Source of the DNA: a virus
Direction: 5' to 3' (one strand)
Length of the DNA stretch: 64,000 nt
IMG/VR virus record: IMGVR_UViG_3300032288_004702
Location: 62,001-126,000 of that record
The translations under genes were made by a program, and so were the position numbers. Positions within the stretch are counted from its first letter, which is position 1. Each line of letters begins with the position of its first letter. This document shows positions 1 to 64,000 of this stretch, piece by piece. Under the pieces are notes generated by a model, which searched no databases, had not been told where the DNA came from, and worked only from the letters and a program-made list of their open reading frames with translations.

Positions 1-1271
1 ATCCGGTGACCGGTTTATCTAACGGTACCAACTATGTATTCAGGGTTTACGCCACAAATATTGCTGGGAATGGCCCTGTTTCCGATACGTCGTCATCCTC
101 AAAGCCACGAACAGTACCAGCAAAGATTTCACCTGCGCCTACTTCGTCAGCGGGCGATAGAAGTTTCACTATCAGCTGGACAGCACCAAACGATGGCGGC
201 AGCGATATTACTGGATACAGGGTTCAGTATTCTTCCGATGGCGGCTCAACGTGGGTCGGGACAGACACAACTACATCAACTTCTTATTCATGGGTTCCAC
301 TTACAAATGGTACATCTTATATAGGAAAAGTTCAGGCATACAATATTGTTGGCAATGGTGAGTACTCTGATGCTTCAGTGGCAAGAACCCCAACATTTTC
401 TGCCCCTGCACTTTCTGGGGACGGAAGCTGGGCGAGTTCTGCAAGCATTGGGGTGAGGCGAGTTTCGTGGACGGTCAACCCGACAGACGTATATGGCTCA
501 AATGCTACTGCCGGTACAACAACAGAAATATACCTTCAGTGGATGTACGCAGATGGGACATGGTCAACACCAAATGCGGCAGAAGAATTAGTGGCGACAT
601 ATACAGGAAACCAGTCATATAGCGGCTATGGCACAGCATTTGCTAATTCTAGTACTGTCGCTCCTGGTGAACAGTACAGGATACGCGCTAAACAATACTC
701 AAGCGCAGAACCATCATATGCCATTTATACGTCATGGGTAAATATACAGATAATAGGGTACCAAACTCAATATTACGATACGTGGGTTGGTCTTTCGAAT
801 GTTTCGTCGTCGTCAGAACTTGTTTCAGTTACCGGAACATCATTCACTCATACATATGCCGCGGCAGTGGGCGGAGTTAATACACAAAACTATGGAGACA
901 TCCAACATAGGGCGGTTTCCGTCTATATAACCTCATATACTGGAGATTCTGGCACAACAATTTGCACATCATCAAGGTACTGGGGCCTATTTTGGTCCGG
1001 CAACTCAACCAGTGGAGGGACGAGCGGAAGCATTGATTACACTGGACTACAGCAGCCATGGTCAAACAACGCAGGGTCTACGCAGCGGAGCGCAACCTGG
1101 ACGCCAACCGCGACGAACTGGGGCGCCGTTGGAGCCGGCAGGGTTAGCGTAAAAGGTTTTGGCACTATAGCAACATGGTCGACAAGCCCTGACCAAAGAA
1201 TCAGGGTGCGAATTAGTGTTACTTACGAAAGACGACAGTGGACACAGAATGGCGGCTCGTTCCTGTATTAG
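1..1271 (+). CDS. Fibronectin type III tail/adhesin protein, 5'-truncated by window edge
   Basis: The frame is open at the left edge, so the true start lies upstream. The first ~130 residues are two FN3 repeats, recognisable by the 'GLxNGTxYxFRVxAxNxxGxG' type loop and the 'ITGYRVQYSSDGG' strand. FN3 modules occur in phage tail and baseplate proteins that bind cell-surface carbohydrate. The remaining ~290 residues are Ser/Thr/Gly/Trp-rich beta structure with no catalytic motif that I recognise and probably form the fibre's distal part. It is followed after 27 nt by two cysteine-rich mini-genes on the same strand. A structural role is likely; the exact virion position is unknown. Confidence 0.75.
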   Translation, partial: PVTGLSNGTNYVFRVYATNIAGNGPVSDTSSSSKPRTVPAKISPAPTSSAGDRSFTISWTAPNDGGSDITGYRVQYSSDGGSTWVGTDTTTSTSYSWVPLTNGTSYIGKVQAYNIVGNGEYSDASVARTPTFSAPALSGDGSWASSASIGVRRVSWTVNPTDVYGSNATAGTTTEIYLQWMYADGTWSTPNAAEELVATYTGNQSYSGYGTAFANSSTVAPGEQYRIRAKQYSSAEPSYAIYTSWVNIQIIGYQTQYYDTWVGLSNVSSSSELVSVTGTSFTHTYAAAVGGVNTQNYGDIQHRAVSVYITSYTGDSGTTICTSSRYWGLFWSGNSTSGGTSGSIDYTGLQQPWSNNAGSTQRSATWTPTATNWGAVGAGRVSVKGFGTIATWSTSPDQRIRVRISVTYERRQWTQNGGSFLY

Positions 1272-1298
1272 GATGAGTTAAGGGGATAATATTTCAGC

Positions 1299-1523
1299 AT
1301 GAGCGATACAGACGACATTTATATAATCCCGGATTGTCAACCTACTGATTTTGCCTCGGGAGATATAGCACTTGCCGACAATGAAACAGTGCTATACAGA
1401 ATTTCTGAATGTTACAAATGTGATGAGTTCATTAGAGAATCATCACTCTGCAGGCAAAGTGGTTGTCAAATTTCAATAAAAGTGAAAGTCAGTAATTCCA
1501 CATGCCCAATAGGAATATGGTGA
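1299..1523 (+). CDS. Small cysteine-rich (zinc-ribbon-like) protein
   Basis: 74 aa. The C-terminal half carries a CxxC pair (CYKC), then SLC-x3-SGC and a final TCP. This spacing matches the product of the next gene (CDGC, QCRKCGC, ECP), so the two are probably diverged paralogues from a tandem duplication. Such CxxC...CxxCGC...CP proteins are common hypothetical proteins beside phage tail genes and probably bind zinc. It lies between the FN3 protein and its paralogue with 1 nt before the next start. Function unknown. Confidence 0.6.
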   Translation: MSDTDDIYIIPDCQPTDFASGDIALADNETVLYRISECYKCDEFIRESSLCRQSGCQISIKVKVSNSTCPIGIW

Positions 1524-1524
1524 C

Positions 1525-1746
1525 ATGAGGGAGAGAAGGGCAAACCCTCTAGATTTTTTTAAAACGTCGACAAAGTATGTCGACGACGAGACTGCCGAGT
1601 TGCGATACTCGATATGCGATGGATGCGAATTTTTCTTGCAAATCACAAAACAGTGCCGCAAGTGTGGCTGTTTTATGCATCTAAAGACAAAAATTGCACA
1701 CGCTGAATGCCCGATTAACAAGTGGGGTCCGGTCCTGACAGATTAA
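1525..1746 (+). CDS. Small zinc-ribbon protein, paralogue of preceding gene
   Basis: 73 aa with ICDGCEFF, CRKCGCFM and ECPINKW blocks, i.e. a four- to six-cysteine zinc ribbon. The ATG follows the previous TGA by 1 nt, suggesting translational coupling. Its 3' end overlaps by 4 nt the end of the convergent glycosyltransferase on the minus strand. A similar small CxxC protein is widespread in tailed phages, but its role is not established. Confidence 0.65.
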   Translation: MRERRANPLDFFKTSTKYVDDETAELRYSICDGCEFFLQITKQCRKCGCFMHLKTKIAHAECPINKWGPVLTD

Positions 1747-2804
1747 CTGTTCAGCTCGTACCATCCACCTCCCCATAGTGTTTCAAGTCTCCTGAAGTAT
1801 CGCTCATACATCAAACCTACAGCGTCGAGGCCGTATCTGTTCTTTGCGTATTGACCTATTGCCCGCCTATCAAGCTTTTCAGCATTAAGTGCCGCGTCAA
1901 TAAATTCCCGGAGTGTGTGACATCTAAAACCAGTTACCCCATCTTGCACTGTTTCTGTGAACGCCCCCCAGTCCGTTGATATTACGGGCGAGCCGCAGGC
2001 CATGGCCTCAATTGCGACAGTCCCAAATGGCTCAACGTATATTGTTGGAGTGAAAGTGGCTATTGCTCCACCCATTAATTTTGCTCTCTCTTCAGTCCCT
2101 ACTACGCCAACATACTCACCGTATTCCGGGGGTATTCCCTGACCTGCAATAATTAACCGCTTCCCAAGGTGTTTGCAAACATCTACAGCAATTTGATAAC
2201 CCTTGCGCTCTATTAGTCTTCCGATGTAGAGGTAGTAGTCATCTGGTTCTATTTGTGTCGGAAAATCATCGACATCTATATAGCTAGGTATTACGGTATC
2301 GTAGAACTTGCCATCTAGTACATGCGGGTCAGTAACTTTGGAGCCATAACAGGAGTGCATCCATGCATACGACTCAAAAACTTTGTACTTAGCGAAAGAA
2401 CCGCCGTATCCAATTCCGAACTCTACGCTTAGCTCGTCTGGAAAAGCATCTGCAATTGGCTTAGAGGCATAACCGGCGATGAGGCAAATAAAGTCCTTGT
2501 GCTCAAGACGCTTACGCATCTGATAAATAACATTTCCATTAAAAGTAACCCAGTGGGGCAGATTCCAGTCAAATGATGCTGCTGAATAGTGATTTTGCCC
2601 AACTGCTTGCAGCCGCTGCTCCTCGGTAATGCACATAATATGCTCATCACATGACGCTTCATTGAACTCTCCACCGTAAAGAAACACGGTATGGCCCAAG
2701 TTCTTCATCATTATGCAGAACTTGCGGACCTTCTCCGTATAAGCGCAGGCTGTAAATTCTTCAGTAGTGTTGGTGTGTGGTAGTGAAACTACGTGGAAAC
2801 GCAT
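1743..2804 (-). CDS. Glycosyltransferase, GT4 (GT-B fold) family
   Basis: 353 aa, the usual size for a GT4 enzyme, which transfers sugar from a nucleotide-sugar donor. The C-terminal Rossmann half contains the donor-binding signature: YIGRLIERKGY (~193-203), a GQG loop and the E-x7-E motif EPFGTVAIE (258-266), followed by a typical MACGSPVISTDWG strand-turn. The N-terminal acceptor domain is less conserved. It lies 9 nt downstream of the tail-collar fibre gene on the same strand. Context suggests modification of a virion or cell-surface glycan, but the acceptor cannot be read from sequence. Confidence 0.88.
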   Translation of the reverse strand: MRFHVVSLPHTNTTEEFTACAYTEKVRKFCIMMKNLGHTVFLYGGEFNEASCDEHIMCITEEQRLQAVGQNHYSAASFDWNLPHWVTFNGNVIYQMRKRLEHKDFICLIAGYASKPIADAFPDELSVEFGIGYGGSFAKYKVFESYAWMHSCYGSKVTDPHVLDGKFYDTVIPSYIDVDDFPTQIEPDDYYLYIGRLIERKGYQIAVDVCKHLGKRLIIAGQGIPPEYGEYVGVVGTEERAKLMGGAIATFTPTIYVEPFGTVAIEAMACGSPVISTDWGAFTETVQDGVTGFRCHTLREFIDAALNAEKLDRRAIGQYAKNRYGLDAVGLMYERYFRRLETLWGGGWYELNS

Positions 2805-2813
2805 TAAACCATC

Positions 2814-3782
2814 TTAATACTTGATAATGTAATTAACCGTAAGCATGGGCTGGATGTTTTCAACTGCGGAACTGGCCGTATACCCACCGTCCGTCGTGTT
2901 TGACGTGCTCGGTCCGCCTGTTGTTAGGTTGTTTGTATCAACCGTGACTGTATGTGCATGGCTATTGACACCATGCGAATGGTCGGAACTATGTCTATGG
3001 TCGTACATGCCATGGTTGTGGTATGGGTTTGAGTCGCCAGAGGTGCCGTTTGTGAACGAATGTTGATGGCTTCCTTCGTACTCCGATATTCCATAATTGG
3101 AAAGGTTTTGGCCCGATGCCGAAACCCTGGCTCTTGCCGTTCCCGACCCGGCATCAGTTACAAAATAAAGCCTATGCTCGTGATAGCCGGCTGAGTAATG
3201 GGTGTGGTCGACGCTGTGGTTGTGATTAATCGATACCGACTCTGTTCCGCTGGGGCTGGGAGAGCCTATTCCTGCAGATGCGGTGGTCGTACTGGTGGAT
3301 GTACCACCACTATTTCCCGTATTTGTTCCCACAGTATGGGCATGGCTGGCACTGTGGGTATGGCTATTAAGGCCATGGACGTGCGCCGGCATATTGTTGG
3401 CCACTAGCGTTACGGATTCTGTTCCATACCAAGAGCCCAATGCCCTATTGGTAAGAGTAGAGCCGCCCGATATTGCCCCGGATGACGCAGAGGTGCCACC
3501 GCCAGAACCCTGACCGGCCCCAACTAGCGTTCGTCCTTTTGTGTTTGGAACATGAAAGGTTGTACTTCCGTCGCCAGCTCCAAATGTGGTTGATATTGCT
3601 GCAAACAAGTTTGCATAGGTTGTTCTTGAATATGTAGAACCATCGCATAGCAGCCAACCGTCGGGGGCAGACGAGCCTGCATACGGCATCATCGCACCCG
3701 GAGGTATCAATTCAAATCCAGCAGGAACAGAGTCTGTCGATACGGTAATCCCGTCCTTTACGGCAAATTTAGTTCTCGGCAT
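2814..3782 (-). CDS. Tail fibre protein with phage tail-collar domain
   Basis: 322 aa. Residues ~25-95 are a tail-collar domain (P-x-G-x-MMPYAGSSAPDGWLLCDG, then YANLFAAI...FGAGDGSTTFHVPN and GRTLVGAG). The second half is rich in spaced His-x-His motifs (HSHTHSASHAH and similar), which in T4-type fibres coordinate metal along a trimeric needle, and ends in the common NIQPMLTVNYIIKY. A strong SD (AGGAGG) precedes the ATG, and the start overlaps the end of the upstream assembly-protein gene. Probably a receptor-binding short fibre. Confidence 0.88.
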   Translation of the reverse strand: MPRTKFAVKDGITVSTDSVPAGFELIPPGAMMPYAGSSAPDGWLLCDGSTYSRTTYANLFAAISTTFGAGDGSTTFHVPNTKGRTLVGAGQGSGGGTSASSGAISGGSTLTNRALGSWYGTESVTLVANNMPAHVHGLNSHTHSASHAHTVGTNTGNSGGTSTSTTTASAGIGSPSPSGTESVSINHNHSVDHTHYSAGYHEHRLYFVTDAGSGTARARVSASGQNLSNYGISEYEGSHQHSFTNGTSGDSNPYHNHGMYDHRHSSDHSHGVNSHAHTVTVDTNNLTTGGPSTSNTTDGGYTASSAVENIQPMLTVNYIIKY

Positions 3783-4140
3783 TCCGGTCCTCCTGCTGTG
3801 CGAGCTTTTGTTCGCTAGTCATTGCTGACCATGTTGACTCAAATGCATCAATATCCCAGTTTGCCCAAGTTGCAGGGACGCCCTGCCCAGGTAATGGACC
3901 TAGGTCTACGACATATGGCAATGGACTCTCAACAGTACTTGTTATATCCCGAACCCCTTGTCTCCAGATTCTCCAGTCATTTTTTATTTCATCAGACAGT
4001 GGGGAATCCGGTGATTGAGTCCAATCGCTTTCTTTTAACAAAACATCCCTCATCTGACGCAAAGCAGCCAATAGCTCTTCCTGTGTTGTCGCTGGCTTAT
4101 CAAACGGCGCAAGTGGCCAGCCATATATCTGAATTCTCAT
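3769..4140 (-). CDS. Tail fibre assembly-type protein
   Basis: 123 aa. The central block WTQSPDSPLSDE..NDWRIWRQGVRDI is typical of small tail-fibre assembly/chaperone proteins that sit beside fibre genes. It is coupled to the upstream gene by an ATGA overlap and to the collar fibre by a 14-nt overlap. Probably a chaperone for the collar fibre; inferred from motif and position. Confidence 0.7.
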   Translation of the reverse strand: MRIQIYGWPLAPFDKPATTQEELLAALRQMRDVLLKESDWTQSPDSPLSDEIKNDWRIWRQGVRDITSTVESPLPYVVDLGPLPGQGVPATWANWDIDAFESTWSAMTSEQKLAQQEDRNAEN

Positions 4141-4304
4141 GATTTATGACTTCCTTGCTCTTTTTCTTTTCTGATACTGTCTATGGCGGCTTTTGTCGTA
4201 TCAACGTCACCACCAAGGTGGTGTTTGGCAAACTGCTCCAGCATTGCCAGTTCCACGATTTCAACATCGCTATACACGACTACTTCTTTTTGAATATTTT
4301 CCAT
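4137..4304 (-). CDS. Small hypothetical protein
   Basis: 55 aa if translation starts at the ATG at 4304, which has a purine-rich GTGGGAAAA upstream; an ATG 27 nt further up is also possible. The start lies inside the 3' end of the upstream gene (25-nt overlap) and the stop overlaps the next ATG (ATGA). Predicted helical and charged, with no recognised domain. Confidence 0.5.
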   Translation of the reverse strand: MENIQKEVVVYSDVEIVELAMLEQFAKHHLGGDVDTTKAAIDSIRKEKEQGSHKS

Positions 4305-5065
4305 CTTTTTTTCCCACCATTTATAGGGCACTCGCTCAACATTTTATCAACCTTTATGCGTTCGCGCCTGTATGGACCCGCCGTTCCATCATGTGGCGCT
4401 ATGTGCCCCATCCCAAAACCAGTAGTGGCGACGTATTTAAAGTAGGACTCATCGTTGAAAACGATTTCCTCAAAATCTGAGTCTCTCTTAAACGGAATCA
4501 ACTGTGCAATTGGTGTTCCGACTTTTATGGAGAATGGGGCATTCCCCGTTATGTTTAGAACGATGTTGGCCAGGTGGTAATAATCTGTATTTATTATTGC
4601 CGGAAGAACTGAGAAGTTTTCATTCGGCTCCCAGTGAATAGGCAGAAGAATGGTTGACCACCCAGGCGCAGTCTCGAATCTCCAGGGGTTCACGAGTTTC
4701 GGATACTGCCCTGTTTCTATTTGCCTCATATCGGTTACTGGACACGAGCCGGTTGACTCATAAGCAAAGCCCTGAACGTTGTTGATACCAGCCTGGGGGC
4801 TGAAGTCATCCCCGCCCGTCTCCCAAGCTCCATGAGAATCTGGTCTAAATCGGTAGTTTGTCCAAAGGGGAAGGGTTACACCTGCCCCTAGATAATCGAT
4901 TGTCCCTGCGCAGCGCCTGATGGAGCCCTGATGTTTCCCAATTCTTTTAAACCATGAAGGCTGATTGGTAACGCTGTTTACGAATGGCGGAAACTCCATC
5001 ATTCTGTTGTCAACTGGAGTAAATCTAATTTGACCGGGTTTTACAGGGGGGAGCTTATGGCTCAT
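4280..5065 (-). CDS. Conserved hypothetical protein adjacent to halogenase (DUF6065-like)
   Basis: 261 aa. The start at 5065 is chosen because its ATGA overlaps the TGA of the halogenase gene. Recognisable blocks are WFKRIG, TLPLWTNYRF, the strand ILLPIHWEPN, INTDYYHLANIVLNI and GTPIAQLIPFKR. I associate this pattern with an uncharacterised family found near flavin halogenases and oxygenases, but the family name is from memory. It may act with the halogenase; no catalytic residues can be assigned. Confidence 0.65.
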   Translation of the reverse strand: MSHKLPPVKPGQIRFTPVDNRMMEFPPFVNSVTNQPSWFKRIGKHQGSIRRCAGTIDYLGAGVTLPLWTNYRFRPDSHGAWETGGDDFSPQAGINNVQGFAYESTGSCPVTDMRQIETGQYPKLVNPWRFETAPGWSTILLPIHWEPNENFSVLPAIINTDYYHLANIVLNITGNAPFSIKVGTPIAQLIPFKRDSDFEEIVFNDESYFKYVATTGFGMGHIAPHDGTAGPYRRERIKVDKMLSECPINGGKKRWKIFKKK

Positions 5066-6612
5066 TTGTACAACCATTCTTCATCGGGAGACGAAAGCTC
5101 TCTTAAAGCGGTTGCGTGGTCAACTAATTCATGGTTGTGTCTGCCCTGTCGCATTTTATCAATTTCGTAAAATACCTGTTCACGTATGGCCATCATATTC
5201 ATAGCGCGAGTGCAGGCATCTTTGCTTATTATTCCCTGGCCTTGGGCCACGTGGGCCAGGTGTGGAGCTTGGAACATTTCTCCTGAATTTGATTCGAAGT
5301 CATAACGTGACGGAGGTTTTTCTGACCAAAGCTCTATCAATTCTTGCAACTCTTCATTTATTGGCATGTTCGACATTTCTTTCCAAAAGGGAGTATCTTG
5401 TCTGTCGGTATAATAATGAAGCCTAATCATTGTCAGTATGTTGCGCATCATTTTGTCAAAACCCTTATTGAAATGTTTTTGCGACGCCGTGTGTCCCGGT
5501 GCGTAGGATGCAATATATGGAATTGACTGCCTAACTTGTTGAATCGTCGAACCAATGCTTGTCGCCTCAAGTGGCTCGACAAAAGAAGAAGCTAAACCTA
5601 TTGCTATGCAGTTTTTCACCCATGAATTTCTCAAATATCCGGCATCAAATGAAATTATTCGCGGATTTTCTACTTTGTATCCGGTCATTTTTTCTGCTTC
5701 AGCGATTGCCTGTTCCGGTGCCAAAAACTCGGAACAGAATACATAACCGTTTCCTCGACGCTCTTGAGTAGGAATCTCCCACATCCACCCCGAAGAAGCA
5801 GCCCTTGCTCTGGTGTATGGCCGTATCTTCCCATTTGGGTCACTTTCAGTTGGGAAAGGTATCGCTGTGTTGCTAAGAAGATACTTATTAAACGAAACCC
5901 ATTCTGTGTTGCCTAGCTTTGTCATCAAAAGTCTATTAAATCCACTCGCATCAAACCAAAAATCTGCATTGACTTCATCGCCTTGTGCAGTCTTTATTGA
6001 CTTAATGTTCCCATTTTCCGGGTTGACCAATACTTCCGAAACATCTCCATCGACAAACTTGACAGAACGCTTGAATGCGAGTGAAATAAAATACTCGTTT
6101 AGCTTAAACGTGTCAAAATGAAACTGATTCGTACTTGAGTGCAGTCCATTACGGCTTATTTTATCTTTTATGATTCCAACGCTTGATGTGTTTGGGGTAA
6201 ATAATCTGTCCTGCTCCATTAATCCCATGTAGGTTCCATAGAGACCAAAAGCAAAGATGTCGTCTACGGCCCCAACGCTGTGAAAATAGTCTGGATTTTT
6301 ATTGCACCAGTTTTCATACCTAATCCCATATTTATGGGTGGCGGATGTGGCGACAATCATTTCCTCCAAAGGGATTTCGCATATATCCATGAACTGGCGC
6401 CAATGCTCAGTGGAGCCCTCACCAACGCCGATTATTCCAATCTTTGATGAAGAAACTACGGTTATTTCAGATAGCGGAAAGGCTTTTCTGAGCAGCAAGG
6501 ATGCGATAAGACCGGCAGTGCCGGAGCCAACAATTGCTACTGATTGCGGCTTTTGACCAATTCCATTTGTGCGAATGTTTGTTAGGTCTTGGTTAGTCAC
6601 CATGTTTGACAT
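5062..6612 (-). CDS. Flavin-dependent halogenase (tryptophan-halogenase family)
   Basis: 516 aa, typical length. It should use FADH2, O2 and halide to make hypohalous acid that is passed to a catalytic lysine. Visible: FAD-binding GSGTAG (29-34), the GVGEGS loop (62-67), a candidate catalytic lysine in THKYGIRYENW (K94), the family signature W-M-W-E-I-P (276-281) that suppresses monooxygenation, and the active-site glutamate in FVEPLEATS (E346). All key residues are present, so the enzyme looks functional. Flavin must be reduced by a partner reductase; none is encoded nearby. Halogenases of this family are known from cyanophages. It overlaps the genes on both sides, so it belongs to one operon. 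Substrate unknown. Confidence 0.93.
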   Translation of the reverse strand: MSNMVTNQDLTNIRTNGIGQKPQSVAIVGSGTAGLIASLLLRKAFPLSEITVVSSSKIGIIGVGEGSTEHWRQFMDICEIPLEEMIVATSATHKYGIRYENWCNKNPDYFHSVGAVDDIFAFGLYGTYMGLMEQDRLFTPNTSSVGIIKDKISRNGLHSSTNQFHFDTFKLNEYFISLAFKRSVKFVDGDVSEVLVNPENGNIKSIKTAQGDEVNADFWFDASGFNRLLMTKLGNTEWVSFNKYLLSNTAIPFPTESDPNGKIRPYTRARAASSGWMWEIPTQERRGNGYVFCSEFLAPEQAIAEAEKMTGYKVENPRIISFDAGYLRNSWVKNCIAIGLASSFVEPLEATSIGSTIQQVRQSIPYIASYAPGHTASQKHFNKGFDKMMRNILTMIRLHYYTDRQDTPFWKEMSNMPINEELQELIELWSEKPPSRYDFESNSGEMFQAPHLAHVAQGQGIISKDACTRAMNMMAIREQVFYEIDKMRQGRHNHELVDHATALRELSSPDEEWLYK

Positions 6613-7300
6613 ATACGGTAAACGCTATCTGTGTTGGGATGTGGAAAGAAGTGAACAGCCCGGAGTTTAGTATCTGCTGATGTACTAGATATGCGCCAGT
6701 TTCATCCCCGTTTTCATAGAGATTCCCCAAATCTGAAGCATTTGAAACAACCAAAACACCATTGCTGTTCAGCGAAGAGATGACAGCATCTAGCAGATGC
6801 TCGTTAAAACCGAGAGACTGACAATAAACGAGAGCCATATCCTGTGTTCCAGCAAGAGAGGCAATATCAGAATAATTGACGGTTGTAAAGTTATCAAAAA
6901 TTGAAACATCTGAATACTTGCACACACTTTGTGTGATAATCGTATTTAAGACAGTAACTTCGTCAATATATGGGGCAACCCTTGTTAGGCTTTCTAAGGC
7001 ACCAACAACAAACATTTTCTGCGGTTGGCGCATTCTCACAAGGGCTTCGACTATGTCTACACATGCAGCAATTAGGTTTCTGAATTCTGCATTGTCGTCT
7101 GAGCCGAGAATGAACGAATGGAACTCGTCTACAAAAATAACGCGCTCTAATGGTATGCCTGATGAGTCATATACTTGACGCATCTTGACATAGATATTTT
7201 TCAGTTCGTTATCAGAAAGAACTGGGGCAGAGTCACCGTTAGCCCTAGTGTGCATGGACCTGGCAATGCGAGACATTTCCTCAATTGTGAAATTAGGCAT
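6593..7300 (-). CDS. Hypothetical protein, possibly Rossmann/methyltransferase-like
   Basis: 235 aa. Residues ~105-200 alternate hydrophobic strands and helices (FVVGALESL, VTVLNTII, SIFDNF, MALVYCQSLG, LNSNGVLVVSNASD) in the order of a class I methyltransferase, but the usual GxGxG SAM loop is not evident. The N-terminal third contains IPLERVIFVDEFHSF, compatible with a nucleotide-binding fold. The stop overlaps the halogenase start. I do not recognise the family. Confidence 0.6.
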   Translation of the reverse strand: MPNFTIEEMSRIARSMHTRANGDSAPVLSDNELKNIYVKMRQVYDSSGIPLERVIFVDEFHSFILGSDDNAEFRNLIAACVDIVEALVRMRQPQKMFVVGALESLTRVAPYIDEVTVLNTIITQSVCKYSDVSIFDNFTTVNYSDIASLAGTQDMALVYCQSLGFNEHLLDAVISSLNSNGVLVVSNASDLGNLYENGDETGAYLVHQQILNSGLFTSFHIPTQIAFTVYVKHGD

Positions 7301-7529
7301 TTGTTGCCTCCTCGATTAATGGCGCAAGGAATTTTGCAAAATATAGATGACGCAATTCTCCGTATGCCCGGTTGTACTCTGCAGGGGTGAGATTTGACCT
7401 TAGCCCGCTTTTGACAGTTTTATAGTTTTCCTCGGTTACGGTCATATCCGAAACTCCGGCTAGTCCGCAGATGCGAATCATTCTTGTTTCCACATACTGC
7501 ATGTGGTCCTCTAGCGAATAGCTAATCAT
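7293..7529 (-). CDS. Hypothetical protein
   Basis: 78 aa. The start at 7529 (MISYSLEDH) is preferred because it overlaps the stop of the upstream gene by 8 nt. Mostly helical, with 'LTPAEYNRAYGELRHLYFAKFLAPL' split between two helices. No recognised domain; part of the halogenase operon by overlap with both neighbours. Confidence 0.55.
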   Translation of the reverse strand: MISYSLEDHMQYVETRMIRICGLAGVSDMTVTEENYKTVKSGLRSNLTPAEYNRAYGELRHLYFAKFLAPLIEEATNA

Positions 7530-7779
7530 CGTCTTCCTCTTGTTTAAATGACGGCATTGGCGTCGACATGAAAATGCACCTAAACTTATCACCTTCTGAG
7601 TCGATGACAGCATGTTGGGTTAGGTCGTATTTTTTGGCTACCCACTCCATCTCGTCGTAATCTGCTTCAACCAGGTCTTGGTGGTCTTTTTCTTTTAGTG
7701 AATCGCCATCCCATGGCCTTCTATTTCTTATGTTTCCTATTGGTCTAAAATGCGATGAAAAATAACTGAATATACTCAT
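7522..7779 (-). CDS. Hypothetical protein
   Basis: 85 aa with an acidic tail (EEDDD). The ATG overlaps the stop of the 2OG-oxygenase gene. No recognised domain; translationally coupled to the oxygenase. Confidence 0.55.
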   Translation of the reverse strand: MSIFSYFSSHFRPIGNIRNRRPWDGDSLKEKDHQDLVEADYDEMEWVAKKYDLTQHAVIDSEGDKFRCIFMSTPMPSFKQEEDDD

Positions 7780-8357
7780 CTAAACCACGTCACTAACGAA
7801 TATTTAGTCCCAGCGACCACGGGGTGCGCTATATGGAGATATGGAAAATTGCTAGGAAACATAACTACCGAACCTGCTTCGCATTCTACGGTTGTATCAA
7901 ATAGGGGGAACTCTAAACTTCCGCCCGATTCGGGGGAAACAAGGTTTGCAACCATACTGAAAACTCTGGCGTTATCCCTGAAATGGTCATAGTGGCTATG
8001 GTATTCAGACTCTGGCAAATATTTGAGCACTTGATACGGCTCGAACACTGCGCTCGCTATTAAATATTCTTTTCTATAGTCTTCCGCAACCTCAGCAACC
8101 TGGTCTCCTATTGTTCTTTGAAAAAACTTAGACAATTCGGTTTCTGGATATGGTTTCATAAATGAAACTAACGAGCAGGATAAAGAAGTGCGATATTGCG
8201 TTATGGCACCCTGGCCAACACCAGACGAACCCCATCCGAGCTCTGACCATTCATTTTCAATTTCTTCATTAAGCATATTTATAAAAGATTTCGCCATATC
8301 TGGCTCGAAAACTTCTTTATATACGGTTATGCAGGTTGCTGGTTTTTCAATTTTCAT
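7776..8357 (-). CDS. 2-oxoglutarate/Fe(II)-dependent oxygenase (prolyl-4-hydroxylase-like)
   Basis: 193 aa. The double-stranded beta-helix core is visible: iron-binding H122-x-D124 in HSHYDHF, a distal histidine (H178 in IAHPV) and a basic residue K185 in GTKYSL for the 2OG carboxylate, with a GGSLEFP turn and AGSVVMFPS strand between. It probably hydroxylates a protein or small-molecule substrate. Its operon with the halogenase suggests sequential oxidative tailoring, which is inference. ATGA overlap with the upstream gene. Confidence 0.85.
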   Translation of the reverse strand: MKIEKPATCITVYKEVFEPDMAKSFINMLNEEIENEWSELGWGSSGVGQGAITQYRTSLSCSLVSFMKPYPETELSKFFQRTIGDQVAEVAEDYRKEYLIASAVFEPYQVLKYLPESEYHSHYDHFRDNARVFSMVANLVSPESGGSLEFPLFDTTVECEAGSVVMFPSNFPYLHIAHPVVAGTKYSLVTWFR

Positions 8358-8776
8358 ACAACCTCAAAGGAAGATACTAAAAATTTTTCATCATTATCGA
8401 ATATGGCAAATTCATATGTGCCTGCTTCATGGAAGCGAGTTCTAAACTTTACGACGTGGCGCTCCAGGACTGTTGGTTTATGGCTAGTTTTAACCCCGGC
8501 TGGCGAAACAGTTTCCATTCTTGTTTCTCGGCCCATATTGAGAAATTCGTTTGTTACGTCTACAGAAAAAATACGGCCGGACTTAACTGTCTCGTCGTGG
8601 TTGGCGGCACAAAACTCAGGAACTGAAATAATAGAAATTGATTCCTTATTTATACCGTCTCCAATGGAGCCAGTCCTGATTGACAGCTGGGCATCTTTTG
8701 CGAGTTTTTCAGCTTCTTTTGGTACTACCAAATCATTTTCAACTAGAAAATGCGGGACATAGACAAAACGTTTCAT
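8354..8776 (-). CDS. Hypothetical beta-rich protein
   Basis: 140 aa. The C-terminal ~60 residues (HVVKFRTRFHEAGTYEFAI..DEKFLVSSF) look like an Ig-type beta sandwich. It overlaps the oxygenase start (ATGA) and the end of the next gene up. Possibly a virion accessory protein; not recognised. Confidence 0.5.
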   Translation of the reverse strand: MKRFVYVPHFLVENDLVVPKEAEKLAKDAQLSIRTGSIGDGINKESISIISVPEFCAANHDETVKSGRIFSVDVTNEFLNMGRETRMETVSPAGVKTSHKPTVLERHVVKFRTRFHEAGTYEFAIFDNDEKFLVSSFEVV

Positions 8777-9009
8777 TGAAGCTCATTTAGCTTACTTTCA
8801 ATTAGCTCCAAGGCCGAAACAAGACCCCTGACCCTATTGTATTCACCGGCAAATGAACCATCCGTTGATGTTGGAAGCTCGTCAACAGAAGCAAAGGTAT
8901 CCGGGTCTATGCCTAGGCGAATAAGGATGTTGTAAATCTCTGTCGTGATTCCGGCTTTCGAGTTCCGAAGGGCCATCTCTTTTTGTTGATTTGTCAAACC
9001 AAGGTCCAT
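8773..9009 (-). CDS. Hypothetical helical protein
   Basis: 78 aa, alpha-helical (ELIESKLNELQ at the C-terminus). It starts 9 nt after the collagen-like fibre gene with GGAGAAAAA upstream. Unrecognised. Confidence 0.5.
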   Translation of the reverse strand: MDLGLTNQQKEMALRNSKAGITTEIYNILIRLGIDPDTFASVDELPTSTDGSFAGEYNRVRGLVSALELIESKLNELQ

Positions 9010-9017
9010 TTTTTCTC

Positions 9018-10769
9018 CTAAACATTCAGTAGGACATAGGAACTTCCAGAAGATGCGGAAAAATTATCCGAATCGGCCGTAAGACCAGCCCTTGTATCAT
9101 ATGTAATCGTAGCATCTATGGAGTCGGTAAGGACGAGGATTGAGCCCCCTCCACCTGCTCCACCACGCTTTCCAGTTGAGCCTATTCCGCCTGTTCCCCC
9201 TGCGCCACCCGCTCCGCCGGCGCCCCCTGCTCCGCCTGCCCCTCCAGCCCCTCCGGCGCCCCCCACTCCGCCTGGTCCGCCTGGTCCACCTGCATAGTGG
9301 CTATTGGGGTTCGGGTGTGTATGTGGTGCTACGTGGTGATGGTGCCAGGTGGGTGTAGTTGTTGGATGGTGTGCATGTGTGTGGCTATGGTGCGGAAGGC
9401 CAAAATGAGCATGGACATGTCCATCGTGTCCGCCAAACGAACCGTGATAAACGCCTGAGTGGTGATACCCGTTTCCGTCTCCATGGCTATGGCCACCGTG
9501 GCCGTTCGGCTTTTGGTGGTAGTGGGGGAACGGGTGACTGTGGCTTATCTGGAAATAAGCATGCCACCAATGACCATCCCAGTGATGAGCGCCACCATGT
9601 GGACCATCATTATGCGGGTGGTGATAGTGACCAGCATGGTGATGGTGTGGTCCTAGATAGTGATGACCCTTGCCGCCATCAACGTGGGCCCTAACGGAGT
9701 GCGCATGCCGGTCTGAGTGATTTGTGTAATGGTGATGGTGGGAATAATTTCGCGCATCAGGGTTTGGTACGGAGGTTGCCGGGTTTGAGTGAGTAATTCC
9801 AGGCGCTGCAGAGCCGGGAGTTCCTGCAGAGCCGGGAGTTCCTGTGGCCCCAGATGCTCCAGGAGAACCGCTAGCCCCACTTGCGCCAACTGCTCCGGTT
9901 GTTCCAGGGCTTCCAGCAGAACCCGTAGAACCGGACATTCCTAGTGAAATAAATTTTCCCGAACCTGTGATGTACTTTGCCACAATGCAGACAACGCCAC
10001 CACCCATCCCGCCAGTTCCTCCAGCGCCTCCAGCTCCACCAACGCCAGAAGCACCAGGACTACCACTAGCACCACGATTTCCACTAGCACCCGAAGCGCC
10101 CACGGAACCAGGTGAACCCGAAGCACCTGGATAGCCTTTTCCACCAGAAGCGCCAACGGTTGAAGCATTTGGTGGATATGCGCCATTAGCCCCTGGAGTG
10201 CCAGTAGCACCAGCGGAGCCAGCAGAACCAGGAGAGCCAGTAGCACCAGGAGAGCCGGTGGCACCAGCAGAACCAGCAGGCGAGGAACCGGATGCGCCCA
10301 CCGAACCAGTTGAGCCGCGCGAGCCACCAGACATTGGTGAAACACCAAGTGTTGGGTCAATCATTAATCCACCAGACATGGCACTAATGTCTTTATATAG
10401 GTAGGAAGGCAATGCTGTAACGCCGGGGTTGGTCCCACCGCCACCCTGACCGCCGGTTCTGTATGTTATTGCGCCAGAAGTATGACCCTTTAATGTCCCA
10501 TCAGAAACAGCACTTGCTGGCTCCCCTATGGTTCCCGATGTAACGGAACCCAAACCAATGTACCCATCGTTAACTAAAGTGTTTTTTACAAAGACTCTGT
10601 AACCGTTTGTATTGAGAAAAACGCCAGAGTTAACGGTCAAATTATTGTAATACATGTCTGAAGTGATTGATGTATCAGAAGTGATTGTTACGTCGCCGTC
10701 TGTTCCACTCCCGTAGATTCCGTCATTTCCAGAACGACCGACACTTGACTCAACCCTATTGATAGCCAT
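9018..10769 (-). CDS. Collagen-like, histidine-rich fibre/adhesin protein
   Basis: 583 aa. N-terminal ~120 residues form a beta-rich head ('YGSGTDGDVTI.. MYYNNLTVNSG'), shared with the next gene upstream. Then come Gly-X-Y repeats rich in GSPGATGSPG and GASG, then ~170 residues in which histidine is extremely abundant (HHHHYTNHSDRHAH and similar), then a second GGAGGAGG block and a beta-rich C-terminus. Collagen-type repeats make trimeric stalks of tail fibres; the His segment may bind metal or change state with pH. The cassette lies among other fibre genes. Product function is inferred. Confidence 0.8.
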   Translation of the reverse strand: MAINRVESSVGRSGNDGIYGSGTDGDVTITSDTSITSDMYYNNLTVNSGVFLNTNGYRVFVKNTLVNDGYIGLGSVTSGTIGEPASAVSDGTLKGHTSGAITYRTGGQGGGGTNPGVTALPSYLYKDISAMSGGLMIDPTLGVSPMSGGSRGSTGSVGASGSSPAGSAGATGSPGATGSPGSAGSAGATGTPGANGAYPPNASTVGASGGKGYPGASGSPGSVGASGASGNRGASGSPGASGVGGAGGAGGTGGMGGGVVCIVAKYITGSGKFISLGMSGSTGSAGSPGTTGAVGASGASGSPGASGATGTPGSAGTPGSAAPGITHSNPATSVPNPDARNYSHHHHYTNHSDRHAHSVRAHVDGGKGHHYLGPHHHHAGHYHHPHNDGPHGGAHHWDGHWWHAYFQISHSHPFPHYHQKPNGHGGHSHGDGNGYHHSGVYHGSFGGHDGHVHAHFGLPHHSHTHAHHPTTTPTWHHHHVAPHTHPNPNSHYAGGPGGPGGVGGAGGAGGAGGAGGAGGAGGAGGTGGIGSTGKRGGAGGGGSILVLTDSIDATITYDTRAGLTADSDNFSASSGSSYVLLNV

Positions 10770-10771
10770 AA

Positions 10772-11535
10772 CTACACCCGCGTAATGTAGATATATGTTC
10801 CAGGATTTTGACCAGTCACATCTGTTGATATTCCACTAGGAAGAGAGGAACCGGAAGAAACAACAATAATCACTCCGCCACCAGCAGGAGCTGTTCCTGG
10901 TGCTTTTATATATGCCGTTCCAGAAGAAGGTCCAGAAATGTATCTTGCTGCGATTATCACAACACCACCGCCAGCCTCGCCTGCACCGCCGGCACCTCCA
11001 CGTAGGAAACTTGGTCCACCGGATGCCGTAACGGCATAACCAGTAATAGCCTGATGTGCAACTCTGAAATAGTTTGGGCCACCCATCGCATCAGTTGGAG
11101 CCGTTGCCGAATATCCAGTAGCTGAGCCACCGAGAGAATGCGTTACAGCAGTTGCTGCTTCACCACCCTGCGCAATAGAACCAGCGGTTGAATAACCAGA
11201 CGTATATCCGATTGTCGCATTCGTTCCTGCAAACTTAAGAGTCCCCTTAACGAACACCCTGTATCCGTTCGGCTGAAGACGACAGCTTGTGTTGATTGTT
11301 AGGTCGTTGAAGAACATATCGCGCGTCATTGTGTAGACGCTTGCAGAAGGGCCCATCCCAAGTATGGTTGTTGAGCCATCAAGAACAACATCACCATCCG
11401 AGCCGTTGCCGTACACAATGTCAGCACCTTCGTTGTAGTAGGCAACCCACACAGAACCATCCCACTGCCAACTCTTTGAACCGACAGTATAAATCTGGTT
11501 TGTGTATGGAGAAGACGGAAAAGTAATCGCAGGCA

Positions 11536-11536
<1 letters not shown>
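10772..11536 (-). CDS. Tail fibre/adhesin protein, Gly-rich
   Basis: 254 aa. Begins with FPSSPYTNQIY..SKSWQWDGSVWV, the same N-terminal module as the next upstream protein ([23 protein letters not shown]), probably a virion-attachment segment. The middle (YGNGSDGDVVLDGSTTI...FNDLTINTS) matches the head of the downstream histidine-rich protein. Likely a paralogous fibre subunit; neighbours are separated by 0-3 nt. Confidence 0.75.
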
Positions 11537-15532
<3,996 letters not shown>

Positions 15533-15578
15533 GACCTCAATCGCTTCCTTATGAAACCCCCCTCAAGGGGCTATAGGG

Positions 15579-15767
15579 CTACTTTGTTTTGCCGAACGCT
15601 GCGTCGTTCTTGTTAAAGTAACGCATTGCAACGGGGAGAAGTGCAGCCCATAGCGCATTAAGTGCAGCTTTTGGGTCGCCTGTTGCAGCATATGCTGCTA
15701 CTGCTGCACCAATAACGCTTCTCGCATATGATGCGACCATTGCTTTTTGCTGGACTGATAGCTTCAT
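15579..15767 (-). CDS. Small membrane protein, possible holin
   Basis: 62 aa. A hydrophobic stretch (VIGAAVAAYAATG) and a second one (ALWAALLPVAMRYF) end in KNDAAFG, a pattern seen in small phage membrane proteins near tail genes. It sits between two fibre genes. Could be a holin or a virion membrane component; low certainty on function. Confidence 0.6.
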   Translation of the reverse strand: MKLSVQQKAMVASYARSVIGAAVAAYAATGDPKAALNALWAALLPVAMRYFNKNDAAFGKTK

Positions 15768-15776
15768 AATTATTCC

Positions 15777-17096
15777 TTATCCAGTTACAACGATTGTGTA
15801 ATCATTGGCCGAAATTGTTCCGTTCATCACAACAGTAACAGTGTTTACGTTTGCGCGAGTTGTATCTGCAAAAACCGTTGCGCCTGTGGCAACTTCATAC
15901 ACTTGAACCATTACATCAGTTGTATTAAAATTATGGGTTACAGTTGTTGTTGAAACACCTACTGAAGATGCAGCACATCCCTGCTTCGCAACTCTTGCCA
16001 GCGCCGGAGTGCTGGTCGTACGGCCAGTTGCCTCTGATGCGGCAGAAGCAAGGTTTGTTCTTGCACCAGACTCTGAAGATGAGCCAGTACCGCCGTCAAC
16101 AACGGCGATGTCAGTGCCATTCCATGTACCGGTAGTAATAGTGCCGAGGGTCGTAATGCTTGATTGACCAACATATGTTGACGCGATATCAATCGAGTCG
16201 GCATTGACGGTTATTCTGTCGGATGTTCCGACGGCATCAATCGTATTGCCAGCTTTAGTAAGACCGGCTCCAGCAGTGATTTGTCCAGCACCAGAAAACT
16301 GCGCCCAGTTGATTGCATCGGTTCCAACAGTAATTGGGCCATTGCTTGTTACTACCCACCCGCTATCTGCGTTTGTGGTTCCCTCTTCAACAAAAGTAAA
16401 CGCCCCACCAGATACTTCGCCGGCACCATCGAAATCTGTAGCACGAACCGCCGCACCGGTCTCCTGAACAACATAAATGCCGTTTTCTGATGCTGTGGTC
16501 TGATTCTTGACAAGGACTCTGTCTCCAGCAACTAGTGTTACTGTTGTGTCAATTGTGTCGCCGGCTTCAAGTTGGTTTGCAAGGTTTACTGGACCAGTTG
16601 TTGCCGCTCTAACTGATTGCTTTACGTCAAGGCCAGAGCGTGCAGCGTCAACATACCCCTTTGTGGCGGCATGAGCTGGGTCTGTTGGTGTAGCAACTTT
16701 TATATTTCCGCTTGCATCGCGGATAACTAGCTTACTTGCAGTTGCCTCGGATGTTGCATCACCAAGTTTTGTAAAATCTGATGACGTCATCAAACCAGCG
16801 CTTGCTGATGTAGCAAGATTTGGGGTGATAGTTATCTGTCCGCCAGACTCGGTTATTGTCAGGGCAGTTGAGTATGAGCCCCCAGACACAACACCCGCAT
16901 CAGCGCCAATGCCAGCAACTATTTTTCGCCATGCAGCTGCCGTCGCGTCATATACTTTAATAACGCCATCAACGCTATTGAAGTACATGCGACCATCGAA
17001 CAGGTTGGTATTCGGGTCAGACGCAAGAACCTCGAATGTCGCATTCAGAATTTGATTCTGATTTAGGTCAAGATTTGTTACGAATTTTGTTGCCAT
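15777..17096 (-). CDS. Tail fibre protein
   Basis: 439 aa, starting MATKFVTNLDLNQNQI with the LDGRMYFNS-like (LFDGRMYFNSVDGVIKVYD) and DPAHAATKGYVD motifs that mark proximal parts of cyanophage and other T4-like tail fibres. Central repeated beta segments ('VLVKNQTTASENGIYVV') are typical. Placed in the minus-strand fibre block between the putative membrane protein and a fibre C-terminal domain protein. Confidence 0.85.
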   Translation of the reverse strand: MATKFVTNLDLNQNQILNATFEVLASDPNTNLFDGRMYFNSVDGVIKVYDATAAAWRKIVAGIGADAGVVSGGSYSTALTITESGGQITITPNLATSASAGLMTSSDFTKLGDATSEATASKLVIRDASGNIKVATPTDPAHAATKGYVDAARSGLDVKQSVRAATTGPVNLANQLEAGDTIDTTVTLVAGDRVLVKNQTTASENGIYVVQETGAAVRATDFDGAGEVSGGAFTFVEEGTTNADSGWVVTSNGPITVGTDAINWAQFSGAGQITAGAGLTKAGNTIDAVGTSDRITVNADSIDIASTYVGQSSITTLGTITTGTWNGTDIAVVDGGTGSSSESGARTNLASAASEATGRTTSTPALARVAKQGCAASSVGVSTTTVTHNFNTTDVMVQVYEVATGATVFADTTRANVNTVTVVMNGTISANDYTIVVTG

Positions 17097-17108
17097 TTGT
17101 CCTTGCCT

Positions 17109-17420
17109 TTAGGTCAGATAAGCGAATCCCGAAAATGCCGACGTGAACTCCACCTTTATTTGGGAATCACTAATATATGTTACCTCACCAATAACTACGG
17201 TATCTGCAGTATCAACAACGGTTATTGACGGACGACCCCCCAGCGAGTGGCTAATTACCCACTCTTCTGAGGCAACTGGCTGACTGTGAACATGTCTTCT
17301 TGTGTTGCCGCCATTTGCCGCTAAACGAACTACAACTTGATTTGGTGCATCCTGGTTTACGACAACTTTATTCGCCGTATCCTCGGTAACAATTACGTTA
17401 TTTGGGACGCTATTGCTCAT
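17109..17420 (-). CDS. Tail fibre C-terminal-like domain protein
   Basis: 103 aa. The core HVHSQPVASEEWVISHSLG-RPS-ITVVD plus FSAF-type ending (TSAFSGFAYL) matches a small domain often found at the C-terminus of fibre proteins, with 'W.I.HNLG.RP.V' as signature. Here it is a free-standing gene, coupled by a 4-nt overlap to the gene upstream. Likely a virion surface component. Confidence 0.72.
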   Translation of the reverse strand: MSNSVPNNVIVTEDTANKVVVNQDAPNQVVVRLAANGGNTRRHVHSQPVASEEWVISHSLGGRPSITVVDTADTVVIGEVTYISDSQIKVEFTSAFSGFAYLT

Positions 17421-17800
17421 CTCGTAACCTCTGGACTGAGATTAAAAGTTCCCTGCAAAACTCTTGACACAACATTCTGTGCGCTGATTATCTCTACGTC
17501 ATAAACTCCGCTTGTCGATACGGAGGCAGTAACATCAGCCGAGGCGTGTATCAGTATTTTATTTGTATCGCCTGCTACTGGGTTTATAGTTAGGCCGCCA
17601 TTGCCGGTCGTTAGTTCAAGAAGAAAGTTAGATGAGTCAATAGTTCTTCTAACTTGCATTCTTGCGGAGTACCCGGATAGGTCAAACGGTATAAATGTTT
17701 GACCTGATGGGTCGGTTGCTAGGTCTGGCTGCTCTATTTCAATCGTGCGAGAAAAAGTTGACCCCTGTTGGCACGTCATGTTGTAGTTACCGGCCAACAT
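17417..17800 (-). CDS. Hypothetical virion protein (tail/baseplate-associated)
   Basis: 127 aa from the ATG at 17800. A TTG further up would place the SD-like TTGGAGG inside the coding region, so the downstream ATG is preferred, 11 nt after GGAGG. Blocks QQGSTFSRTIEIE, FDLSGYSARMQVR, GGLTI and ADVTASVSTSGVYDVEI match a common small phage structural protein. It is the first gene of the minus-strand fibre operon. Confidence 0.65.
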   Translation of the reverse strand: MLAGNYNMTCQQGSTFSRTIEIEQPDLATDPSGQTFIPFDLSGYSARMQVRRTIDSSNFLLELTTGNGGLTINPVAGDTNKILIHASADVTASVSTSGVYDVEIISAQNVVSRVLQGTFNLSPEVTR

Positions 17801-17955
17801 TGCAGAAACTGCCTCCAAAATAAACGACTACACCAATGATTGTAGATTATTCAGCTCCCTAGTCAGCTCAAGTATTTACTGCATCTGCCTTTAATTGTCT
17901 CAATATCTATTTATGTTCAAGGTCCGCAATTTTAGAATAGTCTTGAGAAGATTTT
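17801..17955. other. Divergent intergenic region
   Basis: AT-rich gap between the minus-strand fibre operon and the plus-strand glycosyltransferase operon. Promoters for both directions should lie here, but I see no unambiguous -35/-10 pair and no repeat of the families found further right. Confidence 0.4.
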
Positions 17956-19047
17956 ATGAAGAAGCCGCAAAAACCTACAGTTGCATTTCTCACGCATGAC
18001 TGGGCGTGGGGAACCGACCCACTCCAGCCAAATGGATGTGCATGGTATAGATGCAAGCTCCCGTCAGATGAGCTCAATAAGCGTGGATGGTTTACCGCAA
18101 CTGGTTTCCCTGGATTTAACAACCAGCGAGGATTTGGGATGTTGGTGGACGGGGGGAGGGCTGTTCACGGCTGGGACATAATAGTTTTAAAACTGTTGAT
18201 GCAGAAAGAGATACTCGAGTCAATCCCAAAAGCTCAAGCTATGGGCCAAAAAATAGTTGTAGATATTGACGACTGGTTTGACGGATTGTCTAAGTCGAAC
18301 AGGGCGCATGAAGCAACAGACCCAAAGAAGAACCCTGCGTCAAATAGGGAAATCTATGCCCAAATAATTATGGCAGCAGACGCTGTCATCACGTCAACAC
18401 CGTTTCTTTTCGAGTACTACGGCAAAAAGCGTGACAATGTATTTATGGTCAGAAACGGCATAGACCTTGATAGATGGAAGAAAAAATCAATAACAAATAC
18501 GCGAAAGACAAGAGTTGGGTGGGTTGGGGCAACCCACTGGCGGTCAAACGACCTAGAACAATTGTCTGGCTTTATGGGGAAATATATAAGGTCTCGCAAT
18601 ATTCTATTTCATCATTCGGGGCATAACGACAGTGCGCCATTGGCCAGCGAACTAATAGGTGTTGATAGGTCTCTGTCAAAAACGAGCCCAATGGCCCCAA
18701 TACTTCAATACCCGGCGTTATTAACTCCGATTGATATTGGAATTATCCCACTTAACAACATTCAGTTCAACCATGCTAAATCTTTTATAAAAGGCCTTGA
18801 GTATGCCGCTGCTGGCGTCCCTTTCATTTCTTCATACTCACCCGAGTATCAGTATTTAGCAGACAACGGAATAGGACGCATAGCTAATACAGAAAAAGAA
18901 TGGATATATCATTTAGACGAATTGCTAGACATCAATAAAAGACGGGATGATGCATTGGAAAACCTTTCGCACATACACAAGTTTTCAATGGATTCTCGAG
19001 GGGACGACTGGGACGCAACAATGAGATTTATAAAGGACAACATATGA
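17956..19047 (+). CDS. Glycosyltransferase (GT4-like)
   Basis: 363 aa with GT-B architecture. The N-terminal half has HDWAWGTDPLQPNGCAWYR, IVVDIDDW and ADAVITSTPFL; the C-terminal half has FMVRNGIDLDRW, RVGWVGATHWR and the donor-side KSFIKGLEYAAAGVPFI.SSYSPEY with an E in the place of the last E of E-x7-E. Its stop overlaps the PhyH gene by 4 nt. It probably glycosylates a surface or virion component together with the next two enzymes. Confidence 0.83.
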   Translation: MKKPQKPTVAFLTHDWAWGTDPLQPNGCAWYRCKLPSDELNKRGWFTATGFPGFNNQRGFGMLVDGGRAVHGWDIIVLKLLMQKEILESIPKAQAMGQKIVVDIDDWFDGLSKSNRAHEATDPKKNPASNREIYAQIIMAADAVITSTPFLFEYYGKKRDNVFMVRNGIDLDRWKKKSITNTRKTRVGWVGATHWRSNDLEQLSGFMGKYIRSRNILFHHSGHNDSAPLASELIGVDRSLSKTSPMAPILQYPALLTPIDIGIIPLNNIQFNHAKSFIKGLEYAAAGVPFISSYSPEYQYLADNGIGRIANTEKEWIYHLDELLDINKRRDDALENLSHIHKFSMDSRGDDWDATMRFIKDNI

Positions 19048-19865
19048 ATACTGAATATAAAGAACACCTTGAAGCACAGTACGCAGAACTAACAGTTCCG
19101 GCTCCAGAACCAGGGCCAGCGGACTGGAATGACGATGGTTTTGTAATCAAGAAGGGGTTGATACCGGAAAATCTGATGGAAGAGTACGAGGCATGTTGGA
19201 TTGACAACAATGCAGAGTACGTAGACGGGAAGCTATCAATGACACGGCCCGGCGGATGGCCAGACTGCACACCGTACCGCAGACATCAAGAAGTGATGGA
19301 CATCCTCACCTATAAGGAAATATCCGACACAATGGAGGAGCTAATAGGCGAACCAGCTGCTGTTCACCTAAACCTAACTGGGTGGGTAACAACAACTAGA
19401 GATTGGCACCAAGATACGTATCTCAATCCTCCGCATGTTGGCGATTACTACGTGGCAATCTGGATAGCACTAGAAACGATAAATCCAGATTCTGGGCCAT
19501 TTCAACTGGTTCCAGGCTCGCATAGATGGCCAACTGTTACTCAGGAAAAAATCCTTAACGCTCTTCCAGAAGATAAACGCGATTATCGTTGGCCTCGATT
19601 CAGTGAAGAAATACTGACTCCAATATTTACGCACGAAATAGAAAAAAGAAATGCTGAAGTTTTGACTTATTTACCGGAGCGTGGAGACGTTCTCTTTTGG
19701 CATGGTCGACTGCTTCATAGGGGTTCAAAGCCAAATAATCCATCGCTTGCGCGTAAATCGCTGATTGCTCACTATTCAGGAATAAACCACAGACAGGATA
19801 TGCCAAAAGCATTAAAACACGTAGATGGATGGTACTTTCCAATAGATGGGGGTAATAACGTATGA
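19044..19865 (+). CDS. Phytanoyl-CoA dioxygenase (PhyH) family oxygenase
   Basis: 273 aa. Fe(II)/2OG site visible: H122-x-D124 in WHQDTYL, H225 in LLHRGSKPNN and R237 in ARKSLIAHY for 2OG. GPFQLVPGSHRWP (151-163) is a PhyH hallmark. ATGA overlaps on both sides couple it to the glycosyltransferase and methyltransferase. PhyH-family enzymes hydroxylate lipids and many small molecules; here a sugar or lipid modification is plausible but unproven. Confidence 0.9.
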   Translation: MNTEYKEHLEAQYAELTVPAPEPGPADWNDDGFVIKKGLIPENLMEEYEACWIDNNAEYVDGKLSMTRPGGWPDCTPYRRHQEVMDILTYKEISDTMEELIGEPAAVHLNLTGWVTTTRDWHQDTYLNPPHVGDYYVAIWIALETINPDSGPFQLVPGSHRWPTVTQEKILNALPEDKRDYRWPRFSEEILTPIFTHEIEKRNAEVLTYLPERGDVLFWHGRLLHRGSKPNNPSLARKSLIAHYSGINHRQDMPKALKHVDGWYFPIDGGNNV

Positions 19866-20440
19866 GCAACTATCTAAACGCTGGATGTGGAACGCATTAC
19901 GCAAAAGGTTGGATAAATACAGATACATGGGAGACAGACGACACAACCCCAGATGTTCGTGTTGAGCCAGGAAAACCGTACCCATTCGAGGAAAATTTTT
20001 TTGATGCCGTATTTCTGGGGCATGTTCTGGAGCACATTCCATGGAAAGAAGTTCCGGCATTCCTCGCAGATATGAAGAGGGTCGCAAAACCGGGAGCAAA
20101 GTTTTTAATATGTGGTCCCGACGTCTTCAAGACAATCCATAGATGGGCGAATGGGCAGGAACCATGGGAAATGGTTATGTCGGTATTGGAGCATCTTGAC
20201 GTAGAGAATCACAGCGTGCCTGGTCTTGAGTGGTGGGATGGGGCACATCATCATTGGAATTGTCATAACGACCGTGTTGTAAAACTGCTTGATTCATGTG
20301 GTTTCTCGAACATTACTGACGTATTTGATGTAATTCCAAAGAATCCTCTTGGGAAAAACTGGAATGACGGGAAAATAAACTGGCCAGTCGTCGGTCATTG
20401 GCATTGGCACTTTGCGGTTACTTGTATAAACAATAAATAA
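19862..20440 (+). CDS. SAM-dependent methyltransferase, class I
   Basis: 192 aa. LNAGCGTHYAKGWINTD is SAM motif I with the acidic residue at the end of beta2, FDAVFLGHVLEHIPW is the motif around strand 4, and AKPGAKFLICGPD is the post-motif strand. This form of methyltransferase is frequent in sugar-modification clusters. Third gene of the GT-PhyH-MT operon, separated by 38 nt from the next secreted protein. Confidence 0.88.
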   Translation: MSNYLNAGCGTHYAKGWINTDTWETDDTTPDVRVEPGKPYPFEENFFDAVFLGHVLEHIPWKEVPAFLADMKRVAKPGAKFLICGPDVFKTIHRWANGQEPWEMVMSVLEHLDVENHSVPGLEWWDGAHHHWNCHNDRVVKLLDSCGFSNITDVFDVIPKNPLGKNWNDGKINWPVVGHWHWHFAVTCINNK

Positions 20441-20478
20441 TAATACTGTAAAATTGCTCCGGGTGTATCGGAGGATTG

Positions 20479-22584
20479 ATGGCAGAGCGTTTATTACGCA
20501 TTTCACGAGCTCTTATATGGCTACCAGCATGTCTAGCGCTAGCAATAAGCTTATTTATACCAAATGCTTTTGCTTCCTCTGAAGTAGAGCCAGGGATTGC
20601 TCTTACTGTATATAACAATTTTGGTTACAACAATGCTCCGCCTATGCCGGATGTTTCTGGAAGACCAATAGTCGGGACAACAACAGTTCTGCAAGTTAAT
20701 CAAAACTTTGACCAATATCCATTATTCAATATGTATGAGGACTTTATTGTCCATTACGAGGGATATATAACACCAAGCGTTTCCGGAAGTTTTAGATTTT
20801 GGCCACAGGCAGACGATGGAACAAAACTATATATAGATGATGTGCTTGTTCAAAACGACTGGAGAGATAAGGGTGGCGGCGGCGCTTTATCTAGTTATGT
20901 CACGTTTGAAGCTGGCGTATCTAAAAAGTTTGAGATGTGGTTTTATGAAAATGGAGGCGGTGCATGGACAACGCTTTATTGGGATATTGGTTCTGGCTGG
21001 GAAATAGTTCCAGAGTCGGCTTTCACTAAAACAGTTGTACCAACAACTACAACCACAACAACAATACCTAAACGCCTTGGGACGCCAACAAATATTTCCC
21101 TAGCAGATACCGGCCATTCAATAATTGTTGATTGGGATGCAGCGAGTGATGATTCTGGAATTTCTCCAGAAAGATATGCAGTTTCTTGGGCTACTGGGCA
21201 GCTTGGATGGGGGTTGCCTACTGGAAATGTTGGCGATATTAATGCATTAAATACCGAACTAGAACTTGATTATTCATTATTTTCCTCTACTGGAGGAATT
21301 GATTCAGAGTACGAAATAAGAGTAAGGGCTGATAACGACACAGACGCAACTTACTCAGAATGGTCGCTCTCCGTACAGTTGAAGATTGGGACTACCCCAA
21401 CTCCGCCAACAACTACAACAAGTACTACAACTACGACTAGTACTACGACTACAACAGTTCCTGAATCATCAACATCTATTGATGAGCCAACTACTACAAC
21501 AATTCCAGTAGAAGACCCTCTTCCGACTCCCACTCCTCTTCCGGAATCGGAAATGCCTCGAACTGACACACAGCCCGCAGAACAACCAAAAGAGGAAGGG
21601 CAAATAGAAGTCCCAACAGGGACAACACAACCAGAAGAACAACCAGAAAATTCACCTGACAATTCTATAGTCCCAGAAGATACTCAAGACTCTATTAATC
21701 AGCAAGAAGATGTCACAAACGAGGTTCCAGTCGATGAAGACCAGCAGGCTGATGTATCTGTAAATAATATTGAAGAAATAACAGCTGATGAAATTACCCC
21801 AGAAGTTGCAAACGAAATAGTTGATGTTCTTACTAGTGGAGAAGCAAGCGAAGAACAAATTGTTGCAGCTGTTGACGCTCTTCTTGAATCAGAAAGCATC
21901 GATAATGAACTGGCAGCAGAACTTGCCACATCTGAAGAAGTACTACAGGCAGTTACAGAAGAACAGGCAGAAGAAATTTTTGATGCTATTGATGAATCAT
22001 CTCTTACGGAAGAAGAAGCACTAGCAATTGTAGAAGCAGTACAGGAAGCCCCTGATGAGGTACGTGAAACGTTCGAAGACACGGTTGACCTATTTAGTGG
22101 AACTTTTGACACGTATCAGATGGTTGGCCAGACAATCAGTGTTGGGGAACGTAGGACAATCGTTGCGGTAAACTTAATTGCAGCAACTGCAACCGCAACT
22201 GCCCTTGCCGGAGGCGCCCCAGGCCCTACTGGAGGCGGCGGTGGCGGCAGCTCGCCTTCCGGGGGCGGAACACCAGGAGGTTCTTCTGGGAAAAAGCCAG
22301 AAGAAGGCGAAGAAGAACAAGAAATGGCCGGGGAGATAGCCGGGGATGGCGTCAACTGGGTATCACAGATAAGTATCTATAAAACCGTAGGCGAGGAGAG
22401 AGTCTTGGATTTGAAGGCATTCATTAAGAAGTTTTGGCTAGGAGTCCTGAACCTGGGGTTCACGATTGCTGGCTCCGTAGTTGTCTACTTCACGCTTTCT
22501 GGGCCAATTCAGAAAATAGCCCTAGTGTCAACCATTCTTGCTTTTGCTTCATCTATGTACTTGCATATGAAAGAGCCAGATTAA
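20479..22584 (+). CDS. Secreted PA14/FN3 protein with C-terminal membrane anchor
   Basis: 701 aa from the ATG at 20479, 5 nt after GGAGG. Signal peptide ~1-34 (LIWLPACLALAISLFIPNAFA). PA14-like carbohydrate-binding domain ~35-190 (YEGYITPSVSGSFRFWPQADDGTKLYIDD). After a Thr-rich linker comes an FN3 domain (~205-310), then long Thr/Pro/Glu-rich linkers, an acidic helical region (~440-560), a Gly-rich segment and two C-terminal hydrophobic helices. This looks like a host-type cell-surface protein rather than a virion part. In a phage it could remodel the infected cell's surface or be a virion adhesin. Confidence 0.8.
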   Translation: MAERLLRISRALIWLPACLALAISLFIPNAFASSEVEPGIALTVYNNFGYNNAPPMPDVSGRPIVGTTTVLQVNQNFDQYPLFNMYEDFIVHYEGYITPSVSGSFRFWPQADDGTKLYIDDVLVQNDWRDKGGGGALSSYVTFEAGVSKKFEMWFYENGGGAWTTLYWDIGSGWEIVPESAFTKTVVPTTTTTTTIPKRLGTPTNISLADTGHSIIVDWDAASDDSGISPERYAVSWATGQLGWGLPTGNVGDINALNTELELDYSLFSSTGGIDSEYEIRVRADNDTDATYSEWSLSVQLKIGTTPTPPTTTTSTTTTTSTTTTTVPESSTSIDEPTTTTIPVEDPLPTPTPLPESEMPRTDTQPAEQPKEEGQIEVPTGTTQPEEQPENSPDNSIVPEDTQDSINQQEDVTNEVPVDEDQQADVSVNNIEEITADEITPEVANEIVDVLTSGEASEEQIVAAVDALLESESIDNELAAELATSEEVLQAVTEEQAEEIFDAIDESSLTEEEALAIVEAVQEAPDEVRETFEDTVDLFSGTFDTYQMVGQTISVGERRTIVAVNLIAATATATALAGGAPGPTGGGGGGSSPSGGGTPGGSSGKKPEEGEEEQEMAGEIAGDGVNWVSQISIYKTVGEERVLDLKAFIKKFWLGVLNLGFTIAGSVVVYFTLSGPIQKIALVSTILAFASSMYLHMKEPD

Positions 22585-22653
22585 GCCAATATTGTGACTG
22601 TCTTTTTGTAAGACTCAATTTTTAGCAAACTTTCTTATTGTACAATTGGTTTT

Positions 22654-30905: not shown

Positions 30906-30980
30906 TGGAGCCCTCGGTCAGGATTGAACTGACGACCTACCGCTTACAAGGCGGTTGCTCTACCACTGAGCTACAAGGGC
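30906..30980 (-). tRNA. tRNA-Thr (anticodon TGT)
   Basis: Complete cloverleaf on the minus strand: acceptor GCCCTTG/CGAGGGC (one G-U), D-arm GCTC/GAGC, anticodon stem ACCGC/GCGGT with loop CTTGTAA (anticodon TGT, reads ACA), T-arm GTCAG/CTGAC with loop TTCAATC, and an encoded CCA end. 75 nt. ACA codons are frequent in the AT-richer left-hand genes and probably rarer in a GC-rich host, so it may correct codon supply; that is inference. Confidence 0.95.
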
Positions 30981-31165
30981 AAGTGTCAGGCAGAAGCCAA
31001 AGGTTCGAACAATGCACCCACCTGACAGGGGAATGGTAGCGCAGGAATAATCAAATCATCAACCGAATAAAGACGCAAAAAGGGCTGGAAAGTTACCGCC
31101 CGCGTCGGATTTTCAAATTTTTTAAAATTTTGTAATTGCTAATTACCGATTGTCAAGAGTTGCGG
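30981..31165. other. Intergenic region with small inverted repeats
   Basis: Contains TGTCAGG...CCTGACA (near 30984-31027) and an AT-rich palindrome near 31113-31131. No gene seen. Confidence 0.3.
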
Positions 31166-31510
31166 CTACTGAATTCTCAGATTGCAAGTCTCACAAAATT
31201 GCATGTCATTTAATTGGGTAATTTTTTTGTCGCACTCTTTTTTGCCGCACGGCTGCAGGATGTGCTCTCCCCGGATGTAGGCCAGCACGGTCTCTTCTAC
31301 TGTGGGGATAGAGAACTGTGCGGAGCCGGCGTTGGGTATCCCCTTGTCAGCCCGGATGAATTCCCAGACGGCGTACAAGATGACGTCATTTACTGCTAAA
31401 CCCTTTTTGCGGGCATAGTCGATTATCTCGTTTTTCTGTTTGCCCTTCATGCGGACATTCAAGACGACGTACTTATCTACAAAGCGCGTCTTTTCTGCGC
31501 GCCGGCCCAT
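31166..31510 (-). CDS. Ribbon-helix-helix protein with C-terminal zinc-ribbon-like tail
   Basis: 114 aa. N-terminal ~60 residues: a beta strand (YVVLNVRMKGKQKNEI) then two helices (IIDYARKKGLAVNDVILYAVWEFI), the Arc/CopG arrangement. C-terminal four cysteines (QPCGKKEC, FCETC) suggest a zinc knuckle. Coupled to the preceding 54-aa RHH gene by a TGATG overlap, so the two may form heterodimers. RHH proteins bind short repeated operators, making them candidates for reading this genome's dispersed repeats. Confidence 0.7.
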   Translation of the reverse strand: MGRRAEKTRFVDKYVVLNVRMKGKQKNEIIDYARKKGLAVNDVILYAVWEFIRADKGIPNAGSAQFSIPTVEETVLAYIRGEHILQPCGKKECDKKITQLNDMQFCETCNLRIQ

Positions 31511-31674
31511 CAGCTGTCGCGTTCGACTAGGGCTTTGATGTAGTCAGTGAGGGTGAGGTCTACTGCCTCCGCCTGGGCAATGAGTTTTTCTTTGAACTCT
31601 TTACTTACTCGGAGAGTGAGGGTGACTACCGGTTTTGTTGGTTGTGTAACAGGGCGGCCGGGATTGCGCTTCAT
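31510..31674 (-). CDS. 54-aa ribbon-helix-helix (CopG-like) protein
   Basis: Translation gives MKRNPGRPVTQ..., then PVVTLTLRVSKEFKEKL (strand plus helix 1) and QAEAVDLTLTDYIKALVERD (turn plus helix 2), a textbook RHH fold. Shorter than typical ORF cut-offs. Its TGA overlaps the ATG of the 114-aa RHH gene downstream. Confidence 0.7.
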   Translation of the reverse strand: MKRNPGRPVTQPTKPVVTLTLRVSKEFKEKLIAQAEAVDLTLTDYIKALVERDS

Positions 31675-31846
31675 GCCCCGAATTTACTGCAATACGAATA
31701 GCCTCATTGCAACAACGATGCAAAACACGCATACTAGCCTAAAGAACAAATCAAAAGGGGAGTACATTATTTTCCAAATCAAAGTTGTGGAACAAATGAG
31801 AGCAAGTATTTTGAGAAACAACATTTGGGCAACTCCAATTGGGTAA

Positions 31847-32341
31847 TTATTTTTGGGCAATCTTTTTTGACGGGGGGTCTGGTACAGCGTACTTATCTCC
31901 CTCGAGCTGGGAGACAATCTTTTCGTACATCGAGCAGAATGCTGCCCTGTCTGCATTGGTGTGGAGGTTATAGGCAGACTGGCCCATTGCCTGAACGGTT
32001 TTAGAGAGTGCCTCTGATACCTCTATGGACGGAGGCATACCAGAGTTGACCTCCTGGGATAGGGTAATCCATTTACCCCAAGCAATAAGGGGGTCATCGA
32101 ATGGGGGTATTTTTGTGGTGTTATCAATTGTGGCTTTTCTGAGCTCACCTGGTCGGGGCATAAAGTCTCGAGTTACTGCCATATTGCGGAAAGAGCGCTT
32201 GACATCTGCGAGCTCGAGGTCGTGCAGGAGCTCGTACCATGCATTGAGGAGAGCCTGAACCTCTTCGTCCTTTGTGGGCATCTCTAGGCGGTAGGTGGCA
32301 TAGGCCTGGTCTACTAGCTCTACCAGCTCTGACTTGTTCAT
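31847..32341 (-). CDS. Helicase loader-like replication protein
   Basis: 164 aa. The N-terminal ~80 residues (ELVDQAYATYRLEMPT...LLNAWYELLHDLELADVKRSFRNMAVTRDFMPRPGELRKA split over helices) match the 'loader and inhibitor of G40P' type helicase loaders in which the last helix has PRPGELR. The start overlaps (ATGA) the replication gene upstream. Probably loads a DnaB-type helicase, encoded outside the window or by the host. Confidence 0.6.
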   Translation of the reverse strand: MNKSELVELVDQAYATYRLEMPTKDEEVQALLNAWYELLHDLELADVKRSFRNMAVTRDFMPRPGELRKATIDNTTKIPPFDDPLIAWGKWITLSQEVNSGMPPSIEVSEALSKTVQAMGQSAYNLHTNADRAAFCSMYEKIVSQLEGDKYAVPDPPSKKIAQK

Positions 32342-32712
32342 TCGTTTGCCCAGTTAGATTTAGCTGATTTATTGCCGGCGTCGTACAGCTCCTGGAACTT
32401 CTCTACATGAGCTGCATCTCGGAATATGACGGATATGTCATTGTAGGCAGTCTTCTGTTTGTTCTTCCCCATATGGAAGTCTGACAGTGCACAGCCGGCG
32501 ATGGCCTCTTTGCAGCCCTCGACGTTGTATACGGCGATTGCCCATCTGAGGTCTCTCTCGCGCTTGATGTCGAGCTGGGCGCGCTTCTTGCCCATTGTGT
32601 GCTTCCAGTATTCGAAGACTTCCAGCACCAGAGGGAAAGCTACTTTCTTTCCAATCTCTACTTTGTTCTTATTGTGGGCATTTGGCCCACGCCCCTTCTT
32701 TTCAGTACTCAT
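32338..32712 (-). CDS. Replication initiator C-terminal domain-like protein
   Basis: 124 aa. The block VFEYWKHTMGKKRAQLD, RERDLRWAIAVYNVEGC and AIAGCALSDFHMG..AYNDI matches the conserved C-terminal domain of phage replication (O-like) proteins. The start at 32712 is preferred because a promoter (TTGACG, 18 bp, TAGATT) ends 7 nt before its ATG, making it near-leaderless. Paired with the loader gene, so this is a replication operon. Confidence 0.68.
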   Translation of the reverse strand: MSTEKKGRGPNAHNKNKVEIGKKVAFPLVLEVFEYWKHTMGKKRAQLDIKRERDLRWAIAVYNVEGCKEAIAGCALSDFHMGKNKQKTAYNDISVIFRDAAHVEKFQELYDAGNKSAKSNWANE

Positions 32713-32719
32713 CTTGTCC

Positions 32720-32749
32720 AATCTAGTTGAAGTCTTCCGCCACCGTCAA
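32720..32749 (-). promoter_or_regulatory. Promoter of replication operon, overlaps TGACGGTGG box
   Basis: On the minus strand TTGACG (32744-32749), 18-bp spacer, TAGATT (32720-32725), then 7 nt to the ATG at 32712. The -35 is the first part of the dispersed TGACGGTGGTGGAA box. Confidence 0.5.
32735..32748 (-). repeat. TGACGGTGGTGGAA box, copy 1
   Basis: Reads TGACGGTGGCGGAA on the minus strand, upstream of the replication operon. Confidence 0.7.
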
Positions 32750-32928
32750 ACAAATTCGGGAAAATCTGATTTTGGACAGACTTCACCTTAAGTCCCTTTG
32801 TCACTTTGGTAGGAGATTTAACTCTCGTTATTTCCGTGAATGGAATCTATTGCCGCTTGGCCAGTAAAGATACTTTGGAGGGGGGTTCGGGGGGAACCTT
32901 TACAAATGTTTTGCAAAAGGGCAACCCG

Positions 32929-32952
32929 AAAAACACCTCCCCTCGAAGGTGT
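32929..32952 (-). terminator. Rho-independent terminator
   Basis: On the minus strand ACACCT (947-952) and AGGTGT (933-938) form a perfect 6-bp stem with an 8-nt loop, followed by UUUU (32929-32932) then CGGG. Confidence 0.6.
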
Positions 32953-33023
32953 CGAAAAATTCTGTAGGCGTGACGCTGGCCGGCGTCTGGAAATTTCCAA
33001 TTTCGCTCTATCGAGCTAGATGG
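32929..33023 (-). ncRNA. Candidate ~95-nt small RNA
   Basis: A promoter (33030-33058) predicts a start near 33023 and a rho-independent terminator ends at 32929. Between them no ORF is obvious, but there are hairpins: GCTC-GATA-GAGC, GGAAATTTCC, GACGC-CGGCCA-GCGTC, then the terminator stem. Located in a 560-bp gap without genes. Compact promoter-hairpins-terminator arrangement is typical of bacterial sRNAs. Unconfirmed. Confidence 0.42.
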
Positions 33024-33029
33024 TCGATG

Positions 33030-33058
33030 ACGATAGCAGGCTCTTCCACCACCGTCAA
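33030..33058 (-). promoter_or_regulatory. Promoter upstream of candidate sRNA
   Basis: Minus strand TTGACG (33053-33058), 17-bp spacer, TATCGT (33030-33035). The -35 coincides with a TGACGGTGGTGGAA box. Confidence 0.5.
33044..33057 (-). repeat. TGACGGTGGTGGAA box, copy 2
   Basis: Exact copy on the minus strand, overlapping the sRNA promoter. Confidence 0.8.
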
Positions 33059-33274
33059 CCACTACCCGGGGATTTTTTATTTTTCTCCACGGCCGCCGGG
33101 CCGGCGCGGAAAAATCTGACAAAACTTGCAAGCACGACTAATTACATCGTGGTAAGTTAGCGGGGCTTCTTACGGGTTCCCCCTTTCGCCCGGAAAGAAG
33201 TAGCCCCCGGGTTGAGTTCGTTGATGGGTTGGTAGGTGGCCGTCTTCGACTCCCCGGGGGCACCTTCGCTTTAT

Positions 33275-33691
33275 CTACTCTCCACCCCAGTAGTCTTTGT
33301 TCTTTTTCTTGCTGCTGTGCCGCGGGAGGAATTTTGATGATGCTGCTTCCTGCTGCAGCTGCGCCTGCCGCTGAGCTGCACGTGGGTCTGAGAGTTTGGC
33401 AAGAATTTCCTTGGTCTCGCCATCGAGGCCGCCACCGACAGTCTTCGAGTAATTCGACGGGTGCTCCATCCGGTTGCGTGCTTTTTCTTTTATTTCCTCT
33501 TCGAGAAGAAATTGCTGCAGCTCTAGCTCGAGCAGGGTTTGTGCGTTTTTTTCGATATTCCGCGGATTCGTCAGTGTCCGGTATTTAAATCTATCCAGGT
33601 ACCTGCCGGCGACGCCGGCCATGGCAGCAATAAAAACGATAATTGTTGCAACTGCTGCCGCGGTGAGAATCATTGAGATAAATGTGTTCAT
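33275..33691 (-). CDS. Membrane-anchored coiled-coil protein
   Basis: 138 aa. Transmembrane helix ~5-28 (SMILTAAAVATIIVFIAAMAGVAG), then a long charged coiled coil (EKNAQTLLELELQQFLLEEEI) and a Gln/Lys-rich tail. First ATG after AAAGGAAAA. ATGA overlap with the 42-aa gene upstream, so part of a four-gene overlapping unit. Function unknown. Confidence 0.62.
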   Translation of the reverse strand: MNTFISMILTAAAVATIIVFIAAMAGVAGRYLDRFKYRTLTNPRNIEKNAQTLLELELQQFLLEEEIKEKARNRMEHPSNYSKTVGGGLDGETKEILAKLSDPRAAQRQAQLQQEAASSKFLPRHSSKKKNKDYWGGE

Positions 33692-33816
33692 GATTGTTTT
33701 TTCCTTTGTTCAAATTTATTGATTATTTCTTCCAGACGGCCGTCGTTTACTCGAGGGACCAGCCAGAAAAAGAACCAGAAGACCATGGCCATGTATGAGA
33801 AAAATGCAATTTTCAT
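33688..33816 (-). CDS. 42-aa single-pass membrane protein
   Basis: Starts MKIAFFSYMAMVFWFFFWLVP, an aromatic-rich transmembrane helix, then RVNDGRLEEIINKFEQRKKQS. The ATG lies inside the end of the upstream gene (ATGA) and its TGA overlaps the next ATG, which strongly supports a real, coupled mini-gene. Confidence 0.6.
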   Translation of the reverse strand: MKIAFFSYMAMVFWFFFWLVPRVNDGRLEEIINKFEQRKKQS

Positions 33817-33962
33817 TCGCCGACCTCGTCGAGGTATGAGTCCCTAAGACCATCGCAATAATCCTGATATTGCGCTTTTATCTCGGCCTCACGTAGAAGA
33901 TGGTCATCCCGACGGCTTTCCTCAAAAGCCAGGAATTCTGCATTGATGTTTTCAGGGCCCAT
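33813..33962 (-). CDS. 49-aa charged hypothetical protein
   Basis: Translation MGPENINAEFLAFEESRRDD... ending DSYLDEVGE, mostly helical and acidic. ATGA overlap with the downstream membrane mini-gene; starts 2 nt after the upstream gene's stop. Confidence 0.55.
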   Translation of the reverse strand: MGPENINAEFLAFEESRRDDHLLREAEIKAQYQDYCDGLRDSYLDEVGE

Positions 33963-33964
33963 GG

Positions 33965-34237
33965 TTACCTGCCGGCGGCCAGAAGTTCTTCGTGTTTTTC
34001 CACAGTTTCTAGATACGTGTCGACTACACGTATGAAAGTCGCAGAGAAAACCATCCGTGTAGCCATCGACATATCGTCGATTTTTTCGAATATTCCCCCC
34101 ATGACAAGAAGCTTCTGTCTAACCGCATCCAGATTTTCTGCACGCTCTTCAGGAGCATAGGGATTACCAGTTATCTCGTCATAGAGAATTGCATCTTGCA
34201 ACTTTTCGGCGAGGAGCTCTGAGTTAAAGTTTTCCAT
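33965..34237 (-). CDS. Hypothetical helical protein
   Basis: 90 aa with AILYDEITGNPYAPEERAEN in the N-terminal half and a long helix around VVDTYLETVEKHEELL. The ATG follows a CTAGATAA variant directly. Unrecognised. Confidence 0.55.
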   Translation of the reverse strand: MENFNSELLAEKLQDAILYDEITGNPYAPEERAENLDAVRQKLLVMGGIFEKIDDMSMATRMVFSATFIRVVDTYLETVEKHEELLAAGR

Positions 34238-34265
34238 TTATCTAGTACCTGTCTTTTGAAGTTAT

Positions 34266-34529
34266 CTACTGGCCGCGCCGGCCGCGAAAACTTTTCCTTT
34301 TTTTGATTTTGTAGCCGGCGAGCTCGAGCTCTTCGATTACATGTGCTGGGATTCCCGCCCAAACGACGACACCTTTATGTACCAGTGCACGTGCGATTGC
34401 TGCCTGCTTTCCTGGGAGTTCATCAATTCGTTGATGGAGCGCTGCCGGCGTGACGGGGTGTCTTGGAATCGGAGAGCTATTAAAAACTTCCCAGGGGTCA
34501 ATGTCTTCGCGGTCTTCCACCACCGTCAA
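34266..34529 (-). CDS. Hypothetical protein beginning with a translated MTVVE box
   Basis: 87 aa from a TTG start after GGAAAGGGA. The first five codons (MTVVE) are the dispersed TGACGGTGGTGGAA box, so here the box is coding. Helical, with a basic tail (KIKKRKSFRGRRGQ). Its stop codon is part of a TAGATAA repeat (CAG-TAG). No family recognised. Confidence 0.5.
   Translation of the reverse strand: MTVVEDREDIDPWEVFNSSPIPRHPVTPAALHQRIDELPGKQAAIARALVHKGVVVWAGIPAHVIEELELAGYKIKKRKSFRGRRGQ
34515..34528 (-). repeat. TGACGGTGGTGGAA box, copy 3
   Basis: Exact copy overlapping the putative TTG start codon of the 34266-34529 gene. Confidence 0.8.
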
Positions 34530-34538
34530 TCCCTTTCC

Positions 34539-35228
34539 TTAGATGTCTTTGGTTAAATCTAACAGAAACCAGCCACGTTCCCACATCATGCCGATAGCCG
34601 AGTATCCGATGATGTCGGTGTATGTATCTGTTAGAGATTCATTGGCCGCCTTGCCGCTGCGCGCCAGATGCAGATTCTTCAATCTTGCGATTTTGTCATG
34701 TGTCCGGACAACCAGGCCTCGACGTCCAAAACGTGCAATATTGTGATGTCCGTAATCTGACTGCTTTCGAATCAGGGTTTCTGTGATGTCTTCCCGAATC
34801 ATCCAACTATCGAAGACGCCGGCTGCGGATGCTGAATTATTTGAAATTTCTGGATGGCCGCCAGGGCCGCGGGACGGAAATAAATTCCCGTTTTTCATCC
34901 CAACAGCTGCAGCTATAGAACCGAGAATTCTCCATTCTTCAACCCAGTACATCTCGTCCGCCTGAAACCAGTCCATGGTCTGGACCATTCCCTCAAAATG
35001 GTTATCTACCATCGAGAGTCCCTCGAGTACAGAATTTAAAAAATCGTCGATTTCTGCCGCCGGGCCGCTCGAGCTGATAATTCTCTTTTTTCCGTTTTCT
35101 TCAAAGTTCCGGAGGTGCACCAGGGGTGCATCCGCTCTATTGAAAATCTCAGAAACGCAGATTGCTGCAGCTTCTTGCCAGCTCCTTGGGTGCTCTGGTT
35201 CGAGCTCTTCCACCACCGTCAACATCAT
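34539..35228 (-). CDS. Nucleotide-modification-associated domain protein (DUF1599-like)
   Basis: 229 aa. The C-terminal ~75 residues (RKQSDYGHHNIARFG, GLVVRTHDKIARLKNL, NESLTDTYTDIIGYSAIGMM) match the domain found in phages with modified nucleotides and in MazG-like proteins. The N-terminal half is unrecognised. The box-derived TVVE occurs at residues 4-7. TAGATAA lies directly before the ATG. Suggests a link to nucleotide pools or DNA modification; inference. Confidence 0.72.
   Translation of the reverse strand: MMLTVVEELEPEHPRSWQEAAAICVSEIFNRADAPLVHLRNFEENGKKRIISSSGPAAEIDDFLNSVLEGLSMVDNHFEGMVQTMDWFQADEMYWVEEWRILGSIAAAVGMKNGNLFPSRGPGGHPEISNNSASAAGVFDSWMIREDITETLIRKQSDYGHHNIARFGRRGLVVRTHDKIARLKNLHLARSGKAANESLTDTYTDIIGYSAIGMMWERGWFLLDLTKDI
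35208..35221 (-). repeat. TGACGGTGGTGGAA box, copy 4
   Basis: Exact copy just inside the start of the DUF1599-like gene (codes TVVE). Confidence 0.8.
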
Positions 35229-35251
35229 TTATCTACCTTCGGACTTATCTA

Positions 35252-35713
35252 CTACTCCCCCGCCAGCAGGTCATCCCAGCTAGCAGGAGGGTTCGCCTTC
35301 ATTTCCACTCTAACCATTTCGGCCAGCTCTTCCAACTGCCCAACCCAGAAAGCGTCGGAAACTCCAGGGAGCCCCGTCTTTTTTTCCATTGAATCGACGC
35401 TGTCGAGGCGCTCTGCAATGAAATCACGGGAAAAGGCAGCGATGATTGATTTGTCCCCAGCTCCACGCATGAGTACTGGACCGCTTTGTCCATCCAAGGC
35501 CTCGGACGGAACATGTATCCCCGTCACAACATATTTGTTGTCATCTGTGAAAATGAAAATAATGTTGTTGTTCTCTTCGTCAACCAGGGAAAGCTGGCTA
35601 GCCACTTCGGCCGCCACGTCTTTCGAAATATCTGATTTTTCAAGCATCGCAATGAGCTCTTCTTTGTTGAATTTCTCTGAATTCCCCACTGGGTCCCAGT
35701 AGCTGTCTCTCAT
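35252..35713 (-). CDS. Hypothetical protein
   Basis: 153 aa. Start at 35713 follows AAAAGGAAAA and overlaps the upstream stop (ATGA). Contains SLVDEENNNIIFIFTDDNKYVVTGIHV split by turns and a helical C-terminus. Its last residues AGE-stop are encoded by GGGGGAGTAGTAGATAAGT, i.e. a cassette arm of the type found between genes further right. Confidence 0.6.
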   Translation of the reverse strand: MRDSYWDPVGNSEKFNKEELIAMLEKSDISKDVAAEVASQLSLVDEENNNIIFIFTDDNKYVVTGIHVPSEALDGQSGPVLMRGAGDKSIIAAFSRDFIAERLDSVDSMEKKTGLPGVSDAFWVGQLEELAEMVRVEMKANPPASWDDLLAGE

Positions 35714-35880
35714 ATTTTTTCCTTTTTTATTTCGTCGATGGCCGACGTCGTTTCGACGAAGCCAGGGATATGTGCTGGTAAACCACATAAATCGCAAATT
35801 GCGTTTGTCGAGCTCTGGGTTGAGTTTTTGATTTTCTCAAAAAGAACAGAGCCGCACTCGAGGCATTCGTGTGCTGGCAT
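35710..35880 (-). CDS. 56-aa zinc-finger protein
   Basis: Translation begins MPAHECLECGSVLFEKIK and continues with ICDLCGLPAHIPG: two CxxC(G) knuckles 30 residues apart, a zinc ribbon. TGATG overlap with the upstream gene and ATGA overlap with the downstream one. Too short for many gene callers. Confidence 0.65.
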   Translation of the reverse strand: MPAHECLECGSVLFEKIKNSTQSSTNAICDLCGLPAHIPGFVETTSAIDEIKKEKI

Positions 35881-36113
35881 CAGGCTGGAGTCGCCGATGT
35901 CTCGAAAACCATGTAACCCTCAATGGCTGTGTGTCCCCAGTCGAGTGGGTCGCACTGAACAATGCCAGTAACCCACGCTCTTTTAGGCATGGGCGCTAGT
36001 GGGTCTTCGCCGATTTCTTTTCGGACTTTTTCTATTGCGTCACCAAGTGCACGCTGCGGTGATTCTGACTCAACATCAACACCGACCATTACCTGAACTC
36101 TGTAAGTAGGCAT
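35880..36113 (-). CDS. Hypothetical protein
   Basis: 77 aa; start MPTYRVQVMVGVDVESES at 36113 with a strong SD (GAGGAGGGG). The pattern 'ES..RALGDAIEKVRKEIG' suggests a small ferredoxin-like alpha/beta fold. Overlaps neighbours by 1-3 nt. Confidence 0.6.
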   Translation of the reverse strand: MPTYRVQVMVGVDVESESPQRALGDAIEKVRKEIGEDPLAPMPKRAWVTGIVQCDPLDWGHTAIEGYMVFETSATPA

Positions 36114-36292
36114 TACCCCTCCTCGTATTCGCATTTTTGACCATCGCAGCTGCCGTACTGTCTGCAAAAAACTGAATAATTCAGGCAGTTCGGGTCACGT
36201 GAATCTTCCGCCTCAGGCTGGCTGCGCTCAGCTTTACGGCGTCCACGGGATTTACCTAGTTTGTAGACGACTAGGTGACTGACAAGTCCCAT
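36113..36292 (-). CDS. 59-aa cysteine-rich basic protein
   Basis: Translation begins MGLVSHLVVYKLGKSRGRRK and ends with four cysteines (NCLNYSVFCRQYGSCDGQKC). TAATG overlap with the downstream start. The ATG follows a GTAGATAAGTA repeat whose TAA is the upstream gene's stop. Confidence 0.58.
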   Translation of the reverse strand: MGLVSHLVVYKLGKSRGRRKAERSQPEAEDSRDPNCLNYSVFCRQYGSCDGQKCEYEEG

Positions 36293-36516
36293 TACTTATC
36301 TACTGCCTCTTCACTGACAGCCAGCGAGATGCTTTCCCACAGGTCGTTTTCGGGGTGTTCGTCAAACGCTTGACAAATCTTCTCCCATGCTTCTTGGGTC
36401 AGTTCCACTTCGTCATCCGCTGAGTAGTCAAAGTCGCTCTTCGTGTAGACGACTGCGCAGATTTCCTCTGCGGGATTCAGTTTCTGTAAAGCTTTGATGA
36501 GTGTTTGGACTTGCAT
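36292..36516 (-). CDS. Hypothetical acidic protein, leaderless
   Basis: 74 aa. The final residues VDK-stop are the translated AGTAGATAAGTAA repeat. The ATG at 36516 is exactly 6 nt after the -10 of a near-consensus promoter, so the mRNA should begin at or next to the ATG. First gene of the overlapping run 36516 to 35252. Family not recognised. Confidence 0.62.
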   Translation of the reverse strand: MQVQTLIKALQKLNPAEEICAVVYTKSDFDYSADDEVELTQEAWEKICQAFDEHPENDLWESISLAVSEEAVDK

Positions 36517-36522
36517 GACGAC

Positions 36523-36551
36523 ACTCTATCCACCACCGTCGGTTTTGTCAA
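36523..36551 (-). promoter_or_regulatory. Strong sigma70-type promoter, leaderless
   Basis: Minus strand TTGACA (36546-36551), 17-bp spacer, TAGAGT (36523-36528), GTCGTC, ATG. The spacer contains a GACGGTGGTGGA box. Confidence 0.75.
36529..36540 (-). repeat. TGACGGTGGTGGAA box, copy 5 (partial)
   Basis: GACGGTGGTGGA within the spacer of the 36516 promoter. Confidence 0.7.
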
Positions 36552-36631
36552 CCTCTTTTTAAATCTGTCCAGTAAATAAAAAATGAGATTCTGCAAGCGG
36601 GCGAACATGTGTTCGTACTAATGTCTCATTC

Positions 36632-37006
36632 ATGGACAACAGCACAAAATTCAATATGTATGTGGAAGCCCTCGAGCTGTACATTTCAAAAAATGGAAAT
36701 TCTAAAATTCCAGCATCACATGTTGAAATCGTAAATGAAAAAACAATTTCTCTTGGCGCATGGGCCGGATACATCCGTCAGAGATTTCGCAAAAATCAAC
36801 TTCCCGCAGCACGTGTAGCCAGACTTGAACAAATCAACGGCTGGCAGTGGGGGCCATTTCAGCCAGGGCCGGCGACGGATTCTGCAAGAAATGAATCAAT
36901 TCGCGAGCTTCGCATTCAGGGCAAGTCTCTTCGGGAAATCGCAGATGAGTTTGATTTGTCGCGGCAGCGCGTACATCAAATCATCAAAAAGATGAAAATT
37001 TCGTAG
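36632..37006 (+). CDS. Helicase-associated (HA) domain plus sigma-region-4-like HTH protein
   Basis: 124 aa. Residues ~8-75 resemble an HA domain (YISKNGNSKIPASHVE...LGAWAGYIRQ, then ARVARLEQINGWQW), a putative DNA-binding helical module. Residues ~87-124 are a sigma70 region-4-type HTH (SIRELRIQGKSLREIADEF, then DLSRQRVHQIIKKMK). Plus-strand gene in a minus-strand block, with its own regulation. A phage transcription factor is the simplest reading. Confidence 0.75.
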   Translation: MDNSTKFNMYVEALELYISKNGNSKIPASHVEIVNEKTISLGAWAGYIRQRFRKNQLPAARVARLEQINGWQWGPFQPGPATDSARNESIRELRIQGKSLREIADEFDLSRQRVHQIIKKMKIS

Positions 37007-37018
37007 GGCCGTCCGGTC

Positions 37019-37032
37019 TTCCACCACCGTCA
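37019..37032 (-). repeat. TGACGGTGGTGGAA box, copy 6
   Basis: Exact copy on the minus strand between two plus-strand genes, so here it cannot be a simple upstream element of its neighbours. Confidence 0.8.
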
Positions 37033-37056
37033 TTAAGTTTCCGCGAGGGGGAAAAC

Positions 37057-37368
37057 ATGGTTTCTCAAAATTGGAAAAATACGAACAAAACTTCTGGGTC
37101 GTTTCCTCGGGCTTTCCGAGATTCGCCGATTTCGGGCGGGGCTCCCACCCCAAAGAAGGGTGGTCGTGACAGCCGGCGAGAGGGGAACGCATTTCTTGGA
37201 TTTCTGTTGCTCGTCGGGATACACACCGTTCTGCTGTGGCTTGCCGTGCGTGTCGCAGAATCGGCAGGAATCGTGACATGGAATGTCGGCTGGTGGGATT
37301 CACTGAAACTCGCCACGCTGTATGTCGTGTGGAAGGCTGTCGCTCTCATGGCTTGGAATCGCCACTGA
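37057..37368 (+). CDS. Membrane protein
   Basis: 103 aa. Two hydrophobic segments (FLGFLLLVGIHTVLLWLAV and SLKLATLYVVWKAVALMAW) follow a polar N-terminus. A CGGGGCTCC half-element typical of the intergenic cassettes lies inside the N-terminal coding region (~37139), so the first ~35 codons may derive from repeat DNA. GAGGGGGAAAAC precedes the ATG. Confidence 0.6.
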   Translation: MVSQNWKNTNKTSGSFPRAFRDSPISGGAPTPKKGGRDSRREGNAFLGFLLLVGIHTVLLWLAVRVAESAGIVTWNVGWWDSLKLATLYVVWKAVALMAWNRH

Positions 37369-37632
37369 CGCACCGAGAGAGACTTATCTACTCCTAGTAC
37401 CACTGGCGATACATGCATGCATGACGCATGCACCGAGCATGCCGTGAGCATGCCTGCCAGCACGAACAGGAGCAGAGTAGATAAGTGGGTCACGAGCGGT
37501 ACTCTGCCCACGGGTCACGCCCTGCGCTCAACTCTGCCTGCTCCCATTCCAGCAACGCATACGCCCATGAATCGCACTGTGCGCATGGACACTTGCTCTC
37601 ATGTCCTTCGGGCTGTTCGGGTCGTGGTGTCC
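37369..37632. other. Intergenic region with inverted TAGATAA copies
   Basis: Repeat copies at 37384 (minus orientation) and 37478 (plus). Repetitive GCATGC/CATGCATG words at 37411-37450. No gene seen. Confidence 0.4.
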
Positions 37633-37836
37633 TCACGATTCGCTCACTTTCTGAAACATGTCTGCGAGAATCGGCAGAACGCTCATTCCTTCGTTGTATG
37701 TGAGGGCAGTCCAGTCACGCTCTGCTTGCTCTCTGCTGTATTCGCCTTTCGCCAACTCTCGCTTCATGCCTTCGTAGTAGTGGCAGAGATTCGTGAGAGC
37801 GTCGTACAACTCGTCCAGCAGTTCCTCTTCGTCCAT
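37633..37836 (-). CDS. Small acidic hypothetical protein
   Basis: 67 aa from MDEEELLDELYDALTNLC at 37836; a TTG 36 nt upstream is possible. GGGGACGAC upstream is the SD. Helical. Not recognised. Confidence 0.55.
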   Translation of the reverse strand: MDEEELLDELYDALTNLCHYYEGMKRELAKGEYSREQAERDWTALTYNEGMSVLPILADMFQKVSES

Positions 37837-37919
37837 TGTGTCGTCCCCATGCGTGTCTAGTAGTGATTCCAAGTTATCTACTTCCCCCCTTTCCCACTAC
37901 CCCTTGCGGAGAATCAAAG

Positions 37920-38018
37920 GAGCGTGACTCTCACGCTCGGGGCAGTGGTGGTACACAGAGTAGATAAGTCTCTGTGACCATTCCCCTCGGGCGGTGGTGG
38001 GTGTCCAAGCCCACCACC
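37920..38018. other. Two strong hairpins in intergenic gap
   Basis: GAGCGTGA (37920-37927) pairs with TCACGCTC (37931-37938) across a 3-nt loop; GGTGGTGGG (37993-38001) pairs with CCCACCACC (38010-38018) across 8 nt. The second lies just downstream of the VWA gene (minus strand) and may end its transcript; no U-run follows. Confidence 0.5.
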
Positions 38019-38036
38019 ACCCTCTCGGGAAGTTAT

Positions 38037-39605
38037 CTACTCCCTCTCGGGGAGCGGTGTCCCCATGTGCTGATAGTAGATGTTTCGGAACATGTACGGA
38101 TACACGCTCTGTGCTTTGCCGTTCACTTTGAGGTTGCGCAACTGCTCAATGGCTTCCTCAATGTGGGGAACCACGATGTAGCGGTGCTGTCGTGCGTAGG
38201 TAATGCACTGCATGGCAAGCAGGTCGGAGAATCCGTCATTTGCTCCACACACTCCACCGTCTGTGACCCACACAAGCGGAGTGTTCTTGTATTGACGATT
38301 CTGAACGCCCCACTCAATAGCGGGGAAGTCCACGCCGTTGCCGTGTCCGTAGTCAATGTATTCCACATTCTCCACCATGCGTCCCTTGTCTGCAACGACC
38401 CATGCGTTCGCACGGTCGCCAGTACCACGACCACGGTCGGAGTAGATGAGGACAGTAGCCCCAGGAGCGTTCTCAATGATTTCTGCGATTTGCTCCGTAG
38501 TGAACGACATGGAACCGCTTGCGTCAATGATGACCATGCCACCACTGCCACGCACCGTCTTGTCAAAGACACGCTTTGCAGGGTCGGTCATGTAGCGGTG
38601 CATGCGCCGTGGGCGAATACCGACATTCGTGGCGATTCGCTTCTTGCCCATTGAGCCGTAGTGGTAGCGAGGCAACGGTTCACGACTGACGACAAGTTCT
38701 GCCCACCGTGTCGCTCCACCGTGTTCTGCTGGTGTCACCTTGCCGTGTGGGTTTCCGTCCCTGTCGCCGTCCTTGCTTTCGCCTTCCTCGTACTCGGCAG
38801 AGTGTTCCTCTTGCTCGTCACCCGATTCGGACTTATCTACTCCCTTTGCGCCAGCCTTGCCAGCCTTCCCCTTCTTGGGGTCGTTCTTGCGAGACTTCGG
38901 CGGTGGGAATGAGGCGAGCCTGTCCACCCACTCTGCCATGCGCTCGGTGTGAATGAATCCGTATGGAGCGACACCCTCGTAGGTGTCGGTGCTTGCGAGT
39001 GTGCGTGTCTGATGAGCCTTGCGCATTTCCTTCACTGCTCGCTTGCCAATGTCCACAAGTGCGTCACCCCATGCTCGGTTGTGCCTGCGGATTCCGTTGA
39101 GGAATGGCTTGTGTCCAGCCGTGTTCGCCGTGGCGATACACATGGCAACTGCGCCTGCCCAGTCTCCCGACTGTGCAAGTTTCTCGCCTGTGGCGAGTTC
39201 GCTTCCGTCAGAGAGGTGCGTCTTGACATCAAAGCCAGCCTGCTGACAGAGGTAGTTCACTCGCAGTTCCTCAACGACTGTCATGGCAGTCTCGGACGCA
39301 ACAGAGCGACCGACAAAGACTTCCATTTGTTCGGTGGTCGGAGACACCTTCGCATGCATCATTTCGTGCGCACGAACGACACGCTCCATTTCACCGTCCA
39401 CGGACGGAGCGAACATGACACGGTGAGTGACATCAGTGCGAGGCTCGCCACGCACTGCACGGCAGTCCTCAACAGTCCAACGCTCATGGGCGAGGTCTTT
39501 ACGACCAAGCATGTTCGGTTCAGGGCGGTGCGCCCCCTTCTCAGACTTATCTACCTGAGAAGGGAACGCCTTGCCCCTGCTGTTCTGTGCAGGAGAGAAC
39601 GACAT
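38037..39605 (-). CDS. VWA-domain protein with HExxH metallopeptidase-like N-terminus
   Basis: 522 aa. N-terminal region has HEMMH (80-84) with a glutamate pair ~30 residues later (E112-E113) compatible with a third zinc ligand. A charged linker (~235-295) follows. C-terminal VWA domain has the MIDAS motif DASGS (361-365) and TDGG (448-451). This combination matches 'putative metallopeptidase/VWA-like' proteins that work with MoxR AAA+ ATPases, and the MoxR gene is immediately upstream (2-nt gap). The repeat AGTAGATAAGTC is translated in frame twice (VDKS at 18-21 and 256-259). Stop codon GAG-TAG is also a repeat copy. Confidence 0.83.
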   Translation of the reverse strand: MSFSPAQNSRGKAFPSQVDKSEKGAHRPEPNMLGRKDLAHERWTVEDCRAVRGEPRTDVTHRVMFAPSVDGEMERVVRAHEMMHAKVSPTTEQMEVFVGRSVASETAMTVVEELRVNYLCQQAGFDVKTHLSDGSELATGEKLAQSGDWAGAVAMCIATANTAGHKPFLNGIRRHNRAWGDALVDIGKRAVKEMRKAHQTRTLASTDTYEGVAPYGFIHTERMAEWVDRLASFPPPKSRKNDPKKGKAGKAGAKGVDKSESGDEQEEHSAEYEEGESKDGDRDGNPHGKVTPAEHGGATRWAELVVSREPLPRYHYGSMGKKRIATNVGIRPRRMHRYMTDPAKRVFDKTVRGSGGMVIIDASGSMSFTTEQIAEIIENAPGATVLIYSDRGRGTGDRANAWVVADKGRMVENVEYIDYGHGNGVDFPAIEWGVQNRQYKNTPLVWVTDGGVCGANDGFSDLLAMQCITYARQHRYIVVPHIEEAIEQLRNLKVNGKAQSVYPYMFRNIYYQHMGTPLPERE

Positions 39606-39607
39606 GA

Positions 39608-40333
39608 CTACTTCACTCCGTCCACTGCGAGAGCGTCAAGAATCTGCTTGGCACGGTTGCCGAATGTCAGTTGGCAGGCTCGCTCCATTCCGACCGACTT
39701 GCGCAACTTGTCCAGTGCCATGAAAGCACGGAGAGAGATACGAGCCTCGCCACCGTCAGCCATGCGAACGGCATAGCCACGCAGGTCGGGAGACAAGCGG
39801 AGAAGTGCGTTCGGGTGCGGTTCGTTGATTCGGATACGAATGGGGAAACGGTCTGCGAGAGCCGTGGGCAGTTCGCTCATGTTCTCAATGTTCGTGGTCA
39901 TCACGGCAGAGAATCCGTCAAGAGGGCGAACAGTCTCGCCAGTCTCGGGGTGCTGGAAGGAAGCCGATTCGGGAGAATCCAGCATGGCGAGGAGTGTTGC
40001 GAACACATCGCCACCTGCCTTATCTACTTCGTCCACGATGAGGCGACCGCCCTTCGTGCCGTTGCCCTTCCATGCTTTGAGAGCCGAGCCGTCAAGCCAC
40101 TGGAAGCCACCGTTCGCTGACGGCATGAAACCGCCCGTGACATCCATGTTGGTCATGTCCTCTGTGCAGACGAGGCGGTATGCGCCAGCCTCGGTGTCTC
40201 CGAACGACAGACCTGCGTAGGTCTTGCCAGTTCCAGCAGGACCGAACAGAATGATTCGGTCAATGCCTGCGTCAAGTGCGTCCTTGACATCTTGCCAGCA
40301 CTGCGGAAGTGCTGTCTCTTGGGTGGTGTCCAT
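39608..40333 (-). CDS. MoxR-type AAA+ ATPase
   Basis: 241 aa from the ATG at 40333 (AAAGGAGCAAAC upstream). Walker A GPAGTGKT (31-38), Walker B RLIVDEVDK (97-105), sensor-1-like region VMTTNIEN. MoxR ATPases remodel or insert metal in partners that carry VWA domains (CbbQ/CbbO, NorQ/NorD, RavA/ViaA, CobS/CobT). Codons for VDK of Walker B coincide with a GTAGATAAG copy. Transcribed with the VWA gene from the promoter at 40371-40400. Confidence 0.87.
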   Translation of the reverse strand: MDTTQETALPQCWQDVKDALDAGIDRIILFGPAGTGKTYAGLSFGDTEAGAYRLVCTEDMTNMDVTGGFMPSANGGFQWLDGSALKAWKGNGTKGGRLIVDEVDKAGGDVFATLLAMLDSPESASFQHPETGETVRPLDGFSAVMTTNIENMSELPTALADRFPIRIRINEPHPNALLRLSPDLRGYAVRMADGGEARISLRAFMALDKLRKSVGMERACQLTFGNRAKQILDALAVDGVK

Positions 40334-40370
40334 GTTTGCTCCTTTGTAAGCGGTTGGTAGGGACACCCAC

Positions 40371-40400
40371 ACAATACCACCTATGGGACAGACTTCCCAA
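40371..40400 (-). promoter_or_regulatory. 18-bp-spacer promoter for MoxR-VWA operon
   Basis: Minus strand TTGGGA, 18 bp containing AGTCTGTCC, TATTGT (40371-40376); 37 nt before the ATG. Confidence 0.8.
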
Positions 40401-40435
40401 ATCGCTTGACACCTTGTGGGGCAAGGGTTTCCGAC

Positions 40436-40628
40436 TTATCTACTCTGTCTGTCTGCCGTGGTGCGCCCGACTTATCTACTCCTGCTGTGGGGTGGTGCGG
40501 TGGGTCTGCGCCGTGCGCCCGACTTATCTACTATCCCCCCGTGCGCCCCTCGCCCACCTCGCCCTCGGGCGTGGAGCCCCGCTGTCTTTGGGGGTCTATT
40601 CGGGCCGGGGCTTCGAGCTACTTATCTA
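40436..40628 (-). repeat. Cassette E1 with four TAGATAA copies
   Basis: TTATCTA at 40436, 40472, 40524 and 40622, all minus orientation. Inner hairpin AGCCCCG (40575-40581)/CGGGGCT (40606-40612). CCCCCCGTG arm at one side only, so the cassette is incomplete on the right. Confidence 0.7.
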
Positions 40629-40653
40629 CTCTGAAAGATGAAAGGAGACTTAT

Positions 40654-41142
40654 CTACTCTTCTTCGTCTTTGGGGTCTGAGATTCGCCACAGACCTTTCT
40701 TGACCTTGATGTAAAGCGGTGATTCGCTGATGTATTTCAGCGTTGTTTGGTATGAGAAACCAGAAACCTCAACAAGTTGTTCAGTGGTGTATTCCTCGCC
40801 CTTATGTTCGTCTGCCCATGAATCAAACTGGCCGTACTTGTCCTTGCGTCGTTCGGTCTTGATAACTCCAGTATTTACTGCGTTCAGGTGCGAGAGGTAT
40901 GACTTGATAAAGGTTGTTAGTACTTCTTCGCTAACGGAGTAGTAGCGGAGCATTGCTGTCGGGTTCCCATTACACCCTTCTCTTTGCCACTTCTCCATGA
41001 CATACAGCGCACGGATAGTTTCCGCTATGCGCCATCTCTCTGCTTGGTTCGCATACCTGTCTTGTGGCTTCTTGTACTTCTTGTCAAACTCTCCGTACAG
41101 CCGTGCGTTCTCTGCGTGTACGAACTCAATAGTAAAGTTCAT
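40654..41142 (-). CDS. Hypothetical protein with C-terminal HTH
   Basis: 162 aa. The N-terminal ~105 residues are helical (AERWRIAETIRALYVMEKW). The last ~45 (YTTEQLVEVSGFSYQTTLKYI, then KVKKGLWRI) resemble a winged helix. Stop GAG-TAG is a repeat copy. Unusually, a cassette arm (CGCGGGGGAGTAGTAGATAAGT split at 41161-41182) lies between promoter and gene, in the 5' leader. Confidence 0.6.
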   Translation of the reverse strand: MNFTIEFVHAENARLYGEFDKKYKKPQDRYANQAERWRIAETIRALYVMEKWQREGCNGNPTAMLRYYSVSEEVLTTFIKSYLSHLNAVNTGVIKTERRKDKYGQFDSWADEHKGEEYTTEQLVEVSGFSYQTTLKYISESPLYIKVKKGLWRISDPKDEEE

Positions 41143-41160
41143 AACATTTCTCCTATTCCG

Positions 41161-41182
41161 ACTTATCTACTACTCCCCCGCG
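41161..41182 (-). promoter_or_regulatory. Cassette arm inside a 5' leader
   Basis: GCGGGGGAGTAG then TAGATAAGT lies downstream of the -10 at 41185-41190. It is the only promoter of this class where the arm is transcribed, so it could act as operator or RNA element. Confidence 0.55.
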
Positions 41183-41184
41183 TG

Positions 41185-41214
41185 ACACTATCACCACTCG
41201 GACAGGCTTCCCAA
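41185..41214 (-). promoter_or_regulatory. 18-bp-spacer promoter
   Basis: TTGGGA (41209-41214), spacer with AGCCTGTCC, TAGTGT (41185-41190); drives 40654-41142. Confidence 0.78.
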
Positions 41215-41285
41215 AGTTGCAAACAAAAACTGAGAATCTGCAAAAAAGAGAAAAATCCTGCTGCCAGTAAGCCCTAGGGCTTGCC

Positions 41286-41299
41286 TTCCGCCACCGTCA
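41286..41299 (-). repeat. TGACGGTGGTGGAA box, copy 7
   Basis: TGACGGTGGCGGAA on the minus strand, ~70 bp upstream of the 41185 promoter. Confidence 0.7.
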
Positions 41300-41510
41300 T
41301 TCGGATTTATTTGATAAATCTCCGCCGCCAGCTCGAGCGTCCTTCTGCGAAAAAATCAAAAAATCGTCAGAGATTTAGACAACCAAGAAACCAATACCGC
41401 GTTTCAGCGGGGCTCCACCCCAGGGAAACGGACCGATGAAGAAAGGGGAGTGCTACCGCCCAACCGAACGGCAACACTCCCCGAGTAGATAAGTGAAAGG
41501 GGGGACTTAT
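41300..41510. other. Intergenic region with partial cassette
   Basis: CGGGGCT half-element (41408-41414), a hairpin GGGGAGTG/CACTCCCC around 41446-41483, and an inverted TAGATAA pair (41486 plus; 41507 minus) that also provides the next gene's stop. No gene seen. Confidence 0.5.
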
Positions 41511-41720
41511 CTACTCTGACCCGATGACCTCAAAGCGGTCGCCCGCTTCCTCTACAAGCCCGAGCCCGCTTCCGCTATCCCACTGGACGAACACTGTTCC
41601 CCAGTCGTCTACGAAATCCACGGTTCCTTCCTCTCCTGCTTTCAGGAGCGTGTAGGGGTCGGAGCAGTAAATGAGTCTGACTCTCTGCCCGACTAGGTGT
41701 TCGTTTCTTGCCCGTCTCAT
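41511..41720 (-). CDS. DUF4314 family protein
   Basis: 69 aa. Matches the DUF4314 pattern: VRLIYCSDPYTLLKAGEEGTV then DDWGTVFVQWDSGSGLGLV and DRFEVI, an SH3-like barrel common in phages and plasmids. Function unknown. Stop GAG-TAG is a repeat. ATGA overlap with the upstream mini-gene. Confidence 0.82.
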   Translation of the reverse strand: MRRARNEHLVGQRVRLIYCSDPYTLLKAGEEGTVDFVDDWGTVFVQWDSGSGLGLVEEAGDRFEVIGSE

Positions 41721-41866
41721 GCTGGAATCTCACTTTCTGTGTTGGTGGTGATGAGAAGTATGCGAATGTCCAAGAGCAGGTCAGTCATCTCTGCCGATGA
41801 CACGATGTCCCTGCCCGAACAGTGGGCTATGGCTTTGTCCACTAAGGCGACCAGTTCCTCGTCCAT
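41717..41866 (-). CDS. 49-aa hypothetical protein
   Basis: Translation MDEELVALVDKAIAHCSGRD... ending NTESEIPA, helical. ATGA overlap with the DUF4314 gene. A TAGATAA copy 4 nt before the ATG is also the stop of the upstream gene. Confidence 0.55.
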   Translation of the reverse strand: MDEELVALVDKAIAHCSGRDIVSSAEMTDLLLDIRILLITTNTESEIPA

Positions 41867-41873
41867 GACTTAT

Positions 41874-42566
41874 CTACTCCCCTTTCTTTCGCTTGGGAGC
41901 CTTGTCAAGCATTTCCTTGTAGGCAACCGTCTTGGTGGCGAGTTGCATGTAGCCGACCGTTGCCAGCAGTGCGTCAGGCAACTTTCCGTGCGATTCAGCC
42001 TCGGGGTTCACATTCCCGACTGAACACATCGGTTCTTCGTCAAATACGGGAAGTCCGTGGTCGTCATAGCGGTACATGCTGGTGATAGACCAAACGCATG
42101 TTGCGTTCCAGTCCACGGCGGTCAAGATGATTCCTTCACGGACTGTTGAGAACGGATTCTCCTTGTAGTCCTTCTCAAAGTCACCCCTGTCGTGGTTCTG
42201 TGCTTCCTCGTCAGTCATGTCCTGCTTTGCGTAGCCCTCAACGAGAACCATGATGAAGTCAAACGGACGAATCGGGAGAGCCTTCACGACATCCTCAAAT
42301 GCGTCATAGATGTCCTCTTTGTGAATGAGGGGAATCATGGCAAGGTGGTACGGCTTTGAGAGTGAGAACTCCTGCTGGTAGTCCAAGCATGCGTCATGGT
42401 CGGGATTCGTTTCGTTGCTCTCAACGGCAACGAGAAGCAGAGGGGGACTGTCCTGCATGGGCTCGTCCTTGCACATTTCCGTCTTGGCAAAGACGGCTCG
42501 GTTGAGCAAATCTTCCATGATTTGCTTCATGTCGTGGTCTATGACCTCGTTATCTCGTGGTTTCAT
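41874..42566 (-). CDS. Hypothetical protein
   Basis: 230 aa, globular: PPLLLVAVESNE, YHLAMIPLIHKEDIYDAFEDV, FDFIMVLVEGYAK, GIILTAVDWNATCVWSI suggest a mixed alpha/beta fold. No family recognised. SD GAAAGGGGC. Stop GAG-TAG is a repeat copy. Confidence 0.65.
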   Translation of the reverse strand: MKPRDNEVIDHDMKQIMEDLLNRAVFAKTEMCKDEPMQDSPPLLLVAVESNETNPDHDACLDYQQEFSLSKPYHLAMIPLIHKEDIYDAFEDVVKALPIRPFDFIMVLVEGYAKQDMTDEEAQNHDRGDFEKDYKENPFSTVREGIILTAVDWNATCVWSITSMYRYDDHGLPVFDEEPMCSVGNVNPEAESHGKLPDALLATVGYMQLATKTVAYKEMLDKAPKRKKGE

Positions 42567-42602
42567 TGGTTGCCCCTTTCAGGCGGTGTGGTTGGTACTG
42601 GA

Positions 42603-42632
42603 AGCATACCATGTCAGGTACAGACTTCCCAA
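42603..42632 (-). promoter_or_regulatory. 18-bp-spacer promoter
   Basis: TTGGGA (42627-42632), spacer with AGTCTGTAC, TATGCT (42603-42608). TAGATAA arm begins 2 nt upstream of the -35. Confidence 0.8.
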
Positions 42633-42686
42633 AGTTATCTACTGACAGTAGGGGTCGGTACAAGCCCCTACACGCCAGCATGATTC

Positions 42687-42908
42687 CTACTTCTCTCCGA
42701 GCAGGTTGTTTACCGAAACTCCGAGAGCAGTGCTTACGGCGAGCAGTGTTGTCACGCTCGGTGCGAATCTTCCGTTCTCAATACGATTCACCGTCTTTCG
42801 GTCAAGCCCTGCACGGTTGGCAAGTTCCAACTGTGACCAGCCCTTCTCTGACCTGTGAACTCGTACTGATTCTGAGATTTGCTCTGTTGATGTTGCTGAT
42901 GTTCCCAT
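42687..42908 (-). CDS. XRE-family (Cro/C1-type) HTH repressor
   Basis: 73 aa. Complete XRE motif: SVRVHRSEKGWSQLELAN, AGLDRKTVNRIENG and PSVTTLLAVSTALGVSV. One of few canonical repressors in the window, so a candidate reader of the dispersed repeats. It follows the DUF1281-like gene with a 48-nt gap containing a TAGATAA copy. Confidence 0.88.
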   Translation of the reverse strand: MGTSATSTEQISESVRVHRSEKGWSQLELANRAGLDRKTVNRIENGRFAPSVTTLLAVSTALGVSVNNLLGEK

Positions 42909-42956
42909 TTGGGATTCCTTTCATTTGGGGGGTTTATGGAGTTATCTACTCCGTTT

Positions 42957-43697
42957 CTAGATGGACGAAATGAATGTGCGTGGCGTTCTCCCTTCTTTCT
43001 TGCAACGGCGAACATAGGCGAGGTGCTTCTTGTATTCCTTCATGCATGTCAGCATGTCGTCATCGCACTGCTCCATGAGATAGTTATTCCACTCGGAATG
43101 GGCTTCCCACCAAGTCTCCAATGCGTCATCGTCTGCGTCCTCTGCTTCTGCCTTGTCAGACAGTTCTCGCAACTCGGGGGTGAGGAAGTTTGGGTCACGC
43201 TCACCAGCCTCAATGACAGTTCCGTTATGAAACACAGACCAGCAAATGAAGGCTCGGGATTCTTCATCCGAGGAAACACCAAAGATGAGGTTCGGATAAA
43301 TCGCAGAAATCTTCTGAATCAGTCCGTCGCAGGGTGACCATGCTGATTCGTACCGTATGGTAATCATGTTTCCAGCAGGTGTCGGGTCGTCTATTTCGGG
43401 TCGGCATGCTCCCCACTTGCTTCCCCAAGTTTCGCAAGCGTCAAGGTAGCCGTCAAAGCCGTCCTTCTCTTTCGTGGCAAACACGCCCATAGTGGTCGTG
43501 ACTTCTTTGCCCTCTGCGTCCTTGTGAGTAGTGGTGATTTCCTTGTGACCCCTCGGGTCAAGTGGAACGAGTTGATTCAGTTCGTACTCGGGGTAGGAGC
43601 GTTCGTTGCTTTCTGCAACCGTTATGTCCTTGACGAACTTGGCGATTTCTCGCTTTGTCCCCATGACTGTCATGTAGTTGTAGCACCAGTTCGGCAT
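42957..43697 (-). CDS. DUF1281-like (ferredoxin-like fold) protein
   Basis: 246 aa. Begins MPNWCYNYMTVMGTKREI, the typical start of this plasmid/phage family; EYELNQLVPLD, WGSKWGACRPE and RYESAWSPCDGLIQKI are its further blocks. Start 43697 is therefore chosen over an in-frame upstream start that would lie before the promoter. Function unknown. Confidence 0.8.
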   Translation of the reverse strand: MPNWCYNYMTVMGTKREIAKFVKDITVAESNERSYPEYELNQLVPLDPRGHKEITTTHKDAEGKEVTTTMGVFATKEKDGFDGYLDACETWGSKWGACRPEIDDPTPAGNMITIRYESAWSPCDGLIQKISAIYPNLIFGVSSDEESRAFICWSVFHNGTVIEAGERDPNFLTPELRELSDKAEAEDADDDALETWWEAHSEWNNYLMEQCDDDMLTCMKEYKKHLAYVRRCKKEGRTPRTFISSI

Positions 43698-43730
43698 TTG
43701 TCTTTCCCTTTCGGCTTGGTGGCTATTCGT

Positions 43731-43760
43731 ACTGTACCACCAGTCGGACAGACTTACATA
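43731..43760 (-). promoter_or_regulatory. 18-bp-spacer promoter, weak -35
   Basis: TACAGT (43731-43736) and spacer with AGTCTGTCC are standard, but the -35 position reads TATGTA. A TGACGGTGGTGGAA box lies 10 nt upstream, perhaps compensating. Confidence 0.72.
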
Positions 43761-43769
43761 ACTTCGCTC

Positions 43770-43783
43770 TTCCACCACCGTCA
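43770..43783 (-). repeat. TGACGGTGGTGGAA box, copy 8
   Basis: Exact copy immediately upstream of the weak-35 promoter. Confidence 0.8.
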
Positions 43784-43855
43784 TTGAGTTATCTACTCTC
43801 GTTCGGGTCTGCGGGATTTATCTACCAGCCCCCCGACCTGCGCCTTCCCCCCAAC

Positions 43856-43974
43856 TTATCTACTACCCCCCCGCTCCGCGCCCCCACCGCCCCTCGGGAC
43901 GGAGCCCCGGCTCGGTTGCGCAATGCGGGGCTCCAAGCTGGAACCCAACGAACGAGTGAAAGAAGTTATCTACT
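43856..43974. repeat. Palindromic cassette E2
   Basis: TTATCTAC arms at 43858 and 43966 (same orientation), inner hairpin AGCCCCG (43905-43911)/CGGGGCT (43926-43932). Confidence 0.72.
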
Positions 43975-44275
43975 CTGCGATGGATGCGTAGATAAGTGAC
44001 ACGCTGGCGAATGAATGTCCAGCACCACGGCCGTACTTGATGAATCGGAGAATCCCACGGATTCCATCGGGCAGGTGCGTGAAGGCTTCGTCCGACCAGC
44101 CGTAGTCATCAAATGGAGAGTTATCTACTGGTTCAGGGGCAAACGAAACGATACGAATCTGAGGCTCGTACTCCCACGCCCAGCGAACATTGCACTCAGC
44201 ACCGACCAGGAGAAGTTCTTTGTGGAAGAACCGATGACGGAAGTACGAGATGATGAGCGAAATGTAGAGAGCCAT
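43970..44275 (-). CDS. Hypothetical protein
   Basis: 101 aa; WEYEPQIRIVSFAPE and GIRGILRFIKYGRGAGHSFA are notable. The repeat is read in frame as VDNS (residues ~50-53), and its stop GCA-GAG-TAG is another copy. No family recognised. Confidence 0.5.
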   Translation of the reverse strand: MALYISLIISYFRHRFFHKELLLVGAECNVRWAWEYEPQIRIVSFAPEPVDNSPFDDYGWSDEAFTHLPDGIRGILRFIKYGRGAGHSFASVSLIYASIAE

Positions 44276-44282
44276 GAGTTAT

Positions 44283-44555
44283 CTACTTCTCATTCCATTC
44301 GGCATAGACACGAATCGCCGACTTTCGCCTGTCATCGGCAGGCATGTTCTTCACGAACTGTGTAAGCGAGGAAAGAATGTCCAGAATGTCGTCCTCTGTC
44401 ATGTCGTGATTCTCCGACATGGATTCGGCAAGCGTCCCATTGGCGTATTCGTCCCAAATAATCGCCATTGCCTCTACTGCGTTCGTGGACAGCGTGAAGT
44501 AGTTGTCCCACAGCATGTCCATTACTTCTATGCGGTCTTGTTCTGTAATCACCAC
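44283..44555 (-). CDS. Hypothetical protein
   Basis: 90 aa, helical (VMDMLWDNYFTLSTNAVEAMAII). Start overlaps the upstream gene by 7 nt; stop AAG-TAG is a repeat copy. Confidence 0.55.
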   Translation of the reverse strand: MVITEQDRIEVMDMLWDNYFTLSTNAVEAMAIIWDEYANGTLAESMSENHDMTEDDILDILSSLTQFVKNMPADDRRKSAIRVYAEWNEK

Positions 44556-44797
44556 AGAACCTCTTGGTGCTTCTCGGTCGTGACTTCCTGAATCTCGGAT
44601 TCGTCAATGCCGTGCTTTATCGCAATGTGCGCTTCGCTCATGTCCTCGGCGTCCTGAATCTCATCGCCTTCTGCGTAGGCGTAGGCGGTGAATGTCTCCA
44701 CCTTCTCGTTGCGCTTCACGATGACCGTTGTGCGGTACAGCACTGGGTCTTTCATGAATGACCGAACCCTGTCGTTGATGGCTTCCATTCTCACCAC
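44549..44797 (-). CDS. Hypothetical protein
   Basis: 82 aa, GTG start with AGAAGGAGC upstream; an ATG 9 nt downstream is the alternative. 'YRTTVIVKRNEKVETFTAYAYAEGDEI' suggests a beta-hairpin fold. Overlaps the end of the 49-aa gene upstream. Confidence 0.58.
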   Translation of the reverse strand: MVRMEAINDRVRSFMKDPVLYRTTVIVKRNEKVETFTAYAYAEGDEIQDAEDMSEAHIAIKHGIDESEIQEVTTEKHQEVLW

Positions 44798-44940
44798 TGC
44801 TCCTTCTTCCAGTTGCGCTTCTCCCGTGTACGGAGAATCCTATGCCACTTCTTGCAGGAATGCTTGCTTCCACGCCCTTTGACGAAATCGCCACAGCAAC
44901 CCCACGGGCAGGACTTGGCGTTCCTCTGTGAGTACATCAT
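44791..44940 (-). CDS. 49-aa basic zinc-finger protein
   Basis: Translation includes SCPWGCCGDFV and SKHSCKKWHR, then a strongly basic tail (RTREKRNWKKEQW). Cys/His spacing suggests a zinc finger. TGA overlaps the next GTG starts. Confidence 0.6.
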   Translation of the reverse strand: MMYSQRNAKSCPWGCCGDFVKGRGSKHSCKKWHRILRTREKRNWKKEQW

Positions 44941-44945
44941 GTTGC

Positions 44946-45134
44946 TCACTTATCTACTCCTTCGCACTGACAGAAATCCGAAACATCGCACTGACACCAG
45001 TCAGCAGGCATTTCGCAATAGAAGCAATACTTCTCATTGTAGGCGTTCTTGTTTGCCGGAATCATGCCACAAGTAGGACACATGGGACGGAACATATCGT
45101 CCAGCATTTCGGAGATGCGCTTCATTTCACCCAT
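44946..45134 (-). CDS. Zinc-ribbon protein
   Basis: 62 aa with MCPTCGM, YCFYCEM and WCQCDV...CQC, eight cysteines. The C-terminal GVDK-stop is a translated repeat (GGAGTAGATAAGTGA). Starts at the stop of the leaderless gene upstream. Confidence 0.65.
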   Translation of the reverse strand: MGEMKRISEMLDDMFRPMCPTCGMIPANKNAYNEKYCFYCEMPADWCQCDVSDFCQCEGVDK

Positions 45135-45406
45135 CAGAAATCGTCGTCCTCTTCCTCGTCCTCGTCCCAGTCGTCCTCGTAGTCATCGTCCAACTGCTGG
45201 TCCACGGAGAACCAGCGCATGACCGTCAGCAGAAGGTTGTCGTAGTTGCCCGAGGTTGCTTCGGCGTGGAAGGCTTCCACTTCGTCACGCAGACCATTCT
45301 GCTTCATGATTCGCTGGACACGCCCGAGAATGGAGAAGGCGTTGCCGTCCTCTCCAACGAGGGGAATGTTGATGTGCGGATACTTGGGTGAGGTGATGTT
45401 GCTCAT
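45134..45406 (-). CDS. Conserved actinophage hypothetical protein, leaderless
   Basis: 90 aa. MSNITSPKYPHINIPLVGEDGNAF is split as strand and helix; 'AEATSGNYDNLLLTVMRW' follows, then an Asp/Glu-rich tail. I recognise the pattern from actinobacteriophage hypothetical proteins. The ATG lies exactly 6 nt after the -10, so the mRNA is predicted to be leaderless. Confidence 0.75.
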   Translation of the reverse strand: MSNITSPKYPHINIPLVGEDGNAFSILGRVQRIMKQNGLRDEVEAFHAEATSGNYDNLLLTVMRWFSVDQQLDDDYEDDWDEDEEEDDDF

Positions 45407-45412
45407 GCCCTC

Positions 45413-45442
45413 ATCATACCAGCCGTGGTACAGGCTTCCCAA
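45413..45442 (-). promoter_or_regulatory. 18-bp-spacer promoter, leaderless
   Basis: TTGGGA (45437-45442), 18 bp, TATGAT (45413-45418), GAGGGC, ATG at 45406. Confidence 0.85.
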
Positions 45443-45451
45443 ATCAGCCCT

Positions 45452-45465
45452 TTCAACCACCGTCA
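45452..45465 (-). repeat. TGACGGTGGTGGAA box, copy 9
   Basis: TGACGGTGGTTGAA, 10 bp upstream of the 45413 promoter. Confidence 0.75.
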
Positions 45466-45531
45466 ATGTGTTGCGAGTTATCTACTACCCCCCCCAGCGC
45501 GTTCCGATTTCCAAAGATTTCCACAACTCGG

Positions 45532-45668
45532 ATTTATCTACTACACCCCCGACTGCGCCTCGCCCCTGTCCGCAGGGAGCCCCGGCCGTTGCAGGGTCCA
45601 GAATCAGGCGGGGCTCCACCCCCAAACGCCCCCACCTGACTGCCTCGGGGTGGGGACTTATCTACTCT
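45532..45668. repeat. Palindromic cassette E3
   Basis: TTATCTA at 45534 and 45658, inner hairpin AGCCCCG (45578-45584)/CGGGGCT (45609-45615); an outward TAGATAA at 45717 follows. Confidence 0.72.
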
Positions 45669-45724
45669 GCTAGTTCTCCCCCCTCGCCCAACCGAAGCGA
45701 GAGGAGAGAGACCTAGTAGATAAG

Positions 45725-46036
45725 TCAGAGCGAGTGCCGACCGCCTCGGGTCTCGTATCGGGAGACCGCCTCGGTGATGTTCTCGCAGTAGTCGCCACTT
45801 CCGAACGACCAGCCATCGGGTCGGTCTATCGCCGTCCATACGGCGAACGGGTGACGGGGGTTGTGGGGCAGGTGGCACAGCACAGTCCACATGGCGTATG
45901 CGTCCACATCGCTCGGGCGCAGAAGCCAGCAAGCGAGAACGGTCACGGCATTGTCCATGCTGGCAGGGGTGACTACCTCTCCCACGCTCAGGGTGCGCAT
46001 GGGATAGGTGTCGGTGGGGGACTTATCTACTCCCAT
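45725..46036 (-). CDS. Hypothetical protein
   Basis: 103 aa starting MGVDKSPTDTYPM at 46036, so the repeat is translated at the N-terminus (VDKS). The core has PSDVDAYAMWTVLCHLPHN and HPFAVWTAIDRPDGWSFGSGDY. Starts 2 nt after the DUF3846 stop. Confidence 0.6.
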   Translation of the reverse strand: MGVDKSPTDTYPMRTLSVGEVVTPASMDNAVTVLACWLLRPSDVDAYAMWTVLCHLPHNPRHPFAVWTAIDRPDGWSFGSGDYCENITEAVSRYETRGGRHSL

Positions 46037-46038
46037 GT

Positions 46039-46491
46039 TCACGCCCCCTCTCCGTTGAGCCATGCGTCAAACTCTTCATCGGTGAAAGCGGTGATGGTCG
46101 GCGGCGTGGAAAGGACTTCCTGAACAGCGAGAGCGAGAGCCTTCATCACATTCTCGTCAGCGAGCAGGGTCTTGGAGAGTGTCTCCAAGTAGGACGGGTC
46201 GTACTGCTCGGGAACATCGTGGTTCTCTCCGTCATAGTCACCTTCCTCGTTGAGTGCGCCAAGAACGACCACATCGCCCACGAGAGGGCGACCGAACATG
46301 AGGCTTGCGAGAGCGTTCGGTGCGAGTCCGATGAGGAGTCCTTCGTCATTCACATACGCAACAAGGTCATCAGTGCGAACGCAGTCAAGCCAGCCACCAC
46401 AGAGTTCGTTCAGAACGAGGTGACCGCCTTCCTCGGGAACGGTGGTGACTTCCACCTCTCCCGTGGTCTTGATGAGTAGTGCTGTTGCCAT
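46039..46491 (-). CDS. DUF3846 family protein
   Basis: 150 aa. LNELCGGWLDCVRTDDLVAYV, EGLLIGLAPNALA and GRPLVGDVVVLG fit DUF3846, widespread in phages and plasmids, often near replication or defence genes. Function unknown. Own promoter at 46532. Confidence 0.82.
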   Translation of the reverse strand: MATALLIKTTGEVEVTTVPEEGGHLVLNELCGGWLDCVRTDDLVAYVNDEGLLIGLAPNALASLMFGRPLVGDVVVLGALNEEGDYDGENHDVPEQYDPSYLETLSKTLLADENVMKALALAVQEVLSTPPTITAFTDEEFDAWLNGEGA

Positions 46492-46531
46492 TGCTAACCC
46501 CTTTCAGGTTGTGTGTATCGGTGGCGACCAC

Positions 46532-46561
46532 AGAGTACCACCATTAGGACAGGCTTCCCAA
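46532..46561 (-). promoter_or_regulatory. 18-bp-spacer promoter
   Basis: TTGGGA (46556-46561), AGCCTGTCC, TACTCT (46532-46537); TAGATAA arm 2 nt upstream. Confidence 0.83.
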
Positions 46562-46680
46562 ACTTATCTACCACTCCCCCGCGTTGCCCTCGCCTTGCGT
46601 GTGGGGTGGAGCCCCGGGGTGGCTGGGCTTCGGGCGGGGCTCCTGCCCCAGCCCTTGCCCCTCGCTCGGACTTATCTACT
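46562..46680. repeat. Palindromic cassette E4
   Basis: Arm ACTTATCTAC-CACTCCCCCGCG at 46562, inner hairpin AGCCCCG (46610-46616)/CGGGGCT (46635-46641), second TTATCTA at 46672. An inverted pair (46739 plus, 46763 minus) follows. Confidence 0.75.
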
Positions 46681-46815
46681 CTCCCCGAACACGCCTGTTC
46701 CCCCGTGCGCCTTGCGGACACTCGGGGGACAGACGGAGTAGATAAGTGTTGGGGTGGGGGACTTATCTACTCCACTCGGCTCGGGGGCTTGCGCCCCCTT
46801 GCCTTGCGTGTGGGG

Positions 46816-47217
46816 TCAGACCGCCTCGGACTTGGCGGTGGGCTTGACTGCGCCCTTCGCTGGGCGAACCAGCACTCGGACTGACGAGGTGACGGACACG
46901 ACTGCCTTCACGACCTTTGCGGACACCTTGCCTTCCTTCACAGCCCTATCCCATGCGGAAGTGTCCACGGTGGGCTTGGTGACGGTGCGGAACAGCGGTG
47001 CGCTGATGAGTCCACGCAACTTCTCGGTGTCAAACGAACGGCGGTCGCTCGGGCTGACCTTGATGTTGAGTTCGGCATAGTCCAGCGTGTCCACGCCGTG
47101 CTTGGCGTACACAGCCAGCAAGAGTTCACGAGCCTCGTCGTGAGCCTGCTCTGCCTGCTCTCGGGCGGTGAGTGCGTTCAGGAACGCCTCTGTCGCTTCC
47201 AATACTTCCTTCTCCAT
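46816..47217 (-). CDS. Hypothetical helical protein
   Basis: 133 aa from MEKEVLEATEAFLNALTARE. Coiled-coil N-terminal half (QAEQAHDEARELLLAVYAKHG), then PLFRTVTKPTVDTSAWDRAVKEGK and a Val/Lys-rich tail. This resembles phage proteins that follow a helical head with 'W..A...G.I'. Not recognised. Confidence 0.6.
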   Translation of the reverse strand: MEKEVLEATEAFLNALTAREQAEQAHDEARELLLAVYAKHGVDTLDYAELNIKVSPSDRRSFDTEKLRGLISAPLFRTVTKPTVDTSAWDRAVKEGKVSAKVVKAVVSVTSSVRVLVRPAKGAVKPTAKSEAV

Positions 47218-47280
47218 TTGGAACCCCTTTCGGTTTGGTTGGTGGAGAACCACACGCCGTGTTGCTTGTGGCTTGGCACA

Positions 47281-47310
47281 AGCATACACCCCCTCGGACA
47301 GACTTCCCAA
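47281..47310 (-). promoter_or_regulatory. 18-bp-spacer promoter
   Basis: TTGGGA (47305-47310), AGTCTGTCC, TATGCT (47281-47286); drives 46816-47217. Confidence 0.83.
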
Positions 47311-47370
47311 CTTCGCTTGACACTTATCTACTCCCCCTAGTTCCCCTGCCAGCCAGCCCCACAGGAGTAC

Positions 47371-47500
47371 GGTTATCTACTACGCCCCCGTGTTGCGCCC
47401 ACAGCCCCCCTCGGGGGCGGAGCCCCGCTGGTTTGTCGGTCAAGGCCGGGGCTTCTGCCCAGAACTGCCGTCTAGCCCGAACGGGGGAGTATTAGATAAA
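47371..47500. repeat. Palindromic cassette E5
   Basis: Arm TTATCTACTACGCCCCCGTG (47373) and opposed ACGGGGGAGTATTAGATAA (to 47500); inner hairpin AGCCCCG (47421-47427)/CGGGGCT (47447-47453). Confidence 0.8.
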
Positions 47501-47685
47501 TGGAGATTTATGTTTGGGATTACGAGGGTCGGCTGGCTCGGGTTCGGGAACTGACCTGCGAGGCGAACAGGCTGACTGCCCTTGTGCGCCGTGCCAACGA
47601 GAACACCCGTGCGAGCCTCACTCGTGGCAGTTTCAGAGTTATCTACTCCGACAGTCCTGCCCTTCCCCCGATAGAGAGTAGATAA
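47500..47685 (+). CDS. Possible small plus-strand protein
   Basis: 61 aa, begins MEIYVWDYEGRLARVRELTC, then a helical region. The ATG directly follows the cassette arm, whose GGGGGAG could act as SD. It contains a repeat copy read as VIYSD near its end. Opposite to its neighbours; could be spurious. Confidence 0.35.
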   Translation: MEIYVWDYEGRLARVRELTCEANRLTALVRRANENTRASLTRGSFRVIYSDSPALPPIESR

Positions 47686-47775
47686 GTCGTGGAATGGGGA
47701 AAGGGGCTGGCTCACCTTCTTGGCAAGCCAGCCCCTCTCGGGTGAAGTCCTCGGGGGGGGGTGTGAGGAAAGGGG

Positions 47776-48222
47776 TTAGAGGTACTTCACCACGCTGTGG
47801 TAGGTGCTGGTGGACACCACTTCTTGGTCGGACATTTCCAGCACTCGGATAGCGTTCTCCAACGCTTCCTTGTCCTGACGGTACTCCCACTCCTTGTAGA
47901 GGTCAGGTCGCTGTGGCTCTGCCACGAGGATTGCCTTCGGAACTTCCAGCACGAGTTCCACATTGGTTGTCGTGTCGTTCCTGTCGGAATGGTGACGGTA
48001 GTAGTGGGTCTCGGTTGCCTTCTTGGGCTTCGCCTTGCCGTTCTTGACGAGGGCGACAACAGCCTTCGTGAAGTCGGCTTCCCACTTGGCGTGAGCCTTC
48101 TCAAAGTCGGCTTGCGACTTGTCGTTGGTGGCAAAGCGTTCCTCACGCTCTGCGAGTGCCTTACGCAAGGCAGAGATGAGAACGCTCACCTTCACCTTGA
48201 CGCTGATGTTCTTGTTGGACAT
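47776..48222 (-). CDS. Hypothetical protein
   Basis: 148 aa. Long helix ~10-65 with Lys/Ala (AEREERFATNDKSQADFEKAHAKW in parts), then VELVLEVPKAILVAE and VLEMSDQEVVSTSTYHSV. No family recognised. SD AGAGAAACC. Confidence 0.62.
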   Translation of the reverse strand: MSNKNISVKVKVSVLISALRKALAEREERFATNDKSQADFEKAHAKWEADFTKAVVALVKNGKAKPKKATETHYYRHHSDRNDTTTNVELVLEVPKAILVAEPQRPDLYKEWEYRQDKEALENAIRVLEMSDQEVVSTSTYHSVVKYL

Positions 48223-48266
48223 TTGGTTTCTCTCCTACCGACAGGGTTGGTGATGTCGGCACACGC

Positions 48267-48296
48267 ACAGTACCACTCGTTGGACAGACTTCCCAA
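48267..48296 (-). promoter_or_regulatory. 18-bp-spacer promoter
   Basis: TTGGGA (48291-48296), AGTCTGTCC, TACTGT (48267-48272); TAGATAA arm 2 nt upstream. Confidence 0.84.
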
Positions 48297-48423
48297 AGTT
48301 ATCTACTACTCCCCCGCGTTCGGTTTGCCCGTGTTTGGAGTGGAGCCCCGGCTGTTCGCCGATAGTCGCGGGGCTTCTGCCCCAAAGTCGGGCTGGCGTG
48401 GCGTGGGGGGTTGGTAGATAAGT
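48297..48423. repeat. Palindromic cassette E6
   Basis: Opposed arms at 48299 and 48415, inner hairpin AGCCCCG (48344-48350)/CGGGGCT (48369-48375). Confidence 0.8.
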
Positions 48424-48429
48424 CGGGCA

Positions 48430-48463
48430 GTTTCCCACTTTCCCACTTTCCCACTTTCCCACA
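48430..48463. repeat. Tandem repeat of TTTCCCAC, four units
   Basis: Four consecutive 8-bp TTTCCCAC units right after cassette E6. Likely slippage-prone; no function evident. Confidence 0.85.
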
Positions 48464-48470
48464 TTTGGAC

Positions 48471-48519
48471 TTATCTACTCTCCCCTGCGCTCGCCTCAAT
48501 GGAGTAGATAAGTAGATAA
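48471..48519. repeat. Inverted TAGATAA pair plus tandem copy
   Basis: TTATCTA at 48471 faces TAGATAA at 48505, with a second copy overlapping at 48513 (AGTAGATAAGTAGATAAA). Confidence 0.8.
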
Positions 48520-48577
48520 ATGACGAAGCCCCCAACAGTCGGGGGGTGACTGTCGGGGGCTTGCGCCGTGCTGGGGG

Positions 48578-49045
48578 TCAGCGTTCGCTTGCGCCTTGTG
48601 AAACGAACTTCTTGATGGCGTCTGCGAGTGAGCCTGTGGCTTCGCCAGGGTCGGTGATAGGTTCGTTCGGCTCGTCTTGGAAACGGAGAACGCTCGCCAC
48701 GCTCTGACGGTTCGCCACGACAGCGAGACGGACACGCCTACGGAGTGCGTGTTGCGAAGGTGCGCCTTCCACTTCGCCGTTGGCATTGAGTGGGGCAGCC
48801 CAACCTGTCGTCACGACAAGCGTGTAGGCGAAGCCCGAAGCCACGACTGCGTTCTTGGTGTCAGCCAGCAGGTCGTACACATCGGCGTGTGAGGTGATGA
48901 AGTCAATGACGACTTCGCCCTTGTCACCGAAGTGAACGCCGTAGAGCCGTGCGCCTTCCAGCGAGTAAGGGTCGTACTTGGGTGTCTCCCCAAGCAGGTC
49001 GTGGAGTTTGCTCTCCACCTGTTCGGCAATCTGAACCGTGTCCAT
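48578..49045 (-). CDS. Hypothetical protein
   Basis: 155 aa: MDTVQIAEQVESKL, LYGVHFGDKGEVVIDFI, AYTLVVTTGWAAPLN and RRVRLAVVANRQSVASVLRF suggest an alpha/beta fold. I recall similar actinophage proteins ('TTGWAAPL..'), function unknown. SD GAAAGGGGAA. Confidence 0.68.
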   Translation of the reverse strand: MDTVQIAEQVESKLHDLLGETPKYDPYSLEGARLYGVHFGDKGEVVIDFITSHADVYDLLADTKNAVVASGFAYTLVVTTGWAAPLNANGEVEGAPSQHALRRRVRLAVVANRQSVASVLRFQDEPNEPITDPGEATGSLADAIKKFVSQGASER

Positions 49046-49082
49046 GTTGTTCCCCTTTCGGAATGGTTGGTAGGACACCGTC

Positions 49083-49112
49083 AGCGTACCACGCTGGGGA
49101 CAGGCTTCCCAA
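49083..49112 (-). promoter_or_regulatory. 18-bp-spacer promoter
   Basis: TTGGGA (49107-49112), AGCCTGTCC, TACGCT (49083-49088); TAGATAA 2 nt upstream, TGACGG box 17 nt upstream. Confidence 0.84.
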
Positions 49113-49129
49113 ACTTATCTACTCGGTTC

Positions 49130-49143
49130 TTCCACCACCGTCA
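49130..49143 (-). repeat. TGACGGTGGTGGAA box, copy 10
   Basis: Exact copy, the rightmost one found. Confidence 0.8.
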
Positions 49144-49186
49144 TTCATTTGAGAGAGTGGGCAGAGACAGCCCTTGGGAAATCCCG

Positions 49187-49375
49187 ACTTATCTACCACG
49201 CCCCCGTGTGGTGGCTCGCCCCAGCCCCAGCCCCCGTTCGGGGTCGGAGCCCCGGCGTCTCCAAGCGAAGCGGGGCTCCTGCCCCAACTTTGGGTCAGAC
49301 GAACAGGTGTTCGGTCTGTGGGGTCGGGGACTTATCTACTCCCCCAATGGAAAGGGGGGCAGGGGGAGTAGATAA
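49187..49375. repeat. Palindromic cassette E7 and inverted pair
   Basis: TTATCTA at 49189, inner hairpin AGCCCCG (49248-49254)/CGGGGCT (49271-49277), then an inverted pair 49332/49369 enclosing CTCCCCC...GGGGGAG. Confidence 0.75.
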
Positions 49376-49392
49376 GACCCGAACGCCTAGCC

Positions 49393-49689
49393 CTACGGTG
49401 TGGTAGGGCGAGGCGAGGCTATGGGCAGGTGAATGGTCTGCCATGTGTCTATGTCCGTGCCGTACATGGCTACGAGTGTGTCAATGACGGCAGACACTTC
49501 GCCCGAACAATGGGCGTGGGCGATGTCGTAGATAGTGTCCCCACTCTCCACATTCACGGTAGGCGTATCGCACGAGTAGCGAGGTGGCTCGGTCACTTGA
49601 CGGACAGACCACAAGGCGACCCACGCTAGGGCGATGATGAGAGGCGAGAACACCACGAAACGGCGCACGATGAACTTATCTACTCTCAT
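49393..49689 (-). CDS. Membrane-anchored LysM-like protein
   Basis: 98 aa from MRVDKFIVRR at 49689 (ATGA overlap with the upstream stop). N-terminal helix FSPLIIALAWVALWSV, then a LysM-like domain (TVNVESGDTIYDIAHAHC ... YGTDIDTWQTIHLP). LysM binds peptidoglycan. The repeat is translated as VDK at residues 3-5. Confidence 0.65.
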   Translation of the reverse strand: MRVDKFIVRRFVVFSPLIIALAWVALWSVRQVTEPPRYSCDTPTVNVESGDTIYDIAHAHCSGEVSAVIDTLVAMYGTDIDTWQTIHLPIASPRPTTP

Positions 49690-50135
49690 GCTTCCACCTC
49701 TTTGAGTGCGATGCTCTCCCACGGAAATGCGTTCTCGTACACCGTCACATCGTTGCCGTTCTCGTCTCGCTCAATGCGCCGAACTTCCAGAATGGTGTCG
49801 TGAATGATGTAGAGCCATTCAGCCCATGCGAGGTCTGTGTCGTTCTGTGTGAACGGCTCGGTGTCCTCTATGGTCACATCGGTGTGGGCGTATCCGTAGC
49901 CCTCAACGAGTGCGTGTTGTTCGTAGAGGTTCGGCACTCCACTCTTTGCGAGTGGCTCTATTTGTGACCATGAAGGCGTGTCGGTGATGAGTGTCTGAAT
50001 GACCTTATCTACTCCGTCTCGGGTAACTAGTTCGCCCAAGACATAGACCATGCGCTCGGGATAGTTGTCCCAATGGGTGTAGCGACCTTCCCACCCCTCG
50101 CTAGTTGCTCTCGCAACTATTCCTCGTGTTGCCAT
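49686..50135 (-). CDS. Conserved phage hypothetical protein
   Basis: 149 aa. MATRGIVARATSEGWEGRY plus THWDNYPERMVYVL is the start of a family common in phages of Actinobacteria. The repeat is translated in frame (DGVDKV, ~41-46). Function unknown. Confidence 0.75.
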   Translation of the reverse strand: MATRGIVARATSEGWEGRYTHWDNYPERMVYVLGELVTRDGVDKVIQTLITDTPSWSQIEPLAKSGVPNLYEQHALVEGYGYAHTDVTIEDTEPFTQNDTDLAWAEWLYIIHDTILEVRRIERDENGNDVTVYENAFPWESIALKEVEA

Positions 50136-50173
50136 TGTTGTCCCTTTCGTTTCGGTTGGTAGTGGACACCAGA

Positions 50174-50203
50174 ACTGTACCACGCACGGCACAGGCTTCC
50201 CAA
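50174..50203 (-). promoter_or_regulatory. 18-bp-spacer promoter
   Basis: TTGGGA (50198-50203), AGCCTGTGC, TACAGT (50174-50179). Confidence 0.83.
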
Positions 50204-50220
50204 CTTCGCAAGATGTGGAG

Positions 50221-50361
50221 AGTTATCTACTACCCCCCCGTGTTCTCGGCACAGCCAGCCAGCCCGAGTTGTGGCAAGAAGCCCCGCTTCGCTACCCGAA
50301 CCGGCCGGGGCTCCTGCCCTAAACTGCCGTGGGCAGGTGAACGGGGGAGTCGTAGATAAGT
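50221..50361. repeat. Palindromic cassette E8
   Basis: Opposed arms: TTATCTACTACCCCCCCGTG at 50223 and ACGGGGGAGTCGTAGATAAG at 50341; inner hairpin AGCCCCG (50280-50286)/CGGGGCT (50306-50312). Confidence 0.85.
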
Positions 50362-50589
50362 TGGCAGTTCAGCCCGATTCTCTTTGTCCCGATTCGGTGG
50401 CGGTTGGCGGTGGCGCACCACACAGCCACGCACACGCCCGACAAGCCTCTCGCATGAGACTCACGCAAGCGCACACGCACCCCGACAGCCTCGCCATGAG
50501 AGTAGATAAGTGTCGGGGGCAGGCGCACGAACACGGACTCACCCACCCTGCCCGTGCGCTAGGCAGAGTAGATAAGTCCGTGTCTTGGG
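50362..50589. other. Non-coding stretch with two plus-oriented repeats
   Basis: TAGATAA copies at 50503 and 50569; many CACAC/GCACAC words; no convincing gene on either strand. Confidence 0.4.
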
Positions 50590-50859
50590 TCAGTCTTGGC
50601 AGGTACAGGCGGGGAACTCGGCGGTGATTCCGTTCAGGTACTTGACATGGGCAACGGCGCAAGCCTTGTCCTTTGCCAGCCACGGCGTGTAGGGGTCGTC
50701 CTCTTTCGTGAGAAACTCGCCGTCAGAGCCTTCCACGCCGATAGCCCACGCCGTACCAACGCCGTCAGGGGTAATGAGCGTTATCGGCTCAACGAAGTAC
50801 CACGGAGACGGAACGCTCGGGGTCGGTGCGGAAATGGGATTCAGGGTACTGATGTTCAT
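50590..50859 (-). CDS. Hypothetical protein, leaderless
   Basis: 89 aa: PWYFVEPITLITPDGVGTAWAI, PWLAKDKACAVAHVKYL and CTCQD. The ATG at 50859 is exactly 6 nt after TACACT, so a leaderless mRNA is predicted; no SD could fit. Confidence 0.68.
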   Translation of the reverse strand: MNISTLNPISAPTPSVPSPWYFVEPITLITPDGVGTAWAIGVEGSDGEFLTKEDDPYTPWLAKDKACAVAHVKYLNGITAEFPACTCQD

Positions 50860-50865
50860 GCCATG

Positions 50866-50895
50866 AGTGTACCACTAGGGGTACAGACTTCCGAA
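50866..50895 (-). promoter_or_regulatory. 18-bp-spacer promoter, leaderless
   Basis: TTCGGA (50890-50895), AGTCTGTAC, TACACT (50866-50871), CATGGC, ATG. Confidence 0.85.
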
Positions 50896-50925
50896 AGTTA
50901 TCTACTCCCCTAGCGGGGGACTTAT

Positions 50926-51324
50926 CTACTCGGATTCGTCTGCCACCAACGGGCGCACCACGCTTGCGCTACCCGTAGGTGCGTCATGGTGGGACAGCGA
51001 GAACTCAACTCGGTCAGCGAACACTTCGTAGCGGAGAATCCATTCGCTATTGACGGTGATTCCACGCACGAACTCGGCAACCGTGGTGGCACGGAAGATA
51101 GCGTCAAAGTCTCCGTTCCAGAGACGGACAGCCTCAACTCGGAACCATTCGGACTGTGCGAGGATTCCCTTCACGCACTCGCCAAAGAACTCCAACTCGG
51201 AATCCCAACAGTCTCCGAAACAGTCGGAAGTCGGCAGGAACTCACCCGTCGTTTCGTCAAGTACGGAACAGGTACAGGTATTCGTCAGTTCGCCGTAGGC
51301 GATTCGTGTCTCGGTGGTGGTCAT
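50926..51324 (-). CDS. Hypothetical protein
   Basis: 132 aa from MTTTETRIAYGELTNTC. Five cysteines in the first 50 residues (TCTCSV, DCFGDCW, EC), then EWFRVEAVRLWNGDFDAIFRA. Stop GAG-TAG is a repeat copy. Not recognised. Confidence 0.65.
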   Translation of the reverse strand: MTTTETRIAYGELTNTCTCSVLDETTGEFLPTSDCFGDCWDSELEFFGECVKGILAQSEWFRVEAVRLWNGDFDAIFRATTVAEFVRGITVNSEWILRYEVFADRVEFSLSHHDAPTGSASVVRPLVADESE

Positions 51325-51360
51325 GTCCAAGCCTTTCGGTTGTGTTGGTGGGACAGCCAC

Positions 51361-51390
51361 AGAGTACCACGCACGGGACAGACTTCCCAT
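51361..51390 (-). promoter_or_regulatory. 18-bp-spacer promoter, weaker -35
   Basis: ATGGGA (51385-51390), AGTCTGTCC, TACTCT (51361-51366); TAGATAA 8 nt upstream. Confidence 0.78.
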
Positions 51391-51396
51391 TCTCGG

Positions 51397-51522
51397 ACTT
51401 ATCTACTATCCCCCCGTGTTGCGCCTGCCCCCACTTGGGGTGGGAGCCCCGGCCCTGCCGAGCGCAGCGGGGCTTCTCCCCCGAAGGCAACGCCTCGGCG
51501 CACGGGGGAATGGTAGATAACT
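51397..51522. repeat. Palindromic cassette E9
   Basis: Arms at 51399 and 51514 (opposed), inner hairpin AGCCCCG (51445-51451)/CGGGGCT (51468-51474). Confidence 0.83.
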
Positions 51523-51550
51523 CCCATCAAAGTTTCTTTCTCGGCGTTTG

Positions 51551-51590
51551 ACATTCGGACACGCAACGCACCTTCTACTAAGTGTGAAAC
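51551..51590 (+). promoter_or_regulatory. Second-class plus-strand promoter box
   Basis: CATTCGGACACGCAACGC then ACCTTCTACTAAGTGTG is shared almost base for base with 53221-53258. TACTAA may be the -10 with ATTCGG 17 bp upstream as -35. Confidence 0.5.
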
Positions 51591-51784
51591 GCTACTACTT
51601 CCGACATTGTGGTTCTCTCCACCCCGTAGACCGTGACATGGTGTTCGGCAAAGACGGCAAGCCAAAGGACTACCACCCACTCGTGGGTTGCCCTGTGTGC
51701 CGAAAGATTTGCTGGCTGTCCCATGTGACGGAGATAGGGGAAGACGACACGCCCGACACGGAGACAGACGGCGAGACAGAGTAG
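51584..51784 (+). CDS. Small zinc-ribbon protein (plus strand)
   Basis: 66 aa from GTG at 51584 (reads MKRYYFRHCGSLH...); a TTG at 51548 would lie inside the shared promoter box. CPVCRKICW plus HC suggests zinc binding; acidic Thr-rich tail. Stop GAG-TAG is a repeat copy. Oriented against its neighbours, with its own promoter type. Confidence 0.58.
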   Translation: MKRYYFRHCGSLHPVDRDMVFGKDGKPKDYHPLVGCPVCRKICWLSHVTEIGEDDTPDTETDGETE

Positions 51785-51841
51785 ATAACTTCGGGCGCAG
51801 ACTTATCTACTCCCATTCACGCCACGAACGAGAGTAGATAA
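51782..51841. repeat. Three TAGATAA copies
   Basis: 51782 (plus, stop codon), then an inverted pair 51803/51835. Confidence 0.8.
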
Positions 51842-51852
51842 GTCGGGCGAGG

Positions 51853-52155
51853 CTATTCGCTCTCGCAACGCCCACAGAGGTAGTCAGCACCCCAAGCGTC
51901 ACCAATGTAAGTGCCGTGCTTACAGTAGAGGCTCTTCTCGTACTCACGCTCACGCTCAATGAGAGCCTCGCAACGCTCGTAGTACGCCTCGTAGTGCTTC
52001 TCGCAACGGGGGAACACTACGAACGCACCGTTCCCACGCCAGCGCACGGGGTGGGTCAAGCGGTACTCCACCACGCCTTCGCACGGGCTGTCCTCGTGGT
52101 GGTGGTCAAGGCAGTCCTCGTGCGTGAGTTCGGGAGTCTCGTGGTCAATGCTCAT
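51853..52155 (-). CDS. Conserved hypothetical Cys/His protein
   Basis: 100 aa: HHHEDSPCEGVVEYRL, FPRCEKHYEAYYERCE and YCKHGTYIGDAWGADYLCGRCE. The CxxH and CxxC pairs suggest zinc binding; the layout is familiar from actinophage hypotheticals. Starts 2 nt after the acidic mini-gene. Confidence 0.68.
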   Translation of the reverse strand: MSIDHETPELTHEDCLDHHHEDSPCEGVVEYRLTHPVRWRGNGAFVVFPRCEKHYEAYYERCEALIEREREYEKSLYCKHGTYIGDAWGADYLCGRCESE

Positions 52156-52157
52156 GG

Positions 52158-52337
52158 TTATTCTTCCCCTTCTTCGGTGTCGTCTTCTTCGTACTCGTCT
52201 TCTTCGTAGAAGTCAGAGTCGTAGTCAGGCTCGTCTGCGTAGTAATCGGCGTAGCGGTCTTCGTGCGCCTTTATGTACGGTGCTTCCTCGTTCCAATGCT
52301 CGTAATCAGACGGGCTGGAATGGCGTTCGTTCGGCAT
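52158..52337 (-). CDS. 59-aa acidic hypothetical protein
   Basis: Translation starts MPNERHSSPSDYEHWNEEAP and is rich in Asp/Glu/Tyr (YEEDEYEEDDTEEGEE). ATG 3 nt after a TAGATAAGT repeat. Strongly acidic: possible DNA mimic, but this is speculation. Confidence 0.55.
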   Translation of the reverse strand: MPNERHSSPSDYEHWNEEAPYIKAHEDRYADYYADEPDYDSDFYEEDEYEEDDTEEGEE

Positions 52338-52354
52338 GACTTATCTACTCCCTT

Positions 52355-52843
52355 TCAGACTTTCTTCGCACACACTGGACCGATACCACGCTCAATGCTC
52401 GTGGGGTCGGTGAGTTCCGCACCGCACACGACACACACGCCGTGTTGTGCGCCCAACTCAACCGCTTCTGCGAGGGTAATGCGGTGTTCGGGCGTGAGGC
52501 TGTAAATAGCACCACGCTCGTAAGAGAAACGCTCGGACTTGCGCTCTGCGTCAGGCACGAAACGCTCGGCGTAGAAACGACCTGCCTTGCTCTGCTTCAC
52601 ACGGAACACGCCCTCGTCATTGCGATAGATACCGCACTCGGTGACGGGGTTCGCTTCGCTCTTGACACGCTGTGCGTCACGCTCACGGTCACGCTCAATG
52701 CCACGCAGAACGGCGAGTATCTGCTTCTCGGACAGAACGCCCTTGCGCTCAAACTGCTGGAACAGGCTCGCATAGAACTCGTTGCGAGTGTGGTTCGCTC
52801 GCAAGTAGTCATACGCCTTGTCAAAGTCGGCTGGTGTGGTCAT
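52355..52843 (-). CDS. DUF6011-like zinc-binding protein
   Basis: 162 aa. The C-terminus GVCVVCGAELTDPTSIERGIG then PVCAKKV is the DUF6011 signature (CxxCgr.L.dp.S...GiGp.C). N-terminal ~70 residues: helical, RKGVLSEKQILAVLRG. Function unknown; common in actinophages. Confidence 0.8.
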   Translation of the reverse strand: MTTPADFDKAYDYLRANHTRNEFYASLFQQFERKGVLSEKQILAVLRGIERDRERDAQRVKSEANPVTECGIYRNDEGVFRVKQSKAGRFYAERFVPDAERKSERFSYERGAIYSLTPEHRITLAEAVELGAQHGVCVVCGAELTDPTSIERGIGPVCAKKV

Positions 52844-52870
52844 GGTGTCCCCTTTCGTTGGTACGCCCAA

Positions 52871-52900
52871 ACTGTACCACGCACGGGACAGGCTTCCGTG
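52871..52900 (-). promoter_or_regulatory. 18-bp-spacer promoter
   Basis: -35 CACGGA (52895-52900), AGCCTGTCC, TACAGT (52871-52876); TAGATAA 2 nt upstream. Confidence 0.78.
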
Positions 52901-53019
52901 AGTTATCTACTCTGCTTGTGGGTCGTTCGGCGGTCGGAGTTATCTACTCCGTCAGGTGGGGGCTGGGGCTGTGTCAGGGCGTGGGGCTGTGCCGTAGGGC
53001 GGTCGCCGTCAGGCGCACG

Positions 53020-53155
53020 ACTTATCTACCACGCCCCCGTTCACCGCCACACCCCGTGTGGGGGTGTGGGGGCGGAGCCCCGCAGGGTACGGCGCAGCCG
53101 GGGCTCCCGCCCCGAACTCGGCGCACCGAGCACACGGGGGATTAGTAGATAACTC
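53020..53155. repeat. Palindromic cassette E10
   Basis: Opposed arms at 53022 and 53146, inner hairpin AGCCCCG (53076-53082)/CGGGGCT (53099-53105). Two further minus copies at 52903 and 52940. Confidence 0.83.
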
Positions 53156-53220
53156 TCATCAAACAGCCCTAGCCAAACACGCCACAGACACACTCTGCCT
53201 AATCGGGAAATAAATGTCCC

Positions 53221-53258
53221 ATTCCGACACTTAGAGCACCTTCTAGTAAATGAGACCT
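53221..53258 (+). promoter_or_regulatory. Second-class plus-strand promoter box, copy 2
   Basis: CATTCCGACACTTAGAGC then ACCTTCTAGTAAATGAG matches the box at 51551. TAGTAA sits at the putative -10. Confidence 0.5.
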
Positions 53259-53291
53259 TGTATTAGGCGTGAGACAGAAAGAGAGAAATAA

Positions 53292-53528
53292 ATGATTCGT
53301 GACCGATACGACCAAGAGACCCATGTCGGAGAAGTCTTGTATGACGAGATTCGTGACGGGTTCATTTGCGCCTACTGCCTAGACGACTTCACCCATTCGC
53401 AACTACACGCAACCTACGGTGGCAACATCCTGCCGATTACCGTGCGTCTATCACGCAAGTTTCTCAAAGCATTACGCAACGAGCCGTGCCTAATCTGCGA
53501 CCTGCCGTGTTCACGATTCGTGGACTAA
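53292..53528 (+). CDS. Small zinc-ribbon protein (plus strand)
   Basis: 78 aa. ICAYCLDDF and CLICDLPCSRF form two cysteine knuckles with helices between. GAAAGAGAGAAATAA precedes the ATG. Same orientation, promoter box and general type as 51584-51784. Confidence 0.62.
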   Translation: MIRDRYDQETHVGEVLYDEIRDGFICAYCLDDFTHSQLHATYGGNILPITVRLSRKFLKALRNEPCLICDLPCSRFVD

Positions 53529-53537
53529 CGCCGAGAC

Positions 53538-53578
53538 TTATCTACCCCCAATGGAACGCACCCAAAGAGAGTAGATAA
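53538..53578. repeat. Inverted TAGATAA pair between convergent genes
   Basis: TTATCTA (53538) and TAGATAA (53572) enclose a 27-nt loop, exactly between two convergent genes; probable bidirectional terminator. Confidence 0.7.
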
Positions 53579-53591
53579 GTCTGCGAGAGCG

Positions 53592-54116
53592 TCAGCAGAT
53601 AGAGAAACCGCCTGATTCTGCGAGGAAGTCTGCGAACTCACGGACATTCTCTTCGGAGAAGGGGTAGGACATCCCGAACGACTCCCGTGTGCCAATGCCG
53701 TTACAGCCATTACACCAGCCGTGTGTGCGACCCGTGAGAATCTGAATCTCCGTCGGGAGTTCTTTCGTGGGTTGCCCCATGTCCTCGCCAATAGCGTCGG
53801 TGCGGATTCCCGTTGCGCCACAGAGGTCACAGTCCTCACGAGGAAGGCTCGCAAGGTACTCACGGTGCTTCTGTTCGTATTGAGTGGTGCGACCAGACGA
53901 GAGTTCCTCACGGAGAATCTCTGCGAGAGCGAGAGCCATGACTCCGTCAAGACCTGCGCCGTCGTTGTAGTGACCACTCTCTGCGAGCGATTCGCCAATG
54001 ACTTCTTCTGCCACTCCACAGCAGTAGTCCCACAGGGGTCGCCACCACCACACATTGTTGCGGAAGTACTCGCCCCTCTTGCTGGTCGGGTTCTTCCCGT
54101 ACACATCCATTCCCAT
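53592..54116 (-). CDS. Conserved actinophage hypothetical protein with DnaJ-like zinc knuckles
   Basis: 174 aa. MGMDVYGKNPTSKRGEYFR and NVWWWRPLWDYCC are characteristic of a widespread phage family. CDLCGATGIR and CNGCNGIGTRE are CxxCxGxG knuckles as in DnaJ. Function unknown. Confidence 0.83.
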   Translation of the reverse strand: MGMDVYGKNPTSKRGEYFRNNVWWWRPLWDYCCGVAEEVIGESLAESGHYNDGAGLDGVMALALAEILREELSSGRTTQYEQKHREYLASLPREDCDLCGATGIRTDAIGEDMGQPTKELPTEIQILTGRTHGWCNGCNGIGTRESFGMSYPFSEENVREFADFLAESGGFSIC

Positions 54117-54149
54117 TGTCTTGCCCCTTTCGGCTTGTTGGACACACAG

Positions 54150-54179
54150 AGAGTACCACCAACGGGTCAGGCTTCCGAA
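54150..54179 (-). promoter_or_regulatory. 18-bp-spacer promoter
   Basis: TTCGGA (54174-54179), AGCCTGACC, TACTCT (54150-54155); TAGATAA 2 nt upstream. Confidence 0.82.
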
Positions 54180-54311
54180 AGTTATCTACCACTCCCCCGA
54201 CACACAGCATGCTGTTGTTTGGGGCAGGAGCCCCGCTGGGGCAAGGCATTGTGCCGGGGCTCCTCAGTTCGGCTCGCCTCCTCGCGCGCGATGCCGTGAG
54301 ACTTATCTACT
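54180..54311. repeat. Palindromic cassette E11
   Basis: TTATCTA at 54182 and 54303, inner hairpin AGCCCCG (54229-54235)/CGGGGCT (54255-54261); right side is the next gene's stop codon. Confidence 0.75.
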
Positions 54312-54540
54312 CTCGGTCATCGCACCCGTGGGGGCAGGCTCCCGAAATGGGAACCTCTCCGCACTCCCAGCATTGGACACGGTTCGCCCAGTCCCTCTCA
54401 CGAGCCTGCTCTGCGAGGTCGGCAGCGATGACCTGCTGACAGGGCTGGCAACGAATCGCCTGCCCATCGCACGAGCAGTCATCGGGAATCGGGAACTCTC
54501 CCGAATCATCGGGAATCGGGGTGTTGTGAATCGCTCGCAT
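54307..54540 (-). CDS. Zinc-ribbon protein
   Basis: 77 aa: CSCDGQAIRCQPCQQ, QCWECGE and ACPHGC, nine cysteines. Stop GAG-TAG is a repeat copy. Starts at the stop of the next gene up. Confidence 0.65.
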   Translation of the reverse strand: MRAIHNTPIPDDSGEFPIPDDCSCDGQAIRCQPCQQVIAADLAEQARERDWANRVQCWECGEVPISGACPHGCDDRE

Positions 54541-55019
54541 TAGAACGCTCCTTCTTTGTCTGCGAGGAACTCCTCGTAGCGTTCCTCATCTGTCTTGTGC
54601 TCCTCGGACACCCACTCGTGACCGTTGGAGCAACGCCAACCGACATCAACGCCGTCACGAACAATGGGCTCAACTTCGCCGTGGCATGGAACGATGTTCC
54701 ACAGGTCTGACGGCTGGTCAGGCTCGGGATTACCCGAAGGGACTTCCACCTGCCAGTCGCAGAGAGGAGTCCAACCGATAGAGGCACAACGGAACGCTTG
54801 TCCATCTACTTCCACGACATCTCCGACAGAGAGTGCTGTGTGTGTGCGGTCTTCCCACAGCAGGGGCTCAATGATGTCCCACAGCGAACCCTGGTAGCGG
54901 TTGGTGTCCGCAAACACTCGGTCGCAAATAGCGAGTGCTGAGTCATGCGTGTCAAGTACGAACTCAACGAATGAGTCGCCTCCGAATGCGCTCCATGTGA
55001 CTTTGATGTTCTTCTTCAT
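54540..55019 (-). CDS. Hypothetical protein
   Basis: 159 aa from MKKNIKVTWSAFGGDSF. 'ALSVGDVVEVDGQAFRCASIGW' is a beta-barrel-like segment seen in actinophage proteins; IVPCHGEVEPIV..WRCSNGHEW suggests a zinc knuckle at the end. Last minus-strand gene before the strand switch. Confidence 0.68.
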   Translation of the reverse strand: MKKNIKVTWSAFGGDSFVEFVLDTHDSALAICDRVFADTNRYQGSLWDIIEPLLWEDRTHTALSVGDVVEVDGQAFRCASIGWTPLCDWQVEVPSGNPEPDQPSDLWNIVPCHGEVEPIVRDGVDVGWRCSNGHEWVSEEHKTDEERYEEFLADKEGAF

Positions 55020-55060
55020 TGGTGTTTCCCCTTTCGGGCAGGTGGCTCCTGCCCACCAGA

Positions 55061-55090
55061 AATGTACCACTAAGAGGACAGGCTTCCGAA
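55061..55090 (-). promoter_or_regulatory. 18-bp-spacer promoter, leftward from divergent hub
   Basis: TTCGGA (55085-55090), AGCCTGTCC, TACATT (55061-55066); TAGATAA 2 nt upstream. Confidence 0.84.
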
Positions 55091-55222
55091 AGTTATCTAC
55101 TACATCCCCGTGTGGTGTGCTGTCGCGCGGGAGAAAGCCCCGCGTTGCTCGGCGAGATAGCCGGGGCTTCCGCCCAGAACTGGCGCACGGCCGTGCTGTG
55201 AACGGGGGAGTCGTAGATAAGT
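55091..55222. repeat. Palindromic cassette E12 at strand switch
   Basis: Opposed arms (55093; 55214), inner hairpin AGCCCCG (55136-55142)/CGGGGCT (55162-55168). Both arms feed promoters pointing outward (55061 leftward, 55230 rightward). Confidence 0.88.
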
Positions 55223-55229
55223 CGCACAC

Positions 55230-55259
55230 TTGGGAAGGCTGTACCTATTGAGGTATGCT
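55230..55259 (+). promoter_or_regulatory. 18-bp-spacer promoter, rightward from divergent hub
   Basis: TTGGGA (55230-55235), AGGCTGTAC, TATGCT (55254-55259). GGCC-ATTC-GGCC begins at the predicted +1. Confidence 0.82.
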
Positions 55260-55301
55260 TCGGGTGGCCATTCGGCCGTATCCAACGAAAGGGGATAGCA
55301 A

Positions 55302-55904
55302 ATGAAGGTATTGGAAGTCAGCGCACGAAAGGGTGGCGTCGGCACAACGACTGTGGCCTGCGCTCTCGCACTCAAACTCGCAGAGCACAACCGAGACAAG
55401 GTTCTGCTCATTGACACTTCGGAGAACACCGAAGCGTTCTCTGTTCTTGGCGTCGCAAACCCCATTGGGCGAAACTCCATCTCGTTCGGTGAGCACAACC
55501 TGACAGTCGTGAACATTCCACTCGCAGAAGTGAACAACGGCCTGTCTGTCTCGCAATACGAGTTCGTCGTCATTGACGCTGGCAAGAGTGAAGTAGATAA
55601 GTCATACTTCGGCCTGACTCCGTTCCGTGTGGCCGTCGTGCGTAACTCGTACCTCTCACTTCGGGCCGAGTCCATAACACGAGCGAGCAAAGACGCAGTC
55701 GTCTCCATTCACGACGACAAGAATGTCCTGACTGTCGGTGACACCGAGAATGTGCTTCGTGGGTCAGCCGTTACCGTTCTCCCTCTTGACGAGGCCATCT
55801 CTCGTGCCATTGACGCAGGCCTGTTCTCGTCTCGTGCGAACCTGTGGAGCAAGACGGCAGACGAGTTCGTTCGTCGTCACGAACTCTCCACGGCCTCGGT
55901 CTAG
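55302..55904 (+). CDS. ParA/MinD-like ATPase with atypical Walker A
   Basis: 200 aa. Deviant Walker A KGGVGTTT (10-17) keeps the signature first lysine but has Thr in place of the P-loop lysine, as in CpaE/TadZ-type relatives. VLLIDTSEN and FVVIDAGKS are the switch strands. The dispersed repeat is translated at ~101-104 (VDKS) just after switch II. It lies at the strand switch, where partition or replication genes often lie; partition, localisation or regulatory roles are all possible. Confidence 0.8.
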   Translation: MKVLEVSARKGGVGTTTVACALALKLAEHNRDKVLLIDTSENTEAFSVLGVANPIGRNSISFGEHNLTVVNIPLAEVNNGLSVSQYEFVVIDAGKSEVDKSYFGLTPFRVAVVRNSYLSLRAESITRASKDAVVSIHDDKNVLTVGDTENVLRGSAVTVLPLDEAISRAIDAGLFSSRANLWSKTADEFVRRHELSTASV

Positions 55905-55925
55905 TCCGAAGGCCCACCTACTCAG

Positions 55926-56051
55926 AGTAGATAACTCTCGGTGGGTGGGCCGAAGGGCAGAGAAAGCCCCGCTACGCTCCCCCGAAGCTGCCGGGGCTCC
56001 TGCCCGAAAGTCGGGGGCGACATCCAGCGCACGGGGGAGTGGTAGATAAGT
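55926..56051. repeat. Palindromic cassette E13
   Basis: TAGATAA at 55928 and 56043, inner hairpin AGCCCCG (55965-55971)/CGGGGCT (55992-55998), right arm CACGGGGGAGTGGTAGATAAG. Confidence 0.8.
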
Positions 56052-56058
56052 TCGGGAT

Positions 56059-56088
56059 TTGGGAAGGCTGTCCGTGCTGTGGTACATT
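56059..56088 (+). promoter_or_regulatory. 18-bp-spacer promoter
   Basis: TTGGGA (56059-56064), AGGCTGTCC, TACATT (56083-56088); TAGATAA 9 nt upstream. Confidence 0.84.
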
Positions 56089-56127
56089 CGTGTCGCCAGC
56101 AACCACCAACCGAAAGGCAGGCACACA

Positions 56128-56556
56128 ATGTCCGAAGTCACCCCACTCCACCCGCTGACCACATCGGTCGAGCGCAACTACCCGACCGTCAAGCCCGAAA
56201 CGCTCTTGGAGCGTGGCGAGTTCCTGTCTGCCATTCTCGGTTCGGCATGGGAGTCATGGGACTGGTGGAAGGCTGTGGACTACACCGCACCGTTTGACTG
56301 GGACAACCACCCCAAGACGAACGACCGCCCATTCCTGACCATCTTGGCAGACGACCCCGATGGTGACGAGGGCGAGACCGTGAAGGTCTCTCTCACCGTG
56401 GCAGACCTCTACGAGGCATACATCTCGGTCTGCTCTGCCAACAGCGAGGACTTGGGCTACTACGAGAACTACGGAATCCACGACCTTGACTTGGACGCCA
56501 TTGAGGGCGACCACATCATTCAGTTCGCCGTGTTCGGAACGCTCATCTACGGCTGA
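56128..56556 (+). CDS. Hypothetical acidic protein
   Basis: 142 aa from MSEVTPLHPLTTSVERN, after CCGAAAGGCAGG. Trp-rich middle (SAWESWDWWKAVDYTAPFDW) and a C-terminus resembling a small alpha/beta fold (DLDLDAIEGDHIIQFAVFGTLIYG). The DWW..DY pattern recurs in actinophage proteins. Function unknown. Confidence 0.65.
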   Translation: MSEVTPLHPLTTSVERNYPTVKPETLLERGEFLSAILGSAWESWDWWKAVDYTAPFDWDNHPKTNDRPFLTILADDPDGDEGETVKVSLTVADLYEAYISVCSANSEDLGYYENYGIHDLDLDAIEGDHIIQFAVFGTLIYG

Positions 56557-56567
56557 CCGTAGGGGAG

Positions 56568-56595
56568 TAGATAAGTCCCCTATCGGAGTAGATAA
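56568..56595 (+). repeat. Two tandem TAGATAA copies
   Basis: Copies at 56568 and 56589; the second is 2 nt upstream of the 56598 promoter. No inner hairpin here, so the cassette is reduced. Confidence 0.8.
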
Positions 56596-56597
56596 GT

Positions 56598-56627
56598 TTC
56601 GGAAGTCTGTCCTACCCGTGGTACATT
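56598..56627 (+). promoter_or_regulatory. 18-bp-spacer promoter
   Basis: TTCGGA (56598-56603), AGTCTGTCC, TACATT (56622-56627). Confidence 0.85.
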
Positions 56628-56662
56628 ATGGGTAGCCACCAACCAACCGAAAGGAACGGCAC

Positions 56663-56926
56663 ATGAAACAGCGCAAAGTGTTCACACACGAGGAAGTCAT
56701 CGCACTTCTCTGCTCGCCTAGCCCGAAGGCAGAGGCAGTCCTGCTCTATCTGACGACAGTCAAGCAGGCAACGACAGGCGAGATAGCGAAGGCTCTCTGC
56801 TGGGACAAGAGCAACACGGGTCGCAGGCTGGAAGCACTTGCCGAGGACGGATTCGTAGAGTGCGTAGACGACAGCCACCACGAGGGCAACAGGGGTCGCC
56901 CTGCCCGACTGTGGAGAGTCCTCTAA
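56663..56926 (+). CDS. Winged-helix DNA-binding protein
   Basis: 87 aa. AEAVLLYLTTVKQATTGEIAKAL, CWDKSNTGRRLEALAEDGFVE and a GRPARLWRV wing form a MarR/DUF-type winged helix. Own promoter; SD CGAAAGGAACG. Probably a regulator. Confidence 0.75.
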   Translation: MKQRKVFTHEEVIALLCSPSPKAEAVLLYLTTVKQATTGEIAKALCWDKSNTGRRLEALAEDGFVECVDDSHHEGNRGRPARLWRVL

Positions 56927-56937
56927 CGAGACCCCCG

Positions 56938-57084
56938 ACTTATCTACTCCCCATGCGCCGACCGTGGTGGAGTAGATAAGTCACCCACGGGGCGAGTTCG
57001 GGGCGGGAGCCCCGGCTGGACAGCCGAGCGCAGCGGGGCTTCTTCCCGGAACTCGGCCAGAGCACACGGGGGGGTCGTAGATAA
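56938..57084. repeat. Palindromic cassette E14
   Basis: An inverted pair (56940/56973) is followed by the inner hairpin AGCCCCG (57008-57014)/CGGGGCT (57034-57040), which itself encloses GGCT-GGAC-AGCC, and the right arm ending at 57084. Confidence 0.83.
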
Positions 57085-57085
57085 G

Positions 57086-57115
57086 TTGGGAAGTCTGTCC
57101 CGACCGTGGTACACT
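57086..57115 (+). promoter_or_regulatory. 18-bp-spacer promoter
   Basis: TTGGGA (57086-57091), AGTCTGTCC, TACACT (57110-57115); TAGATAAG directly adjoins the -35. Confidence 0.86.
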
Positions 57116-57145
57116 TCATGCAAGCCAACTGAAAGGGGCAACGAC

Positions 57146-57487
57146 ATGAGCAAGACGCTCGCCGATTACTGGGACGATGTGGAGGACGCGGTGCAGGACG
57201 CACACCTCATCGCGTGGGACACCTGCCACAAGATTTACCTCGCGATGGACGAGGCCGAGGCCAACTGGTTCCGCGAGAACTACGCGCCCGATGTGGTGAC
57301 GGGAACGCCCGAGGAACTGCTCGCCACTCTCCGCGAGTGGTACGAGAACTCCTGTGGTCTCCGCTTCATTCAGGCCGTGACGCGTGACGAGGAAGACCCG
57401 AACAGGGGATTCACCAACCTGATTCCCCAGGGAGCCGACTGGGAGGACGAGGAAGACGAAGACGACTACGAGGACGAGGAGGAGTAG
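57146..57487 (+). CDS. Hypothetical acidic protein
   Basis: 113 aa from MSKTLADYWDDVEDAVQDAHLI (in parts), helical N-terminal half, Asp/Glu-rich C-terminus ending EDEEE-stop, where GAG-GAG-TAG is a repeat copy. SD GAAAGGGGCAA. Confidence 0.62.
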   Translation: MSKTLADYWDDVEDAVQDAHLIAWDTCHKIYLAMDEAEANWFRENYAPDVVTGTPEELLATLREWYENSCGLRFIQAVTRDEEDPNRGFTNLIPQGADWEDEEDEDDYEDEEE

Positions 57488-57494
57488 ATAACTC

Positions 57495-57833
57495 ATGGCG
57501 ACCGAAACAACACCCGATGAGTTCGCCCTCATGGACTCACGCAACGCGTTCGCGTGGAACCTGCTAACCGAACTGCGCGAGCGTTCCACGAAGCCCGAGG
57601 TCGTAGAGGCCTCTGAGATTCTGCTCGCGAACATCGCCGACCCGACCGATTACGCGGTCATCGTGTGGCCGAACGAGGACGACCTCCGTTCGTTTGACGA
57701 GACCGAATGGGGGACGGACGAGAACGGTTATTGGAGCGACTGCTACGAGACCCCTCTCGTGTGGTGCGACCGACAGGACGAGCACTCGCTCATCGTCTGG
57801 TACTCAGCGAAGTACGGCCAGACAGGGGAGTAG
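57495..57833 (+). CDS. Hypothetical protein
   Basis: 112 aa. Helix LLTELRERSTKPEVVEASEIL, then EDDLRSFDETEWGTDENG.YWSD and HSLIVWYSAKYGQ. Directly follows the previous gene (8 nt). Stop GAG-TAG is a repeat. Confidence 0.6.
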   Translation: MATETTPDEFALMDSRNAFAWNLLTELRERSTKPEVVEASEILLANIADPTDYAVIVWPNEDDLRSFDETEWGTDENGYWSDCYETPLVWCDRQDEHSLIVWYSAKYGQTGE

Positions 57834-57846
57834 ATAAGCACCCCCC

Positions 57847-57983
57847 GCTTATCTACTCCCCTTTGGTATACCCCGAACCAGAGTAGATAAGTGGCAAGAA
57901 GCCCCGCCTCTTTACGGGCAATGGAGCGAAGCGGGGCTTACCCCCGTGTAGGTCATTGCACGACGGGGGAGTAGTAGATAAGA
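57847..57983. repeat. Palindromic cassette E15
   Basis: Inverted pair 57849/57884, inner hairpin AGCCCCGC (57900-57907)/GCGGGGCT (57931-57938), right arm ACGGGGGAGTAGTAGATAAG. No standard promoter follows, unlike the other cassettes. Confidence 0.83.
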
Positions 57984-58035
57984 TTTCGCAATCGGCACAA
58001 GCCGAGCTGCCACACAGACTCAAGGAGAGAAGAAC

Positions 58036-58398
58036 ATGGCAACACAAAAGAAGAAGCCCGCGACCAAGAAGGTCGTAGCAAAGAAGAAGCCAGCAGCCAA
58101 GAAGCCGGCGAAGAAAGCACCGGCAAAGAAGGCCGCCGCCAAGAAGGCCGCCGCCAAGAAGGCTGTCACGAAGAAGGCTCCCGCCAAGAAGACGCCGGCC
58201 AAGAAGGCTGTCGCGAAGAAAGCCACCGCCAAGAAGGCGGCTATCCCCAGCAGAAAGGCAAAGACCATCTCAAGCTCTGCCACCGCAACTTCCACGTCAT
58301 CCAGCGCTACACGTGTGAAGATTTCCCCAATCACGAAGACCAGCACCACGTCGTCCGTCCCTGGCGCGAAGGTCACTTACAAAGTCATCAAAAAGTGA
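58036..58398 (+). CDS. Histone H1-like Lys/Ala/Pro-rich protein
   Basis: 120 aa. Residues 4-70 consist of repeats of KKxxAKKAPAKKA type, as in bacterial H1-like proteins and actinobacterial HupB tails; the remainder is Ser/Thr-rich and ends VTYKVIKK. Such tails bind DNA non-specifically and compact it. SD AAGGAGAGAAG. In the phage it could condense DNA or alter the host nucleoid. Confidence 0.8.
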   Translation: MATQKKKPATKKVVAKKKPAAKKPAKKAPAKKAAAKKAAAKKAVTKKAPAKKTPAKKAVAKKATAKKAAIPSRKAKTISSSATATSTSSSATRVKISPITKTSTTSSVPGAKVTYKVIKK

Positions 58399-58649
58399 GC
58401 GAGCCCGAGACTGTCAAGGGTCCTTCATTCGAGGAATGGATGGCCTACGGAATCGGACAAGGGTGGTGCGGACCTCCCGTGTGCTACGTGCACGACGGGT
58501 TACCGACCGCCCCCGAAGAGGACGATGAATTTGATGAGGGCGGAGACCCGTGTATTCATGTCATTCGCATGTATGAAAGCGATGAGCAGAAGAAGTCAAT
58601 CGAGGATGCCCACTCGCCATCACAGTGGCGAAATCATTACACCAAGTAG
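58395..58649 (+). CDS. Conserved actinophage hypothetical protein
   Basis: 84 aa, GTG start overlapping the histone-like gene's stop. GWCGPPVCYVHDGLPTAPEE and GGDPCIHVIRMYES match a common actinophage family with spaced Cys/His. Stop AAG-TAG is a repeat. Confidence 0.8.
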   Translation: MSEPETVKGPSFEEWMAYGIGQGWCGPPVCYVHDGLPTAPEEDDEFDEGGDPCIHVIRMYESDEQKKSIEDAHSPSQWRNHYTK

Positions 58650-58713
58650 ATAACTAGGGGCAGCAAGACCGTCGTGGACCGCGGCGGAGTCTTCGCGAAC
58701 TAGGAGCTTCGGA

Positions 58714-58757
58714 AACAGGGATGGCCCGGGTTTTAGGTTGCCCGGGTTGTCTCTGTT
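58714..58757 (+). terminator. 17-bp hairpin, terminator-like
   Basis: 58714-58730 pairs with 58741-58757 over 17 consecutive positions (four G-U pairs that only work in plus-strand RNA), loop TTTTAGGTTG. A U-rich tract (CTTTTTCTTTCTT) starts ~12 nt later. Probably ends the 55.3-58.6 kb transcripts. Confidence 0.65.
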
Positions 58758-58844
58758 CATCCGGCTGCTTTTTCTTTCTTCCCATATCGCTATTTTCTCA
58801 TATTTCCGAGAGCGCTATGGGTACGTAGTAGATAAGTCGAGTCG

Positions 58845-59045
58845 CTAAAAAAGTGGGATATCCGTGCTGACCGGCTTGTCGTTACAGAACTCGTGCTTGT
58901 ATTCGTGGAGTTCCTCGACGATGCGGTTGACGGTTTTCCCGTTCGCTTTCAGCCAAACGACCGTCTTTCGCTCGACGGTATTGTCTCCGGGGCGGAGCGA
59001 CAGCCCACACACGGTACACGTGAAGAGTGGCGGCAGGGAGCTCAT
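58845..59045 (-). CDS. Small zinc-binding protein
   Basis: 66 aa: FTCTVCGLSL and a later HEFC complete a zinc site; helix NRIVEELHEYKH. It starts 1 nt after the stop of the 26-aa gene. Unrecognised. Confidence 0.6.
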   Translation of the reverse strand: MSSLPPLFTCTVCGLSLRPGDNTVERKTVVWLKANGKTVNRIVEELHEYKHEFCNDKPVSTDIPLF

Positions 59046-59126
59046 TTAATCCTCAAATCTCTTTGACTGCTTGATGAGTAGATAAAACAACGATAGGGCC
59101 ACAACGCCAAGTACGGTGCCGCTCAT
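59046..59126 (-). CDS. 26-aa single-pass membrane microprotein
   Basis: Translation MSGTVLGVVALSLFYLLIK then QSKRFED: one transmembrane helix. Its ATGA overlaps the upstream stop and its TAA directly precedes the next ATG, which argues for a real gene. FYLL is encoded by a reversed TAGATAA copy. Confidence 0.55.
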   Translation of the reverse strand: MSGTVLGVVALSLFYLLIKQSKRFED

Positions 59127-59299
59127 TTGCGCCAGTCCGTTACGAACCCGTCCATGTAGTCCTCCATCGCTTCGTCGGTTCCACAAGAGGAGCAGATTTC
59201 TGTCTTGTTATCCAGCCGCGACAGGGCCCCAATGTAGGCCCCAGGGGTGTCGTTATTGGGAATAAATCCCCCACATCGGGGGCATACCGGCTTGCTCAT
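59123..59299 (-). CDS. 58-aa zinc-ribbon protein
   Basis: MSKPVCPRCGGFIPNNDTP, GAYIGALSRLDNKTEICSSCG and DEAMEDY: a well-known actinophage small protein with two CxxC(G) knuckles. Start at 59299 after TTGGAGAGAAA. Confidence 0.78.
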   Translation of the reverse strand: MSKPVCPRCGGFIPNNDTPGAYIGALSRLDNKTEICSSCGTDEAMEDYMDGFVTDWRK

Positions 59300-59374
59300 T
59301 TTCTCTCCAAAATGTCTAGTAGTTGGTACTCCCGACACGATAGCCCATGACGGGGAAATTTGCAACAGTTTGTT

Positions 59375-59403
59375 TTGCCGGCCCTATGTGTGGTTAGTAT
59401 GTG
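59375..59403 (+). promoter_or_regulatory. Promoter for SNF2 helicase
   Basis: TTGCCG (59375-59380), 17 bp, TATGTG (59398-59403). Predicted +1 about 59410, the first base of a 15-bp hairpin. Confidence 0.5.
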
Positions 59404-59409
59404 CCTAGG

Positions 59410-59470
59410 ACCGGTGGGGCTCGCGCAACCTCTCTCCTTTCGGTACATCCCCAGTGCGAGCCTCGCCGGT
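59410..59470 (+). promoter_or_regulatory. 5'-terminal leader hairpin of SNF2 helicase gene
   Basis: 59410-59424 pairs with 59456-59470 over 15 bp (two G-U), loop of 31 nt. The gene has no clear SD in the 19 nt after the stem. Could protect the mRNA 5' end or control translation. Confidence 0.6.
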
Positions 59471-59489
59471 TTCTACTATTCTGTAGACG

Positions 59490-64000: not shown

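Follow-up and report, generated by a model that had tools for sequence, protein, structure and literature searches.

Known phage halogenases and the locus under study

We know of no natural substrate for any viral halogenase, VirX1 included, and a review lists none either. VirX1, the iodinase of cyanophage Syn10 (PDB 6qgm), accepts diverse small aromatics (PMC8407142), and a jumbo-cyanophage gene cluster, in which a halogenase is combined with several 2OG oxygenases and with carbamoyltransferases, was read in terms of secondary metabolite or capsule decoration (PMC7824862). In the Actinomycetia phage DSL-LC01, an annotated halogenase is located beside collagen-like fibres and a glycosyltransferase. 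A literature search by title and abstract, with most subscription journals outside its reach, provided no account of a link between halogenases and tail fibres, and no paper on DUF6065 was found. Phage halogenases, one of them in an actinophage, are already known, and no description of an adhesin-linked cassette was found.

The window analysed here is a stretch of 64,000 nucleotides from a 156-kb viral record (IMGVR_UViG_3300032288_004702), and all features described below are on its minus strand. It contains a row of halogenase, oxygenase, and adhesin genes, an arrangement suggesting chemical modification, by the virus, of that part of itself with which it grips its host.

Gene arrangement and host

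An earlier note on this stretch had proposed a complete viral halogenase and an Fe/2OG oxygenase within a single phage operon, and this is borne out by genes, profiles, and motifs. The genes are found where it had placed them, from the oxygenase (8357-7776; 193 amino acids) through the DUF gene (5077-4280; 265 amino acids), with a class I methyltransferase-fold (Rossmann-like) protein (6593-7300; 235 amino acids) and the flavin-dependent halogenase (5062-6612; 516 amino acids) in between. The overlaps that it reported on both sides of the halogenase are present as well, namely, 20 bp with the Rossmann-like reading frame and 16 bp with that of the DUF gene. Two small conserved ORFs lie between the oxygenase and the Rossmann-like gene: one of 85 amino acids (7522-7779), which was found in close relatives only, and one of 106 amino acids (7293-7613), whose true start may be internal and which was found at 15 loci, usually next to the methyltransferase-like gene.

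Upstream of this array are a conserved 140-amino-acid protein (8354-8776; present in 64 of 86 loci), a Gly-rich/collagen-like protein of 583 amino acids (9018-10769), predicted from Pfam Collagen, hhalign, and linkage to be the distal tail-fibre adhesin, and three more fibre genes (10772-15532), two of which are collagen-like with GPTGATG repeats according to the ORFs and Pfam Collagen. Downstream follow a tail fibre assembly chaperone-like protein (3769-4140; PF16778, E 2.9e-12), a tail collar/fibre protein with HxH clusters and 23 His (2814-3782; PF07484, E 6.6e-23), and a GT4-type glycosyltransferase (1743-2804; PF00534, E 7e-18; PHROG 3408, E 1e-85). The 140-amino-acid protein had no convincing match in PDB, Pfam, or PHROG; an Ig-like assignment, with a Pfam E-value of 0.12 only and no credible PDB match, was rejected, and the protein is left unnamed. 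In comparison with two relatives, the tested array genes had a dN of 0.07 to 0.22 and a dS of at least 1.6, often saturated, and as judged from these values they are under strong purifying selection. Because it is conserved in dozens of contigs and under such selection, the array stands far above chance.

The virus very probably infects an actinobacterium, since the 156-kb record contains two WhiB genes, the phage phosphoesterase matches 156 phage records that are all from actinophages, and the same cassette was found in one contig of a MAG assigned to Actinomycetota. The actinophage origin given in the earlier note is thus supported, whereas a view that no actinophage halogenase is known is not, in light of DSL-LC01, albeit the latter enzyme has neither an oxygenase nor a DUF partner.

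The halogenase

The gene at 5062-6612 is, by its profiles and motifs, an intact flavin-dependent halogenase (FDH). It matched Pfam Trp_halogenase (PF04820) with 340.5 bits (E 2e-101; cut-off 21) and the tryptophan halogenases of PHROG 2928 (E 4.9e-103). A phmmer search of the PDB returned 6nsd (E 4.8e-56) as best and BrvH (6frl; E 6.5e-56) as second match, and VirX1 is among the PDB relatives. The window enzyme has GSGTAG and WMWEIP sequences, and the corresponding GxGxxG and WxWxIP motifs are present in 40/40 and 37/40 family members. As placed from phmmer alignments, the relay lysine K94, equivalent to PrnA K79, is kept in all 40 aligned relatives, and the equivalent of the catalytic PrnA E346 is E349, kept in 39. 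Mutation of K94 or of the glutamate in relatives, which had been named as grounds for refutation, is thus hardly seen; the E346 proposed as the key glutamate is invariant, but it is the first Glu of the EPLE motif, of which E349 is the catalytic residue. The alternative motif FX[DE]PX[EFL] is present in the window enzyme and in 39/40 of the family.

The Fx.Px.Sx.G tunnel motif, which, itself or in charged variants, is said to be in all active FDHs (PMC8407142), is absent from the window enzyme, where FVEPLEATS has Ala in place of Ser and Ser in place of Gly, A350 being the S347 equivalent. Only two of the 40 family members possess this motif and 37 have the Ser-to-Ala exchange; halogenase activity is therefore not certain. 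The Trp1 and Trp4 substrate motifs (PMC8269204) were each found in none of the 40 family members, window enzyme included, and a free-tryptophan halogenase was rejected on the basis of their absence. No flavin reductase of PF01613 was found in the phage.

Oxygenase, DUF, and methyltransferase-fold proteins

The Fe(II)/2-oxoglutarate oxygenase is of the prolyl-4-hydroxylase type: it matched 2OG-FeII_Oxy_3 (PF13640; 47.7 bits, E 3.1e-12), and its best PDB profile matches are prolyl 4-hydroxylases (E 1e-11). It contains H122-x-D124, H175, and K185; the HxD...H residues are present in 28/28 and the 2OG-binding Lys in 27/28 of its family.

The DUF protein (PHROG 7084) had been called DUF6065-like. 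Sequence supports this weakly, in that the DUF6065 profile (PF19541) matched 4 of its 47 relatives (best E 0.0024) and did not match the window protein over the cut-off. Its AlphaFold model (pLDDT 86) retrieved dUTPases in Foldseek (best E 8.3e-5), with TM-scores of about 0.6-0.7 by target and about 0.33 by query, the latter meaning that the likeness concerns one domain only. Together with a profile match to PDB dUTPases (E 9e-4), the predicted fold points to a dUTPase-type barrel. In the window protein, N163 stands in place of the catalytic Asp of dUTPase motif 3, and 43/44 relatives have H or N there; a working dUTPase is thereby ruled out.

The model of the Rossmann-like protein (pLDDT 80.5) resembles O-methyltransferases (Foldseek, E 6e-10), and its glycine-rich SAM motif I is degenerate in 16/16 sequences. 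The protein is, on this evidence, probably non-catalytic or altered. An active methyltransferase is doubtful given the loss of motif I and the absence of the gene from many loci. Neither this protein nor the adhesin had a match in phage records.

Linkage to a His-rich adhesin

The row of adhesin, 140-amino-acid protein, oxygenase, methyltransferase-like protein (where present), halogenase, and DUF protein is nearly invariant in related viral contigs. Around the halogenase, the DUF gene adjoins in 40 of 41 clusters, overlapping in 37, and in 32 of 35 clusters a His-rich adhesin ORF lies upstream. With the DUF protein as anchor, the halogenase was found in 75/75 new loci, and with the oxygenase as anchor in 70/73, the misses being contig ends; with the adhesin as anchor, the genes for oxygenase, halogenase, and DUF protein were present wherever a His-rich locus had sufficient sequence downstream. 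Among 177 long ORFs, 32 are His-dense, and all 32 occupy the slot upstream of the cassette. This linkage is near-total down to about 45% identity and partial in cyanophages at about 27%. DUF protein, oxygenase, and adhesin are the near-constant partners in this lineage, whereas the glycosyltransferase and methyltransferase-like genes vary between loci. In the lineage L061-L064, no His-rich fibre accompanies the cassette, and the halogenases of S-H38, Sf-CH3 (a copy), and HTVC008M have no adhesin beside them.

Six cyanophage loci were inspected (Syn10, S-CREM1, S-RIM44, P-TIM40, S-WAM1, and P-RSM6). In each, the halogenase is located behind fibre-region genes, and DUF and/or oxygenase genes are located behind the halogenase. 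All 12 records that hold the Gly-rich fibre of Syn10 also hold a halogenase. A profile comparison of this fibre with the actinophage adhesin was not significant, and the two types may be unrelated.

By composition and identity, residues 312-516 of the adhesin (9222-9836) form a hypervariable segment with 51 His, 9 Tyr, and 4 Trp (about 25% His). Across the family this block spans 100-280 amino acids, with 22.5% His compared to 0.6% in the flanks and 34% identity compared to 59%. Its His pattern, sometimes with Cys pairs, fits metal binding by itself. The N-domain matched the haloarchaeal host-range adhesin of HCTV-8 (hhalign E 6.8e-6) over 61 columns only, and a DUF homologue is found in HCTV-8 three genes from that adhesin. 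Adhesins of this type track host range in the HCTV-8 family (PMC8651126).

Proposed function and alternatives

From the genomic linkage, we favour with moderate confidence that the operon is a post-translational modification cassette for the tail-fibre tip of the phage itself. A host reductase would supply FADH2 to the halogenase, with which the lack of a PF01613 reductase gene in the phage is consistent; the halogenase would make HOX, relayed via K94, and would act on aromatic side chains of the adhesin (Trp/Tyr/His) before virion assembly. The oxygenase would hydroxylate Pro or another residue in the collagen-like/Gly-rich part of the same adhesin, whereas the dUTPase-fold protein, having lost its catalytic Asp, may help the fibre or the halogenase to dock or assemble. 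The receptor-binding tip would thus be hardened, metal-tuned, or chemically diversified. The absence of Trp1 and Trp4 motifs agrees with a substrate other than free tryptophan. The earlier note had listed a surface glycan, a peptide, or a host metabolite as substrates, and linkage to the adjacent His-rich adhesin, which it did not mention, narrows this list. Against fibre modification, His is halogenated less readily than Trp or Tyr, linkage does not prove a substrate, tail regions also carry cargo genes, and the above-mentioned exceptions (S-H38, the Sf-CH3 copy, HTVC008M, L061-L064, and DSL-LC01) exist.

The main rival is auxiliary biosynthesis, in which the halogenase would work with the oxygenase and the glycosyltransferase, while the cell is infected, on the synthesis or decoration of a halogenated small metabolite or glycan of the host surface, for superinfection exclusion or as a competitor toxin. 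The nearby glycosyltransferase, the location of some phage halogenases away from tail genes, the small aromatics accepted by VirX1 (PMC8407142), and the published reading of the jumbo-cyanophage halogenase/2OG/carbamoyltransferase cluster (PMC7824862) speak for this; we nevertheless consider it rather unlikely, given that the glycosyltransferase is among the variable genes and that no carrier-protein, ligase, or transporter gene was seen in the array. It is improbable that the flavoprotein, with the fibre as its substrate, works as a hydroxylase or oxidant (e.g., Trp/His oxidation, cross-linking) instead of a halogenase. Lake-type water, if this is the habitat, contains little bromide and iodide, and the near-absence of a tunnel motif said to be universal in active FDHs (PMC8407142) points in the same direction; K94, E349, FX[DE]PX[EFL], and WxWxIP are, however, all kept, and the last was suggested to block monooxygenation (PMC8407142).

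Fibre regions are exchange hot spots, and some partners, such as the methyltransferase-like gene, vary, as would be expected of unrelated cargo hitchhiking in a tail-fibre exchange cassette; the extent of the linkage, partly reaching the cyanophages, the overlapping frames, and the strong purifying selection make this very improbable. Least credible is a modification of nucleotides or DNA, with the dUTPase-fold protein, oxygenase, and halogenase acting on pyrimidines: dUTPases and 2OG enzymes do figure in phage base modification (PMC7824862), but the catalytic Asp is replaced almost throughout, and the genes sit in a fibre module and not among replication genes.

More tentatively than for the window itself, fibre-tip modification may extend further: at least two distant phage groups possibly halogenate and hydroxylate their own fibre tip by a dedicated operon, in which case VirX1-type enzymes would naturally serve to halogenate virion protein, and the His-rich tip would be a receptor-binding material that is chemically hardened or loaded with metal. 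The near-invariant link to the adhesin makes the substrate of viral halogenases a direct proteomics question. If fibre-tip modification is true, the modified receptor-binding tips of phages would be a new level of host-range chemistry, protein-acting halogenases could be drawn from a new natural source, and some of the many phage 2OG oxygenases now ascribed to DNA repair or nitrogen metabolism would gain a role.

Comparison with known systems

VirX1 resembles the window enzyme as a viral FDH with K, WxW-type, and EPLE motifs, but the two are only about 27-29% identical. In Syn10, the halogenase has Gly-rich fibre genes beside it, and behind it come a second halogenase and then a DUF homologue (hhalign E 4.5e-12). 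The tunnel Ser is retained in both Syn10 enzymes (ESNG, ESTG), unlike in the window enzyme with EATS; the Syn10 fibres are less His-rich, and the oxygenase genes are behind rather than before the halogenase. BrvH and other non-tryptophan FDHs also are without tryptophan-binding motif 4, and BrvH has EPLESTS where the window has EPLEATS. We know of no fibre operon for BrvH. The DSL-LC01 halogenase is 23% identical to the window enzyme, has Asp at the catalytic Glu position, and is without an adjacent oxygenase, DUF gene, or His-rich adhesin. The jumbo-cyanophage cluster (PMC7824862) shares the pairing of halogenase and 2OG oxygenase, whereas the constant partner in the window is an adhesin.

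The Gly/His-rich jaw proteins Nvjp-1 and Nai11527 of Nereis, which are tied to halogen and zinc (PMC13120676), provide an analogy only, as they belong to animal tissue and have no homology to the adhesin. With its Gly-rich repeats, hypervariable segments, and related N-domain, the adhesin may belong with the gp38 type of phage S16 and with the haloarchaeal hafunavirus adhesins, which have similar repeats and segments (PMC8651126, PMC6851490); it differs from these in its His-rich hypervariable block and in the genes for modifying enzymes that follow it.

Results

Read 5' to 3' on the minus strand, a series of fibre genes spanning 15532 to 9018 is followed by a gene for a 140-aa protein (8354-8776), the 2OG oxygenase gene (7776-8357), two small ORFs (7522-7779 and 7293-7613), a Rossmann-like gene (6593-7300), the halogenase gene (5062-6612), the DUF gene (4280-5077) and then tail-assembly chaperone, collar fibre and glycosyltransferase genes. 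The earlier note was right to place the oxygenase upstream of the halogenase in the same run; its gene list, however, overlooked the neighbouring adhesin gene (9018-10769, minus strand). As for the host, the 156-kb viral record to which the window belongs contains two WhiB genes, the phage records matching its phosphoesterase are actinophages without exception, and the same cassette is present on an Actinomycetota MAG contig, which is only 9 kb long and may be mis-binned; the host is therefore assigned to Actinobacteria.

The adhesin is a Gly-rich, collagen-like fibre whose N-domain resembles a haloarchaeal tail adhesin (hhalign E value 6.8e-6 over 61 columns), a protein whose type is reported to track host range (PMC8651126). 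In the central part of the phage adhesin lies a hypervariable block rich in His (9222-9836, minus strand); among 24 relatives His makes up 22.5% of this block versus 0.6% of the flanks, and identity is 34% versus 59% in the N-domain. Some relatives also carry Cys pairs, which suggest metal binding at possible metal sites. At five related loci (L040, L053, L054, L059 and L071) the His-rich segments are shorter, with extra, often paired Cys.

A halogenase-anchored scan gave 80 loci, which were clustered at 90% identity. The DUF gene adjoins the halogenase gene in 40 of 41 clusters, overlapping it in 37, and a long His-rich ORF lies at most 2.6 kb upstream in 32 of the 35 clusters with enough sequence; of 177 long plus-strand ORFs, no others are His-dense. 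The reverse scan from the adhesin agrees with this linkage. That from the DUF gene recovered the halogenase at 75/75 loci and the His-rich ORF at 68/75, and that from the oxygenase recovered each at 70/73, the missing partners in both falling at contig ends; since many of these loci lie on contigs of the first scan and closest relatives were returned first, the linkage figures describe this lineage and do not extend to phage halogenases in general. Genuine exceptions are L074, a cassette without the DUF gene; the single lineage L061-L064, in which the DUF gene precedes the halogenase and a His-rich fibre is lacking; and L066 and L079, with weaker His content.

In the six cyanophage loci inspected, fibre-region genes precede the halogenase, and DUF genes and/or 2OG oxygenases follow it. 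All 12 records with the Gly-rich fibre of Syn10, the source of VirX1, derive from halogenase-bearing phages, DUF homologues are located behind Syn10 halogenases, and the P-SSM2 halogenase adjoins fibre-assembly genes and a 2OG oxygenase. Counter-examples, with no adhesin neighbours, are the halogenases of S-H38 and HTVC008M and one Sf-CH3 copy. Cyanophages L083, L088, L089 and L307 each carry two overlapping tandem halogenases; in all but one of them the DUF gene follows immediately.

The halogenase, already read as complete from the sequence, is indeed full-length, scores strongly against its family profile and retains GxGxxG, K94, WxWxIP and E349; its PDB relatives include BrvH and VirX1. 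Of the catalytic residues first named, K94 stands and the label E346 does not: the conventional Glu, PrnA E346, aligns with E349 of the window enzyme, not with residue 346. K94 is present in 40/40 aligned relatives and E349 in 39/40. The residue after the catalytic Glu is Ser in characterised enzymes and Ala in 37/40 relatives, and the tunnel motif Fx.Px.Sx.G published for flavin-dependent halogenases (PMC8407142) is therefore matched in only 2/40; FX[DE]PX[EFL] is matched in 39/40. Judged by profile and main motifs, the enzyme belongs to the halogenase family, and by its tunnel motif it is a variant member; this putative halogenase is likely to be active. With regard to substrate it is not a tryptophan halogenase: the free-tryptophan motifs Trp1 and Trp4, looked for across the family, are absent. 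The halogenase of Actinomycetia phage DSL-LC01 (L082, 11992-13563) has Asp in place of the catalytic Glu (DFSS versus EATS).

Profile matches identify the oxygenase as prolyl-4-hydroxylase type, with HxD...H in 28/28 sequences. The DUF protein, predicted with good confidence, contains a dUTPase-type barrel by structure and profile comparison, and is probably not a dUTPase, because the catalytic Asp is replaced by His or Asn in 43/44 proteins. In the haloarchaeal virus HCTV-8, a homologue (L087, 4896-5729) is encoded three genes away from the adhesin, and the neighbourhood inspected contains no halogenase. The Rossmann-like protein is predicted to adopt an O-methyltransferase fold, and a motif test found no SAM glycine motif.

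Elsewhere in the window, three overlapping plus-strand genes (17956-20440) form a second possible modification group: an unannotated 363-aa protein that resembles a glycosyltransferase on visual inspection, a 2OG oxygenase of the PhyH type (PF05721) and a methyltransferase of class I. From about 38000 to 64000, GC is higher, small genes are many, and intergenic stretches translate to recurring peptides (e.g., GTxFPxLST, YYSP), suggesting a repeated upstream regulatory element.

Discussion

The mechanism proposed here builds on observed gene order, conservation, motifs, folds and selection. As a search of the phage found no PF01613 flavin reductase gene, FADH2 would be supplied by a host flavin reductase; HOX relayed by K94 would then halogenate Trp, Tyr or His of the adhesin, which the oxygenase may also hydroxylate, and the DUF protein may act in docking or assembly. 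The main alternative to such fibre modification is a metabolite or capsule-decorating pathway, as proposed for a jumbo-cyanophage cluster (PMC7824862).

Phage halogenases such as VirX1 are already known, and one from an actinophage, DSL-LC01, has been deposited. No description of a conserved adhesin-linked cassette was found in the literature searched, which took in only a minority of subscription journals. Modification of the fibre, if demonstrated, would represent a novel form of virion chemistry. A parallel is offered by the Nereis jaw protein, which is Gly/His-rich, zinc-binding and halogen-associated (PMC13120676), and whose likeness to the phage adhesin is one of analogy, not homology.
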